This document shows positions 1-43,540 of a DNA stretch of 43,540 nucleotides, piece by piece. The stretch is from a bacterium (lineage in GTDB: Bacteria > Bacteroidota > Bacteroidia > Flavobacteriales_D > Sanyastnellaceae). The first letter of the stretch is position 1. Each line of letters opens with the position of its first letter. The notes beneath the pieces were generated by a model, which had not been told where the DNA came from, made no database searches, and saw only the letters and a list, made by a program, of their open reading frames with translations. The translations under genes and the position numbers were made by a program. The stretch covers positions 1 to 43,540 of the forward strand of contig JAPOHG010000014.1 of assembly GCA_029979565.1 (NCBI GenBank), in the 5' to 3' direction.

Positions 1-65
1 GTTCCGTTTGGTGTCTCGAAAGTAACCCTTCGCACCCCAAAACGGTTGCCTCGTGATGGATTTCC

Positions 66-1622
66 TTAGAGGAGGTAGTTCATCGACGAGAAGGAACTGT
101 GCCCTCCAGCGATGACCTCTTCAACCAATCCCTGCTGGTCGGCAGAACACGCGACGAGCGTGCGAATCGAGAACGATCGCAGCGCGGCTTTCACACTCAA
201 CGTGGCCACGGCGCTGTCTTTCCGGCCTGTGAAGGGCAAAGTGTCTGGACCCCTCTGGCACGTCGCGTTGATGTTGACGCGGCACACCTGGTTCACCATG
301 TGGTCGATGCATTGGCCCGCGATTTTGGGGTCGCGGGTGAAAATGCTCACTTGCTGGCCGTAGTCGCTCTCGGCGATGTCCGTCAAGACTTCCTCGAAAT
401 CCTCAAAATCCAAGACCGGGCACACAGGACCGAATTGTTCCTCTTTGAAGATCGCCGTATCACGGCTCACCGGATGAAGGATGGCCGGGAAAAAGCAATT
501 CCCATCTACTTGACCACCCCGTTGATTGACAACCCGGGCACCGGCATCTACTGCCTCGTTCACGTAATCTTGCATGTATCCCACCTTTCCCACCTCAGGC
601 AGCGGTGTAATATCTGCGTTGTCGAATGGGCTTCCCCACTCCAACGCATCCGTTGCGGCCGCGAAAGCCTGCAGGAACTCGTCGCGGATGTCTTTGTGCA
701 CATACAACACTTTCAACGCCGTACAGCGCTGGCCGTTGAAGCTCCAAGCACCCTTGACGCATTCTCTGACGGCCAAGTCGATGTCGGCATCAGGAAAAAT
801 CACCGCAGGGTTTTTTGCTTCGAGGCCCAAGACCTGTCGCACCCGGTTGGGCTTGGGGTGCTGGCTGATCAACGCGTTGCTTGACTTGCTGTTGCCGATC
901 AGTGCGAGGACGTCGATGTGGCCGGTTTGCATGATGGGCGTTGCCAACGTGCGACCGCGACCAAAAATGATGTTGACGACACCGGGCGGGAAGCTCTGAG
1001 CAAACGCCTCCAACAGTGGCGTGATGAGCAAGACACCGTATTTGGCGGGCTTGAACACGCACGTATTGCCCATCAACAGTGCCGGCAAGAGCACACAAAA
1101 CGTTTCGTTCAGCGGGTAGTTGAACGGACCCAAACAAAGCACCACGCCGATGGGTCCACGTCGAATCTGGGCGAAGGTTCCGTTGACCGACATGATGTGG
1201 CTGCCCTCGCGGTGGAGGTTTTTGTATTCATCGATGGTCTCCCGGAGGTAGGTGACCGTGCGGTCAAACTCCTTCTCTGCATCGGAGCGCTTCTTGCAAA
1301 TCTCCCACATCAACAAGTTCACTACCTCATCGCGCTTCGGCACCATCAGTTCGATGAATTTCTCCATGGCTGCGATGCGGTCCGCCGCCGGAGCCGTTGG
1401 CCAAGCACCTCGGCCGTGGTCGTAGGCAGACTTGGCGGCCTCTAAAGCCTTCATTCCCTCTTCACTGGGCAGGTCCGGGGTAGAACCCAGCAAAATGGGT
1501 TCGCCTTGGTCGTTGGTAATCGGGCTCCACACTTGCGCCCGTGAACCGCTCCAAGCCTCGAGCTTGCCGTCAATCAAAAAATGCGAATGGTCAATGACCT
1601 TGGTTTGCTGTTGGATTGTCAT
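66..1622 (-). CDS. gapN: GapN-like NADP-dependent glyceraldehyde-3-phosphate dehydrogenase (aldehyde dehydrogenase superfamily)
   Basis: Cytoplasmic aldehyde dehydrogenase of about 518 aa, the usual length for the superfamily. GapN enzymes oxidise glyceraldehyde-3-phosphate to 3-phosphoglycerate with NADP and make no ATP. The catalytic cysteine is C300 in the motif FNGQRCTA. The substrate- and cofactor-binding core is intact (GPFNYPLNE near residue 165, then FKPAKYG). The general-base region is odd: the usual E-L-G-G reads G-L-E-A (residues 266-269), so the glutamate lies two residues late. I chose the ATG at 1622 (MTIQQQ); an in-frame ATG at 1649 would add nine residues. The gene is divergent from the YeeE pair. 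Superfamily is certain; GapN rather than another aldehyde dehydrogenase is likely from overall sequence feel. Confidence 0.8.
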   Translation of the reverse strand: MTIQQQTKVIDHSHFLIDGKLEAWSGSRAQVWSPITNDQGEPILLGSTPDLPSEEGMKALEAAKSAYDHGRGAWPTAPAADRIAAMEKFIELMVPKRDEVVNLLMWEICKKRSDAEKEFDRTVTYLRETIDEYKNLHREGSHIMSVNGTFAQIRRGPIGVVLCLGPFNYPLNETFCVLLPALLMGNTCVFKPAKYGVLLITPLLEAFAQSFPPGVVNIIFGRGRTLATPIMQTGHIDVLALIGNSKSSNALISQHPKPNRVRQVLGLEAKNPAVIFPDADIDLAVRECVKGAWSFNGQRCTALKVLYVHKDIRDEFLQAFAAATDALEWGSPFDNADITPLPEVGKVGYMQDYVNEAVDAGARVVNQRGGQVDGNCFFPAILHPVSRDTAIFKEEQFGPVCPVLDFEDFEEVLTDIAESDYGQQVSIFTRDPKIAGQCIDHMVNQVCRVNINATCQRGPDTLPFTGRKDSAVATLSVKAALRSFSIRTLVACSADQQGLVEEVIAGGHSSFSSMNYLL

Positions 1623-1786
1623 AGAAGTGATAACCAAGGATTTAATCATTTGTTTCCAATCGCCTCATGCGCGGGCGTGAGCAGCATGAAATTCAATATG
1701 AAAATCTCCATTGGTCGTGAATCAAAAATTGACAGGATGTGCAACAAGTCACACGGCAAGTCCTCAAGCACCCCTATTTTTGGGCC

Positions 1787-2356
1787 ATGTCAGAATTCAT
1801 TCAATGGATCAGCCAACCGTGGCCGTGGTACGTGGCCGGACCGGTCATCGGACTGATGGTACCGCTGCACTTGATTTTCCTTAACCGCACCTTCGGCATG
1901 AGCTCGTCATTTAGACACATGTGTGCCGCCGTCGTCCCCAACAATTTGGACTTCCTGAAATACGATTGGAAAAGCGAATCGTGGAATTTGGTTATGGTGG
2001 CGGGCGTGCTCATCGGCGCCTTCATCGCCAGTGCGTTTTTGGCGTCGGATGCACCCATCGTTCTTAGCGAATCGGCCATCCTCCGGTTGAAGGGATTCGG
2101 CATCACCAATTTCTCCGGACAGCACCCGGCTGAACTCTTCAGCTGGTCATCGCTCAGCAACTGGCAAAGCCTGCTCTTTGTCATCGGCGGAGGGTTCCTT
2201 GTTGGTTTCGGGACGCGTTATGCCGGCGGGTGCACCTCGGGCCATGCCATCATGGGCATGAGCCATTTTCAATTGCCCTCCTTGGTGGCGGTGCTTGGCT
2301 TTTTTACCGGCGGCCTCATCACGTCCTGGATTTTGTTGCCCCTCATTCTCGCTTGA
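1787..2356 (+). CDS. YeeE/YedE family sulfur-compound transporter, first half
   Basis: Integral membrane protein of about 189 aa with four to five hydrophobic segments. It carries the YeeE/YedE signature GTRYAGGCTSGH with conserved Cys149, which in characterised family members lines the thiosulfate path. In many Bacteroidota the transporter is split into two adjacent genes, and the partner starts 10 bp downstream. Likely role is import of thiosulfate or a related reduced sulfur compound. The ATG at 1787 (MSEFIQW) is preferred; an in-frame ATG at 1739 would add 16 residues that do not look like a membrane-protein N-terminus. A TAnnTTTG-like octamer at 1775-1782 is too close to this ATG to be trusted as a promoter. 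Confidence 0.85.
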   Translation: MSEFIQWISQPWPWYVAGPVIGLMVPLHLIFLNRTFGMSSSFRHMCAAVVPNNLDFLKYDWKSESWNLVMVAGVLIGAFIASAFLASDAPIVLSESAILRLKGFGITNFSGQHPAELFSWSSLSNWQSLLFVIGGGFLVGFGTRYAGGCTSGHAIMGMSHFQLPSLVAVLGFFTGGLITSWILLPLILA

Positions 2357-2366
2357 TCCCTGAACC

Positions 2367-2780
2367 ATGAGAAATTTCCTCGCCCTCCTCATTGGCATCT
2401 TCCTCGGCATCATTTTCATGAAAGCCGAAGTCCTCTCTTGGTTCCGTATTCAGGAGATGTTTGCCTTCCAAAGTTTTCACATGTACGGCATCATTGGCAG
2501 TGCGATTGCCGTTGGAGCACTGAGCGTTTGGATCATCCGCAAGGCCGAAGCCAAAAGCATCGAAGGCAATCGGATTGAACTCAACGATAAAGCCCCCAAC
2601 TACAAGTCGGCCTACATCGGCGGCACCATTTTCGGTCTTGGATGGGCCATGACCGGTGCGTGCCCCGGTCCCATGTATGCGTTGGTCGGAAGCGGAACGA
2701 CCGTGTTCCTCATCTCCATCGTGATGGGCATTTTGGGGGTGCTCGCCTACGCTTCGTTGCGTTCAAAACTGCCGCACTAG
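2367..2780 (+). CDS. YeeE/YedE family sulfur-compound transporter, second half (DUF6691 type)
   Basis: Membrane protein of 137 aa with about four hydrophobic segments. It has the second YeeE-type signature, GWAMTGACPGP, with Cys99, matching the first-half motif in the preceding gene. The two halves together would form one complete YeeE-like channel for reduced sulfur. It lies 10 bp after the first half and its stop is one base before the GTG of the next gene, so all three are probably one transcript. A rhodanese (5024-5338) lies nearby and could use the imported sulfur, though it is not in the same operon. Confidence 0.85.
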   Translation: MRNFLALLIGIFLGIIFMKAEVLSWFRIQEMFAFQSFHMYGIIGSAIAVGALSVWIIRKAEAKSIEGNRIELNDKAPNYKSAYIGGTIFGLGWAMTGACPGPMYALVGSGTTVFLISIVMGILGVLAYASLRSKLPH

Positions 2781-2781
2781 C

Positions 2782-3984
2782 GTGGTGAAAGCAGCTGTCA
2801 TTGGCGGAGGCGCTGCTGGTTTTTTTGCTGCGTTATCCATTCGACAGCATCATCCGCAGGCGGCCATCGCGTTGTTTGAAAAGTCGAACAAGGTCTTAGC
2901 CAAAGTAAAAGTCAGTGGTGGCGGTCGGTGCAACGTCACCAACGCCACCTTCTCTGCCAGCGGCTTGTCCAAGTGTTATCCGCGGGGCGGCAAATCCCTC
3001 AAAAAAGCATTCGATCAATTCCAGACCGAGGACACCGTCAAGTGGTTCGAAGCGCGCGGCGTCCGTCTTCACACCGAAGAAGACGGCCGCATGTTCCCAA
3101 CGACCAACAACTCGCAAACCATTGTGGATTGCCTGACGCGAGCAGCTGCAGATGACGGCATCGCGGTGCGCATGCAAACGCCTGTGAAGCAGTTGAATCC
3201 TTCACCAAGTGGTTGGATGGTCAACGACGAGCTCTTCGATTGTGTCGTGGTCGCTACCGGCGGGAGTCCCACGCCCAAGGGATTTGATTGGCTCCGAGCT
3301 CTCGGACATCGCATTGCTGAACCTGTTCCTTCGCTCTTCACATTCAACATGCCCGGCAATTCCATCACCGAGTTGATGGGAGTCGTTGTGCCCCGTGCCA
3401 TTGCCCGGGTGCAAGGGACCAAATTATCCGAGGAGGGGCCCATCCTGATTACCCATTGGGGCATGAGCGGCCCCGGCATTTTAAAGCTTTCCGCATGGGG
3501 AGCGCGGGAATTGGCGAACCGCGATTACAACTTCACCGCCCAAATCAATTGGATTGGTGAACCCAATGAGGACAACGCCCGTCATGCATTGGATCAGGCA
3601 TTGCCCGATATCCGCAAGAAAAAACTGGGAAACGCATGTCCTTGGGACCTTCCTCGAAAATTCTGGGCCTACCCCCTCGATCGATGGGGTTGCGACGCCA
3701 CCCAACCAGGGATGGACTTGAGAAAAAAGGACCGCAACCGCCTGCTCAACACCCTCCTCAATGACGCCCATGAAGTCAGGGGGAAAACAACGTTCAAGGA
3801 AGAATTCGTGACCTGCGGCGGTGTGGAACTCAGCGAAGTCAATTTTCACACCATGGAAAGCCGCATCGTGCCCGGCTTGTACTTCGCAGGAGAAGTCCTC
3901 GACGTTGATGGCATCACCGGTGGATTCAATTTCCAAGCCGCCTGGTCGACGGGGTTTGTTGCTGGGCAGCTGAAGGGCCGCTGA
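2782..3984 (+). CDS. BaiN/YhiN family NAD(P)/FAD-dependent oxidoreductase (HI0933-like flavoprotein)
   Basis: Flavoprotein of 400 aa, full length for the HI0933/YhiN family. The N-terminal Rossmann motif GGGAAG starts at residue 8, followed by SGGGRCNVTN, the family hallmark. The C-terminal FAD-binding segment reads FAGEVLDVDGITGGFN. The family's physiological substrate is not well settled; the gut homologue BaiN acts on steroid acids. Two consecutive GTG codons (2782 and 2785) are the only near starts; translation is probably coupled to the upstream YeeE-like gene, which ends at 2780. Family assignment is firm; substrate is unknown. Confidence 0.85.
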   Translation: MVKAAVIGGGAAGFFAALSIRQHHPQAAIALFEKSNKVLAKVKVSGGGRCNVTNATFSASGLSKCYPRGGKSLKKAFDQFQTEDTVKWFEARGVRLHTEEDGRMFPTTNNSQTIVDCLTRAAADDGIAVRMQTPVKQLNPSPSGWMVNDELFDCVVVATGGSPTPKGFDWLRALGHRIAEPVPSLFTFNMPGNSITELMGVVVPRAIARVQGTKLSEEGPILITHWGMSGPGILKLSAWGARELANRDYNFTAQINWIGEPNEDNARHALDQALPDIRKKKLGNACPWDLPRKFWAYPLDRWGCDATQPGMDLRKKDRNRLLNTLLNDAHEVRGKTTFKEEFVTCGGVELSEVNFHTMESRIVPGLYFAGEVLDVDGITGGFNFQAAWSTGFVAGQLKGR

Positions 3985-4022
3985 AGGGCTTTTGTCTATT
4001 TTCGTGACAAACCCTTACCTCC

Positions 4023-4112
4023 ATGAAAAAACCAATCGTATACACCCTCGTGGGCGGACTGATTTTGTTCGTTTGGCAGTTTTTTCTTTTGCCGCGCACT
4101 AAACCAATTGCA
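4023..4112 (+). pseudogene. Possible remnant of a membrane-protein gene N-terminus
   Basis: An ATG at 4023 opens a frame encoding a start like MKKPIVYTLVGGLILF, with one strong membrane helix. It runs straight into the in-frame lipoprotein start at 4113. That kind of N-terminus is typical of small Bacteroidota integral membrane proteins rather than of a lipoprotein leader. Either it is a truncated gene stub whose end was replaced by the lipoprotein, or it is a long leader of the same protein. The lipobox downstream argues that translation of the functional product starts at 4113. Confidence 0.3.
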
Positions 4113-4418
4113 ATGAAATTAAACGTGCTCGCACTTACAGCGATCTGCATGCTCGGATTGTCAGCTTGCCAAAACGACATCCTCGAATGCGACAACAAGG
4201 CGACCATTGTCATCGTCAATAACACCGTATGCACGCCTGAAATCTTGGTTAACGGCGACCTGTTCTTGGAGATGAATCCGCTAGACTCGGTGGAGTACGC
4301 TGCAGACGCTGGTACCTACAACTTGCGCGCGAGAATGGCCGTGATCTCAGTCTGTGTTGATTCAGAAGAGACGATTGCCACCGAGTGTGGTGAAACGTAC
4401 CGATTCGAAGTCAATTAA
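4113..4418 (+). CDS. Small secreted lipoprotein of unknown function
   Basis: About 101 aa starting MKLNVLALTAIC. The signal peptide ends in a clear lipobox, LSAC, so the mature protein should be a lipid-anchored cell-envelope protein of about 80 residues. The mature part contains five to six cysteines after the lipid-anchored one and alternating hydrophobic strands, suggesting a small disulfide-bonded beta domain. I do not recognise a family. An in-frame upstream ATG at 4023 would put a second membrane helix before the lipobox, which makes little sense for lipoprotein export. A strong intrinsic terminator follows 19 bp after the stop. Confidence 0.65.
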   Translation: MKLNVLALTAICMLGLSACQNDILECDNKATIVIVNNTVCTPEILVNGDLFLEMNPLDSVEYAADAGTYNLRARMAVISVCVDSEETIATECGETYRFEVN

Positions 4419-4437
4419 ACCAAAAGGAACCCGCTCG

Positions 4438-4465
4438 AAAAAGCCCGGCCTTTCGGGCTTTTTTT
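4438..4465 (+). terminator. Intrinsic terminator after the small lipoprotein gene
   Basis: A-tract, then stem GCCCG (4443-4447) pairing with CGGGC (4454-4458), followed by seven T (4459-4465). The flanking A and T runs extend the stem. It could act in both directions but serves the plus-strand gene ending at 4418. Confidence 0.85.
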
Positions 4466-4484
4466 ATTGCCTTAGTTTAGCTGC

Positions 4485-4724
4485 ATGGCTTGGAACGAAA
4501 CCCCTGCGCGCTTGGAGCGCGAATTTCAATTTGTTGACTTTCGGACGGCCATGGCCTTTCTCAACCGCGTGGCCGAGGTGGCCGAGGCGCAAGGACACCA
4601 TCCCGAAATCTTCAACGTGTACGGAAGGGTGCGGCTTACGTTGACCACCCACGACGCCGGCAATACGGTCACGGACAAAGACCACAGACTTGCTGCCGCC
4701 ATCGACGCTGTGGTCGACGCTTAA
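4485..4724 (+). CDS. phhB: 4a-hydroxytetrahydrobiopterin dehydratase (pterin-4a-carbinolamine dehydratase)
   Basis: Small protein of 79 aa with the family's diagnostic EAQGHHPEI followed by LTTHDAG and a D-x-x-LA motif, the pterin-binding histidines being in HHP and THD. The enzyme dehydrates the 4a-carbinolamine form of tetrahydropterin made by aromatic amino-acid hydroxylases, and homologues also help molybdopterin or pterin recycling. It is slightly shorter at the N-terminus than typical members. Its stop overlaps the stop of the convergent minus-strand gene by 4 bp. No aromatic hydroxylase gene is present in this window. Confidence 0.88.
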   Translation: MAWNETPARLEREFQFVDFRTAMAFLNRVAEVAEAQGHHPEIFNVYGRVRLTLTTHDAGNTVTDKDHRLAAAIDAVVDA

Positions 4725-4957
4725 GACGCGCTGTTTGCCCGGTCTATGTGCACGCGGTACCGCACGGCATCGCCAAAAAAGGCCAACCCGACCATGAACA
4801 CCACCAGCCCAGCTGTTCCCTCCCCCGCCCAAACGCACCAATCGGCGTCATTCAACCGATGCGCCAACGCATCCAATGTGACGGACAATCCCGTCCCGAT
4901 CAAGGTGCAACCGATGGCCCCGCAGCGAAACCAAAGCTTCCGGTACTTCTTTTCCAT
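4721..4957 (-). CDS. Small two-helix membrane protein, unknown function
   Basis: 78 aa beginning MEKKYRKLWFRCGAIG, with two hydrophobic segments (about residues 12-30 and 45-62) separated by a short polar loop. The positive N-terminus suggests the N-terminus is inside. I do not recognise a family. It converges on the pterin dehydratase gene, sharing the last four bases. Codon use is GC-rich like its neighbours, which supports a real gene; overlap with plus-strand shadow frames lowers certainty. Confidence 0.55.
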   Translation of the reverse strand: MEKKYRKLWFRCGAIGCTLIGTGLSVTLDALAHRLNDADWCVWAGEGTAGLVVFMVGLAFFGDAVRYRVHIDRANSAS

Positions 4958-5023
4958 GGGGCAAGGTAGCGCAGCCGAGGGCTGTCCGCTGGGCTCGGAG
5001 GTAATCTTGTTAACTTGATCCTC

Positions 5024-5338
5024 ATGTTCTATTCTCCCAAAAGCGACTTATCGCCCCAAGAATTCAAGGCCCAACTGGAAGCAACCAATGGCACGGTGAT
5101 CGATTGCCGCACCGCTGGCGAATGTGCTTTGGGGACTTGGCCCGACGCACAACAATTGGACTGGCTCAAAGGCGAAATCCACCAAGCCATCGATGGACTT
5201 GACAAGTCGGGCACCTACTTCCTGTATTGCAAATCGGGCGGACGATCCGGTCAAGCCGCACGATTCATGAAAGCCCATGGCTTCAGCGAAGTGTACAACG
5301 TAGGTGGCTACCAATCCATCGAGAGCCAGGCACAATGA
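5024..5338 (+). CDS. Single-domain rhodanese-like sulfurtransferase
   Basis: About 104 aa, one rhodanese domain. The active-site loop is CKSGGRSG with catalytic Cys69, and the usual IDCRTAGE substrate-loop motif is near residue 28. Such proteins move sulfane sulfur as a cysteine persulfide in the cytoplasm or periplasm; no signal peptide is seen. The ATG at 5024 is chosen over a TTG at 5015. It sits alone, followed by a strong terminator, but its function fits the YeeE-type sulfur importer about 2.5 kb upstream. Confidence 0.85.
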   Translation: MFYSPKSDLSPQEFKAQLEATNGTVIDCRTAGECALGTWPDAQQLDWLKGEIHQAIDGLDKSGTYFLYCKSGGRSGQAARFMKAHGFSEVYNVGGYQSIESQAQ

Positions 5339-5357
5339 ACCCCTGGTTCAGAACATA

Positions 5358-5387
5358 AAAAAAGGGAGGCTCGTTGCCTCCCTTTTT
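5358..5387 (+). terminator. Bidirectional intrinsic terminator
   Basis: Perfect 7-bp stem GGGAGGC (5364-5370) and GCCTCCC (5376-5382) with a 5-base loop, an A-run on the left and a T-run on the right. It lies between the convergent rhodanese and DUF4625 lipoprotein genes and should serve both. Confidence 0.88.
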
Positions 5388-5405
5388 CGTTTGGTTCTGA
5401 AAGTG

Positions 5406-6200
5406 TTACTCCACCTCCACGTGGAATCCAGTTTCCATGGCATTGCCCAAGGCATCCGTAGCCTTCATTTCGAAATGGCATTCGCCGCTGACGCTGGCAG
5501 GGACATCGACTTCGACGTCGAAGACCACCTCCATGGCATCTCCTGTGGCCAAGTCCATTTCCCACAGCACCGTTTCCGTCGCCTCCTCGACCAATTCCAA
5601 GGACGCCGTGGCCACACCGTCGCTATCAGCAACGCTACCAGATACGCCTACGGATGAGCCGGGAGCCCAAACAGGTTCGCCATCCCACGCGTTAGGATCT
5701 GCACCATTGACGGTGGTCAGCGTGAAAGCAGGCAGGTGATCGTTTTCAATGTGGAGCTGGGTCACCACATCCTGGGCGGCGTTCCCTTCCGCATCAACCA
5801 ACGATACGACGACATCCCACACCCCGCGTGAGGTCAGGGGGATATCGAGGGTTACAGCGGCCGTGGCTGATGTGCCGTCGAGGGATTGCAACTCGAGCAC
5901 TTCCCAGTCGGTACCGCTGTGCAAGATCAGCCCCTCCTCTTCTTCGCCCTCTTCGTGGGCGTGATCGGCGGCATTGTGGATGTCCCATCGGACTTCGCTC
6001 AACCCTTCGTTGTCGCAAAAGGTGTCCTCGATGGTGAGGATGGTGCCCGCCTCGGCTTCTATTTCATCGACCAACACGCTGTTGGCGGTGTCTTCCGATG
6101 TGCAAACTGTCGGGGCTTCAACATCGGTTTCCTGGCAGGAGGTCAGCATCAAAACGGCCGCACCAAACGCTGCTGCAGGGGTGAATTTATTTGTTGTCAT
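5406..6200 (-). CDS. DUF4625-like lipoprotein with His/acid-rich segment, partner of the TonB receptor
   Basis: 264 aa. The signal peptide ends at a lipobox (LTSC, Cys22), so it is probably an outer-membrane or surface lipoprotein. Two or three Ig-like beta domains follow, resembling the DUF4625 family. A metal-binding-looking stretch, DHAHEEGEEEE, lies near residues 79-89. The start overlaps the end of the upstream TonB receptor gene by 14 bp, so the two are translationally coupled. Together with the His-rich small protein at the head of the operon, this suggests capture of a transition metal such as zinc at the cell surface. Domain call is moderately sure; metal role is inference. Confidence 0.7.
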   Translation of the reverse strand: MTTNKFTPAAAFGAAVLMLTSCQETDVEAPTVCTSEDTANSVLVDEIEAEAGTILTIEDTFCDNEGLSEVRWDIHNAADHAHEEGEEEEGLILHSGTDWEVLELQSLDGTSATAAVTLDIPLTSRGVWDVVVSLVDAEGNAAQDVVTQLHIENDHLPAFTLTTVNGADPNAWDGEPVWAPGSSVGVSGSVADSDGVATASLELVEEATETVLWEMDLATGDAMEVVFDVEVDVPASVSGECHFEMKATDALGNAMETGFHVEVE

Positions 6201-8538
6201 GTGTGTTTTTCTTGTTAGATGAATGCTCCAGCGCTGTGCTGAAGCTCAATTGCACCCACCGGCCTTGGGCGACCAGGCCCAATGCGCGGTAGGCGCTGAT
6301 GTGGTCAAGCCACGGTGTGTTGAATGCATTGTGCACCTGCAGGGACCATTCGCCCTGCTTCGTGGTTTGACTGAGTGTTGCATCGGCTAGGACTGCGCCG
6401 GGTGTGTGCGCTTCGTTTCGAGCAGTCAACCAAGACGGCGCCACGACGCGTCCGGCGATCTCCATACGAAGGCCACTTTGGGCGCTACCCTCCCACGCCA
6501 ACCGCAATTGCGTCGGTGTTGTGAATGGCAAGCCGAGGCCGGTGCGGATGTCCCATTGCCCGAGCGCCGAGCCCGCTCCGCTCCATTGGTGGCGACCACG
6601 GCGGTACGAGGCCGTTGCTTCCAACCCCGTGCGGAAGGCATCATTGGCCCGAAATGCATAGACCTGACCGGCATGTGAAATCGGGGCAAACGTCGCGCTC
6701 GGCGTCAAAGAGATAAACCCGTCGTGGATGGCCACAAAGGCATCCGCCTGCCAATTCCACCCGTCGTCGTTCGGAGTTCGCCGAATTGAAGCACGGCTTT
6801 CCGCCGTCCATTCGGTCCTCAGGTCCGGGTTGCCCTGTTCGAATCGAAACGTTCCGTGGTGGATGCCGTTCGCCCCCCATTCTTGGTTGCTCGGCACACG
6901 GCCGTGCACGGCGACCGCGAAGCTGCCTCGAACCAGTCGATTCTCGGAGGCAAAAGGTCGGAGCCAACTGACCATGCCGCCGGGAACAACCCGCTCAAAA
7001 GGAAGCGCGCGCACATCCACGCCGATGACCGCTCCTTCCGCGTTGTACTGGGGCTCCTGATATCCTTCTTGATGGGCTATCACGCCATCCAGGCGGGCCG
7101 CGAGTGTTGCTTTCCGCAACGTGCCTTCCGCTAGGAGCGAACCACGCAGACGGCGGTGGCTCGGCACCAAAAACTCCCATCCCGCGGTTTGGACCCATTG
7201 CCCTTCTGCCTGTACGCCCAATTTGGTGTGTGGACCCAACCTCCGTCCCTCGATAAATACCGAATGCTCCTCGAAGGAGAGGCTGAGGTCGTTGTCAGGC
7301 TCGGGACCCCACCCGTGGGCGTGAGGCGGAGCGAACTCCAGACGCCGATTAAATGCAGCCGCTGCCTTTCCTGTCCACTGCTTACCGCCTGTATCGGCCG
7401 GACCCTCCCATTGGAAAGAAGACGCCAAGCGCGACGCATGCTGCACAGGAATACGAACCTCAAATCTATGCGCATTCGGTTCCAGATCCCCTTGGACCGG
7501 TACACCAACAATGCCAGGGAACAGGCCTTGTCGGACGTCGGAGGCCCTCATGGACCAAGAAGCCACACCGCCACTCGGGAACCGACGACCAAACCCCAAC
7601 ACCGCATGGGCCGACTGACCGCCGGTATTGGGAAGGGCGCCCGTCACGAGTTCATAGGTGCGACCGATGTACGAGAAGGTACGCTGGGGCACTTGGGTAG
7701 ATCCAAATCTGGACAACGAAATGCCCGCATGCCAGTGGCCGTTGTCACGCGTGGAGGTGTGCAACACATGCACGCGCCCTTGGGCATTTCCTATCCGGCC
7801 CGACGCTCCGAAGTTCGTCCGAACGCCCGAGGTGTTCAACAGCGTTGGCGATTCAAACCGCAGTCCACCGCCCATGGCATCCGGTCCCATCCAAACGTGC
7901 CCTCCACCCGGTGTCCACGACTGAGCTACCTGAAGTTCGGGGGCGACCAACACGCCGTGGTCTATACCCCAACGACCACCCCGTTGGGGCACGCCGTCTT
8001 CGAGTACGACCACCCGGGCACCGAACAAGCCCCGGATAACCGGTTGGATCATTCCGGCGCCGAGGTCCAAGCTCTGCAAGCCAGGCGTAGCATCCAGCGC
8101 TTCCAGCAATGGGGCTCGACTCAAAGGTGAGGCCTCCAATTCTTGGGTACGAACGGTCGCCACCAGGGCCTGGTCCAAGTCCACATTGAGCGGCTCAAGC
8201 CAAACATCCAAGTGGTCACCTGAGGCCAAAATACTCCGGGCCTCGAAACCCACGCAGCTCACCGACAACGAGTCGATGCCGTGTGGACAAGCCACACGGA
8301 ACGCGCCCGAGGCATCCGTAGCGGTGGCGAGGCCGCAGGGCCAAGCCATCACCAAGACACCTGGAAGTTTGGATTGCAAGGAAGCGTGCAACACGTGGCC
8401 TTCGATGACGTGCGGTTGGGATTGTGCGTTTACAGCATTCGCGTTCGCCCACAGAGCGAAGGCAGCCGACAACAGACCAATCCACCGCGTACAACGCAAC
8501 GAATCACGTCTCGCACACCTCGTTTTGGGTGGAAACAT
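6187..8538 (-). CDS. TonB-dependent outer-membrane receptor with N-terminal carboxypeptidase-regulatory-like domain
   Basis: 783 aa. It has an N-terminal signal region (to about residue 39), a CarboxypepD_reg-like beta domain (about 45-115) and a plug domain with GMIQPVIRGLFGARVVVLEDG near 162-182. A long C-terminal 22-strand-type barrel with aromatic strand ends completes it. The receptor moves a substrate across the outer membrane using TonB energy. It is shorter than SusC proteins and has no SusD partner, which favours a siderophore, metal or small-molecule receptor over glycan uptake. It sits between a His-rich small protein (41 bp upstream) and a His/acid-rich lipoprotein, so a metal or metal-chelate ligand is the best guess. 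Confidence 0.88.
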   Translation of the reverse strand: MFPPKTRCARRDSLRCTRWIGLLSAAFALWANANAVNAQSQPHVIEGHVLHASLQSKLPGVLVMAWPCGLATATDASGAFRVACPHGIDSLSVSCVGFEARSILASGDHLDVWLEPLNVDLDQALVATVRTQELEASPLSRAPLLEALDATPGLQSLDLGAGMIQPVIRGLFGARVVVLEDGVPQRGGRWGIDHGVLVAPELQVAQSWTPGGGHVWMGPDAMGGGLRFESPTLLNTSGVRTNFGASGRIGNAQGRVHVLHTSTRDNGHWHAGISLSRFGSTQVPQRTFSYIGRTYELVTGALPNTGGQSAHAVLGFGRRFPSGGVASWSMRASDVRQGLFPGIVGVPVQGDLEPNAHRFEVRIPVQHASRLASSFQWEGPADTGGKQWTGKAAAAFNRRLEFAPPHAHGWGPEPDNDLSLSFEEHSVFIEGRRLGPHTKLGVQAEGQWVQTAGWEFLVPSHRRLRGSLLAEGTLRKATLAARLDGVIAHQEGYQEPQYNAEGAVIGVDVRALPFERVVPGGMVSWLRPFASENRLVRGSFAVAVHGRVPSNQEWGANGIHHGTFRFEQGNPDLRTEWTAESRASIRRTPNDDGWNWQADAFVAIHDGFISLTPSATFAPISHAGQVYAFRANDAFRTGLEATASYRRGRHQWSGAGSALGQWDIRTGLGLPFTTPTQLRLAWEGSAQSGLRMEIAGRVVAPSWLTARNEAHTPGAVLADATLSQTTKQGEWSLQVHNAFNTPWLDHISAYRALGLVAQGRWVQLSFSTALEHSSNKKNTHDNK

Positions 8539-8579
8539 GAGATGGAGAAATGGAAAGGGTGAATGAGACGATTAGGCCT

Positions 8580-8966
8580 CTAAGGCGGTCCTCTCCTTCC
8601 ACAAGCGGTCGCCCACAACGGCGTCCGATGTCCTACCTCAGTCTGGCCCAAACTTCGCTGCAGCCAGACGTGTAGTTGCCATTCGTCTTCTCCGTACAGA
8701 AGAGGCTTCGCTAAAGGCGAAAACATCCAGTCGCAGAGCGCACATTGGTGTTCGTGACCGTCCACGTGGTCGGCTTCATGAGGACCGGCCCACTCCTGGC
8801 AGCCCTCGTGATGATGCGCGTGTTCCCCGTGGTGATGGTGATGGGTACAGCCTGCCACCATGTGGCCGAACTGGTGCGTCACCTCCAACCCCATCACCGC
8901 CACCCAGACCGACAACAACGTGACGGCAGAAGCAAAGGTGAGACGGTTTGGACGGTGGGCTTTCAC
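8580..8966 (-). CDS. Small histidine-rich membrane or exported protein heading the TonB operon
   Basis: 128 aa if translation starts at GTG 8966 (MKAHRPNRLTF). That start supplies a basic N-terminus and one hydrophobic segment, whereas the first ATG (8894) would cut into it. The middle is packed with histidine: H31, H35, H42-46, H49, H51-53, H63, H67, H71 and H73, then a CALC pair (C75, C78). This is a typical metal-binding look. Such small His/Cys proteins are often found beside metal-regulated TonB receptors in Bacteroidota. A TAnnTTTG-like element at 8980-8973 would leave almost no leader, so either the start or that element is uncertain. Frame continuing upstream is only the shadow of rimK. 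Confidence 0.65.
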   Translation of the reverse strand: MKAHRPNRLTFASAVTLLSVWVAVMGLEVTHQFGHMVAGCTHHHHHGEHAHHHEGCQEWAGPHEADHVDGHEHQCALCDWMFSPLAKPLLYGEDEWQLHVWLQRSLGQTEVGHRTPLWATACGRRGPP

Positions 8967-9026
8967 GGCTGGCAAAGGTAGGACAGACAACCAAGCGGAT
9001 GGGTCAAAAAAGTGCAATCGTGAAGA

Positions 9027-9047
9027 AATTGTGATTTTGTCGCAATT
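9027..9047. promoter_or_regulatory. Candidate operator: 8-5-8 inverted repeat between the metal operon and rimBK
   Basis: AATTGTGA, five bases, TCGCAATT: the arms match at 7 of 8 positions. It lies in the 126-bp gap between divergent genes (His-rich gene at 8966, rimBK at 9093) and covers the TTTG that would be the -33 element for rimBK. A regulator bound here could control either or both genes. The protein is unknown; a CRP/FNR-type or a metal-responsive factor are both possible. Confidence 0.5.
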
Positions 9048-9069
9048 GGAAAGGCACTCCCTACATTTG
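9036..9069 (+). promoter_or_regulatory. Predicted Bacteroidota-type promoter for rimBK
   Basis: A -7 element TACATTTG at 9062-9069 is an exact TAnnTTTG match, with a -33-like TTTG at 9036-9039, spacing 22 bp (slightly long). Transcription would start near 9075, leaving about 18 bases before the ATG at 9093. Confidence 0.45.
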
Positions 9070-9092
9070 CCCGTCTTTTTGAGCAACGCAAC

Positions 9093-10454
9093 ATGAACGT
9101 CATCGGAAGTGTGGAATGGTGCCGGTTCCAAGAATTGGGCATTCCAGCTGTCAAAGCCCGCGTCGATTCCGGCGCCAAAACGTCCACCATCCAAGCGGAT
9201 AAAATCAAGCCGTTTGTCAAGGATGGCCAGGAGTGGGTCAAATTCGAGGTCACCCCGATCCAAGACAACCGCAGCATCGCAATCGAATGCGAGAAGCGAG
9301 TCACCGGCCGCAAGGTGGTCAAGAACACCTCGGGAATCTCGGAAGAGCGCTTCGTCATCCAGACAGCCATGGAACTTGGTGAACACCGCATGGACATCGA
9401 GTTGACCCTGGCCAACCGCGACACCATGGAATTCCGAATGCTCCTCGGTCGAGAGGCCTTCATGGACGAATTCCTCGTGGACGTTTCGAAGGAGTGCGTC
9501 CAAGGCGACGTATCAGACAATGAGCTGAAAGAGCTGTACCGCTCTTTCAACCGTGAGCAGAGCGGCTTGCGCATCGGCGTCCTCGCCTCCAACCCCAACC
9601 TCTACAGCAACCGCCGGCTCATGGAAGCCGGGGCCTCTCGCGGACACGAAATGGTCTTCCTCAACGTGGAGCACTCGTACATGAAACTCGATGTGCACTC
9701 ACCAGAAATCCGTTACCGCGGGGGCAACATCCTCAATCAATTCGATGCCATTATCCCGCGCATCAAACCAACGGTTACGTTTTACGGATGTGCCCTGCTG
9801 CGCCAGTTCAAGCACCTCGGGGTGTACTGTTTGAACTCGGCCGATGCCATCACGCAATCGCGGGACAAGTTGTTCGCCTCCCTCCTTTTTTCCGAAAACG
9901 ACATCAACATCCCCATCACGGGATTTGCCAAGTCGCCGATGGACACCAAGGACCTCATCCGCATGGTCAACGGGGCGCCACTCATCATCAAACTCCTTGA
10001 ATCCACGCAGGGCCGCGGCGTGGTACTCGCCGAAACGAACAAGGCCGCTGAAAGCGTCATCAACGCCTTCAAATCGGTCAAAACCAACATCCTTGTCCAA
10101 GAATTCATCAAAGAAGCGAACGGCCAAGACATCCGTTGCTTCGTGGTGAACGGCAAGGTCGTAGCCTCCATGCAGCGACAAGCGGAGAAAGGCGAATTCC
10201 GGGCAAACCTTCACCAAGGTGGCGTCGCCTCGGTCATCAAGATCACGCCGGAAGAGCGCAAACTGGCCATCAAAGCAGCCAAAACCCTAAACCTCGCCGT
10301 GGCCGGTGTGGACATCATCCGCTCGAACAAAGGGCCGCTGCTCCTGGAAGTGAATTCCTCGCCGGGTCTGGAAGGCATTGAAAAGGCCACGGGAATTGAC
10401 CTTGCGAATTCCATGATTCAAGCCATCGAGCGCAAACTGAAGTTCACTTCTTAA
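9093..10454 (+). CDS. rimK: Fused RimB-like retropepsin-type protease and RimK-family ATP-grasp glutamate ligase
   Basis: 453 aa in two parts. Residues 1-145 resemble RimB (the 'ATP-dependent zinc protease' family, retropepsin fold) with the motif DSGAKTST and D25 as the expected catalytic aspartate. Residues about 155-453 are a RimK-type ATP-grasp: start RIGVLASNP, nucleotide-binding [15 protein letters not shown], metal-binding end [13 protein letters not shown]. RimK adds glutamates to the C-terminus of ribosomal protein S6 and RimB modulates RimK in Pseudomonas, where they are separate genes. The natural fusion here supports that partnership. The S6 substrate is inferred; other ATP-grasp peptide ligases are possible. 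Monocistronic, followed by the convergent tetR. Confidence 0.82.
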
Positions 10455-10469
10455 TCGAGCACGACCTCG

Positions 10470-11138
10470 TCAGTCATGTTTCAGGCGGCTCTCAATCAGC
10501 TGAGAAGCCACGTCCGATAGGTACGGCTTGAGCACGGTGAAGATGTGACTGATGCCCTTGTAGCGTAGCGCACTGCCCGCGGCTTCGGGGTACTTCTTGT
10601 GGGAGAAGTCCATCCAATACCGGCCCAACACCAGAATGATTTCCGATACCGCTTCCGGATCTTCCGTTTCGAAGTCGAGAAGTCCATGCTTGGCTGCGTG
10701 CAGCATCCGTCCCTCTGTCCAACCGTCCAAGAACTCATTGATCGCCAGCACCTTCACCAGCTCAGCATCTTCCGCCTTGAGCAGCGTATTGAAGTCATCC
10801 CGCAGCAAGTATCGGAAGTCCCAAATCACATCGTACGAGCGAAAAATCCCATCAATGATGACCGCAGCATCGCTTGAATCCGCTTGGGTATTTTCTTGTG
10901 CGAAGACGGTCTCCAGCAACTCCATGTGAGCCGCCAGCATATCCTTTTTAGAGCGAAAATGGTACCACAATGTACCTTCCAAGACATCCGTGTGCTCAGC
11001 GATGGAAGCGGTGGTGACTGCTCCAAACCCGCGTTGGTTGAATAACACGAGGCTGGTTGCTAGGATTTGGTCGCGCGTTTTCTTCGAGAACAGATCGAGG
11101 GTTCCCGGAGTCAGCATTCCACTGGCGGCATCAGTCAT
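10470..11138 (-). CDS. TetR family transcriptional regulator, probable repressor of alkB
   Basis: 222 aa. Residues about 18-65 form the TetR helix-turn-helix (ILATSLVLFNQRGFG, then TASIAEHTDVLEGTLWYHF). The rest is a helical ligand-binding domain that I cannot assign to a subfamily by eye; a TetR_C-type (FadR-like) fatty-acyl sensor would fit. Its ATG lies inside the last codons of alkB (8-bp overlap), so the two are cotranscribed. Two identical palindromes flank the alkB promoter, so negative autoregulation of the operon is the simple model, with an alkane, fatty acid or acyl-CoA as inducer. Confidence 0.85.
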   Translation of the reverse strand: MTDAASGMLTPGTLDLFSKKTRDQILATSLVLFNQRGFGAVTTASIAEHTDVLEGTLWYHFRSKKDMLAAHMELLETVFAQENTQADSSDAAVIIDGIFRSYDVIWDFRYLLRDDFNTLLKAEDAELVKVLAINEFLDGWTEGRMLHAAKHGLLDFETEDPEAVSEIILVLGRYWMDFSHKKYPEAAGSALRYKGISHIFTVLKPYLSDVASQLIESRLKHD

Positions 11139-12186
11139 GAGCGAGCTGAGGTTTCATTTGCGCAGGGACGCGCGGATTCATGACATAAAACCAAAGCGGC
11201 GGCACCAAGCTCAACAAGATGGAGGCCGGGTAGCCCAGCGGCAGCGTAGGGCTCTCTTCATGACTATTCAATACCTGGTACTTCTTGGCCGACTTGAAGT
11301 GGTGGTCGCTATGCCGGGTCAATTCGTACAAAACGATTCGGCCGATGTGCGAATTGGAATTCCACGAGTGATGCGGCTGCACACGTTCGTATCGGCCAGA
11401 ATCCAATTTGTGCCGAAGCAGCCCGTAGTGTTCGATGTAGTTGATGCTCTCCAAGAACAGGAAAGCGATAACCCCTGCCCCTGCGGCGAACAACATCGTT
11501 TCAAACGAGAACACATACCACACCGCCCCCAAGTAGGCAGGCTGGATGAGGTGGTACCAAAGCATGTCGTTTTTGGGGGAAAGAAAGGACAGCTTCTGGC
11601 GCTTCAACAATTGTACCTGCAATCGCCACGCATTGATGTATTGCTTGGTGACGGATGTGAACCAAAAGCCATAGACCGTCTGGTTGTATCGCGCGGTCGC
11701 ACCGTCTTCTGGCGTGGCTACGTTCATGTGGTGGCCAAAGTTATGTTCAATGAAAAAGTGCATGTACAAACACGGCATGTACAACAGCTTACTCATCAAC
11801 CGCTCGTGCAGCGCGGCACGGTGCCCCAACTCGTGGGCGACATTGATGCCATTGGTTGCAAGTAAGATGCCCGCGGACAGCAACAAGCCCACCATCTCGA
11901 TGGTCTCATATGTATGGGTTTGGACTTGAACGAAAAAGAACGCCATCAACCCGAAAACGATCGGCACGTTGGCATACAGCATCGCATCGAAGATCCACAT
12001 GCGGTTTTTCTCAACCGCCGTGTCCTTGTCCAAATTCGTCGCACTCTCACCGGCGAGAACATCTAATACCGGTAATACGATGAACGCGTAAAAAACAGCT
12101 GAATACGTCCAAATTCCTGTCGAATCAAACGAGAGGTACGCCGACACTGGAACCGTGTAGGCAAGCAGGTACTTGAGGTCTTTCAT
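11131..12186 (-). CDS. alkB: Membrane alkane 1-monooxygenase (AlkB family)
   Basis: 351 aa integral membrane di-iron enzyme. All AlkB histidine motifs are present: HELGHR at 118, EHNFGHH at 147, NYIEHYGLLRH at 249, and RHSDHH at 291. About six hydrophobic segments place the active site on the inner membrane's cytoplasmic side. It hydroxylates terminal carbons of medium-chain alkanes using rubredoxin as electron donor; no rubredoxin gene is present here. The ATG at 12186 (MKDLKYLLAY) is chosen because an upstream in-frame ATG at 12249 would place both operators and the promoter inside the coding sequence. Other hydrophobic substrates are possible. Confidence 0.9.
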   Translation of the reverse strand: MKDLKYLLAYTVPVSAYLSFDSTGIWTYSAVFYAFIVLPVLDVLAGESATNLDKDTAVEKNRMWIFDAMLYANVPIVFGLMAFFFVQVQTHTYETIEMVGLLLSAGILLATNGINVAHELGHRAALHERLMSKLLYMPCLYMHFFIEHNFGHHMNVATPEDGATARYNQTVYGFWFTSVTKQYINAWRLQVQLLKRQKLSFLSPKNDMLWYHLIQPAYLGAVWYVFSFETMLFAAGAGVIAFLFLESINYIEHYGLLRHKLDSGRYERVQPHHSWNSNSHIGRIVLYELTRHSDHHFKSAKKYQVLNSHEESPTLPLGYPASILLSLVPPLWFYVMNPRVPAQMKPQLAHD

Positions 12187-12202
12187 GGGCTCTGGTTTGG
12201 TT

Positions 12203-12220
12203 TTTGGGTAAACACCCAAA
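12203..12220. promoter_or_regulatory. Operator O1 of alkB-tetR (perfect 7-4-7 palindrome)
   Basis: TTTGGGT, spacer AAAC, ACCCAAA. It overlaps the expected transcription start, 17 bp upstream of the alkB ATG. It is identical in all 18 bases to O2. Confidence 0.8.
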
Positions 12221-12223
12221 GCG

Positions 12224-12254
12224 CAAATTAACCCAATTTGGGTAAACACCCAAA
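12224..12254 (-). promoter_or_regulatory. Predicted alkB promoter between the two operators
   Basis: On the minus strand: a -33 TTTG at 12254-12251 (within O2), 20 bp, then a -7-like TAATTTG at 12230-12224 (TAnnTTTG with one spacer base missing). The start point would fall near 12218, inside O1. This spacing fits Bacteroidota promoters and makes both operators sterically blocking. Confidence 0.5.
12237..12254. promoter_or_regulatory. Operator O2 of alkB-tetR (perfect 7-4-7 palindrome)
   Basis: Identical 18-mer to O1, placed 34 bp away, close to three helical turns, so two dimers would sit on the same DNA face. Its left arm also pairs with a preceding ACCCAA to form a second inverted repeat (12231-12243, ACCCAA-T-TTGGGT). 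Confidence 0.8.
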
Positions 12255-12277
12255 ACCTCTACCACTGGCTGTATAGC

Positions 12278-12925
12278 TTACTTCGCAGCTAAGTTGAAAC
12301 CAACCGAAATGGTGAAGCGGTAGCCGGTCTCACGCATGCGAACGACATCAAAATAGTCATTCACGTCAACGATACCGTCGAGTCCAGAATTCTTAGGCCC
12401 CATTTTGTCCGGTACGAAAGCAATGTTAATTGGCATGTTCAGATCGCCTTTGGTATAGTTGAACCCCGCGGCGAAAACAAAGGACAACCCTGTGGGTGAC
12501 AGGTTGGGACCTGTGGCAAATTCAAACCCACTCTCACCTCTGACACCTACCAAGCTCGACAGAGATGGAAGAAGCAGACCTTTCTCCATACCAGCGACCA
12601 TGACCACCCACTCAACCAGTCCAATAACTGGACCGCCCGTATCCGCGAAACGCGTTTCGAACTGCCATCCATACTGGGTCGTCCAAGTAAAAGGCAAATC
12701 ACCGAACTCACTGTACTGCAAGCTGTCCATTTCGTGGACACGGTTTAAAAACTGCGACGTGCTACCATCTCCAAGGAAGGTGATTCCGAAACGCGGACCG
12801 GAGAGCGTGGCGACATCACTGCTGGAAGTGGTCGTCGAGCCCGAGTTGCCCGTCAAGGTTTGGGCTGAACCGATTGAACAAAGGAGCATAGCGAAAACTC
12901 CGGGGATTAATTTAGTAATCTTCAT
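12278..12925 (-). CDS. Predicted outer-membrane beta-barrel protein, unknown function
   Basis: 215 aa with a Sec signal peptide (MKITKLIPGVFAML..., cleavage near SAQ, residue 22). The mature part alternates aromatic and glycine-rich strands and ends in a strand with NLAAK, the look of a small eight-to-ten-strand barrel. It has a low-complexity SGSTTTSSS segment after cleavage. I do not recognise a specific family. It sits upstream of alkB on the same strand, 91 bp before the alkB ATG, with the alkB promoter in between; a role in hydrocarbon passage is possible but unsupported by sequence. Confidence 0.7.
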   Translation of the reverse strand: MKITKLIPGVFAMLLCSIGSAQTLTGNSGSTTTSSSDVATLSGPRFGITFLGDGSTSQFLNRVHEMDSLQYSEFGDLPFTWTTQYGWQFETRFADTGGPVIGLVEWVVMVAGMEKGLLLPSLSSLVGVRGESGFEFATGPNLSPTGLSFVFAAGFNYTKGDLNMPINIAFVPDKMGPKNSGLDGIVDVNDYFDVVRMRETGYRFTISVGFNLAAK

Positions 12926-12942
12926 TGCAAAAAATATTCAGG

Positions 12943-12950
12943 CAAATATA
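12943..12950 (-). promoter_or_regulatory. Predicted -7 promoter element of the outer-membrane protein gene
   Basis: On the minus strand the octamer TATATTTG is an exact TAnnTTTG match, 17 bp before the ATG at 12925. No convincing -33 element is seen at the normal spacing. Confidence 0.4.
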
Positions 12951-13057
12951 GATGACTTCTGAAATTGCTTTTGAACCACCTATACCTCATGAACGACAAG
13001 GCTGCAAATCCGCTACAGCACGGAACTGCTCGCCTGAAGCTCCTTTCGCTTCAATCT

Positions 13058-13834
13058 TCACTCTATCAGCCGCAACGCTTTGTCTGGGCAGTTGGAAATC
13101 AATCCATGAACGGGGACAGCCAGCATGTTCCACATTTCATCAGGCTCATCCACTGTCCAACGCCAAATCTGTATACCCGCTTCTCTAGCGGTCTGAACGA
13201 ACGCGGCATCCAATGTTGTCCTCCCCCCGACCCCAATGGCCCCTGCATTCAATTCCGAACAGCGCATGAGGTCTTGCACGGAGGCCTGCTCTTTCAAAAA
13301 CAGCAAAGGCAACTCCGGTGCCAATTCGTGCACCCGACGCAACACGTCGGGTAAAAATGAAAACACAACAACTTCCGAATCCATGCCTTGCTCTTGAATG
13401 TCCCTTACGATGGCCTCCTCGATACCACTCACCTTGATTTCCACACACACTTTGATGCGTCCTTTTGCGAGTGCCAAGGCATCTGCCAACGTTGGCAACG
13501 GTTCTAAGGCGAATTCCGCGCCGAACTTGGACGGGTATCCGACGTGCACCTGTCGCAACTCCGATTGAGTGAGATGATCAACCCTCCCGGTATGGCCGGA
13601 CGAACTCGTACGGTCCAAGGTCTCATCATGAATGACCATCGGCACCCCGTCCGCACTGGCTTGCACGTCCAATTCAAAATACGGAGCACCGCATTCGATC
13701 GCCGCTTCGAAGGCCGACAAGGAATTCTCGGGAGCGATGCTCGAAAAACCGCGGTGAGCAACAATAAAAGTGGATTGCGCCATGATAAAGTTTGTCAGTC
13801 CAATGATGAACAGAAGAGAAGTTGAAAGCTTCAT
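13058..13834 (-). CDS. glpQ: Secreted glycerophosphodiester phosphodiesterase, last gene of the glp operon
   Basis: 258 aa with a Sec signal peptide (about 20 aa, ending MAQ), then a GDPD TIM-barrel. The catalytic set is visible: HRGFSSIAPEN (H27, R28, E36, N37), ELDVQ (E54, D56) and HDETLDRT (H69). It hydrolyses deacylated phospholipids to glycerol-3-phosphate plus an alcohol in the periplasm or at the cell surface. The start at 13834 overlaps the stop of glpF as ATGA; a longer upstream frame is discarded. With glpF, glpD and glpK upstream, the operon links phospholipid head-group breakdown to glycerol use. No glpT-type glycerol-3-phosphate carrier is present. Confidence 0.9.
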   Translation of the reverse strand: MKLSTSLLFIIGLTNFIMAQSTFIVAHRGFSSIAPENSLSAFEAAIECGAPYFELDVQASADGVPMVIHDETLDRTSSSGHTGRVDHLTQSELRQVHVGYPSKFGAEFALEPLPTLADALALAKGRIKVCVEIKVSGIEEAIVRDIQEQGMDSEVVVFSFLPDVLRRVHELAPELPLLFLKEQASVQDLMRCSELNAGAIGVGGRTTLDAAFVQTAREAGIQIWRWTVDEPDEMWNMLAVPVHGLISNCPDKALRLIE

Positions 13835-14544
13835 GAGACCAAAAAGGTATGTACGCCAGCGCCGAGCAAACCACCAATCACCGGCCCCACAACAGGGACC
13901 CAACTGTACCCCCAATCACTGCTGCCTTTGTGAACAATGGGAAGCAACTGATGCGCAATGCGTGGACCAAGGTCTCGGGCAGGGTTGATGGCATAGCCCG
14001 TGGGGCCTCCGAGCCCCATGCCAATGCCCATAACGAGGAGGGCGACCGGCAGGGCATCCAACGCCCCCATAGAGCTCTCTGGAGCCGAGGCACTCAACGC
14101 GCCAAGGACGAGAACAAAGGTTCCGATGACCTCCGTGATCATATTGGATACGCTGTGCCGAATGGCCGGCGCCGTGCTGAAGACCGCCAAAATGGCGTTC
14201 TCATCATCCGTTGCATCAAAATGCTTCAAGAAAGCCATCCACGCCACTACTGCGCCGGCAAAAGCGCCTGCGATCTGTGCCACGACGTATCCTCCCAAAA
14301 AGGCCGCATCCAACCCGCCAAAAGCCGCAAGACCGATGCTGACGGCAGGATTCAGATGACCGCTGCCCCCCAACGAAGTGGCCGTGTACACACCCAGGAA
14401 TACGGCAATCCCCCATCCCAGGGTAATGACGGTCCAGCCGGAATTGTGGCCTTTGGTCTGCGCCAACACCACATTGGCATTGATGGAAGCTCCTACGGTG
14501 ATCAGTAAAAACGTTCCGATGAATTCAGCGAGGTATGCACTCAT
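13831..14544 (-). CDS. glpF: Aquaglyceroporin / glycerol uptake facilitator (MIP family)
   Basis: 237 aa, six membrane helices. Both pore motifs are intact: HLNPAV (NPA 65-67) and AINPARDLGPR (NPA 187-189, with Arg190 and Asp191). The Asp after NPAR is typical of glycerol facilitators rather than strict water channels. It carries glycerol across the inner membrane, and GlpK traps it. The start at 14544 (MSAYLAEF) overlaps the glpD stop as ATGA, and the stop overlaps the glpQ start in the same way, so the upstream frame to 14781 is not used. Confidence 0.92.
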   Translation of the reverse strand: MSAYLAEFIGTFLLITVGASINANVVLAQTKGHNSGWTVITLGWGIAVFLGVYTATSLGGSGHLNPAVSIGLAAFGGLDAAFLGGYVVAQIAGAFAGAVVAWMAFLKHFDATDDENAILAVFSTAPAIRHSVSNMITEVIGTFVLVLGALSASAPESSMGALDALPVALLVMGIGMGLGGPTGYAINPARDLGPRIAHQLLPIVHKGSSDWGYSWVPVVGPVIGGLLGAGVHTFLVS

Positions 14545-16049
14545 TGGTTTGGGGGTTTCGAGGATGTTTGGGGAAGGTAATTCAAGGCCAGTGATTGGAA
14601 CGAATCGACTTGCTCCTTTTGCCAGGCCGCATCGCGTCCGAGTAGTTCCGCAAGGCATTCGGCTACAAAAGGTGCCTGCTCGGAAGCGACGCGCGCATTG
14701 AGCAACAACTGGCGCGTTCGCCTCGATAGGAAATCGTCCACCGTCATGCAGAGCGAATGCTCCACTTCTTCGGCAATCCACCCGCGGACCTCATCCTCGG
14801 TCATCCTTTCAATCGAAGCAGCCCTCGGGGCATTCCCGGCATCCACCATTCGGAGCATGCGCGTATCGGCGAGGCGGATGGGCGCGGAAGAACGCGATTC
14901 GATTTTGCGCATCACATCGGCTGCCATTTTTCGGTAGGTTGTCCATTTCCCGCCCAGCACAGAAATCATTCCCGATCGCCCAACACGTATGACGTGGTCC
15001 CGAGCCAATTCGGAGGTTTTCTTATCGGACAACCGCACCAGCGGTCGAATACCGGCAAAAGCGCTTAACACATCTTCCCGCTTCGGAGCTTGCTCCAAAT
15101 ACCGCTGCAAGTGGTGCAAGATGAAATCGATTTCGGTGTCCATGGGCACCGGCTCGCTGCTGACCTCATCAATGGGTGTGTCGGTGGTGCCCAAAATGAC
15201 TTTTTCATGCCAAGGAACAGCAAAGAGGATGCGTCCGTCGTCCGTCTTGGGAATGAGCAACGCCGTATCGCCCGGAAAAAATTTCCGATCTACCACCAAA
15301 TGGATCCCTTGACTGAGCCGAATGATGGGTTTGTGCCGCGGTCGATCCAAGTGAAGGATGGAATCACTGAAGGCACCTGTTGCATTGACCACAAACCGCG
15401 CACGCAGGGTATGGGAAACTCCGCGAATGCCGTCCTGCACCTCCACGCCAACCACCTTTCTTCCCTCCTTTACGAGGCCAGTCGCCGCGCAGTGATTGAC
15501 CACCGTCGCCCCATACTGCATGGCCGTGCGCACCAACGAAAGCGCCAAGTGCGCATCATCGAATTGCCCGTCATGGTAACTCACGCCCCCCCGCAACCCC
15601 CGGCTGTTGATTCCAGGCAGAAAACCTTTGGCCTCCGAAGCGGTGTGAAAATTCGATTTGCCCAGTCCCAATTTGCCCGCCAAGCGGTCATACACCTTCA
15701 AGCCGATGCCGTAGTACAAGCGCGTCCACCACGTGTACGTGGGAATGACAAACTTCATGTCGCTGACCAAATGCGGCGCATTCTTCATCAACAGCCCCCG
15801 TTCGCGCAGGGCTTCGCGGACCAATTTGATGTTGCCCTGCTGGAGGTAACGCACGCCGCCGTGGATGAGTTTGGTGCTCTTCCCCGACGTCCCTTTGGCG
15901 AAATCCTCCCGTTCAACCAGCACCGTCTTCAAGCCACTTGCAGCCGCATGGACGGCCACGCCCAGCCCGGACGCACCGCCACCAATGACCACCACGTCCC
16001 ACTCGGGCGTGGACTGCAAGGTCTTCCATTGACGGTCCCGTTGATTCAT
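14541..16049 (-). CDS. glpD: Aerobic glycerol-3-phosphate dehydrogenase
   Basis: 502 aa FAD enzyme, normal length for GlpD. The FAD-binding VIGGGASG is at residues 21-28, followed by the family motif SGKSTKLIHGGVRYL. Active-site region includes GTTDTPID and GIRPLV. It oxidises glycerol-3-phosphate to dihydroxyacetone phosphate at the inner membrane and passes electrons to quinone. The ATG at 16049 (MNQRDRQW) overlaps the glpK stop as ATGA. It is the second gene of the operon. Confidence 0.93.
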   Translation of the reverse strand: MNQRDRQWKTLQSTPEWDVVVIGGGASGLGVAVHAAASGLKTVLVEREDFAKGTSGKSTKLIHGGVRYLQQGNIKLVREALRERGLLMKNAPHLVSDMKFVIPTYTWWTRLYYGIGLKVYDRLAGKLGLGKSNFHTASEAKGFLPGINSRGLRGGVSYHDGQFDDAHLALSLVRTAMQYGATVVNHCAATGLVKEGRKVVGVEVQDGIRGVSHTLRARFVVNATGAFSDSILHLDRPRHKPIIRLSQGIHLVVDRKFFPGDTALLIPKTDDGRILFAVPWHEKVILGTTDTPIDEVSSEPVPMDTEIDFILHHLQRYLEQAPKREDVLSAFAGIRPLVRLSDKKTSELARDHVIRVGRSGMISVLGGKWTTYRKMAADVMRKIESRSSAPIRLADTRMLRMVDAGNAPRAASIERMTEDEVRGWIAEEVEHSLCMTVDDFLSRRTRQLLLNARVASEQAPFVAECLAELLGRDAAWQKEQVDSFQSLALNYLPQTSSKPPNQ

Positions 16050-17551
16050 GATGCGTCCGTGTCGTGCGCCCAGTTGAGAACCGCGCGAACGGCGCGGTGC
16101 CACGACGCGATTCGGCTTTGCATTTCCGAACGGTGCGAGGAGGGCTCAAAGCCATCCCGCCTTTTCCAGCATGCGCCCAGCTCATCCGTATCCTTCCACA
16201 ACCCGGCGCCAAGCCCTGCAAAGAACGCCGCGCCCATGGCGGTGGATTCACCGTTTGCTGGACGAATGACCCGAATGCCCAGCGCATCGGCTTGAATTTG
16301 CATGAGCAGGGCGTTTTCGGATGCCCCACCGTCAACCCGTACTTCAGGGATATCGACTTGGCTGTCCTTTTGCATGCAATCCATCAGATCCATGCTTTGA
16401 AACGCAATGCTTTCCAGGGTGGCCCGGGCGATGTGGCTGCAGTTGGTCCCACGGGTCATGCCCAAAATGCTGCCCCTGGCATGGGGATTCCAATGCGGCG
16501 CGCCCAATCCAGCAAAAGCCGGGACGACCACGACACCATCGCTGGAATCAACAGCAAGCGCCAACGCCTCGATTTCAGGCGACGCCTCGATGAAGTTGAG
16601 CTCATCCCGCAACCATTGAACGGCCGCTCCGCCGATGAACACACTGCCCTCGAGCGCGTAAGTGGTTTGGCCGTTCAGTTGCCATGCCACGGTGGTCAAC
16701 AAGGCATGCTTGGACGGCACTGCCTTGGAGCCTGTGTTCATGAGCATGAAGCAGCCGGTTCCATAGGTATTCTTGACCATGCCAGGCCGCGTGCACTGTT
16801 GACCGAAAAGCGCCGCTTGCTGGTCGCCGGCAATTCCAGTAATCGGAACGGGCACGTCGAATCCTTTCGCTTCAGCCAAATTCCCACTGTTTGGCACAAC
16901 GGTCGGGAGCATCGAGGCCGGAATTTGAAATAAATCGCACAGTGTGGGATCCCAATCCATGGCGTGCATATCAAACAGCATGGTCCGCGAGGCGTTCGAG
17001 GCATCCGTGATGTGCCGTTCGCCGTTGGTGAGTTTCCAAACCAGCCAGGAATCTACCGTGCCAAATGCCAGCTCACCGTTTTCGGCACGCGTGCGCGCAC
17101 CATCGACGTGATTGAGGATCCAGCGGATTTTGGATGCCGAAAAGTAAGCGTCGATGACCAATCCTGTTTTTTCATGAATCAACCGACTCGTGGCTTCATT
17201 GGCTTTTAATTCATCGCAGTAATCCGCTGTGCGCCGATCCTGCCAGACGATGGCGTTGTACACGGGTTCGCCTGTTTTGCGATCCCACACCAAGGTTGTT
17301 TCGCGTTGATTGGCTATGCCGATGCCTGCGAGGTCACCGGCTGAAATGGCTGCGCGTTGCAAAACACCCTGGGCCGTCTGCCACTGCGAATCCCAGAGGT
17401 CATTCGGCCGGTGCTCCACCCATCCCGGCTTGGGATACAGCTGCTCGAATTCCTGCTGGCTTTGGCACACTACTTCGCCAAGGCGATTGATGAGCAAACT
17501 GCGGCTGCTTGTCGTGCCTTGGTCGAGGGCCAAAATGTAATCGGACTGCAT
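16046..17551 (-). CDS. glpK: Glycerol kinase
   Basis: 501 aa, full-length FGGY-family kinase. N-terminal ATPase motif LALDQGTTSSRS (D10), glycerol-binding NQRETT and a conserved IVWQDRRT follow. The C-terminal FGGY signature region contains VRVDGGASEN and GESTAMGAAF. It phosphorylates glycerol to glycerol-3-phosphate in the cytoplasm. It is the first gene of the operon. The ATG at 17551 is chosen over an upstream one at 17578. The 98-bp gap upstream holds the likely promoter; the best element is a weak TAACTTGG just before the start. Confidence 0.94.
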   Translation of the reverse strand: MQSDYILALDQGTTSSRSLLINRLGEVVCQSQQEFEQLYPKPGWVEHRPNDLWDSQWQTAQGVLQRAAISAGDLAGIGIANQRETTLVWDRKTGEPVYNAIVWQDRRTADYCDELKANEATSRLIHEKTGLVIDAYFSASKIRWILNHVDGARTRAENGELAFGTVDSWLVWKLTNGERHITDASNASRTMLFDMHAMDWDPTLCDLFQIPASMLPTVVPNSGNLAEAKGFDVPVPITGIAGDQQAALFGQQCTRPGMVKNTYGTGCFMLMNTGSKAVPSKHALLTTVAWQLNGQTTYALEGSVFIGGAAVQWLRDELNFIEASPEIEALALAVDSSDGVVVVPAFAGLGAPHWNPHARGSILGMTRGTNCSHIARATLESIAFQSMDLMDCMQKDSQVDIPEVRVDGGASENALLMQIQADALGIRVIRPANGESTAMGAAFFAGLGAGLWKDTDELGACWKRRDGFEPSSHRSEMQSRIASWHRAVRAVLNWAHDTDAS

Positions 17552-17649
17552 GGGCTGAGCTTTTGACCAAGTTAGCAAGGATTGGATGCCCGCAAGAAAA
17601 AGCGTCTGTCAGAAGCCTGCATCGTGATGCGAAGTCTCATTGGGGAGGG

Positions 17650-18312
17650 TCACCAGCTGAACAGTCCTTCGATCAGAGCGATGATTGCCAAAGCGGCCAA
17701 AATCGCCACGATGATGTAACCGATGATGACGACAAAGGCGGCACCTCCCAGGAGGCGATTGGTGGTTTTAAAGTTCCGGCGTTCCTCTGTCACATCGTAA
17801 CCATTGAATTCTCTGATGTCGATCACCTCTTTGCGCTTCCTTCGGTTTAAAATGAACGAGCTTATGCCCGCAAGGCCGGCGGCAACGATCAACATTTGAG
17901 GGGCACCGATGCTCGCAAAAAGGACGGCCAGGCCAATAGCTATCAAGGCCAAATTCCCATATTTCTGTTGCTCCTTGTACGCTTCCGCCCAAGGAGTCGG
18001 CTCCTGTAGTGCAGCTGGCGCTGGGTTTACCGCGATCCCCTTGGGGGGAATGGAACGCGCCTTAGCCATGTGCGTTGCTTTGGAATGCAGAAGCGCCGGT
18101 CGAGTCAATTCCGCAGCAGGCAATTCATTCGGCAGTGAACCGGCCAGCGCCCATTCCAGTTGGGCCAATTCGTCAGGTGACGCATGCGGTACTGAAGGCT
18201 CATTTTGACCTCCAGCCCATTCCACGTGATACCCGGGCATGAGGGTGCGTTTTTGCATAGAACACCCAGCAAAAAAAAGACACATAACGACTACGGTAGG
18301 CAAACGGAACAT
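17650..18312 (-). CDS. Lipoprotein with C-terminal membrane helices, unknown function
   Basis: 220 aa. The signal peptide ends in lipobox FAGC (Cys17), followed by the short motif MQKRTLMPGYHVEW, a pattern often seen right after the lipid anchor in Bacteroidota lipoproteins. A Pro/Ala-rich linker leads to two hydrophobic regions (about 118-152 and 185-217) separated by a basic stretch NRRKRKE. The mix of lipid anchor and internal helices is unusual. Divergent from the biosynthetic operon, with only 90 bp between starts if the cupin gene begins at 18403. Function unknown. Confidence 0.72.
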   Translation of the reverse strand: MFRLPTVVVMCLFFAGCSMQKRTLMPGYHVEWAGGQNEPSVPHASPDELAQLEWALAGSLPNELPAAELTRPALLHSKATHMAKARSIPPKGIAVNPAPAALQEPTPWAEAYKEQQKYGNLALIAIGLAVLFASIGAPQMLIVAAGLAGISSFILNRRKRKEVIDIREFNGYDVTEERRNFKTTNRLLGGAAFVVIIGYIIVAILAALAIIALIEGLFSW

Positions 18313-18402
18313 GTTGTATTAATTATGCATTCTTTAAATGTAACCAGAAACCCATGGTGGGAAAAGTTAGAAAAAAGGTTTCAATGCATTTCCATAGCAA
18401 AA

Positions 18403-19413
18403 ATGCATATTGGTAATTATACTGCGTCTACCGCTTTGCCAACAGTCGAGGGAAAATATCAATTTTGGAGGACCTTGGACCACCTCGTAGGTGGCGTGGC
18501 TCCTGCACAGCGATTTGCCGTCCAACGGCGGCGATTGAAGTCGCCCCCCTCATCATTACCCAAACCCGTCAGGCCCATTCCTGAAGTTTGCGGGTTGTCC
18601 GATGCGGAATTTCATGCGCAGTTCGTGCAGCGCGGTCGGCCTGTCGTGCTAAAGGGCAAAGCCGCGGATTGGCCCTGTGTCCAAACCTGGTCCATGGATT
18701 GGCTCAGGGAACACTACGGCCAGGACCGGGTGGACATTTTTGACCCCCTCGATGCCGCATCGAACGAGGTGAATTACGACGTCGAGGTGACGACCCTGTC
18801 CCGGGTTTTGGACGCCATGGAGCAAGGCGACGTTAGCAAGTACAGCCGCTTCAACCGGCTCTTGTACGATCACCCCGAATTGGTCGAGGATTTCGATTGG
18901 CAATGGCTTCATCGCATGCGAAGCGCGTGGTCATCTGGGAAGACTTACCAAGTCTTTATCGGCGGCAAGGGCACGAGGACCTCACTCCACTGCGCGGGGG
19001 AACACAACCTCTTCACCCAAGTCCACGGAAAGAAGCATTGGTTTTTCATCGAGCCGCAAGCCGATGCCTGGTTGCGCCCCCCCATCACCCGCACACCCTA
19101 TTTCCACAGCCTCTTCAATCCCGAAGCGCCCGACTTTGATGCCTACCCCGGCATGGCTTCGACCCAAGTATGGGAATGCACGCTGGAACCCGGGGACGTC
19201 CTGTTCAACCCGCCATTTTGGTGGCACCAAGTCCACAATGTGACTCCTTCCATCGGCGTGGGATTCCGGTGGTTTGACCTCATCGACAACCTCAAATCAA
19301 ATCCCACAGGAACGGCGTTGACCCTGTTGGCCACCAACCCACCGATCTGGACGGCGACCCAACACCGAACCGATTTCGCTGCGATTTTCAAACGAATGCA
19401 ATCCACATCATGA
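18403..19413 (+). CDS. JmjC/cupin_8-like protein with H-C-A in place of the H-x-D iron motif (paralogue 1)
   Basis: About 336 aa. The core aligns without gaps to the FIH/cupin_8 double-stranded beta-helix: TSLHCAGEHNLFTQVHGKK matches the first iron motif and GDVLFNPPFWWHQV the distal histidine (H275). The metal motif reads H196-C-A198, so the usual acidic ligand is alanine. The 2-oxoglutarate-contact Asn202 and Lys211 positions are kept. That pattern matches Fe/2-oxoglutarate halogenases but could mean changed metal binding. I prefer ATG 18403 because it aligns with the N-terminus of paralogue 2 and leaves room for a promoter; an in-frame ATG at 18325 leaves only 12 bp to the divergent gene and adds AT-rich codons. 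First gene of the operon; ATGA overlap with the desaturase. Confidence 0.82.
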   Translation: MHIGNYTASTALPTVEGKYQFWRTLDHLVGGVAPAQRFAVQRRRLKSPPSSLPKPVRPIPEVCGLSDAEFHAQFVQRGRPVVLKGKAADWPCVQTWSMDWLREHYGQDRVDIFDPLDAASNEVNYDVEVTTLSRVLDAMEQGDVSKYSRFNRLLYDHPELVEDFDWQWLHRMRSAWSSGKTYQVFIGGKGTRTSLHCAGEHNLFTQVHGKKHWFFIEPQADAWLRPPITRTPYFHSLFNPEAPDFDAYPGMASTQVWECTLEPGDVLFNPPFWWHQVHNVTPSIGVGFRWFDLIDNLKSNPTGTALTLLATNPPIWTATQHRTDFAAIFKRMQSTS

Positions 19414-20525
19414 GCGCACCCTTGCCCCGTGAAATCACCATCAAGTTTCCGCCGGAGGACGACCAGTTTTTCAGCGACCTGCGAACGGAAATCCGTGCAT
19501 ACTTCAAGTCGACTGGCCAAACGGTCTACGGAAACGCCACGATGTACTGGAAAGTTTGCGGCCTGCTCGCTGTCTACTTGGGCGTGTATGCCTTGCCTTG
19601 GTTCCTGACCGCAAACTCACCGTGGGTCATCGCCGCGTACGCATTCCTCGGGATGTGGAGCGTGTTTCTTGGCGTGAATGTTGGGCACGACGCGGCGCAC
19701 CACGCCCTGTTCAAAAACCGGAAACTGAACGACGTGGCCATGCACATTTTTGACTTGCTCGGACTCAGCTCGTTCAATTGGAAAAACCGGCACGTGTCCG
19801 GCCACCACGTTTTTTCCAACATCATGAACTTCGATCCGGACATCCAGCAATCCGCGGTAGTGAAGATTTTCCCGCAGGACAAGCGGCGTTCGTTTCACAA
19901 ATGGCAGTGGATTTACATGCCCTTCATCTATGCCATTTTCATTCCGCGCTGGGTGTTTTACCGGGATTTCAAGGATGTGTTTTACGAGAAAATCGGCGGG
20001 TTCAAAAACCGCCCCTATCCCGTGTTTGAAGTGGTCAAAATGACGGCCTTCAAGGTGTTCTATGTGACGTACACCGTCGCCTTGCCCACCCTGTTGACCG
20101 GGCACAGCTTGGCAACCATGGTGTGGGCATTTGCGGCGTTGATGGTGGCCAGCAGTGCGACCATCGTCGTTGTTTTGCTCACGACGCATATGCTCGATGA
20201 TTCGGCGTTTCCGGACCCGGACGAAAACGGGATGATGCCCTACTCGTGGTCCAAGCACCAAATGATGACCACGAGCGACTACGCGACGGAGAATCGCTTC
20301 GTTACTCACCTGTTTGGCGGGTTCAATCACCACATCATTCACCACCTCTTTCAGCATGTATGCCACGTGCACTACCCCGCCATGACACGGATTCTGGTCG
20401 AGGTTGCCGCGAAGCACAACGTGACGTACCGGACCAAAAAACGCATTTTGCCCGCGATGTACTCGCACTTTAAACTTCTGTACAACAACGGCCTCGCACC
20501 CGATCAATTTGCACACGACTTCTGA
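19410..20525 (+). CDS. Membrane fatty-acid desaturase (linoleoyl-CoA / acyl-lipid desaturase type)
   Basis: 371 aa with about four membrane helices and the three di-iron histidine boxes: HDAAHH (93-98), HVSGHH (128-133) and NHHIIHH (306-312). It introduces a double bond, or less often a hydroxyl or epoxide, into an acyl chain at the inner membrane. No cytochrome b5 domain is fused. It is coupled to both neighbours (ATGA overlap before, TGATG one-base overlap after), so its substrate is most likely the acyl chain built or activated by this cluster rather than bulk phospholipid. Position of the new bond cannot be told from sequence. Confidence 0.9.
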   Translation: MSAPLPREITIKFPPEDDQFFSDLRTEIRAYFKSTGQTVYGNATMYWKVCGLLAVYLGVYALPWFLTANSPWVIAAYAFLGMWSVFLGVNVGHDAAHHALFKNRKLNDVAMHIFDLLGLSSFNWKNRHVSGHHVFSNIMNFDPDIQQSAVVKIFPQDKRRSFHKWQWIYMPFIYAIFIPRWVFYRDFKDVFYEKIGGFKNRPYPVFEVVKMTAFKVFYVTYTVALPTLLTGHSLATMVWAFAALMVASSATIVVVLLTTHMLDDSAFPDPDENGMMPYSWSKHQMMTTSDYATENRFVTHLFGGFNHHIIHHLFQHVCHVHYPAMTRILVEVAAKHNVTYRTKKRILPAMYSHFKLLYNNGLAPDQFAHDF

Positions 20526-21514
20526 TGAAAATTGTGATCACAGGCGCCACGGGATTTTTGGGCGGCAGGTTGCTGGAGCGCCTTGCTGCCGAATGCCCTG
20601 CGGGCACCGAATTGGTGGGCCTTGGCCGGACGCTCAAGCCCCAAAGCACGGTGGAGCATCCGCTTGTTCGCTACGAACTCGGTGACCTTGCGGACGCCTC
20701 GTTTGTAGATCGGGTCCTCCACGGCGCGGACAAGGTGGTGCACGCCGCAGCACTCAGCGCCCAGATGGGGCCCCCGGGCGCCTTCGAACGCGCCAACGTC
20801 TTGGTCACCCAACACGTGGTCGCGGCCTGCACTCAGAACACTGTGCAACGGTTGGTCTTGATCAGTTCCCCGAGCGTGTACTTCCAACTTAAAGACCTCC
20901 CGAACCTCCGCGAATCGGATCCGCTTCCGTCCCCTATCAACGTGTACGCCCGCACGAAGCGGGAGGCGGAATGCATCGTGCAAGAAAGCGATGTCCCCCA
21001 TGTCATTCTGCGTCCGCGTGCGTTGATTGGACGCGGGGACACCGTCATCTTGCCCCGCGTCATTAGGGCCCACCGAGAAGGCAAATTGAGAAGGATGGGC
21101 GAGCAAAAAAACCGAGTCGACTTGACGCCCGTGTCAAATGTAGTGGACGCCATCCTCCTAGCACTCGATGCCGACGAACCGGCATTGAATCGGGTGTACA
21201 ACATCTCCAATGGGAACCCTGTCCCCTTGTGGCCCTTGTTGGATGACGTTTTTCGCAAACTGAAACTTGAACCCGTTGAGAAGGGCATCTCCATGCACGT
21301 CGCCAAGGGCGTCGCCAGGCTCTTGGAGTGGCATGCCAAGTATTTGAATGGCCACAAGGAACCCGCACTGACGATTTACGGCATCGGGACGCTGACCAAG
21401 ACTTTTGCCATGGACATTTCCGAAGCGCGCCGGCGGCTGGGCTACGAGCCGCGCCAAAGCGTGGAAGACGCCATACAGGAGTTCATCGATTGGTACACCC
21501 CATCTGTATCATGA
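20525..21514 (+). CDS. NAD(P)-dependent SDR, 3-beta-HSD / OleD-like reductase
   Basis: 329 aa extended short-chain dehydrogenase. Rossmann motif GATGFLGG (7-14) and the catalytic Y-x-x-x-K at Y141-K145 (YARTK), with Ser in SSPSVY. Overall sequence is closest in style to the 3-beta-hydroxysteroid dehydrogenase group that includes OleD, which reduces a 2-alkyl-3-ketoacid to the hydroxyacid in long-chain olefin synthesis. With a FabH/OleA-like ketosynthase in the same operon, ketone-to-alcohol reduction of a beta-keto acyl intermediate is a reasonable role. It overlaps the preceding gene by one base and the next by ATGA. Confidence 0.85.
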   Translation: MKIVITGATGFLGGRLLERLAAECPAGTELVGLGRTLKPQSTVEHPLVRYELGDLADASFVDRVLHGADKVVHAAALSAQMGPPGAFERANVLVTQHVVAACTQNTVQRLVLISSPSVYFQLKDLPNLRESDPLPSPINVYARTKREAECIVQESDVPHVILRPRALIGRGDTVILPRVIRAHREGKLRRMGEQKNRVDLTPVSNVVDAILLALDADEPALNRVYNISNGNPVPLWPLLDDVFRKLKLEPVEKGISMHVAKGVARLLEWHAKYLNGHKEPALTIYGIGTLTKTFAMDISEARRRLGYEPRQSVEDAIQEFIDWYTPSVS

Positions 21515-22332
21515 CCCAAGTTCGACTGAACATCAGGAATTCCGGGCTTTGTTGGGCCAAAGCGCATCACACCATGAAGGGCGCCCCCAAGACGGACATT
21601 CGGTTCTACGCCACGTGGGCGGAGCTCACGCACCCACGCGAAGGCACTGTGCTTTTCGATACGGGGTATACGTCGCGGTTTCACGCTGCCACGGCGCGGT
21701 TTCCAAATTCCATTTACGCCCGGATGACGAAGGTGGAAATTGAGCCCGCCGAGGAAGCCATCTCGCAGGTCAACGGCTCAGAAGTCCGCCACGTTATTCT
21801 CTCGCACCTGCATGCCGATCACGTCGGCGGATTGTTGGACTTCCCTGACGCACAGTGTTGGGCCTCCGCCGACTGCATAGAAGAATTTGCTGCGCTTCCA
21901 CGCTGGCGGGGATTCACCAAAGGACTCCTCCATGATTTGATGCCGACAGACTGGTTGTCGACGTGTCGAACCTTCGAGTCCTGCCCGGCTGTAGAGCACC
22001 CTCAGCTCGGCATAGGCTGGGACGTGTTTGGGGATGGCAGCGTTGTGATGTTTGCCTTTCCCGGCCACGCCGCCGGCCAACACGGCGCACTCGTCCAAAC
22101 CGTCAACCACGGCCCCGTCCTGCTCGCCGCGGACGCCATCTGGAATGCGAAAGCCCTCACCGAAGAGCGCACCCCTCACCCCATCGTACGGCTGTTTTTT
22201 GACGATTGGCAAGCCTATCACCGAACGCTGGCCACCTTGCGCGCCTTCCAAAAAGCCAACCCCGACACCCCCATTCTGGGCACCCATTGCCCCTCCACGT
22301 ACGCGTGGGTAGATCAATCCCATCAGCCATGA
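21511..22332 (+). CDS. Metallo-beta-lactamase-fold hydrolase
   Basis: 273 aa. Zinc-site motif SHLHADHVGG (HxHxDH at 99-104), a later GHAAGQHG histidine and the final GTHCPS. It is in the style of lactonases and N-acyl-homoserine-lactone hydrolases, thus a thioesterase, lactonase or ester hydrolase is likely. In this operon it could release the product from a carrier or open a lactone. The ATG at 21511 shares four bases with the SDR stop; a longer in-frame upstream start lies wholly within the SDR gene. Its stop shares four bases with the next start. Confidence 0.85.
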   Translation: MTQVRLNIRNSGLCWAKAHHTMKGAPKTDIRFYATWAELTHPREGTVLFDTGYTSRFHAATARFPNSIYARMTKVEIEPAEEAISQVNGSEVRHVILSHLHADHVGGLLDFPDAQCWASADCIEEFAALPRWRGFTKGLLHDLMPTDWLSTCRTFESCPAVEHPQLGIGWDVFGDGSVVMFAFPGHAAGQHGALVQTVNHGPVLLAADAIWNAKALTEERTPHPIVRLFFDDWQAYHRTLATLRAFQKANPDTPILGTHCPSTYAWVDQSHQP

Positions 22333-23588
22333 AGATGCCGTTCAAACTGAAAGTCATCGTGGCCCTCTTCAAGCTCGCACGTCAACGCCAGCGTTTCGAG
22401 CGAAATCCGCAGGCCCATCAACAGCGCATGTGGCGCACCTTTGGCCAGACGACCTTGTCCAAGTCCCCGTTGTACAAGGACATCGCTCACCGCTCCATCG
22501 ACGCTTTTCCCGTGCAAGGCAAGGAGGAATTCAACCGGGATTTCGACCGCATCAACACGAGGGGCATCCGCTACAACCACGCCCTGCAGGTCGCCGATGA
22601 GGCGGAGTCAAGCCGCGACTTCACCCCGACCATCGATGGCGTGACGGTGGGGCTATCTTCCGGGACTTCAGGCAACCGGGGGATTTTCTTGGTTTCGGAG
22701 GAGGAACGCGCCTCCTGGGTGGCGATGGTGCTGCAGCGCATCCTTGGATTCTCCCTTCGAAAAAGAAAGGTGGCCTTCTTCCTCAGGGCCAATAGCAAAC
22801 TCTACACGTCCGTGCAATCGCGGCTGATCCAATTTGCCTTTTTCGACTTGCTCATCCCATTGGAACACCACCTGACGCGGCTCAACGACCTGCAGCCCAC
22901 CATCGTGGTGGGCCAACCCAGTTTGCTCATGATGCTCGTTGAAGCGCAAGAACAGGGAACGTTGCACATCGCACCTCAGAAAATCATCTCCGTAGCTGAA
23001 GTGCTTTCCGATGAGGACAAGGCAGCGCTAAAAGTCTGCTTTCAGGTGCCCGTTCAGCAGGTCTACCAGTGCAATGAAGGAATGTTTGGGCAAACGTGTT
23101 CTCAAGGCAATTTTCACCTGAACGAAGACGGCTTGCTCATTGAGAAAGAATGGCTAGACGCGACGCGGTTCCAACCCATCATCACCGACATGCGCAGGAA
23201 AGTTCAGCCCGTCATTCGATACAAAATGAACGACATCCTCCACGCGACGGAATGCACCTGCGGCTCAAAGATGATAGCGGTATCCCAAATCGAAGGCCGC
23301 ACCGACGACGTGCTCCATTTCCCAGGTGGCAAGCGGGTCTTCCCCGACTTCATTCGCCGCACCGTCATTGGGGCGCATCCTGCCATTTCAAATTACCAAA
23401 TCATCCAAGAAGGCTCCGACCAACTTTCCATTTACGTTGAACCCATCGACCAGTGGGAAAGCGCCAAGAACGCGTTGGGTCGGCTTTTTGAAGACCAAAA
23501 CATTCAGGGCGTGTCCTTTCTGAAATTGACGGATAAACGGCACATCCTCGGCACCAAATTTCGAAGAATCCATGCTCAACGTTCATAA
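22329..23588 (+). CDS. CoF390-synthetase / PaaK-like adenylate-forming enzyme
   Basis: 419 aa. The ATP-binding loop of adenylating enzymes is at residues 109-118 (LSSGTSGNRG). Later motifs include SVAEVLSDEDK, YQCNEGMFG, and RYKMNDI, which match the F390-synthetase / phenylacetate-CoA ligase branch. It would activate a carboxylic acid as an acyl-adenylate and perhaps pass it to CoA or a carrier. The cluster has no methanogen coenzyme F420 context, so the F390 name is only a family label. Coupled to the MBL gene (ATGA), and its end overlaps the ketosynthase start by 17 bp. Confidence 0.82.
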   Translation: MKMPFKLKVIVALFKLARQRQRFERNPQAHQQRMWRTFGQTTLSKSPLYKDIAHRSIDAFPVQGKEEFNRDFDRINTRGIRYNHALQVADEAESSRDFTPTIDGVTVGLSSGTSGNRGIFLVSEEERASWVAMVLQRILGFSLRKRKVAFFLRANSKLYTSVQSRLIQFAFFDLLIPLEHHLTRLNDLQPTIVVGQPSLLMMLVEAQEQGTLHIAPQKIISVAEVLSDEDKAALKVCFQVPVQQVYQCNEGMFGQTCSQGNFHLNEDGLLIEKEWLDATRFQPIITDMRRKVQPVIRYKMNDILHATECTCGSKMIAVSQIEGRTDDVLHFPGGKRVFPDFIRRTVIGAHPAISNYQIIQEGSDQLSIYVEPIDQWESAKNALGRLFEDQNIQGVSFLKLTDKRHILGTKFRRIHAQRS

Positions 23589-24573
23589 ACCTTGTCGCAT
23601 CGCAGGAAGCGGCGCGCATGTCCCATCTGCAGTCGATTCCGCAACCATCGAAACCGAGCACGGACTGCCTGCAGGGTGGTCATTGAAACACAGCGGGGTT
23701 CAAACGCGTCATTGGATTGAATCCGAGACCGTTGCTGATTTGGGCAGCCGCGCAGCGCAGAACGCACTGGAAGACGCGGGCGTTGCGTTGGAGGACATCG
23801 ATGTGCTGATCACCGCGGGCGGTACCAGTGACCAACACATCCCGAGCCAAGCGGCATTGACCTTATCGCGCATTGAGGGCGGCGACCGAGCCAGGTGTCA
23901 AGCCTTTCACGTGGACACGACGTGTTTGAGCTTCATCACCGCCTTTCGGTTGGCGGCCGACATGCTCCAAGACCCGGAAGTCGAGCGCGTCCTCGTGGTG
24001 GCATCGGAAGTGGCGAGCGTCGGAATTGGTCCGGCCAATTGGGAAACGTTGACCCTGTTTGGCGACGGTGCAGCTGCCGTGGTGCTGGAGGCAAGCCCTT
24101 CGGGTGAAACCGGCGTGGTCAAGCACAGCCACCGGCTTTACACCGAAGGGGTGCGTGCCGCAGAGATTCCGGGCGGTTGCGTGGCCAACTGGGTGGAAGA
24201 CCACGCGTTTTCTCCAGAAATGCATCATTTCCAAATGGACGGCCGCGAGTTGCTGCGTCTCACCTTGAAGCACCTCCCGGAATTCATCGCTTCCTTCTTT
24301 GAGGGCACGGATACCCGCTGGAGTGATGTGGCGTGGACCGTGCCGCACCAAGCCTCCAAAACGGGACTCGGTGTCATTCCGAAGATTGCGAACGTTGCCC
24401 CCGACCGTGTGGTCAATATTCTCGAAACCAGAGGCAATTGCATCTCAGCCTCCATCCCCATGGCGCTGCATCATTTGATGGCCGACGACCGACTGCAATC
24501 CGGCGAATCGGTCTTGTTCATCGGCACCTCGGCTGGCTATTCGATCGGCGCCCTTCTGTATCAACATGGCTGA
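23572..24573 (+). CDS. FabH/OleA-like 3-oxoacyl-ACP synthase III
   Basis: 333 aa thiolase-fold ketosynthase. The catalytic triad is complete: C118 (VDTTCLSF), H259 (VPHQASK) and N289 (RGNCISAS), with the usual ending GTSAGYSIGALLY. It joins two acyl units by decarboxylative or non-decarboxylative Claisen condensation. Clustering with accessory enzymes rather than with fab genes argues for a specialised, not housekeeping, role. It is also like OleA in having an SDR and an adenylating enzyme nearby. The start lies inside the previous gene, and the ATG of the sulfotransferase lies in its last codons (8-bp overlap). Confidence 0.88.
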   Translation: MLNVHKPCRIAGSGAHVPSAVDSATIETEHGLPAGWSLKHSGVQTRHWIESETVADLGSRAAQNALEDAGVALEDIDVLITAGGTSDQHIPSQAALTLSRIEGGDRARCQAFHVDTTCLSFITAFRLAADMLQDPEVERVLVVASEVASVGIGPANWETLTLFGDGAAAVVLEASPSGETGVVKHSHRLYTEGVRAAEIPGGCVANWVEDHAFSPEMHHFQMDGRELLRLTLKHLPEFIASFFEGTDTRWSDVAWTVPHQASKTGLGVIPKIANVAPDRVVNILETRGNCISASIPMALHHLMADDRLQSGESVLFIGTSAGYSIGALLYQHG

Positions 24574-25681
24574 CCTCCTCTTCAAACTTTTTTCCATTGA
24601 CAAGCGCAGCATGCGTGCATGGCGCAGGTACCGCGTGCGCAAGGTGTGCCTGATGGTGCCCTTGTTCGTCACCATGACTGTGATTAATAACGTGGGGTTG
24701 GCGTTGGATTGGCTGCTGTATCCGTCTTTCAGAAAGCAGGCCATTCGCAGGCCCGTCTTCGTAGTCTCTCTGCCCCGCACCGGGACCACCAACCTCCTGC
24801 ACGCACTTACTGCACCGGGTATGCCCTTCACTTCCATGAAGCTGTGGGAAATTTTGCTCGCTCCGTCCATCGTCCAGAAGCGGATCATCCGCTGGTGCTG
24901 GCGCCGTGCGCCCCACCGCTTTCAATGCTGGATTCGGCGGGTCGACGAACGGTTGTTCGAGTCGCTCAATTCCGTGCACCACGCCAGCCTGTTTTTACCA
25001 GAAGAAGACGACCTCTTGCTCCTGTGGTCGTTTTCAACCGCATTTCTGGGGTTGTTTTACCCCGAAACCGAGGTCATGCGAGCGCATTTTCGGTTCGAAG
25101 AAGCGATTTCGGAGGAGCGAAAGGCGCGCATCATGAAACGGTACAGGCGCTTGGTTCAACGTCATCTGTATGCCATTGGAGCTGGAGAAAACGTCCGGTT
25201 CTTGAGTAAAAACCCCGCCATGGCCGCGAAGGTCGGCGCCATTGCGGCATATTTTCCCGGCGGAAAGGCTGTGGTCATCGAGCGCCCTCCGCACAACGTG
25301 CTGCCTTCCACGATGCTGCTTGTCGATACCCAAGTCACGCTCGCTACAGACGTCGCGATGTCGGAACGTGAAACCCAGGCCATCTTTGATGTGCTCGCGT
25401 ATTTCCGTCGGAACCTGCAGCTTCAATTGGCCGATCGACAGGTCATGCCGCATACCGTGCTGCGCTTCTCCGACTTGGTGCAAGTCCGGAAGGCCAGCAT
25501 CAACGCGCTCCTGCGTTGGCTCGAGAGCAATGCCGAGTATTCCCCCCAGGATCAAAAACGTGTCCACACGTCAAAAAAATCATATACCCCTCTGACCGAC
25601 GAGGAACTGGAATCAGTTCTGAAAGAACCCTGGCCCGTTTGGCCTCCCGAATCCCTGTTGACCGTGACTCCATCCAATTGA
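24566..25681 (+). CDS. PAPS-dependent sulfotransferase family protein
   Basis: 371 aa. The 5'-phosphosulfate loop SLPRTGTTNL is at residues 68-77, and a 3'-phosphate-type motif (FLSKNPAMAAKVGAI) follows near 213-227. This matches the sulfotransferase_3-like group. A basic N-terminal region with a hydrophobic segment (about 28-50) suggests membrane association, fitting a lipid substrate. Expected action: transfer of sulfate from PAPS to a hydroxyl group of the cluster's product or of an intermediate. The gene overlaps the ketosynthase by 8 bp and is followed 8 bp later by the second cupin gene. Confidence 0.85.
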   Translation: MADLLFKLFSIDKRSMRAWRRYRVRKVCLMVPLFVTMTVINNVGLALDWLLYPSFRKQAIRRPVFVVSLPRTGTTNLLHALTAPGMPFTSMKLWEILLAPSIVQKRIIRWCWRRAPHRFQCWIRRVDERLFESLNSVHHASLFLPEEDDLLLLWSFSTAFLGLFYPETEVMRAHFRFEEAISEERKARIMKRYRRLVQRHLYAIGAGENVRFLSKNPAMAAKVGAIAAYFPGGKAVVIERPPHNVLPSTMLLVDTQVTLATDVAMSERETQAIFDVLAYFRRNLQLQLADRQVMPHTVLRFSDLVQVRKASINALLRWLESNAEYSPQDQKRVHTSKKSYTPLTDEELESVLKEPWPVWPPESLLTVTPSN

Positions 25682-25689
25682 ATTTTATC

Positions 25690-26712
25690 ATGACCCACCG
25701 CATCCCCCGTTTCCATCGCTACCGCTACAACATGTTGTGGCTGATCGAGCACTTTTTCTATTCTAGTTGGGCCAACAAACGCCGGATGGCCCTCGGAGAA
25801 CGCATTGGTCAAGCCATCGGCGATGACGCCGGAGCCATCGGCGCAGGAGGCGACAACCATCAACCGGTCCCGGTCATCGACGGAAGCAACCCCGAGGAAT
25901 TTATTCGCTTATTTCGGAACGCCTCGCACCCCGTTGTGCTCAAAAACGTCGCGTCGAATTGGCCGCTGTTTGAAAAGTGGACTCCGGACTTTTTCGCCGA
26001 ACAATACCCGGATGATCCGGTCATTCTCTTCGATGCCGCGGTCGAAAACAGCAAATTGGCCTACACCGAAGGCAAGGAGACGAAGTCCACTTCCCTCAAG
26101 GCTTTCATCGCGGCGATGAAGGAAGGAAGCAAGGATTACGCACGGTTGCTCCCCCTGCTCGACCAACATCCCGAATTGCTGGACGACATGGACGTAGAGT
26201 GGCTTCACGCTGCAGCCAACAACGGACGAAAGAAGAGCATCAAGCACCAACTCTTCATCGGCGGTCCGCGGACGTCCACATCGATGCATTGTGCCATTGG
26301 ATCCAATCTGTTCATCCAAATACACGGCCGCAAGCAATGGTGGATCTACTCCAACAAGGAGGCATCACTACTGGAGCCCATCGTGGACCGTTCCGTCTTT
26401 TTCAGGAGCCATGCCAACAGCGAACAACCTGAGGGCATCTTCCGGAAAGCCCGAGGTTGGACCGTCGTGCTCGAGCCCGGTGATGTGCTGTACAACCCTC
26501 CGTTTTTTTGGCACCAGGTCCGCGGTTTGGACACCAACATCGGCGTCGGATTCCGGTGGTTTGCTTTGGAGTCCATCCTCAAAATCAGTCCGTCGTCCTT
26601 CCTCATGACCTTGACGGCAAGCAATCCTTCCGTGCGGCAAGCCAATAAGGTCAAGCACAACTTCGCCAAGGTCTATGCGGAGTTGTTGCAAAAACAGCAG
26701 GCCAAGACCTGA
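25690..26712 (+). CDS. JmjC/cupin_8-like protein with H-C-A iron motif (paralogue 2)
   Basis: 340 aa, clearly paralogous to the first gene of the operon: same N-terminal basic/aromatic region, TSMHCAIGSNLFIQIHGRK core and GDVLYNPPFFWHQV. The metal positions are H200-C-A202 and H275; Asn206 and Lys215 fit the 2-oxoglutarate contacts of FIH. As in paralogue 1, the acidic ligand of H-x-D is alanine, so the change predates the duplication or was selected twice. It may halogenate, oxidise in another way, or bind metal without catalysis. Last gene of the operon, stop 13 bp from the convergent DUF457 gene; no terminator seen. Confidence 0.83.
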   Translation: MTHRIPRFHRYRYNMLWLIEHFFYSSWANKRRMALGERIGQAIGDDAGAIGAGGDNHQPVPVIDGSNPEEFIRLFRNASHPVVLKNVASNWPLFEKWTPDFFAEQYPDDPVILFDAAVENSKLAYTEGKETKSTSLKAFIAAMKEGSKDYARLLPLLDQHPELLDDMDVEWLHAAANNGRKKSIKHQLFIGGPRTSTSMHCAIGSNLFIQIHGRKQWWIYSNKEASLLEPIVDRSVFFRSHANSEQPEGIFRKARGWTVVLEPGDVLYNPPFFWHQVRGLDTNIGVGFRWFALESILKISPSSFLMTLTASNPSVRQANKVKHNFAKVYAELLQKQQAKT

Positions 26713-26725
26713 GAAGGAGTTAAAG

Positions 26726-27946
26726 CTATTCGGCTGGGATTCCTTGGGCGCGTTCGATTAAGTCCATCATCATGTCCTCCGCCTTCGTGTCGGGCGGACC
26801 GCCTTTGGCCTGTTCGAAACCGTACGGCGCATTAGGTCCGTTGTCCTCAAGCTTGAACCGGAAGATGTAGTCGTCCGGGTGGGAGGCTTCGCCGGAAAAG
26901 GTGCCGAACCGGAGGTCGTTGAGCTGCAGCTGGCCGTCGTCACGGCGCACCGCGTTGAAGTAGCCCGCGCTGAACCACCGAAGCACGGCGAGGGTTTCGT
27001 CGGTGTCCAGGTTGTGCAGCAGTTCGTAGCCTTTGGGGATGGCGTGAAAACTTGGTGCCACCTCATCGTAAATGGAGTATTGAGCCAGGAAGAATTCGTC
27101 GCCGGAATCGGCCACAGCGTTCCAAAGGACGTTGTTGAAGATGGTCGGCGTGATGAACAAAGACGCGTGCTCGATGCGTTGGTCAGCTAGCGCCTGCTCC
27201 AGCGTGGATTCTACTCGGGCGTGATTGGCAACCGTCAATGCGAGGTACAGCGAACTGAGTGTGATTCCGGCGCCGTTCCACCAGCGGCGGCGGTTGTCCT
27301 CCGTAGCGAAGCGGGCAGCGACCAGCAGACACACCAGGAACGGGGCGGTGTACAGCGGATCCACCACCGATATGGTGTCCCAAGCCACCCGCACATTACT
27401 GAACGGCGCAAACACCTGCGTTCCGTAAGTCGTAAAGCAGTCGAGCAAAATGTGCGTGAGGAAGCCCCAGAAGAAGAGCTGAACCCAGCCTTTGAAATTG
27501 GTCGCTGGCCGTTCCCACGAACCGCTGAAGTATCGGCGCTGGCCGTGCCGCCAAAAAATCCATCCCGCCAGAGGAATGTACAGTACCACCGGCCAAAACC
27601 CACCTGGTGAGAAAATCTGGGTCAGGAAATTCACCACAAATCCGAGGACAACGACCGCAAACGCCTTGGCTGCCATGGCGATTTTCGCGTGGTGCGGACT
27701 GCTGTATAGCCTGTCGGTCGCCCATCCGAAAAACAAAGACCCAAGCACGGTGGCCGTGAGTGAATGGCTGATGCCGCGGTGAAAGGCCAAGTTGTCCAAT
27801 TCGCTCAAGAAGAACTGACCGAGAACATCCATGTCAGGCAAGGTGCCCGCCACTGCGCCCCAGACCATGGCGCGGTTGCCCAACTTCTTCCCCAACACCG
27901 CCTCACCGACGGCAGCCCCCAGCACGATTTGCGACAACGAATCCAT
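26726..27946 (-). CDS. Membrane-bound metal-dependent hydrolase (DUF457 / YdjM family)
   Basis: 406 aa. Starts MDSLSQIVLGAAVGEA with the YdjM-type sequence PDMDVLG and HRGISHS, the conserved Asp/His metal ligands, followed by about five membrane helices. Residues beyond about 250 form a soluble extension with many acidic and aromatic residues that is longer than in E. coli YdjM. Family members are inner-membrane proteins of uncertain substrate, sometimes linked to the SOS response. Its ATG at 27946 is chosen over a longer frame. Convergent with the biosynthetic operon. Confidence 0.82.
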   Translation of the reverse strand: MDSLSQIVLGAAVGEAVLGKKLGNRAMVWGAVAGTLPDMDVLGQFFLSELDNLAFHRGISHSLTATVLGSLFFGWATDRLYSSPHHAKIAMAAKAFAVVVLGFVVNFLTQIFSPGGFWPVVLYIPLAGWIFWRHGQRRYFSGSWERPATNFKGWVQLFFWGFLTHILLDCFTTYGTQVFAPFSNVRVAWDTISVVDPLYTAPFLVCLLVAARFATEDNRRRWWNGAGITLSSLYLALTVANHARVESTLEQALADQRIEHASLFITPTIFNNVLWNAVADSGDEFFLAQYSIYDEVAPSFHAIPKGYELLHNLDTDETLAVLRWFSAGYFNAVRRDDGQLQLNDLRFGTFSGEASHPDDYIFRFKLEDNGPNAPYGFEQAKGGPPDTKAEDMMMDLIERAQGIPAE

Positions 27947-27978
27947 GGGGCAAAGGTCGCGCTTTGAGTACTTCCTTC

Positions 27979-28149
27979 CTACCAGATGAAACCGATGAAG
28001 ACCACCGCAAACGCAGCCAGCGCAAAGTAGACCGCCCAATGCACGCAAAGCAGTGCGCGCAACCATTTCCGAATGGGGGGCTTGCCCTTCTTGACAGTGC
28101 AGCTATTGAGCACCGAAAGCGTCAAAAAAATGAGGCATACGGCTCTCAT
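27979..28149 (-). CDS. 56-aa lipoprotein with C-terminal membrane helix, coupled to the fatty acid hydroxylase
   Basis: Short gene. Translation begins MRAVCLIFLTLSVLNSC, a signal peptide ending in lipobox LNSC (Cys17), then a basic linker (VKKGKPPIRKWLR) and a hydrophobic helix ending GFIW. The ATG shares four bases (ATGA) with the stop of the upstream fatty acid hydroxylase gene, which is strong support for it being real despite its size. No known family. A tiny membrane subunit or scaffold of the hydroxylase is one guess; a free-standing lipoprotein is the other. Confidence 0.6.
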   Translation of the reverse strand: MRAVCLIFLTLSVLNSCTVKKGKPPIRKWLRALLCVHWAVYFALAAFAVVFIGFIW

Positions 28150-29051
28150 TGCTTAGGCATCTTGGTTGAATCCACGATGGGGTCATAATCGTTTGGCGTT
28201 CGCAGCGAATGCAACTCGCTCTTGGGGTCGCCCGAGCGGACGAAAGGAAAAAACAACTGAACATACCACGGCTCCTTCATTCGATTCCAAGCACCAAATC
28301 GCGTCGGGTACTGGCGGGTGATTTTGGCCGTACCGAACAACACATCCCAGAAAAACAGGAGGTTGCCGTAGTTACCATTGGGGTTGGACACACCATCTTC
28401 GATTGTTAAGCCATGGTGCGCATAATGCGTGGCCGGAGTTGAGATCGTACGTTCAACCACCCAAGCCAGTGGATGCAAAAACCGGTACCGATACAACACG
28501 CGGTCCCATTTGGTCTCGCTGTGTGCGAGGAGAATCACGATGAGCTTGACCACGAGGTAAGCTGCATAAACGTAACCCATCCCTAAAAAAACCAGCAACG
28601 CGGACAACCAAATTCCCGGCATCATGGCGTAATAAAGGACGGCATTGCGGTACGTGACCAAGACCCCCATCTCCTCCACGACATGGTGCGGACGATGCAG
28701 TTTCCACAACCATTTATACCGGTGAGACGCTCGATGCCACCAATACTGCGTCAGATCATCAGCGATCAAAAAGGCCACGACCTGCCACCACCAATTCCAG
28801 TGGGAGAAGGCATCGCTAAGACCAACAAGGAAATGTCCGGCAAGGAACAGGACGAGTGCAAGAATTCCGGGTTGAATCAAGGTAGGAAGCACCGCAAGGC
28901 TTACCAGTTCCATGGTCCAATCGTTGCGGGTTCGGCGATCGTCCCAGTACAAACCGCCAAGGGATTCCAGACCTCCGAGTACCAACAAAACGGCGAGCGG
29001 AATAACCTTCGAAAATTCCCCATCCACTGTGATATGCCAAGATTCAACCAT
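28146..29051 (-). CDS. Sterol desaturase / fatty acid hydroxylase family di-iron membrane protein
   Basis: 301 aa with about four to five membrane helices. The histidine motifs of the fatty acid hydroxylase superfamily are in place: WWHRASH (near 104), LHRPHH (near 118) and THYAHHG (near 208). Members hydroxylate or desaturate lipids such as fatty acids, sterols or sphingolipid-like bases. Bacteroidota members are often of unknown substrate. It is not in the biosynthetic operon (opposite strand, beyond the DUF457 gene), but a lipid substrate fits the surrounding theme. Forms a small operon with the 56-aa lipoprotein. Confidence 0.86.
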   Translation of the reverse strand: MVESWHITVDGEFSKVIPLAVLLVLGGLESLGGLYWDDRRTRNDWTMELVSLAVLPTLIQPGILALVLFLAGHFLVGLSDAFSHWNWWWQVVAFLIADDLTQYWWHRASHRYKWLWKLHRPHHVVEEMGVLVTYRNAVLYYAMMPGIWLSALLVFLGMGYVYAAYLVVKLIVILLAHSETKWDRVLYRYRFLHPLAWVVERTISTPATHYAHHGLTIEDGVSNPNGNYGNLLFFWDVLFGTAKITRQYPTRFGAWNRMKEPWYVQLFFPFVRSGDPKSELHSLRTPNDYDPIVDSTKMPKQ

Positions 29052-29138
29052 GGTATCGAATGAGAAAGGTAATGGACAACGATTGAAGCCCTCTGGTCAA
29101 ATTTGATTTTCAATATTTTCGACCTAATTTAACTGCAT

Positions 29139-29158
29139 GTTGTGAACCAAATCACAAC
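29139..29158. promoter_or_regulatory. Perfect 7-6-7 palindrome with CRP/FNR-like consensus before the M43 protease gene
   Basis: GTTGTGA, six bases, TCACAAC. The core TGTGA-N6-TCACA equals the textbook CRP-family site. It lies nine bases before the ATG at 29168 and about six bases after a weak -7 candidate (TAATTTAA at 29125-29132, with TTTG at 29102-29105), so a bound factor would probably repress. It could also be an RNA hairpin hiding the translation start. Confidence 0.55.
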
Positions 29159-29167
29159 CCTGAACGA

Positions 29168-30985
29168 ATGAAAAATTTTTACACCCTCATCGGTGCTGTT
29201 CTGCTCTGTGCAGCCCAGCTATCGGCTCAAACGCGCACTTGCCACACCATGGGCAACCTTGACAGGTTGCTTGAATTGCATCCGCAAATGCAAGAAAACA
29301 TGGACGCGATTGAGGACTTTACACGTGATTTTGAGAACACGCCCCAATTGCGAGGTGAATCCTTGGTGACCATTCCGGTGGTGGTAAATGTGGTGTACAA
29401 AACCGGCGCGCAAAACGTTTCTGATGCGCAAATCATGTCACAAATCCAGGTCTTAAATGACGATTTTCGCCGGCAGAACAGTGACGCCGACAACACCTGG
29501 TCGCAGGCATTCGACACCAACATCGAGTTCTGCTTAGCTAGCGTCGACCCCGATGGAAACCCCACCGATGGGATTCGCCGTCGGCAGACCAACAAGCCGT
29601 CGTTCTCGGCCAATGACGCGGTCAAAACAGCCAACCAAGGACTGGCGCCTTGGGATCCGAGTTCGTACATGAACATCTGGGTTTGCAACTTGGGCAGTGG
29701 ACTCTTGGGCTATGCACAGTTTCCTGGTGGCCCCGCCGCCACCGACGGCATCGTCATCGACTATGCCTATTTCGGAACCACGGGAACGGCCACGGCGCCA
29801 TTTGATTTGGGACGAACGGCAACGCACGAAGTCGGCCACTACTTAAACCTGCGCCACATCTGGGGAGATGGCCCTTGCAGCGCAGATGATTTCGTATCCG
29901 ACACACCGAATTCTGACAATCCAAACTACGGCTGTGCCCTCGGACACGTGAGTTGCGGAACCACGGACATGGTACAGAATTACATGGACTACTCCGACGA
30001 CGTATGCATGAACCTCTTCACCTCCGGACAATCCTTGCGCATGGATGCGCTCTTCGCACCCGGAGGAATCCGCGAAGGCCTGACAACAAGTGGAGGCTGC
30101 GGTGACGTGGTGGAACCCACATGTGACGACGGCGTCCAGAACGGCGACGAAACGGGTGTAGACTGCGGGGGAAGCAATTGCCCGGCCTGCCCACCGTCTT
30201 GCGATGATGGAATTCAAAACGGGGACGAAACCGGAGTGGACTGCGGAGGAAGTTGCGCACCCTGCGAGACCATCACCTGCGATGACGGCATCCAAAACGG
30301 CGACGAGACCGGAGTGGATTGCGGAGGCAGCAACTGCCCGGCATGTCCAGCCACGTGTGATGATGGTATCCAAAATGGAGAAGAAACCGGAGTGGATTGC
30401 GGCGGCCCCGACTGTGCACCGTGCAGCACGGGCGGCTCTTGTGAAGCGCCAACCGGTACTGTTGCGACGAACATCAAGCGAAAGCGAGCCAAGCTGAATT
30501 GGAATGCTGTGGACGGTGCCATTGATTATACCGTTCAATTCCGAGTCGCGGGTGCGTCCACGTGGGCATCAGAGGCAACAACCACAGAGACTACGATAAA
30601 TGCTACAGGCCTAACCAACAACACTACGTACGAATGGCAAGTGCGCGCGAACTGCTCAGGAAGTTCTAGCGAATATGCTCCCATTTGCAGCTTCACTGCC
30701 GGTGATTCGAACTCCAGTTCTTGCTCAGGTGGACGAATGGTCACGGCATCTGTACAAGCCTTCCCGAACCCGACGACGGGCGAGTTGAATGTCCAGTTCC
30801 AAATGGAGCCTGGCAATGGTTACCGCGTTATCCTGCTCGACGGCATGGGCCGCGCAGTGAGCGAATGGTTCACCGGTGATCAAGTAACACTGAATGTCGA
30901 CATCAGCGATGTGGCACCGGGATTGTACTTCATCCAAGTCACCAACGGTTTGGATCAGGAGATCATCCGAATCGTCAAGGATTAA
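29168..30985 (+). CDS. Secreted M43-family (pappalysin-type) metalloprotease with T9SS sorting domain
   Basis: 605 aa. A signal peptide (about 21 aa) and propeptide-like segment precede the catalytic domain. Zinc motif HEVGHYLNLRH (H220, E221, H224, H230) and Met-turn M273 (QNYMDYSD) define the metzincin/M43 family. Residues 319-420 hold four near-identical cysteine-rich repeats. A fibronectin-III-like domain (about 425-512) and a type-A T9SS sorting domain (about 529-605, containing AFPNPTTGEL) follow. The protein is therefore exported through T9SS and lipid-anchored or released at the surface. It works on extracellular protein; the true substrate is unknown. A terminator follows. Confidence 0.92.
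   Translation: MKNFYTLIGAVLLCAAQLSAQTRTCHTMGNLDRLLELHPQMQENMDAIEDFTRDFENTPQLRGESLVTIPVVVNVVYKTGAQNVSDAQIMSQIQVLNDDFRRQNSDADNTWSQAFDTNIEFCLASVDPDGNPTDGIRRRQTNKPSFSANDAVKTANQGLAPWDPSSYMNIWVCNLGSGLLGYAQFPGGPAATDGIVIDYAYFGTTGTATAPFDLGRTATHEVGHYLNLRHIWGDGPCSADDFVSDTPNSDNPNYGCALGHVSCGTTDMVQNYMDYSDDVCMNLFTSGQSLRMDALFAPGGIREGLTTSGGCGDVVEPTCDDGVQNGDETGVDCGGSNCPACPPSCDDGIQNGDETGVDCGGSCAPCETITCDDGIQNGDETGVDCGGSNCPACPATCDDGIQNGEETGVDCGGPDCAPCSTGGSCEAPTGTVATNIKRKRAKLNWNAVDGAIDYTVQFRVAGASTWASEATTTETTINATGLTNNTTYEWQVRANCSGSSSEYAPICSFTAGDSNSSSCSGGRMVTASVQAFPNPTTGELNVQFQMEPGNGYRVILLDGMGRAVSEWFTGDQVTLNVDISDVAPGLYFIQVTNGLDQEIIRIVKD
30122..30427 (+). repeat. Four tandem repeats in the M43 protease gene (C-DDG-QNG-ET-VDCGG units)
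   Basis: Four copies of 25-26 codons, each with C-D-D-G, Q-N-G-(D/E)-E-T-G-V-D-C-G-G and a closing C-x-x-C pair. They form a spaced cysteine-rich, acidic linker of probably Ca-binding or rigid-spacer type. DNA identity is high but not perfect, so the copies are not extremely recent. Confidence 0.9.
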
Positions 30986-31004
30986 TCGCTCAATCGATTT
31001 CAAT

Positions 31005-31037
31005 AAAACACCTGCGCCTTCCGGTGCAGGTGTTTTT
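31005..31037 (+). terminator. Intrinsic terminator after the M43 protease gene
   Basis: An 11-bp perfect stem, AAAACACCTGC (31005-31015) and GCAGGTGTTTT (31026-31036), with a 10-base loop and T-run. Also looks able to work in reverse. Confidence 0.88.
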
Positions 31038-31067
31038 GCATATGCCCTTGCTACTCTTCACTGATTC

Positions 31068-31238
31068 ATGCGCTCCCTGGTCAAGCAATACGAATTCTGG
31101 ATCCTGATGGCCTTGGCCGGTGGATGTTACCTGCTGCATTGGGATTCTGTGGGATTGGCACTCTTTCTCATCGCCAGTGTGTCCTTGAGCATGAAATGGT
31201 ACATGCAAGCCAAAAACGACGGAGATTCAACGAATTGA
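31068..31238 (+). CDS. 56-aa small membrane protein
   Basis: Translation runs MRSLVKQYEFWILMALAG..., with two hydrophobic stretches (about 10-24 and 27-43) and a polar tail KNDGDSTN. Its length and codon use fit a real gene, and it starts 31 bp after a terminator and ends 37 bp before the SGNH lipoprotein gene. No known family. It may be cotranscribed with the SGNH gene. Confidence 0.55.
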   Translation: MRSLVKQYEFWILMALAGGCYLLHWDSVGLALFLIASVSLSMKWYMQAKNDGDSTN

Positions 31239-31275
31239 AGTTTCAAACGTCAAACCCTTTGAAGACTCAAAAATC

Positions 31276-32127
31276 ATGAACATTTCATCCCAACTGCGAC
31301 TGCTTTTTTGCGCGGTTATCCTCGGCTTCGCCGGTTGTAAAAAGGAAGATTCTCCGTCCTCGACAACCAACGGACAAAGAATGTTGCTGATTGGCAACAG
31401 TTTTTTCCGGCCATACGCCGAGAATTTGGATGCAGTAGCCGCCGATGCGGGATACGATGACCACAACGGCACTGCGGTGTTTCGGGGCGGTGACAACGGA
31501 AGGGCGAGTAACTTCTGGGATGACTCCACTTCTCAAGAGACCCTGAGCATCAAGGCGGCTCTTGATGCCGGCGGCGTTGAATTGTTCGCCATGACAGCAG
31601 ATGGGGACACCGCAGACCCGACCCGAGGTTTCGAGGCCTGGATCAATTACGCCTTGCAAAACAATCCCGACATTGAGATTGGCCTTTCGCTGCCGATGAT
31701 TGATTTCCCGGCAGATTGGGAAGCACGCGCACAATCATTGGGCTACAACGATATCCATGACCTCTATCCATTCGTGATTGACTCCCTCTGGCACACGAAT
31801 GTGATTGATGTCCTTCGTGCCGAGTTTCCTGGGGTGAATATTTTCTCCATTCCCACGGGATGGGCAGGCATCACATTGGCCCAAATGCAGCAAGATGACC
31901 TGCTCGATGACGACATTGACCTCTTCGGTGCAAAGCCTACCTCCATTTTCACCGACGCCAAAGGACACCAGGGTCAAATCGTCATTGAAGCCGGAGCCCT
32001 GATTTGGCTGGCTAGCATCTACGGTGATGACCTCGCGACCAACACCTACGAAACAGGGTTCGAAACGGATTTACACAGCGTCGCCATCGAAATCATGGAC
32101 AACCATCCCGAAACGTACAAGCGGTAA
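31276..32127 (+). CDS. SGNH-hydrolase-like lipoprotein
   Basis: 283 aa. The signal peptide ends in lipobox FAGC (Cys21). The mature N-terminus has MLLIGNSFF (near 36-44), the block-I-like GNS of SGNH/GDSL esterases, and a later TDAKGHQG resembling the Asp-His block V. A clean G-x-N block is less obvious, so the assignment is tentative. Probably a surface-anchored esterase or acetylhydrolase of unknown substrate. The 3' part (31847-32016) recurs at 98% identity at the end of the window. Confidence 0.65.
   Translation: MNISSQLRLLFCAVILGFAGCKKEDSPSSTTNGQRMLLIGNSFFRPYAENLDAVAADAGYDDHNGTAVFRGGDNGRASNFWDDSTSQETLSIKAALDAGGVELFAMTADGDTADPTRGFEAWINYALQNNPDIEIGLSLPMIDFPADWEARAQSLGYNDIHDLYPFVIDSLWHTNVIDVLRAEFPGVNIFSIPTGWAGITLAQMQQDDLLDDDIDLFGAKPTSIFTDAKGHQGQIVIEAGALIWLASIYGDDLATNTYETGFETDLHSVAIEIMDNHPETYKR
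31847..32016 (+). repeat. Copy 1 of a 170-bp near-identical repeat (inside the SGNH-like gene)
   Basis: Identical to 43371-43540 except at three positions (31857 G/A, 31866 A/C, 31939 A/T). Here it is in frame within the intact gene, so it is probably the original. Confidence 0.95.
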
Positions 32128-32396
32128 AAAGGTGCGACCAACCGCTTAAGCTGTGTCGTTAAAATCAATTGCTACAGGACTGTGGGCATGTAAACCATGC
32201 TTTCTAAAAGAGGTCAATAGACGACCAGCACCCGTCGGGAGTTCGAAGTTGGAGTCGTTGCCTAGAGAATGCCCATAACCCGCGAAAAAACCACCGCCTC
32301 ATGCGGGAAATCCGTTTGGAATTCTTCGCAGAAGCGATGGTTTTGATTTTAGTCGCAGGGGCCTAGACCTGCCCAACTGAGGTCAACCGAATGGCA
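32128..32396. other. Convergent intergenic region, no gene recognised
   Basis: 269 bp between the plus-strand SGNH gene and the minus-strand choice-of-anchor-L gene. It has only tiny frames (for example 21 codons from 32300). A short GCAGG/CCTGC hairpin sits near 32356-32373 but lacks a T-run. No tRNA-like fold, repeat or promoter is convincing. Confidence 0.6.
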
Positions 32397-35300
32397 TCAA
32401 TTGGGCACCGTCCCGTCACAAAAGTCGCCGTAAACGGCCATGAGTTCAAGCAAATCGGCAACCGTTATGACACCGTCCTCGTTCAAATCCGCTTGGCAAC
32501 CGTCTTCGTAGTTCTCTTCACACCACGATTGGTAGTCGCATCCGCCGCCGCCGCCGCCGCCGCCCGGACCGAACTCACACGAACCGTCGTCAATCAAGGC
32601 CTCGGGATCGTAGTTCGGGAAGAACCAATAAGTGCAGCCACATGGCAGGGCATCCGGATTGTCGAGCGCATTCAGTTCGACCTCCGCATCCCAGTCGCAA
32701 TTGTCATTGGAGACATTGACGCCGTAAACACCATTGGGCAAGAAGGTGAAGGCGTTGGGATCGCCATTGGAATACTGGGAGTACGTGATGGCAGAAGAGT
32801 CGGCTGCTACGGTGTCTTGGACGGTTAATTCGATGAGCCAGTCCTCGCCGGAATAGCCCGGTGAATCCACATCAATGACCAAGGTCCCGTTGCTCACGTC
32901 GCAATCCGGGTGGAAGGCTAACCATTCGGCACTGAGTTGAGTGGTGACGTTCACTGTGTCCGAACTGAAGCAGGTGGGCTGGTCTTCAACGTAAGCGATG
33001 ATGACAAATTCGGTTTGGTCCGAACCCGGAATGATTTCGGTGTTGGGCGAAATGGAATCGAGTACAAACGCTCCCGGTTGCCAGAGATACAGAACATCCA
33101 AAAAGAATGGATTGCAATCGATGGTGAAGTCAATAGGACCAAAGGCACCGTCTCCACACGAAAGGGAATCGTTGGTCACCACACGGAATGTCAGGCAACC
33201 CGTCGCATTCTCCGCACCCCACTCGGTGCTTGACAGATCACCCGAATAAGTCCCCAATAGGGGGTAACTCGTGTCAGGGCCGTCGAACACTTGTATGAAA
33301 TCGCCCAAGGTGTCGAGCTCAGCCGAACTCATCATGAGGTTCATGTACGTGCCGTCCCCTTGGATCATGGGGCACACCGTAAACACCGTGTCTTGGTTGT
33401 TGCCGATGCACCAGCTGTTGGAGAACGGCATGCCAGGACAATCCGTGTAAGCGGTATTGACCAAGCTGGCATTCAATGGAAGTACGTTGGCACAAGCATT
33501 GGGATTGGGTCCTGCATCAACGGCGAATCCCAATCCGTCATTGACCGTAATTGTCCTGTACCGCGTCGTGGTGCAACCAAAGGCATCCACCGCAGTGAAA
33601 CTGACCGTGTGACTGCCAATCGCAATGGCCTCATAGACCGCCGCCATACCAGTCGAATCTTCTACGATGTTGGCTGACTCCGGGAAACTTCCCCAGTTGA
33701 AGCCCCCTCCACTCAAGTCGAGCTCGTCGCTTCCACTCAAGCCCAATGAATCCAACTCACTGTGTTCGAATTGAATGTTCCAATCGAAGAAGTGGCCATC
33801 GCCAAGCGAATCCAATGTTGCGATGTTCAACGTCCATGTACCGTTGACGGGGCAGCCTTCAAGGGCGCACCAATCGTTGCATGATGTGTACGAACCGGGG
33901 TTGATGGTACCGCCTTCAAGGGCCGAATTATCCGCGTCATCCAATACATAAAATCCGTATTCACGCCATGTATACGTGTAGCCGACTCCAGCCGTATCAT
34001 TGCCTACCTCAACGATGGGTTCTCCCAAGTAAGCCGCATCCACATCTGAACTGCCGTTGCAGTCGTCCATTTCACCTTGGTTGTTGCTCAACAGCACCAA
34101 TTCCGATCCATCGGGGCACGTAACCCACATGTCCAACGCACCGACGTGGGCGTGTTCGAGGTTGGCACGGATTTTCTTGACATCCGAACAATCTTCGATG
34201 ACTGCGCTGTCGCTGAATTGGTCGACTTGTAAGTCGAATGTAAACGTCTGTGCCATGGTATCTGCGAGTTGCATGGACGGACCTTGATAAGCCACTGTCT
34301 GCGTCATGGAAGACGGGAAGACATTGACTTCTGCTTCGCCGTATCCGCCGAGGCAGATGGGGGTGTCCGCGAGGAATTGGACACTTGGACGCGGGAATAC
34401 CGTGATGTACACAGGTTCCGATTCATCCGTATTCCCGTAATTGTCACCCATCAACAGGGTCACTGCATAGACGCCTGGCTCGTCCCATTCGTGATGGACC
34501 GTGTCGGCCAAGGTGTATTCGATGGTACCATCGCCCCAATTCCATCCGTAGTATGCTACAGTCTCGCTGATGGAAATCGAAGCGGAAGGGCTGAATGCGA
34601 GGTCGATGTCCGAACATGCGTAGAATGCTGCACTGTCTGGCCCTGCCAATGACGAGTCCAAAACGGTGATGATTGCATCCACGTAATAAAACGCATCGAT
34701 GAACAGTTCATCCATTTCTTCGTTGCCACAGCCGTCTTCCACCTCTACCGTCAATACATCGAATAGGTCTGGCTGGAATTCGAAAAGCGTGTCGAATCCT
34801 GCCTGTACCAGATCGCCATTCACGTACCAACTGGTTGAATAATTACCTCCAAAGCTCAATCCTCCTTCAATCGAAACGGAAGTGAGCACACTGTCGCCCG
34901 CAATGATCTCAATGCTGTCGGGATGCAAATCGACCGTTAAAGGCTCACCGTCGAGCAATGAAATGGTATTTATCACTGAAGCAGGCGCTAATCCACACGT
35001 ATCTGTGACCGTCAGAATGCAGCTCCAATCCTCTTCGGTGGTCACCGTAATTGCCGGAGCATTTGAAGTGCTACACGACCAGCTGTACTCATAATTTCCA
35101 ATTCCCCCTGTCACTTCCGGTTCAACTACAATCTGCACATTGGAACAGGCAATCGTATTGAATCCGTCTATTTCAATTGGATCAGGTCCATCTGAAACCT
35201 CATACGTGAGGTACATGAATCCATCGGAACAGCTGTTCAAAGAGGCGATGGTCAAGATGAGCGATTCATTGCCTTCGGACACTGTGTCTGTCAACGCGAT

Positions 35301-36410
35301 GAGCGTAAGTTCTTGCGAAGCCACTCCAGCTGGAAAAATCAAGGTGTCTGAAAACGGCTGAACCGTGCCATCTGCTAGCAATTGGCCAAAATCTTCACCA
35401 TTCGCCGCATCTCCTTCGTCAAAATTCAATAAAACCGTGTATTCTTCAGCCACATCTACCGTGGATGGACGCTCGAACGTCCAAGTCAACATGCCACACC
35501 CCTCAAAAACAACGTTTTCGCCTTCGCCCCCTACGTCCAGGGTCTCACTGACCTGGACAGGAACGTTCGAAACGAAAGATCCCTGTTCCAAGATTACCAC
35601 CGACTCCAAGCCGGTATCCGTGCCGTCGGCAATGGCCAATTTGATGTGGTAGGTCTCTCCACATTGAACAGGATACCCCGCGTGGAAAACGGCTGTGTAT
35701 CCGTTGATGCAAATGCCGTCATAGGGCAAATTGGGCACATAAAACTCCGAATTCAATGTGCTGTTGACGGAAGAAACGGTGATGGGCAGGTTCGGGTCGC
35801 TTCCGGGAACTCCGGCAATGTTGATTGCTCCTCCCGGAAAACCATCAGGGCTTGCAAACGGTCCCTCAATACCCGGCCCGCTCAAGAAAAAACCGAAGAC
35901 GTCGTTGTACGGAGTGTTGATCCACTGCTCATATTCGTCAGATCCGAAGATGTAATCGAACCCGATGGAGTCACCCGTTACGATGAAATCGAATTCAAGG
36001 ATGCTCACATCGTGCAAGGATTCGACCGTGAAGGATTGACCAATGAGCTCCGGGACGGAATTGGCCAAACTCAGCAATGCGGAATCGGTCACCGCATCGC
36101 CAAGGCAATCGCTGCAACTTGAAGATGAGCAGCCGATACCGCGCGAATTGGCCGTGCTCATTACTAAGCCTTCATCAAAGGCGTACTCAGAATCATCACC
36201 ATTCACCAGTTGACCTAACTGGTCCATGCCTCCCACATACGAAATATTGAAGGCGGCAACCCCTTCTCCGAGCAGCACGTCATTGACGTATTCCTCGACT
36301 GTGTAACCCTGTGTAACGTCCAATTGGGCCTGGACGTCCGTCGTGTAAAATGCTATGCAGCCGGCTATTATGCCAAATGCACTGACGGATTGTCGTGATA
36401 AATAACTCAT
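32397..36410 (-). CDS. Large secreted multidomain protein with choice-of-anchor L, PKD, P-domain and CUB-like modules
   Basis: 1337 aa. After the signal peptide comes a choice-of-anchor L domain (about 30-270; VGGMDQLG, GFDYIFGSDEYEQW). Ig/Calx-like repeats follow, then a PKD domain (about 590-675; WNWGDGTIEY). Next are a proprotein-convertase P-like domain (about 717-883; ALDMWVTCPDGSE, GTWTLNI) and a CUB-like domain (about 970-1103; FIQVFDGPD). The C-terminus has NYDPEALIDDGSCE, an eight-glycine tract, then a single dockerin/EF-hand-like unit DLNEDGVITVADLLELM. No standard T9SS type A or B sorting domain is visible. Likely a surface or secreted adhesin or matrix protein. It follows the PorE-like gene by 33 bp. 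Confidence 0.88.
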   Translation of the reverse strand: MSYLSRQSVSAFGIIAGCIAFYTTDVQAQLDVTQGYTVEEYVNDVLLGEGVAAFNISYVGGMDQLGQLVNGDDSEYAFDEGLVMSTANSRGIGCSSSSCSDCLGDAVTDSALLSLANSVPELIGQSFTVESLHDVSILEFDFIVTGDSIGFDYIFGSDEYEQWINTPYNDVFGFFLSGPGIEGPFASPDGFPGGAINIAGVPGSDPNLPITVSSVNSTLNSEFYVPNLPYDGICINGYTAVFHAGYPVQCGETYHIKLAIADGTDTGLESVVILEQGSFVSNVPVQVSETLDVGGEGENVVFEGCGMLTWTFERPSTVDVAEEYTVLLNFDEGDAANGEDFGQLLADGTVQPFSDTLIFPAGVASQELTLIALTDTVSEGNESLILTIASLNSCSDGFMYLTYEVSDGPDPIEIDGFNTIACSNVQIVVEPEVTGGIGNYEYSWSCSTSNAPAITVTTEEDWSCILTVTDTCGLAPASVINTISLLDGEPLTVDLHPDSIEIIAGDSVLTSVSIEGGLSFGGNYSTSWYVNGDLVQAGFDTLFEFQPDLFDVLTVEVEDGCGNEEMDELFIDAFYYVDAIITVLDSSLAGPDSAAFYACSDIDLAFSPSASISISETVAYYGWNWGDGTIEYTLADTVHHEWDEPGVYAVTLLMGDNYGNTDESEPVYITVFPRPSVQFLADTPICLGGYGEAEVNVFPSSMTQTVAYQGPSMQLADTMAQTFTFDLQVDQFSDSAVIEDCSDVKKIRANLEHAHVGALDMWVTCPDGSELVLLSNNQGEMDDCNGSSDVDAAYLGEPIVEVGNDTAGVGYTYTWREYGFYVLDDADNSALEGGTINPGSYTSCNDWCALEGCPVNGTWTLNIATLDSLGDGHFFDWNIQFEHSELDSLGLSGSDELDLSGGGFNWGSFPESANIVEDSTGMAAVYEAIAIGSHTVSFTAVDAFGCTTTRYRTITVNDGLGFAVDAGPNPNACANVLPLNASLVNTAYTDCPGMPFSNSWCIGNNQDTVFTVCPMIQGDGTYMNLMMSSAELDTLGDFIQVFDGPDTSYPLLGTYSGDLSSTEWGAENATGCLTFRVVTNDSLSCGDGAFGPIDFTIDCNPFFLDVLYLWQPGAFVLDSISPNTEIIPGSDQTEFVIIAYVEDQPTCFSSDTVNVTTQLSAEWLAFHPDCDVSNGTLVIDVDSPGYSGEDWLIELTVQDTVAADSSAITYSQYSNGDPNAFTFLPNGVYGVNVSNDNCDWDAEVELNALDNPDALPCGCTYWFFPNYDPEALIDDGSCEFGPGGGGGGGGCDYQSWCEENYEDGCQADLNEDGVITVADLLELMAVYGDFCDGTVPN
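32542..32565 (-). repeat. Trinucleotide (CCG/GGC) run encoding eight glycines
   Basis: About eight CCG units on the plus strand give a Gly tract near residue 1285 of the large protein. Slippage would change linker length by whole codons without breaking the frame. Confidence 0.9.
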
Positions 36411-36443
36411 AGTTTATTGGTTTTAAAGTCGTTGACGATTGAT

Positions 36444-38666
36444 TTAATCTGCTAGCAATCGCAATTCAGTTCTTCGGTTTTGTTGATGCAATGCCTCTTC
36501 ACACGGCTCACAGCCCACCACATTCAAGGGCGCACAACCGCAGGTAAAGGCATCGCTGCATTGGTTTAAAAGTTGGGACTCGCCATAACCTATCGCGAGG
36601 ATTCGATCCGGTTGTATGCCTTGATCGATGATGTATCCCACACAGCTCTCGGCACGGGCTTGAGAGAGCAATAAATTTGAATCTTCATCGTCTCTGCAAT
36701 CGGTATGAGAACTCAGCTCGACCCTTATTCCGGGACGATCAAGCATGTATGAAACGAGCTTGTCCAGCTCTATCTTGCTATCTTCTCGCAATTCAGAACT
36801 GCCAGAATCATAGAAGATGTTGGCCAAGTCAATTCGATTCAAGTCTGCATTCCATGGGACCAAAGTCAGCGTATCAGAAATGGAGATAAGGCAGCCAGAT
36901 GGCGGCTCACGGAAGCGGTGCTGCAGGTCATTGTAATTGATCAAAGCCGCAGTCACCTTCACAAAGTCATCAGCCTGCGACACCGCACGCCATTCGAATT
37001 GTCCTCGTTCGTCGGTGATAAAATTCGAAGCATGACCATGTGCGTCCTCAAACATCAACAGAACCCCCTCTACCGCGGCACCGTTCTCGTTGAGCACCAC
37101 CAGAGAATTTTCCTTTGACGCGAAATTCATGTCGATGACCAGCTCGGAAATGGAATCCTTCGGGATGACATATTGCCCGGGCGGTGAACGCATCCCTTCA
37201 TATGGTTTCAAATTCACGTCATAGCGGTGTCCCAGCCAAGCGTACAATTGTGCCTTGCCAGCATCATCCGTCTGCGCAGAAATGATGGTGCCTGTCTGTG
37301 CATCGGTAAATTGCACTTCGGCAGATGTGACTGGAGAACCATCGCATGCAAGCACTTCCACCTCAATTTTGCCTGTAGTCCCAGGGCCTGAAACACGGTA
37401 AATGGCGTCTTGCTCATCGGTGCGATTGGAGCTTAGCCAACCCTCCCCGGCAGCATCGTCCCAAACAAAGGCAAAATCATCAGCGGTCGAATTGATGGGG
37501 GCACCCAATCGCTCAGAGCGATCTGCACCACGCGGATAAACAAATACATCCAGCCCGCCCGTCCCCAGATGACCGTCGGATGCAAAGTACAAAAAGCCAG
37601 CAGGGCTCATGAACGGAAAGGCTTCGTTGCCTGCCGTATTGACAGCTGGGCCGAGGTTTTCAGGATGCGTCCACTCGGCATCCTCCCAACGCGTATAATA
37701 CAAATCCATGCCGCCGTAACCTCCTGGCATATCGGACATGAATACTACGTTTCCGTCCGCGTCAAACGTTCCGTGACCACATGAATATTCAGTCGAATTC
37801 CAAGGGAAAGCATGGGCAGGCTCCCACCCCCATAGCCGTTTCCAGAAAAAATCCATGCGCAACCGCACGACCTCTGCGTTGGACCCTGCATCCCTTCCAG
37901 CATAACTCCGTGTCAAGGCCGCAAAATCTTGTTCCGCGTCAAACGCCACTGGGCCGTCGTGCAATCTTGTTCGGCCCAAAGACAAAAACTGATCCTTGCG
38001 CTGCGCCAGTTCTTTCCACGTGAATTCCACGGCCGGCCGGGCTGTGTCCGATAGGAACATCAACTTGGTGAAGTAATCGCCTGTTCGGCCATCCTTCCTC
38101 GGTGCGATGCCGATATCCCCAGCAGTCGACTGGAACACGAGGCCCGCACCCAAAGGGACCGCTGCAAATTCATCTGCTGTTGCTTGCGGTCGGAATGGGC
38201 GGATGGAAAACGACGTCGAGTCCCGGTGCAACTTTTGGACCGCCTGCGCATTGGTAATGATGGGCTGAAGTTTGTGCGCTGGAAATTGGGCTGCACGCTC
38301 GCTTTGCAGCAAGCCCGGCACTTCCTCTCCTCGGCCATGGTATTGCAGCAATTCCACATGGATCTGCCAATCCCGCGGCGTTACCTCTGGCTGTTCCAGC
38401 AGGAATAAACTCCAATCCAATGCCTCCATGTATTGATTGGATTCCATCGCTGCTTTTACCGCCGATCGTGCAAATTGAACACGCCGGAAGTCAGTGGAAT
38501 CCGTTTCCTCCACCAGCGCAGACCACAACTCGTAGGCCCGTACAAATTGATGCGTCTCCATGCACTCCACCGCCTTCAAGACGGGATTCAACTGCGCCAT
38601 TGCCGAGGTTGACCATGCGAGCAAGACCAACCAACCAATTCCTGTATTTCGAATGAGGCGCTTCAT
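36444..38666 (-). CDS. PorE-like OmpA-family protein with TPR, WD40-type propeller, CRD and OmpA domains
   Basis: 740 aa. A signal peptide (to about residue 24) is followed by a helical TPR-like region (about 30-150) and a PD40/WD40-like propeller with repeated SDMPGGYGGMDLYYT and SDGHLGTGGLDVFVY (about 180-440). One or two carboxypeptidase-regulatory-like beta domains (about 450-600) and an OmpA-C domain (about 620-740; FYDSGSSELR, SHTDCR, LSQARAESC) come next. This is the domain order of T9SS component PorE, and peptidoglycan contact by the OmpA end is expected. ATG 38666 follows the PorP/SprF stop by two bases. It could be a paralogue used with the adjacent surface proteins rather than the core PorE. 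Confidence 0.88.
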   Translation of the reverse strand: MKRLIRNTGIGWLVLLAWSTSAMAQLNPVLKAVECMETHQFVRAYELWSALVEETDSTDFRRVQFARSAVKAAMESNQYMEALDWSLFLLEQPEVTPRDWQIHVELLQYHGRGEEVPGLLQSERAAQFPAHKLQPIITNAQAVQKLHRDSTSFSIRPFRPQATADEFAAVPLGAGLVFQSTAGDIGIAPRKDGRTGDYFTKLMFLSDTARPAVEFTWKELAQRKDQFLSLGRTRLHDGPVAFDAEQDFAALTRSYAGRDAGSNAEVVRLRMDFFWKRLWGWEPAHAFPWNSTEYSCGHGTFDADGNVVFMSDMPGGYGGMDLYYTRWEDAEWTHPENLGPAVNTAGNEAFPFMSPAGFLYFASDGHLGTGGLDVFVYPRGADRSERLGAPINSTADDFAFVWDDAAGEGWLSSNRTDEQDAIYRVSGPGTTGKIEVEVLACDGSPVTSAEVQFTDAQTGTIISAQTDDAGKAQLYAWLGHRYDVNLKPYEGMRSPPGQYVIPKDSISELVIDMNFASKENSLVVLNENGAAVEGVLLMFEDAHGHASNFITDERGQFEWRAVSQADDFVKVTAALINYNDLQHRFREPPSGCLISISDTLTLVPWNADLNRIDLANIFYDSGSSELREDSKIELDKLVSYMLDRPGIRVELSSHTDCRDDEDSNLLLSQARAESCVGYIIDQGIQPDRILAIGYGESQLLNQCSDAFTCGCAPLNVVGCEPCEEALHQQNRRTELRLLAD

Positions 38667-38668
38667 GA

Positions 38669-39577
38669 TCAAAAATGCCGTGGGCTGATGTGGTGAACAA
38701 GGCGCTTCCCGGCGTCCCACGCTACCCCGATTTCATGGGACCCAAAACTTCGGTGCATCAATCCATTGGTCGGAAAGTCAACCCCGTAGTGAACGCGCAG
38801 GCCCTCGTTGATGCGGTAGGTGGCTTGAAGCCCCGCTCCTTCATTGAACCGGGCGAAGCCGCCAATTGAAAGCACATCGTAAAACCAGCACTCCACGTTC
38901 AGGTCCAACGCCTTGGGCGCATCGACGGACCACTTCCACAAGGCCGCCCCACGCAGGGAAACGAATGCATTGATCTCGTAGGTGTAGCCACCGGAAAGGT
39001 AACGGTGACGAAGCGTTGAACCTTGAGGTTGCACCTGGCCTAGCGGCCGTTCCATCAATTGAGGAAGGGCCATGCTGAAATACCACGTGTCAGCGTGCAC
39101 CAGCATACCGAATCCCGCCGCGAACCAGGTTTGGTTGAACGGCTGAAACGCAATCGGATCGTCCCCGTGCGTCATTTCCAAGTGCTGAAAATCAAACCCG
39201 GCGGATTCAAATCCGAGCGATAGCCCGGCCGAAGCACGAATGCCTCGCCACAGTTCCGGCAATCGGTATGCGGCTTGAACCATGGCTTCTCGTTGCACCC
39301 GCGCGCCGCTCACGTCGTTCATCATGGAGATGCCCAGGCCGACTTGTCCCCGCCAAGCCGGTGCATGCGCCGAGAAAAATTGGCTGCGCGGCGCCCCGTC
39401 CCACCCCGTCCACTGGGTGCGGGTGATGGCCGTAGCCCGCAACGTCCCGTCGAGACCGGCATGGGCCGGGTTGTATTGCACGGGATTTCTCAAGTAGAGT
39501 GTGACCTGTGGGTCTTGTTGGGACCAACTGGAAAACGAGCACAAGGCGGCAATGACAAGGAGCAACATCCGGTTCAT
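38669..39577 (-). CDS. PorP/SprF family outer-membrane protein
   Basis: 302 aa. Signal peptide ends near SSWSQQ; the mature N-terminus has the family motif QDPQVTLYLRNPVQYNPAHAG. The rest is a 12-to-14-strand beta barrel with a C-terminal strand. PorP is a T9SS outer-membrane component; SprF-type paralogues help secrete their adjacent SprB-like adhesin. The ATG overlaps the stop of the upstream adhesin gene (ATGA), so these two are a pair. The partner relation strongly suggests SprF-like function here. Confidence 0.92.
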   Translation of the reverse strand: MNRMLLLVIAALCSFSSWSQQDPQVTLYLRNPVQYNPAHAGLDGTLRATAITRTQWTGWDGAPRSQFFSAHAPAWRGQVGLGISMMNDVSGARVQREAMVQAAYRLPELWRGIRASAGLSLGFESAGFDFQHLEMTHGDDPIAFQPFNQTWFAAGFGMLVHADTWYFSMALPQLMERPLGQVQPQGSTLRHRYLSGGYTYEINAFVSLRGAALWKWSVDAPKALDLNVECWFYDVLSIGGFARFNEGAGLQATYRINEGLRVHYGVDFPTNGLMHRSFGSHEIGVAWDAGKRLVHHISPRHF

Positions 39578-42500
39578 CTTGCTTCGTTTTGAATTTCGAT
39601 GAACCCGCGACTGGGAGAAACTGAAGGCAACCCGGAGTCAAACAAGTAGTAATACGTGGCGCTGGGAAGGGGTTGACCGGCGCCGTTGCCGGATTCCCAC
39701 GTGCCGAACCAATCGTTGTTGTACGGTGACGCCTCATAAACCAATCCGCCCCAACGGTTGTATACCCGAACGCGGTGGTCGGGGTACAGATACAAATCCT
39801 CCAAGACCCAGCGGTCGTTTTTGCCGTCTCCATTCGGCGTCAACAGTTGATTTACACCCACGGGGATTTCATCCTCACATGCCACAGAGAAAGCAGTATC
39901 CACTACGCAGTTGGATGCGTCCGTGACTTCGAGGACATGCGTTCCGGCCGGCGCGCCCCACCAATAGGCACCCGTGGCATCAGGCCACACGTAGGCAAAT
40001 CCCCCACTGCCGCCGGTGGCCTCAACTTCGAGGTACCCATTGGACATGCCGCACAAAGCAGGCCCCATGTCGATAAGCGAAACAACGATGGGGTCAATGG
40101 GGTCCAGCACGAACGTTGCTGCCTCCTCGCAGTTGGACGCATTGATGACCACCACATCGTACGTGCCCGGCCCGAGGTTTTCCGCCACCGCTTCAATGCT
40201 AACGGGCGGCACCCATTGGTAGAGCAAGTCAGCGCCCCCGCCAGCATCAACTCCAATGACCGCATCGTCAATGCCGTAACACACCAACGAATCCACCCAT
40301 TGGTCCAAGATTTCAACGGGCACGGGTTCTGCCACCGGCACCTCAAGTGAAGCAGAGCAACCTGTTGTCCCATCTTCAAAAGCCATTTCGTAGGTTCCGC
40401 TTGCCGCGACCTCCGCCACCGAGCCTTGCTCGGTCACAACCGACGGTCCTGTAAATGTGAATTGGCCGGCGCCAGTCGATGCAAACCCCTCAATGAATGC
40501 TGTCCCGGTTTGGCAGTCCAAGCCGCCATTGGGACCTACATTCGATAGAAGCACGGGCGTGGGATGGATCGTGCATTCAATCTCCAAATGTTCAGTTGGA
40601 CACGTTGCCAAAGATGCCATAAGACTCAATGTTGCCAGCGCAGCGGAGTCCGCAGCGTTTACAGCTTGCCATTGCGGAATACTCCCTGAACCCGATGCTG
40701 GTAAGCCGATGGTGGCATTGGAATTGAACCAATCCAGCTGCACTCCTGCAGCTTCGGGGGCGTAGCCTTCCACCAGCGCAGAATCACCGTTGCACCAAGC
40801 CAAAGGAGGCAGTGAATCAAACGAAAAATCGGGCCATACTTCAACAATGACGTGCACCGTATCTGCAGCGCACACGGTGCCATCGACACCAAACGTATAT
40901 GCGATGCTGTCACGCTGGGTACCAAAGTTGTTTAAGACGTGAACAAGTGAATCGCCCGAACCGGGAGTGAAACCATTGAGGGTGCTGTCCGCTGTCGCCG
41001 ACCACCACACGGTACCTGTCGCTGTCGACTCACCGGCTGTTGCGAGCACCGAATCACCCGAACAGTACAAAGAATCCAAACCGTTCAAAAGCAGCTCTGG
41101 AACAGGGTGCACAGTCACGACCAGGTTGGTCGTGTCACTGCATGCTTCCAGTGCGGCAGTTAATTCAATGAAAGCTGTTGCCGGGTCAACGCTCGATTCC
41201 GTGTTGGCAACCCAAGGGAGCAAAAGGGTGTCCCCCTGAGCGGGTATGCCCACATCTCCACCTTCCACAATGGCCCAGCTGTAGGCGACGCCGTCAATTC
41301 CAAGCTCTGCATCCGGCAGCTCGACGAGTTCCCCCGGACAAACGGTGGCGTACTCCATCACCGGCAGTTCCAACAACGGCACCACCGGCACAGACCAAAC
41401 CATCGGCACACCAGGACAAGCATAATCGGGCGCGGTGAAGGTGTACAAGACGGTATCCGCTGCGCTAGATGCATTGACAAGGGTATCGACCAATTGCAGC
41501 GGCGAAAACCCTGTGCCCGAGTTGCCGAGCATTGGGCTCCCGGCAAAGGCACTTTCCCATGCAATCTCGACGTCACTCAGGGTACTGTTCAGTACAGCTT
41601 CAAACGGCTCATTGGAACAAATTGCGCTAGAATCAGTGGAAATGGACAGCACCGGTCGGGGCAGGACAACCACGTGCATGGATGTTTCATCGGAGCACCC
41701 AAGCACATCGGCCTGAAAGAACACGGTAGCCGAACGCTGATCGTCACCTTCGTTTTCCGCTGCGAACACCTCCACGTATCCTTCACCTGAAGACTCGATC
41801 CCAATGGCATCGCCCTCAGCGCTCCATGTGTACTGCACCTCATCGAGGTCCACGTTGTACGCTGGAACGAATACAGAGTCTCCGGGGCAAACAGCAAGAG
41901 AATCCAAAAGCGGTGGCAAAGCGAAGTCAGGAACAACCGTAAACTCGAAAGCAAAGGGCTCTGCCGGACAGGCCGATGTCGGCGTTGTGAAGGTGTACAT
42001 CAAGGATTGCAGGGAATCGGTGGAATTCACCAATTGATCTACGATCACCGGACCACTGTTTGACGATCCGCTGTTCCCCCCCTCAACCAAGGACATGGCA
42101 TCGGCTTCCCACTCGACGTAAACATCGTGCACCGTTGTGTTGACATACGCGAACAGCGATTCGCCCGAGCAAATCGTGTCCGGCAGATTGGACGGTCCGA
42201 GGAAAATTGAAATATCCGGCTGCACTTCAATGGAATACACCTGTTGTTGCGTGTTGCAGCCTTGGGAGATGACCAAATCCATCGTTTTAGGGCTGATGGA
42301 ATTGTTCGTCAAGGTCCAACCTGGGATGGAAACGGGAGCGACACCTGAGCCGGATAGAACCCCAACGCCATCGACCGCATTCGGCACTTCCAATTCCCAA
42401 AAAATAGAATCATCCACGGAGGTAGAAAGCAAGTCAAAAGGGCCAATCGAATCCCCGCTGCAAACCTCAATTGCACTCGCAACCCAAGCATCGCCCGAAA

Positions 42501-43218
42501 CACTGAGGTCACCGGGAGCGATCACTTCGCAGCTGTAAAGAACAGAATCGTAACCGCAGCTGGTAGCCGTGAAAAGCCACGCTTCAAAAATCCCTGGCTC
42601 CTGCACTGAGACTTGCAACGAGGCGGAACCCGAGTCCCACGCGCCGCATACGAAGTCATCACCGATTGCGTTATTGAATGCACCTAAGCCCCCTGACTCA
42701 ATGGAGAATATGAGGTCACTGGTAATGGACCAACATCGCTGCACAGAATCCCCACAATCCGCTATCACATCTGGCGCGAACACCTCCGTCTCATCAATGA
42801 GGGTGAACAAGGCGTCCACACAAACTGGACTCTCCGGCCCTTGAATGATGGGCAAAGGAGGCGCTACTACTTCAAAATTCAATTGAGCCGCTGATGGTGG
42901 CGTACCATTCAAATTATCGGCTACGAGCACAACCATTCGAGGACCTGTGGTGGTGAACACCACTTCATGCGGACCCGGACCGATGGCGCTTTCAGGAATG
43001 GCGCCGTACCCAAAAACCCACCCATAACTCGTCGTGTCAAGCACATCCAACGAAGCGCTCGTAAAAATTACCGAAGAGTGCTGGCAAACAGTGTTGTTTT
43101 CAATAGGGCCAGGCGACGATTGAATCAAGGCCGATGGCGCTTGAGCATAGACGTCCAACCTTGACAAGGTCAAGGCACACCACAAGGTGATTCCAAGAAT
43201 GAATCGGCAAGAAAACAT
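39574..43218 (-). CDS. SprB-like large surface adhesin with PKD-like repeats and gliding-motility-associated C-terminal domain
   Basis: 1214 aa. Signal peptide ends DVYAQ. The body is a series of PKD-like/Ig-like domains with a recurring pattern of cysteine pairs (such as CPGD, CSGDS, CSNEP) separated by roughly 90-120 residues. The C-terminus (about 1120-1214) is the gliding motility / CHU_C type-B T9SS domain: LLTPNGDGKNDRW, VYNRWGGLVYE, and GTYYY-like SATYYYLFDSG. It is exported by T9SS and displayed at the surface. Its start codon overlaps the stop of the preceding membrane-protein gene (TGATG). It is coupled to the PorP/SprF gene that follows. Confidence 0.92.
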   Translation of the reverse strand: MFSCRFILGITLWCALTLSRLDVYAQAPSALIQSSPGPIENNTVCQHSSVIFTSASLDVLDTTSYGWVFGYGAIPESAIGPGPHEVVFTTTGPRMVVLVADNLNGTPPSAAQLNFEVVAPPLPIIQGPESPVCVDALFTLIDETEVFAPDVIADCGDSVQRCWSITSDLIFSIESGGLGAFNNAIGDDFVCGAWDSGSASLQVSVQEPGIFEAWLFTATSCGYDSVLYSCEVIAPGDLSVSGDAWVASAIEVCSGDSIGPFDLLSTSVDDSIFWELEVPNAVDGVGVLSGSGVAPVSIPGWTLTNNSISPKTMDLVISQGCNTQQQVYSIEVQPDISIFLGPSNLPDTICSGESLFAYVNTTVHDVYVEWEADAMSLVEGGNSGSSNSGPVIVDQLVNSTDSLQSLMYTFTTPTSACPAEPFAFEFTVVPDFALPPLLDSLAVCPGDSVFVPAYNVDLDEVQYTWSAEGDAIGIESSGEGYVEVFAAENEGDDQRSATVFFQADVLGCSDETSMHVVVLPRPVLSISTDSSAICSNEPFEAVLNSTLSDVEIAWESAFAGSPMLGNSGTGFSPLQLVDTLVNASSAADTVLYTFTAPDYACPGVPMVWSVPVVPLLELPVMEYATVCPGELVELPDAELGIDGVAYSWAIVEGGDVGIPAQGDTLLLPWVANTESSVDPATAFIELTAALEACSDTTNLVVTVHPVPELLLNGLDSLYCSGDSVLATAGESTATGTVWWSATADSTLNGFTPGSGDSLVHVLNNFGTQRDSIAYTFGVDGTVCAADTVHVIVEVWPDFSFDSLPPLAWCNGDSALVEGYAPEAAGVQLDWFNSNATIGLPASGSGSIPQWQAVNAADSAALATLSLMASLATCPTEHLEIECTIHPTPVLLSNVGPNGGLDCQTGTAFIEGFASTGAGQFTFTGPSVVTEQGSVAEVAASGTYEMAFEDGTTGCSASLEVPVAEPVPVEILDQWVDSLVCYGIDDAVIGVDAGGGADLLYQWVPPVSIEAVAENLGPGTYDVVVINASNCEEAATFVLDPIDPIVVSLIDMGPALCGMSNGYLEVEATGGSGGFAYVWPDATGAYWWGAPAGTHVLEVTDASNCVVDTAFSVACEDEIPVGVNQLLTPNGDGKNDRWVLEDLYLYPDHRVRVYNRWGGLVYEASPYNNDWFGTWESGNGAGQPLPSATYYYLFDSGLPSVSPSRGFIEIQNEAR

Positions 43219-43370
43219 CAGTCCATTTGGTACAGTGAATATACTTCTTTTTTCTCTTCTTGTTTTCCAAATAGCAAACGGACCTTATTCAACTGGAATG
43301 CGGAATATGCAGCCCCGCCCACCAGGAAAACGAATGCATACAGGTTGATGAACGGAGAGAACAACCGCAC
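43218..43370 (-). CDS. C-terminal fragment of a membrane protein, cut by the repeat junction
   Basis: The minus-strand frame reads WVRLFSPFINLYAFVFLVGG and ends with a charged tail KQEEKKEVYSLYQMD, a plausible membrane-protein C-terminus (about 50 residues). Its TGA overlaps the ATG of the adhesin gene (TGATG), which supports it being real coding sequence. Going upstream it enters the 170-bp repeat and soon hits a stop (43395-43397), so the rest of the gene is not here. Family not recognised. Confidence 0.6.
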   Translation of the reverse strand: MRLFSPFINLYAFVFLVGGAAYSAFQLNKVRLLFGKQEEKKEVYSLYQMD

Positions 43371-43540
43371 CCATTCCCACAGGATGGGCCGGCATCACAT
43401 TGGCCCAAATGCAGCAAGATGACCTGCTCGATGACGACATTGACCTCTTCGGTGCAAAGCCTTCCTCCATTTTCACCGACGCCAAAGGACACCAGGGTCA
43501 AATCGTCATTGAAGCCGGAGCCCTGATTTGGCTGGCTAGC
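43371..43540 (+). repeat. Copy 2 of the 170-bp repeat, running off the end of the window
   Basis: 98% identical to 31847-32016 in the same orientation. In this place the SGNH frame has a stop just upstream (43349-43351), so it is only a fragment. It is either an assembly chimera or a real insertion. Confidence 0.93.

Follow-up and report, generated by a model that had tools for sequence, protein, structure and literature searches.

Organisation of the locus

The sequence analysed here (the window) is a 43,540-nucleotide stretch of the metagenome-assembled genome of an uncultured Flavobacteriales bacterium (G000), which is 79.6% complete. It carries an operon of eight genes, A to H, all on the forward strand (Table 1). 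The junctions from A to G are overlaps of 4, 1, 4, 4, 17 and 8 bp, while G and H are separated by an 8-bp gap. The coordinates therefore confirm the initial annotation, which described eight co-directional genes, seven of them overlapping or lying within 8 bp of the next.

A FA_hydroxylase-family gene lies nearby on the opposite strand and is possibly part of the same locus. Among the 80 named loci considered below, 24 contain a relative of this gene, and no homologue was found in a search of the stretches of G013 and G007 that lack the operon.

Table 1. Genes of the operon, its neighbour, and the codons of the iron site.
Feature	Position	Strand	Assignment	Match
Gene A	18403-19413	+	Cupin_8/JmjC-fold protein, H-x-A type, candidate halogenase	Cupin_8, 128.3 bits (longer frame)
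Gene A, H196-C197-A198	18988-18996	+	Ala in the place of the Asp ligand	
Gene A, H275	19225-19227	+	distal iron ligand	
Gene B	19410-20525	+	membrane fatty-acid desaturase-type protein, three His boxes	FA_desaturase, 105.8 bits
Gene C	20525-21514	+	epimerase-type SDR nearest OleD, proposed ketone reductase	
Gene D	21511-22332	+	metallo-beta-lactamase-fold hydrolase, proposed thioesterase or lactonase	Lactamase_B, 53.9 bits
Gene E	22329-23588	+	PaaK-like adenylate-forming enzyme	TIGR02304
Gene F	23572-24573	+	ketosynthase III (KSIII)	PRK07204; nearest PDB chains 4v2p and CorB
Gene G	24566-25681	+	sulfotransferase	Sulfotransfer_3, 54.5 bits (cut-off 27)
Gene H	25690-26712	+	second Cupin_8/JmjC-fold protein, H-x-A type	Cupin_8, 105.5 bits (slightly longer frame)
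Gene H, H200-C201-A202	26287-26295	+	Ala in the place of the Asp ligand	
Gene H, H275	26512-26514	+	distal iron ligand	
Neighbouring gene	28146-29051	-	FA_hydroxylase family	

Conservation and distribution of the cluster

The operon had been taken for a lipid-type biosynthetic cluster with a sulfotransferase, and a search for the same gene order in other genomes was suggested. This search shows that the neighbourhood does recur in relatives, with its order kept: the three most similar neighbourhoods, those of G056, G010 and G009, repeat A to G at 57-84% protein identity, the G056 copy of gene G being cut by the end of the contig. The conserved order rules out chance packing.

Genes C, D, E and F, encoding the OleD-like SDR, the metallo-beta-lactamase-fold hydrolase, the TIGR02304 adenylating enzyme and the KSIII, make up a core. 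All four genes occur together in 71 of the 80 named loci, which come from several phyla, and holders of the core include the cultured Crocinitomix catalasitica and Flavivirga algicola and an Emticicia. The tailoring genes around it are exchangeable, and the fuller set of the window is seen again in close relatives. This four-gene core with its varied tailoring sets is a biosynthetic backbone for which no described function was found.

The genes for Cupin_8 proteins with an H-x-A iron motif (HxA genes) adjoin sulfotransferases in two cluster types, that of the window and a different one, which carries an OlsC-like lipid hydroxylase. At two loci (L065 and L068) an HxA gene and the core are present and no sulfotransferase was seen at the locus. 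Seven further HxA loci (L118, L119, L120, L155, L160, L161 and L162) show neither core nor sulfotransferase, although three of the seven lie where a contig ends. That the HxA clade might be widespread was considered and rejected, as among 395 genomes searched across the phylum (E<=1e-35) only the window's own exceeds 141 bits; the other eight matching genomes score 124-141 bits and all have H-x-D.

The core enzymes

The best NCBIfam model for gene C is OleD, at 178 bits against a cut-off of 580, and its Tyr and Lys are retained in 75 of 75 rows of the alignment. For gene D the nearest NCBIfam model is an AttM-type lactonase (72 bits, cut-off 390), and the HxHxDH motif is found in all 76 rows. 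Gene E gave no match in a Pfam search; it scores 384.7 bits with TIGR02304, 'F390 synthetase-related', over the curated cut-off of 251.9, and its C-terminal Lys is present in 81/81 rows. TIGR02304 is a named family without a characterised function.

Gene F had been described as a FabH/OleA-like synthase. It is a KSIII, with Cys, His and Asn each conserved in 77 of 77 rows, and its scores place it apart from the OleA type. Its best model is PRK07204 (265.6 bits, under the cut-off of 402), and it scores 102.5 bits with PRK09258, which has a cut-off of 285. In a comparison of the KSIII profile with the PDB, 4v2p ('ketosynthase', which we take to be MxnB) scored 267.6 bits and CorB (4yuc) 256.7, whereas 3row, presumably OleA, reached only 93.7.

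The box histidines of gene B are kept across 11 rows, and a P-loop-like motif is partly retained in gene G. The catalytic residues of the core enzymes are intact throughout. Together with the preserved A-to-G order, this indicates that the operon is more than a chance association.

The OleABCD olefin/beta-lactone pathway likewise combines a KSIII, an OleD-like SDR and an adenylating enzyme. However, the operon has a KSIII nearer to 4v2p and CorB than to 3row, a PaaK-like adenylase, and a metallo-beta-lactamase-fold hydrolase in the position of OleB, which is an alpha/beta hydrolase. No OleB-type hydrolase was found among the eight genes, the only hydrolase being the Lactamase_B protein. Gene C, too, lies far under the OleD cut-off. 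Since ketosynthase, hydrolase and adenylase are all of other types, membership of the Ole pathway was rejected. Sulfonolipid (capnine-type) biosynthesis uses a PLP-dependent cysteate fatty acyltransferase, a family absent among the eight genes.

Gene E is PaaK-like, and PaaK relatives activate aryl acids. The core might thus make no long-chain lipid but, for example, an aryl or short polyketide acid, with the desaturase-family gene hydroxylating it; the ATP-grasp, Rieske and GNAT genes found at other core loci would fit such a product. We regard this as improbable, given that desaturase, FA_hydroxylase and acyltransferase genes repeatedly adjoin the core and that the second cluster type contains the OlsC-like gene.

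The iron site of the Cupin_8 proteins

The initial assignment of A and H to the JmjC/cupin_8 family stands. Both match Cupin_8 and JmjC models only, leaving the AspH family PF05118 (Asp_Arg_Hydrox) unmatched, and AlphaFold2 models of A and H (pLDDT 86.7 and 81.2, respectively) have JMJD5 structures as their top PDB matches. The ordinary iron site expected of this family does not stand, because in both proteins the iron-binding carboxylate is replaced, giving H-x-A...H instead of H-x-D...H. In the HMMER alignment, the Ala of each falls opposite the Asp of JMJD5.

In alignment-based counts over distinct homologues, Ala is found in 30 of the 30 clade members read, A and H of the window included, and Asp in 19 of 19 outgroup members. 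In the tree, a branch supported at 100/100 separates the H-x-A proteins from the others, with a single change of state. Both iron His and a Thr, an Asn and a Lys are invariant in all 30 clade rows; from their role in JMJD5, we take the last three to be the 2OG-binding residues. A and H thus combine the sequence features looked for in a halogenase, namely the Ala ligand swap, both iron His and the 2OG-binding residues.

A and H share with JMJD5/KDM8, FIH and other Cupin_8/JmjC hydroxylases the fold, the iron His and the aligned Thr, Asn and Lys, and differ from JMJD5/KDM8 and FIH in the Ala and in their biosynthetic gene context. They resemble the Fe(II)/2OG halogenases (SyrB2, CytC3, WelO5, AmbO5 and DAH) in having H-x-A/G for H-x-D/E with both His kept. 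Unlike these, they are Cupin_8/JmjC proteins with a JMJD5-like fold, and are candidate halogenases only; to our knowledge, all known Fe(II)/2OG halogenases belong to other 2OG families. Gly or Ala is reported to substitute for the acidic iron ligand in bacterial Fe/2OG halogenases, and DAH was discovered through this sign (PMC7170919). The H-x-A motif in all clade members read against H-x-D in those read outside it, with the other site residues kept, is a reason for proposing A and H as candidate halogenases.

Loss of the carboxylate is, however, insufficient for halogenation. AspH is reported to hydroxylate with two His only (PMC13168262), and the D201G variant of FIH to be catalytically viable and to hydroxylate (PMC6817910). 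These observations weaken the halogenase reading, and FIH has the same fold as A and H. It is therefore quite conceivable, though short of an even chance, that the operon makes the same sulfated long-chain product with A and H acting as carboxylate-free hydroxylases (or desaturases), with water in the place of the Asp as in AspH. AspH likewise has a two-His, carboxylate-free iron site, but there D721, four residues before the distal His, is reported to stabilise water W1 (PMC13168262). A and H, which belong to the Cupin_8 family, have no acid at this position, which is Pro in nearly all rows, so that at the sequence level the water-holding residue has no counterpart. This, and the retention of Ala and both His across a deep clade, as in the halogenases, favours halogenation.

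JMJD5, FIH and JMJD7, the closest solved relatives of A and H, act on proteins, and several HxA copies were seen apart from any cluster. A and H may accordingly modify proteins or be non-catalytic binders, leaving the other six genes to make a sulfated lipid alone. We consider this very improbable: a decaying enzyme would hardly keep its Thr, Asn, Lys and two His invariant, and the linkage of HxA genes to sulfotransferases recurs.

Proposed pathway and product

On the reading that we prefer, in which A and H halogenate, E would activate a free (fatty) acid, and F would join two acyl thioesters head to head to give a beta-keto chain. A thioester or lactone would be hydrolysed by D, the ketone reduced to a secondary alcohol by C, and unsaturation brought in by B. 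A and H would chlorinate unactivated carbons using Fe(II), 2-oxoglutarate, O2 and chloride, and G, with PAPS as the donor, would sulfate a hydroxyl group. The substrate and the lipid nature of the product are putative, as they follow from family names.

We hypothesise, with about even confidence, that this lineage-specific operon makes a long-chain metabolite of lipid type that is sulfated and probably also chlorinated. More specifically, A and H may represent a new JmjC/Cupin_8-fold family of Fe(II)/2OG halogenases that works with the sulfotransferase, the desaturase and the head-to-head ketosynthase core to make chlorosulfolipid-like compounds in uncultured Flavobacteriales; this fuller proposal is tentative, and rather unlikely to hold in all its parts.

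The main reading is favoured by the association of HxA genes with sulfotransferases in two cluster types, and weakened by the HxA loci without a sulfotransferase and by the distribution of APS kinase, the enzyme of PAPS supply. APS kinase is over its cut-off in 8 of the 11 genomes that hold core and/or HxA genes, and was not found in G000 (79.6% complete), G008 and G010. Within the genus no link between cluster and APS kinase is visible (1/4 holders against 6/18 non-holders).

The initial annotation knew of no characterised pathway with this combination of genes, and none was found in the searchable literature, also under the name of the adenylase. In titles and the beginnings of abstracts of the papers listed (20 of 739 and 15 of 176 in two of the searches), from a literature with most subscription papers and preprints outside its scope, we found neither a JmjC/Cupin_8 (JMJD5-like fold) halogenase nor a cluster matching the operon.

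Hydroxylases and demethylases are the known enzymes of the JmjC/Cupin_8 superfamily, which would gain a naturally evolved halogenase branch, recognisable from one residue, if A and H halogenate. If they hydroxylate, their clade is a naturally occurring two-His group of JmjC-fold enzymes, of which we otherwise know only the engineered FIH.

On the best reading, the candidate product would resemble the algal chlorosulfolipids (danicalipin, malhamensilipin and the mytilipins), which have the long chain, sulfate and chlorine of the predicted product. The known or suspected producers named in one study of these compounds are algae, unlike the bacterial operon, and the marine ones were assigned because the compounds correlated with counts of phytoplankton; the terms 'halogenase' and 'biosynthetic gene cluster' do not occur in its text (PMC13413282). 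Sulfotransferase and candidate halogenase families do co-occur in the operon, the halogenase function being putative. If A and H do halogenate, their link with a sulfotransferase and a lipid-type core would make sulfated, chlorinated lipids accessible to genetics. On the fuller proposal, bacteria would be a source of some seawater chlorosulfolipids, and no earlier gene set for such compounds is known to us.

Gene cluster and its conservation

The eight-gene cluster in the window is real and conserved, and no earlier description of it was found in the literature searched. Its product is best read as a sulfated, probably chlorinated, long-chain lipid, and we hypothesise by analogy that it may resemble the chlorosulfolipids.

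The window comes from a 79.6% complete MAG of 1.96 Mb, in which it is contig C5. Consecutive genes of the cluster overlap by 4, 1, 4, 4, 17 and 8 bp, with an 8-bp gap at the last junction. Family and profile searches of the eight genes confirmed the families named in the initial annotation, and these assignments are solid. E exceeds the curated cut-off of TIGR02304; among the NCBIfam models listed, none of the other seven genes is above any curated cut-off. Both Cupin_8 genes found in the MAG, and the single Sulfotransfer_3 gene found, are those of the window.

Features discussed in the text
Feature	Coordinates	Strand	Description
Cluster	18403-26712	+	eight genes, A to H
A	18403-19413	+	Cupin_8/JmjC
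B	19410-20525	+	FA_desaturase
C	20525-21514	+	OleD-like SDR
D	21511-22332	+	Lactamase_B (MBL)
E	22329-23588	+	TIGR02304 adenylase
F	23572-24573	+	KSIII
G	24566-25681	+	Sulfotransfer_3
H	25690-26712	+	Cupin_8/JmjC
Variable segment	12889-26741		GDPD gene, small membrane-protein gene, eight operon genes, putative glycerol genes
Left flank pair	10470-12249		TetR-type regulator and second FA_desaturase-family gene
Repeat protein	29168-30985		near-identical Cys/Asp/Gly-rich repeats
Interrupted HxA gene (L118, L135)	G152:C83:16647-17561		stop codons
Shortened pair (L154)	G169:C39:9492-11053		HxA and sulfotransferase genes

With E as query against 100 genomes, its own included (E-value at most 0.001), matches were obtained in 15, own counted: nine including its own above 200 bits, and the remaining six at 42 bits or less. 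Gene order was compared in eight fetched neighbourhoods. All eight genes, A to H, are present in G010, the last truncated by the contig end. G009 and G056 share A to G; no H was seen in the former, and G is truncated in the latter. G091 and G008 keep A to F and A to E, respectively, up to the contig end. B to G are kept in G042, and C to G in G086, where a reversed B-type gene precedes them and a reversed H-type gene follows. G076 has C-D-E-F only.

A core of four genes

A scan of named genomes gave 507 relatives of E. Among the best 80 of these 507 loci, C, D, E and F are all present in 71; eight of the nine incomplete loci lie at a contig end, and in the ninth, L097, no D was seen within 21 kb. 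Beyond Bacteroidota, these 80 include records named Balneolaceae and Rhodothermaceae, Bacillota genera, Sulfurimonas, Sulfuricurvum and Alphaproteobacteria. The neighbours of the core vary (FA_hydroxylase, desaturase, sulfotransferase, acyltransferase, Rieske, ATP-grasp, GNAT, aldo/keto reductase, FkbH-like), and we interpret C to F as a core whose tailoring genes are exchangeable, the set in the window being one variant. Bacillota loci including L079, L106, L087 and L104 have the core with KSIII upstream and other neighbours, for example ATP-grasp and GNAT.

The catalytic residues of the core are retained in every row with a letter at that place: Cys, His and Asn of the KSIII (each 77/77), HxHxDH of the MBL (76/76), Tyr and Lys of the SDR (each 75/75) and the C-terminal Lys of the adenylase (81/81). 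The first PDB matches of the KSIII profile are 4v2p, which we take to be MxnB, and CorB, each of which joins two acyl chains. We infer a reaction order in which E would activate an acid, F condense acyl thioesters, D hydrolyse, C reduce, B desaturate, A and H chlorinate and G sulfate.

The H-x-A site of the Cupin_8 proteins

In HMMER alignments, sLHCAgehN of A and sMHCAigsN of H (motif in upper case) align with pLHQDpqqN of JMJD5, so that the metal-ligand Asp of JMJD5 is Ala in both. The predicted models (mean pLDDT 86.7 for A and 81.2 for H) also have JMJD5 as best match, with a TM-score by target length of 0.81-0.87. The motif column was read in Cupin_8 homologues of the available loci, giving 49 rows when identical domains were counted once and three weak matches without a locus were left out. 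All 30 rows at 370-523 bits have H-x-A, with Thr, Asn, Lys and the distal His kept, and all 19 at 90-141 bits have H-x-D. In a tree of these rows, built with the motif columns included, a branch with 100/100 support separates the 30 H-x-A rows from the others, and the state changes once; the tool cautions about long branches meeting between these groups. The outgroup H-x-D rows came from searches cut off at E-values of 1e-20 and 1e-35, and closer H-x-D relatives may therefore exist. A search of 399 genomes of the order gave 26 strong matches (at least 277 bits), spread over 17 genomes, and a further 14 that were weak (at most 132 bits). One HxA gene copy, in G152, is interrupted by stop codons.

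As described in PMC7170919, bacterial halogenases of the 2OG superfamily have Gly or Ala for the acidic ligand, which lets halide occupy that site; this replacement was the clue by which DAH, a plant halogenase, was identified, and restoring its Asp leads to hydroxylation. This signature is strong, and marks A and H as putative halogenases. H-x-A is nevertheless insufficient as proof, because, according to PMC13168262 and PMC6817910, AspH hydroxylates with an iron site of two His only, and the D201G variant of FIH remains viable as a catalyst. In AspH, D721, four residues before the distal His, stabilises water at the empty site (PMC13168262). That position is Pro in nearly all rows here, which at the level of sequence leans modestly towards a halogenase function for A and H.

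Sulfotransferases and APS kinase

Among the best 80 of 507 named loci, 11 carry an HxA gene, and 7 of these show a sulfotransferase, compared with 19 of the 69 without HxA. Of the four named HxA loci lacking a sulfotransferase, L030 and L066 break off just past the KSIII, unlike L065 and L068. Neither core nor sulfotransferase was seen in seven fetched HxA loci (L118, L119, L120, L155, L160, L161 and L162), with the HxA gene at a contig end in L120, L155 and L162. L065, L068 and these seven weigh against a link between HxA and sulfation. In another family of the order, G247 and G344 (L159 and L158) have a tandem HxA pair adjoining two sulfotransferase genes, which is a second cluster type. The G247 stretch also holds two KSIIIs together with an SDR, GT2, GNAT and an ABC transporter. 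An Asp_Arg_Hydrox protein is encoded there too, and among NCBIfam models it scores highest with the lipid hydroxylase OlsC, at 122 bits (cut-off 450). In L154, a shorter HxA gene adjoins a shortened sulfotransferase gene, and the usual five intervening genes are absent.

APS kinase is above cut-off in 8 of 11 genomes with core and/or HxA genes, each time at most 1.5 kb from a PAPS_reduct-family gene; among these 11 it was not found in the window's own MAG (79.6% complete), G008 or G010. In G009, G042 and G056 it is short and low-scoring (76-81 bits, against 190-230 elsewhere), beside a PAPS_reduct gene.

Patchy occurrence and flanking genes

Within the genus, four of 22 genomes carry the E gene. 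In G013 and G007, which have no E gene, the genes found to the left in the window, at about 10.5-12.9 kb, are near neighbours of the gene at 26.7-28.1 kb. In the stretch fetched from G013, a close relative, nothing matches the variable segment (13.85 kb) at the DNA level (L203 and L204 compared), and 1.9 kb of other DNA takes its place. Read by eye, some of the segment's genes appear to serve glycerol uptake and use. The segment's distribution is consistent with gain or loss of an accessory trait.

The genes of the left flank pair overlap and are kept in G013 and G007; by eye, the FA_desaturase-family member resembles an AlkB-type alkane hydroxylase. On the right, the several repeats of the repeat protein are followed, by eye, by putative fibronectin-type and C-terminal sorting regions.
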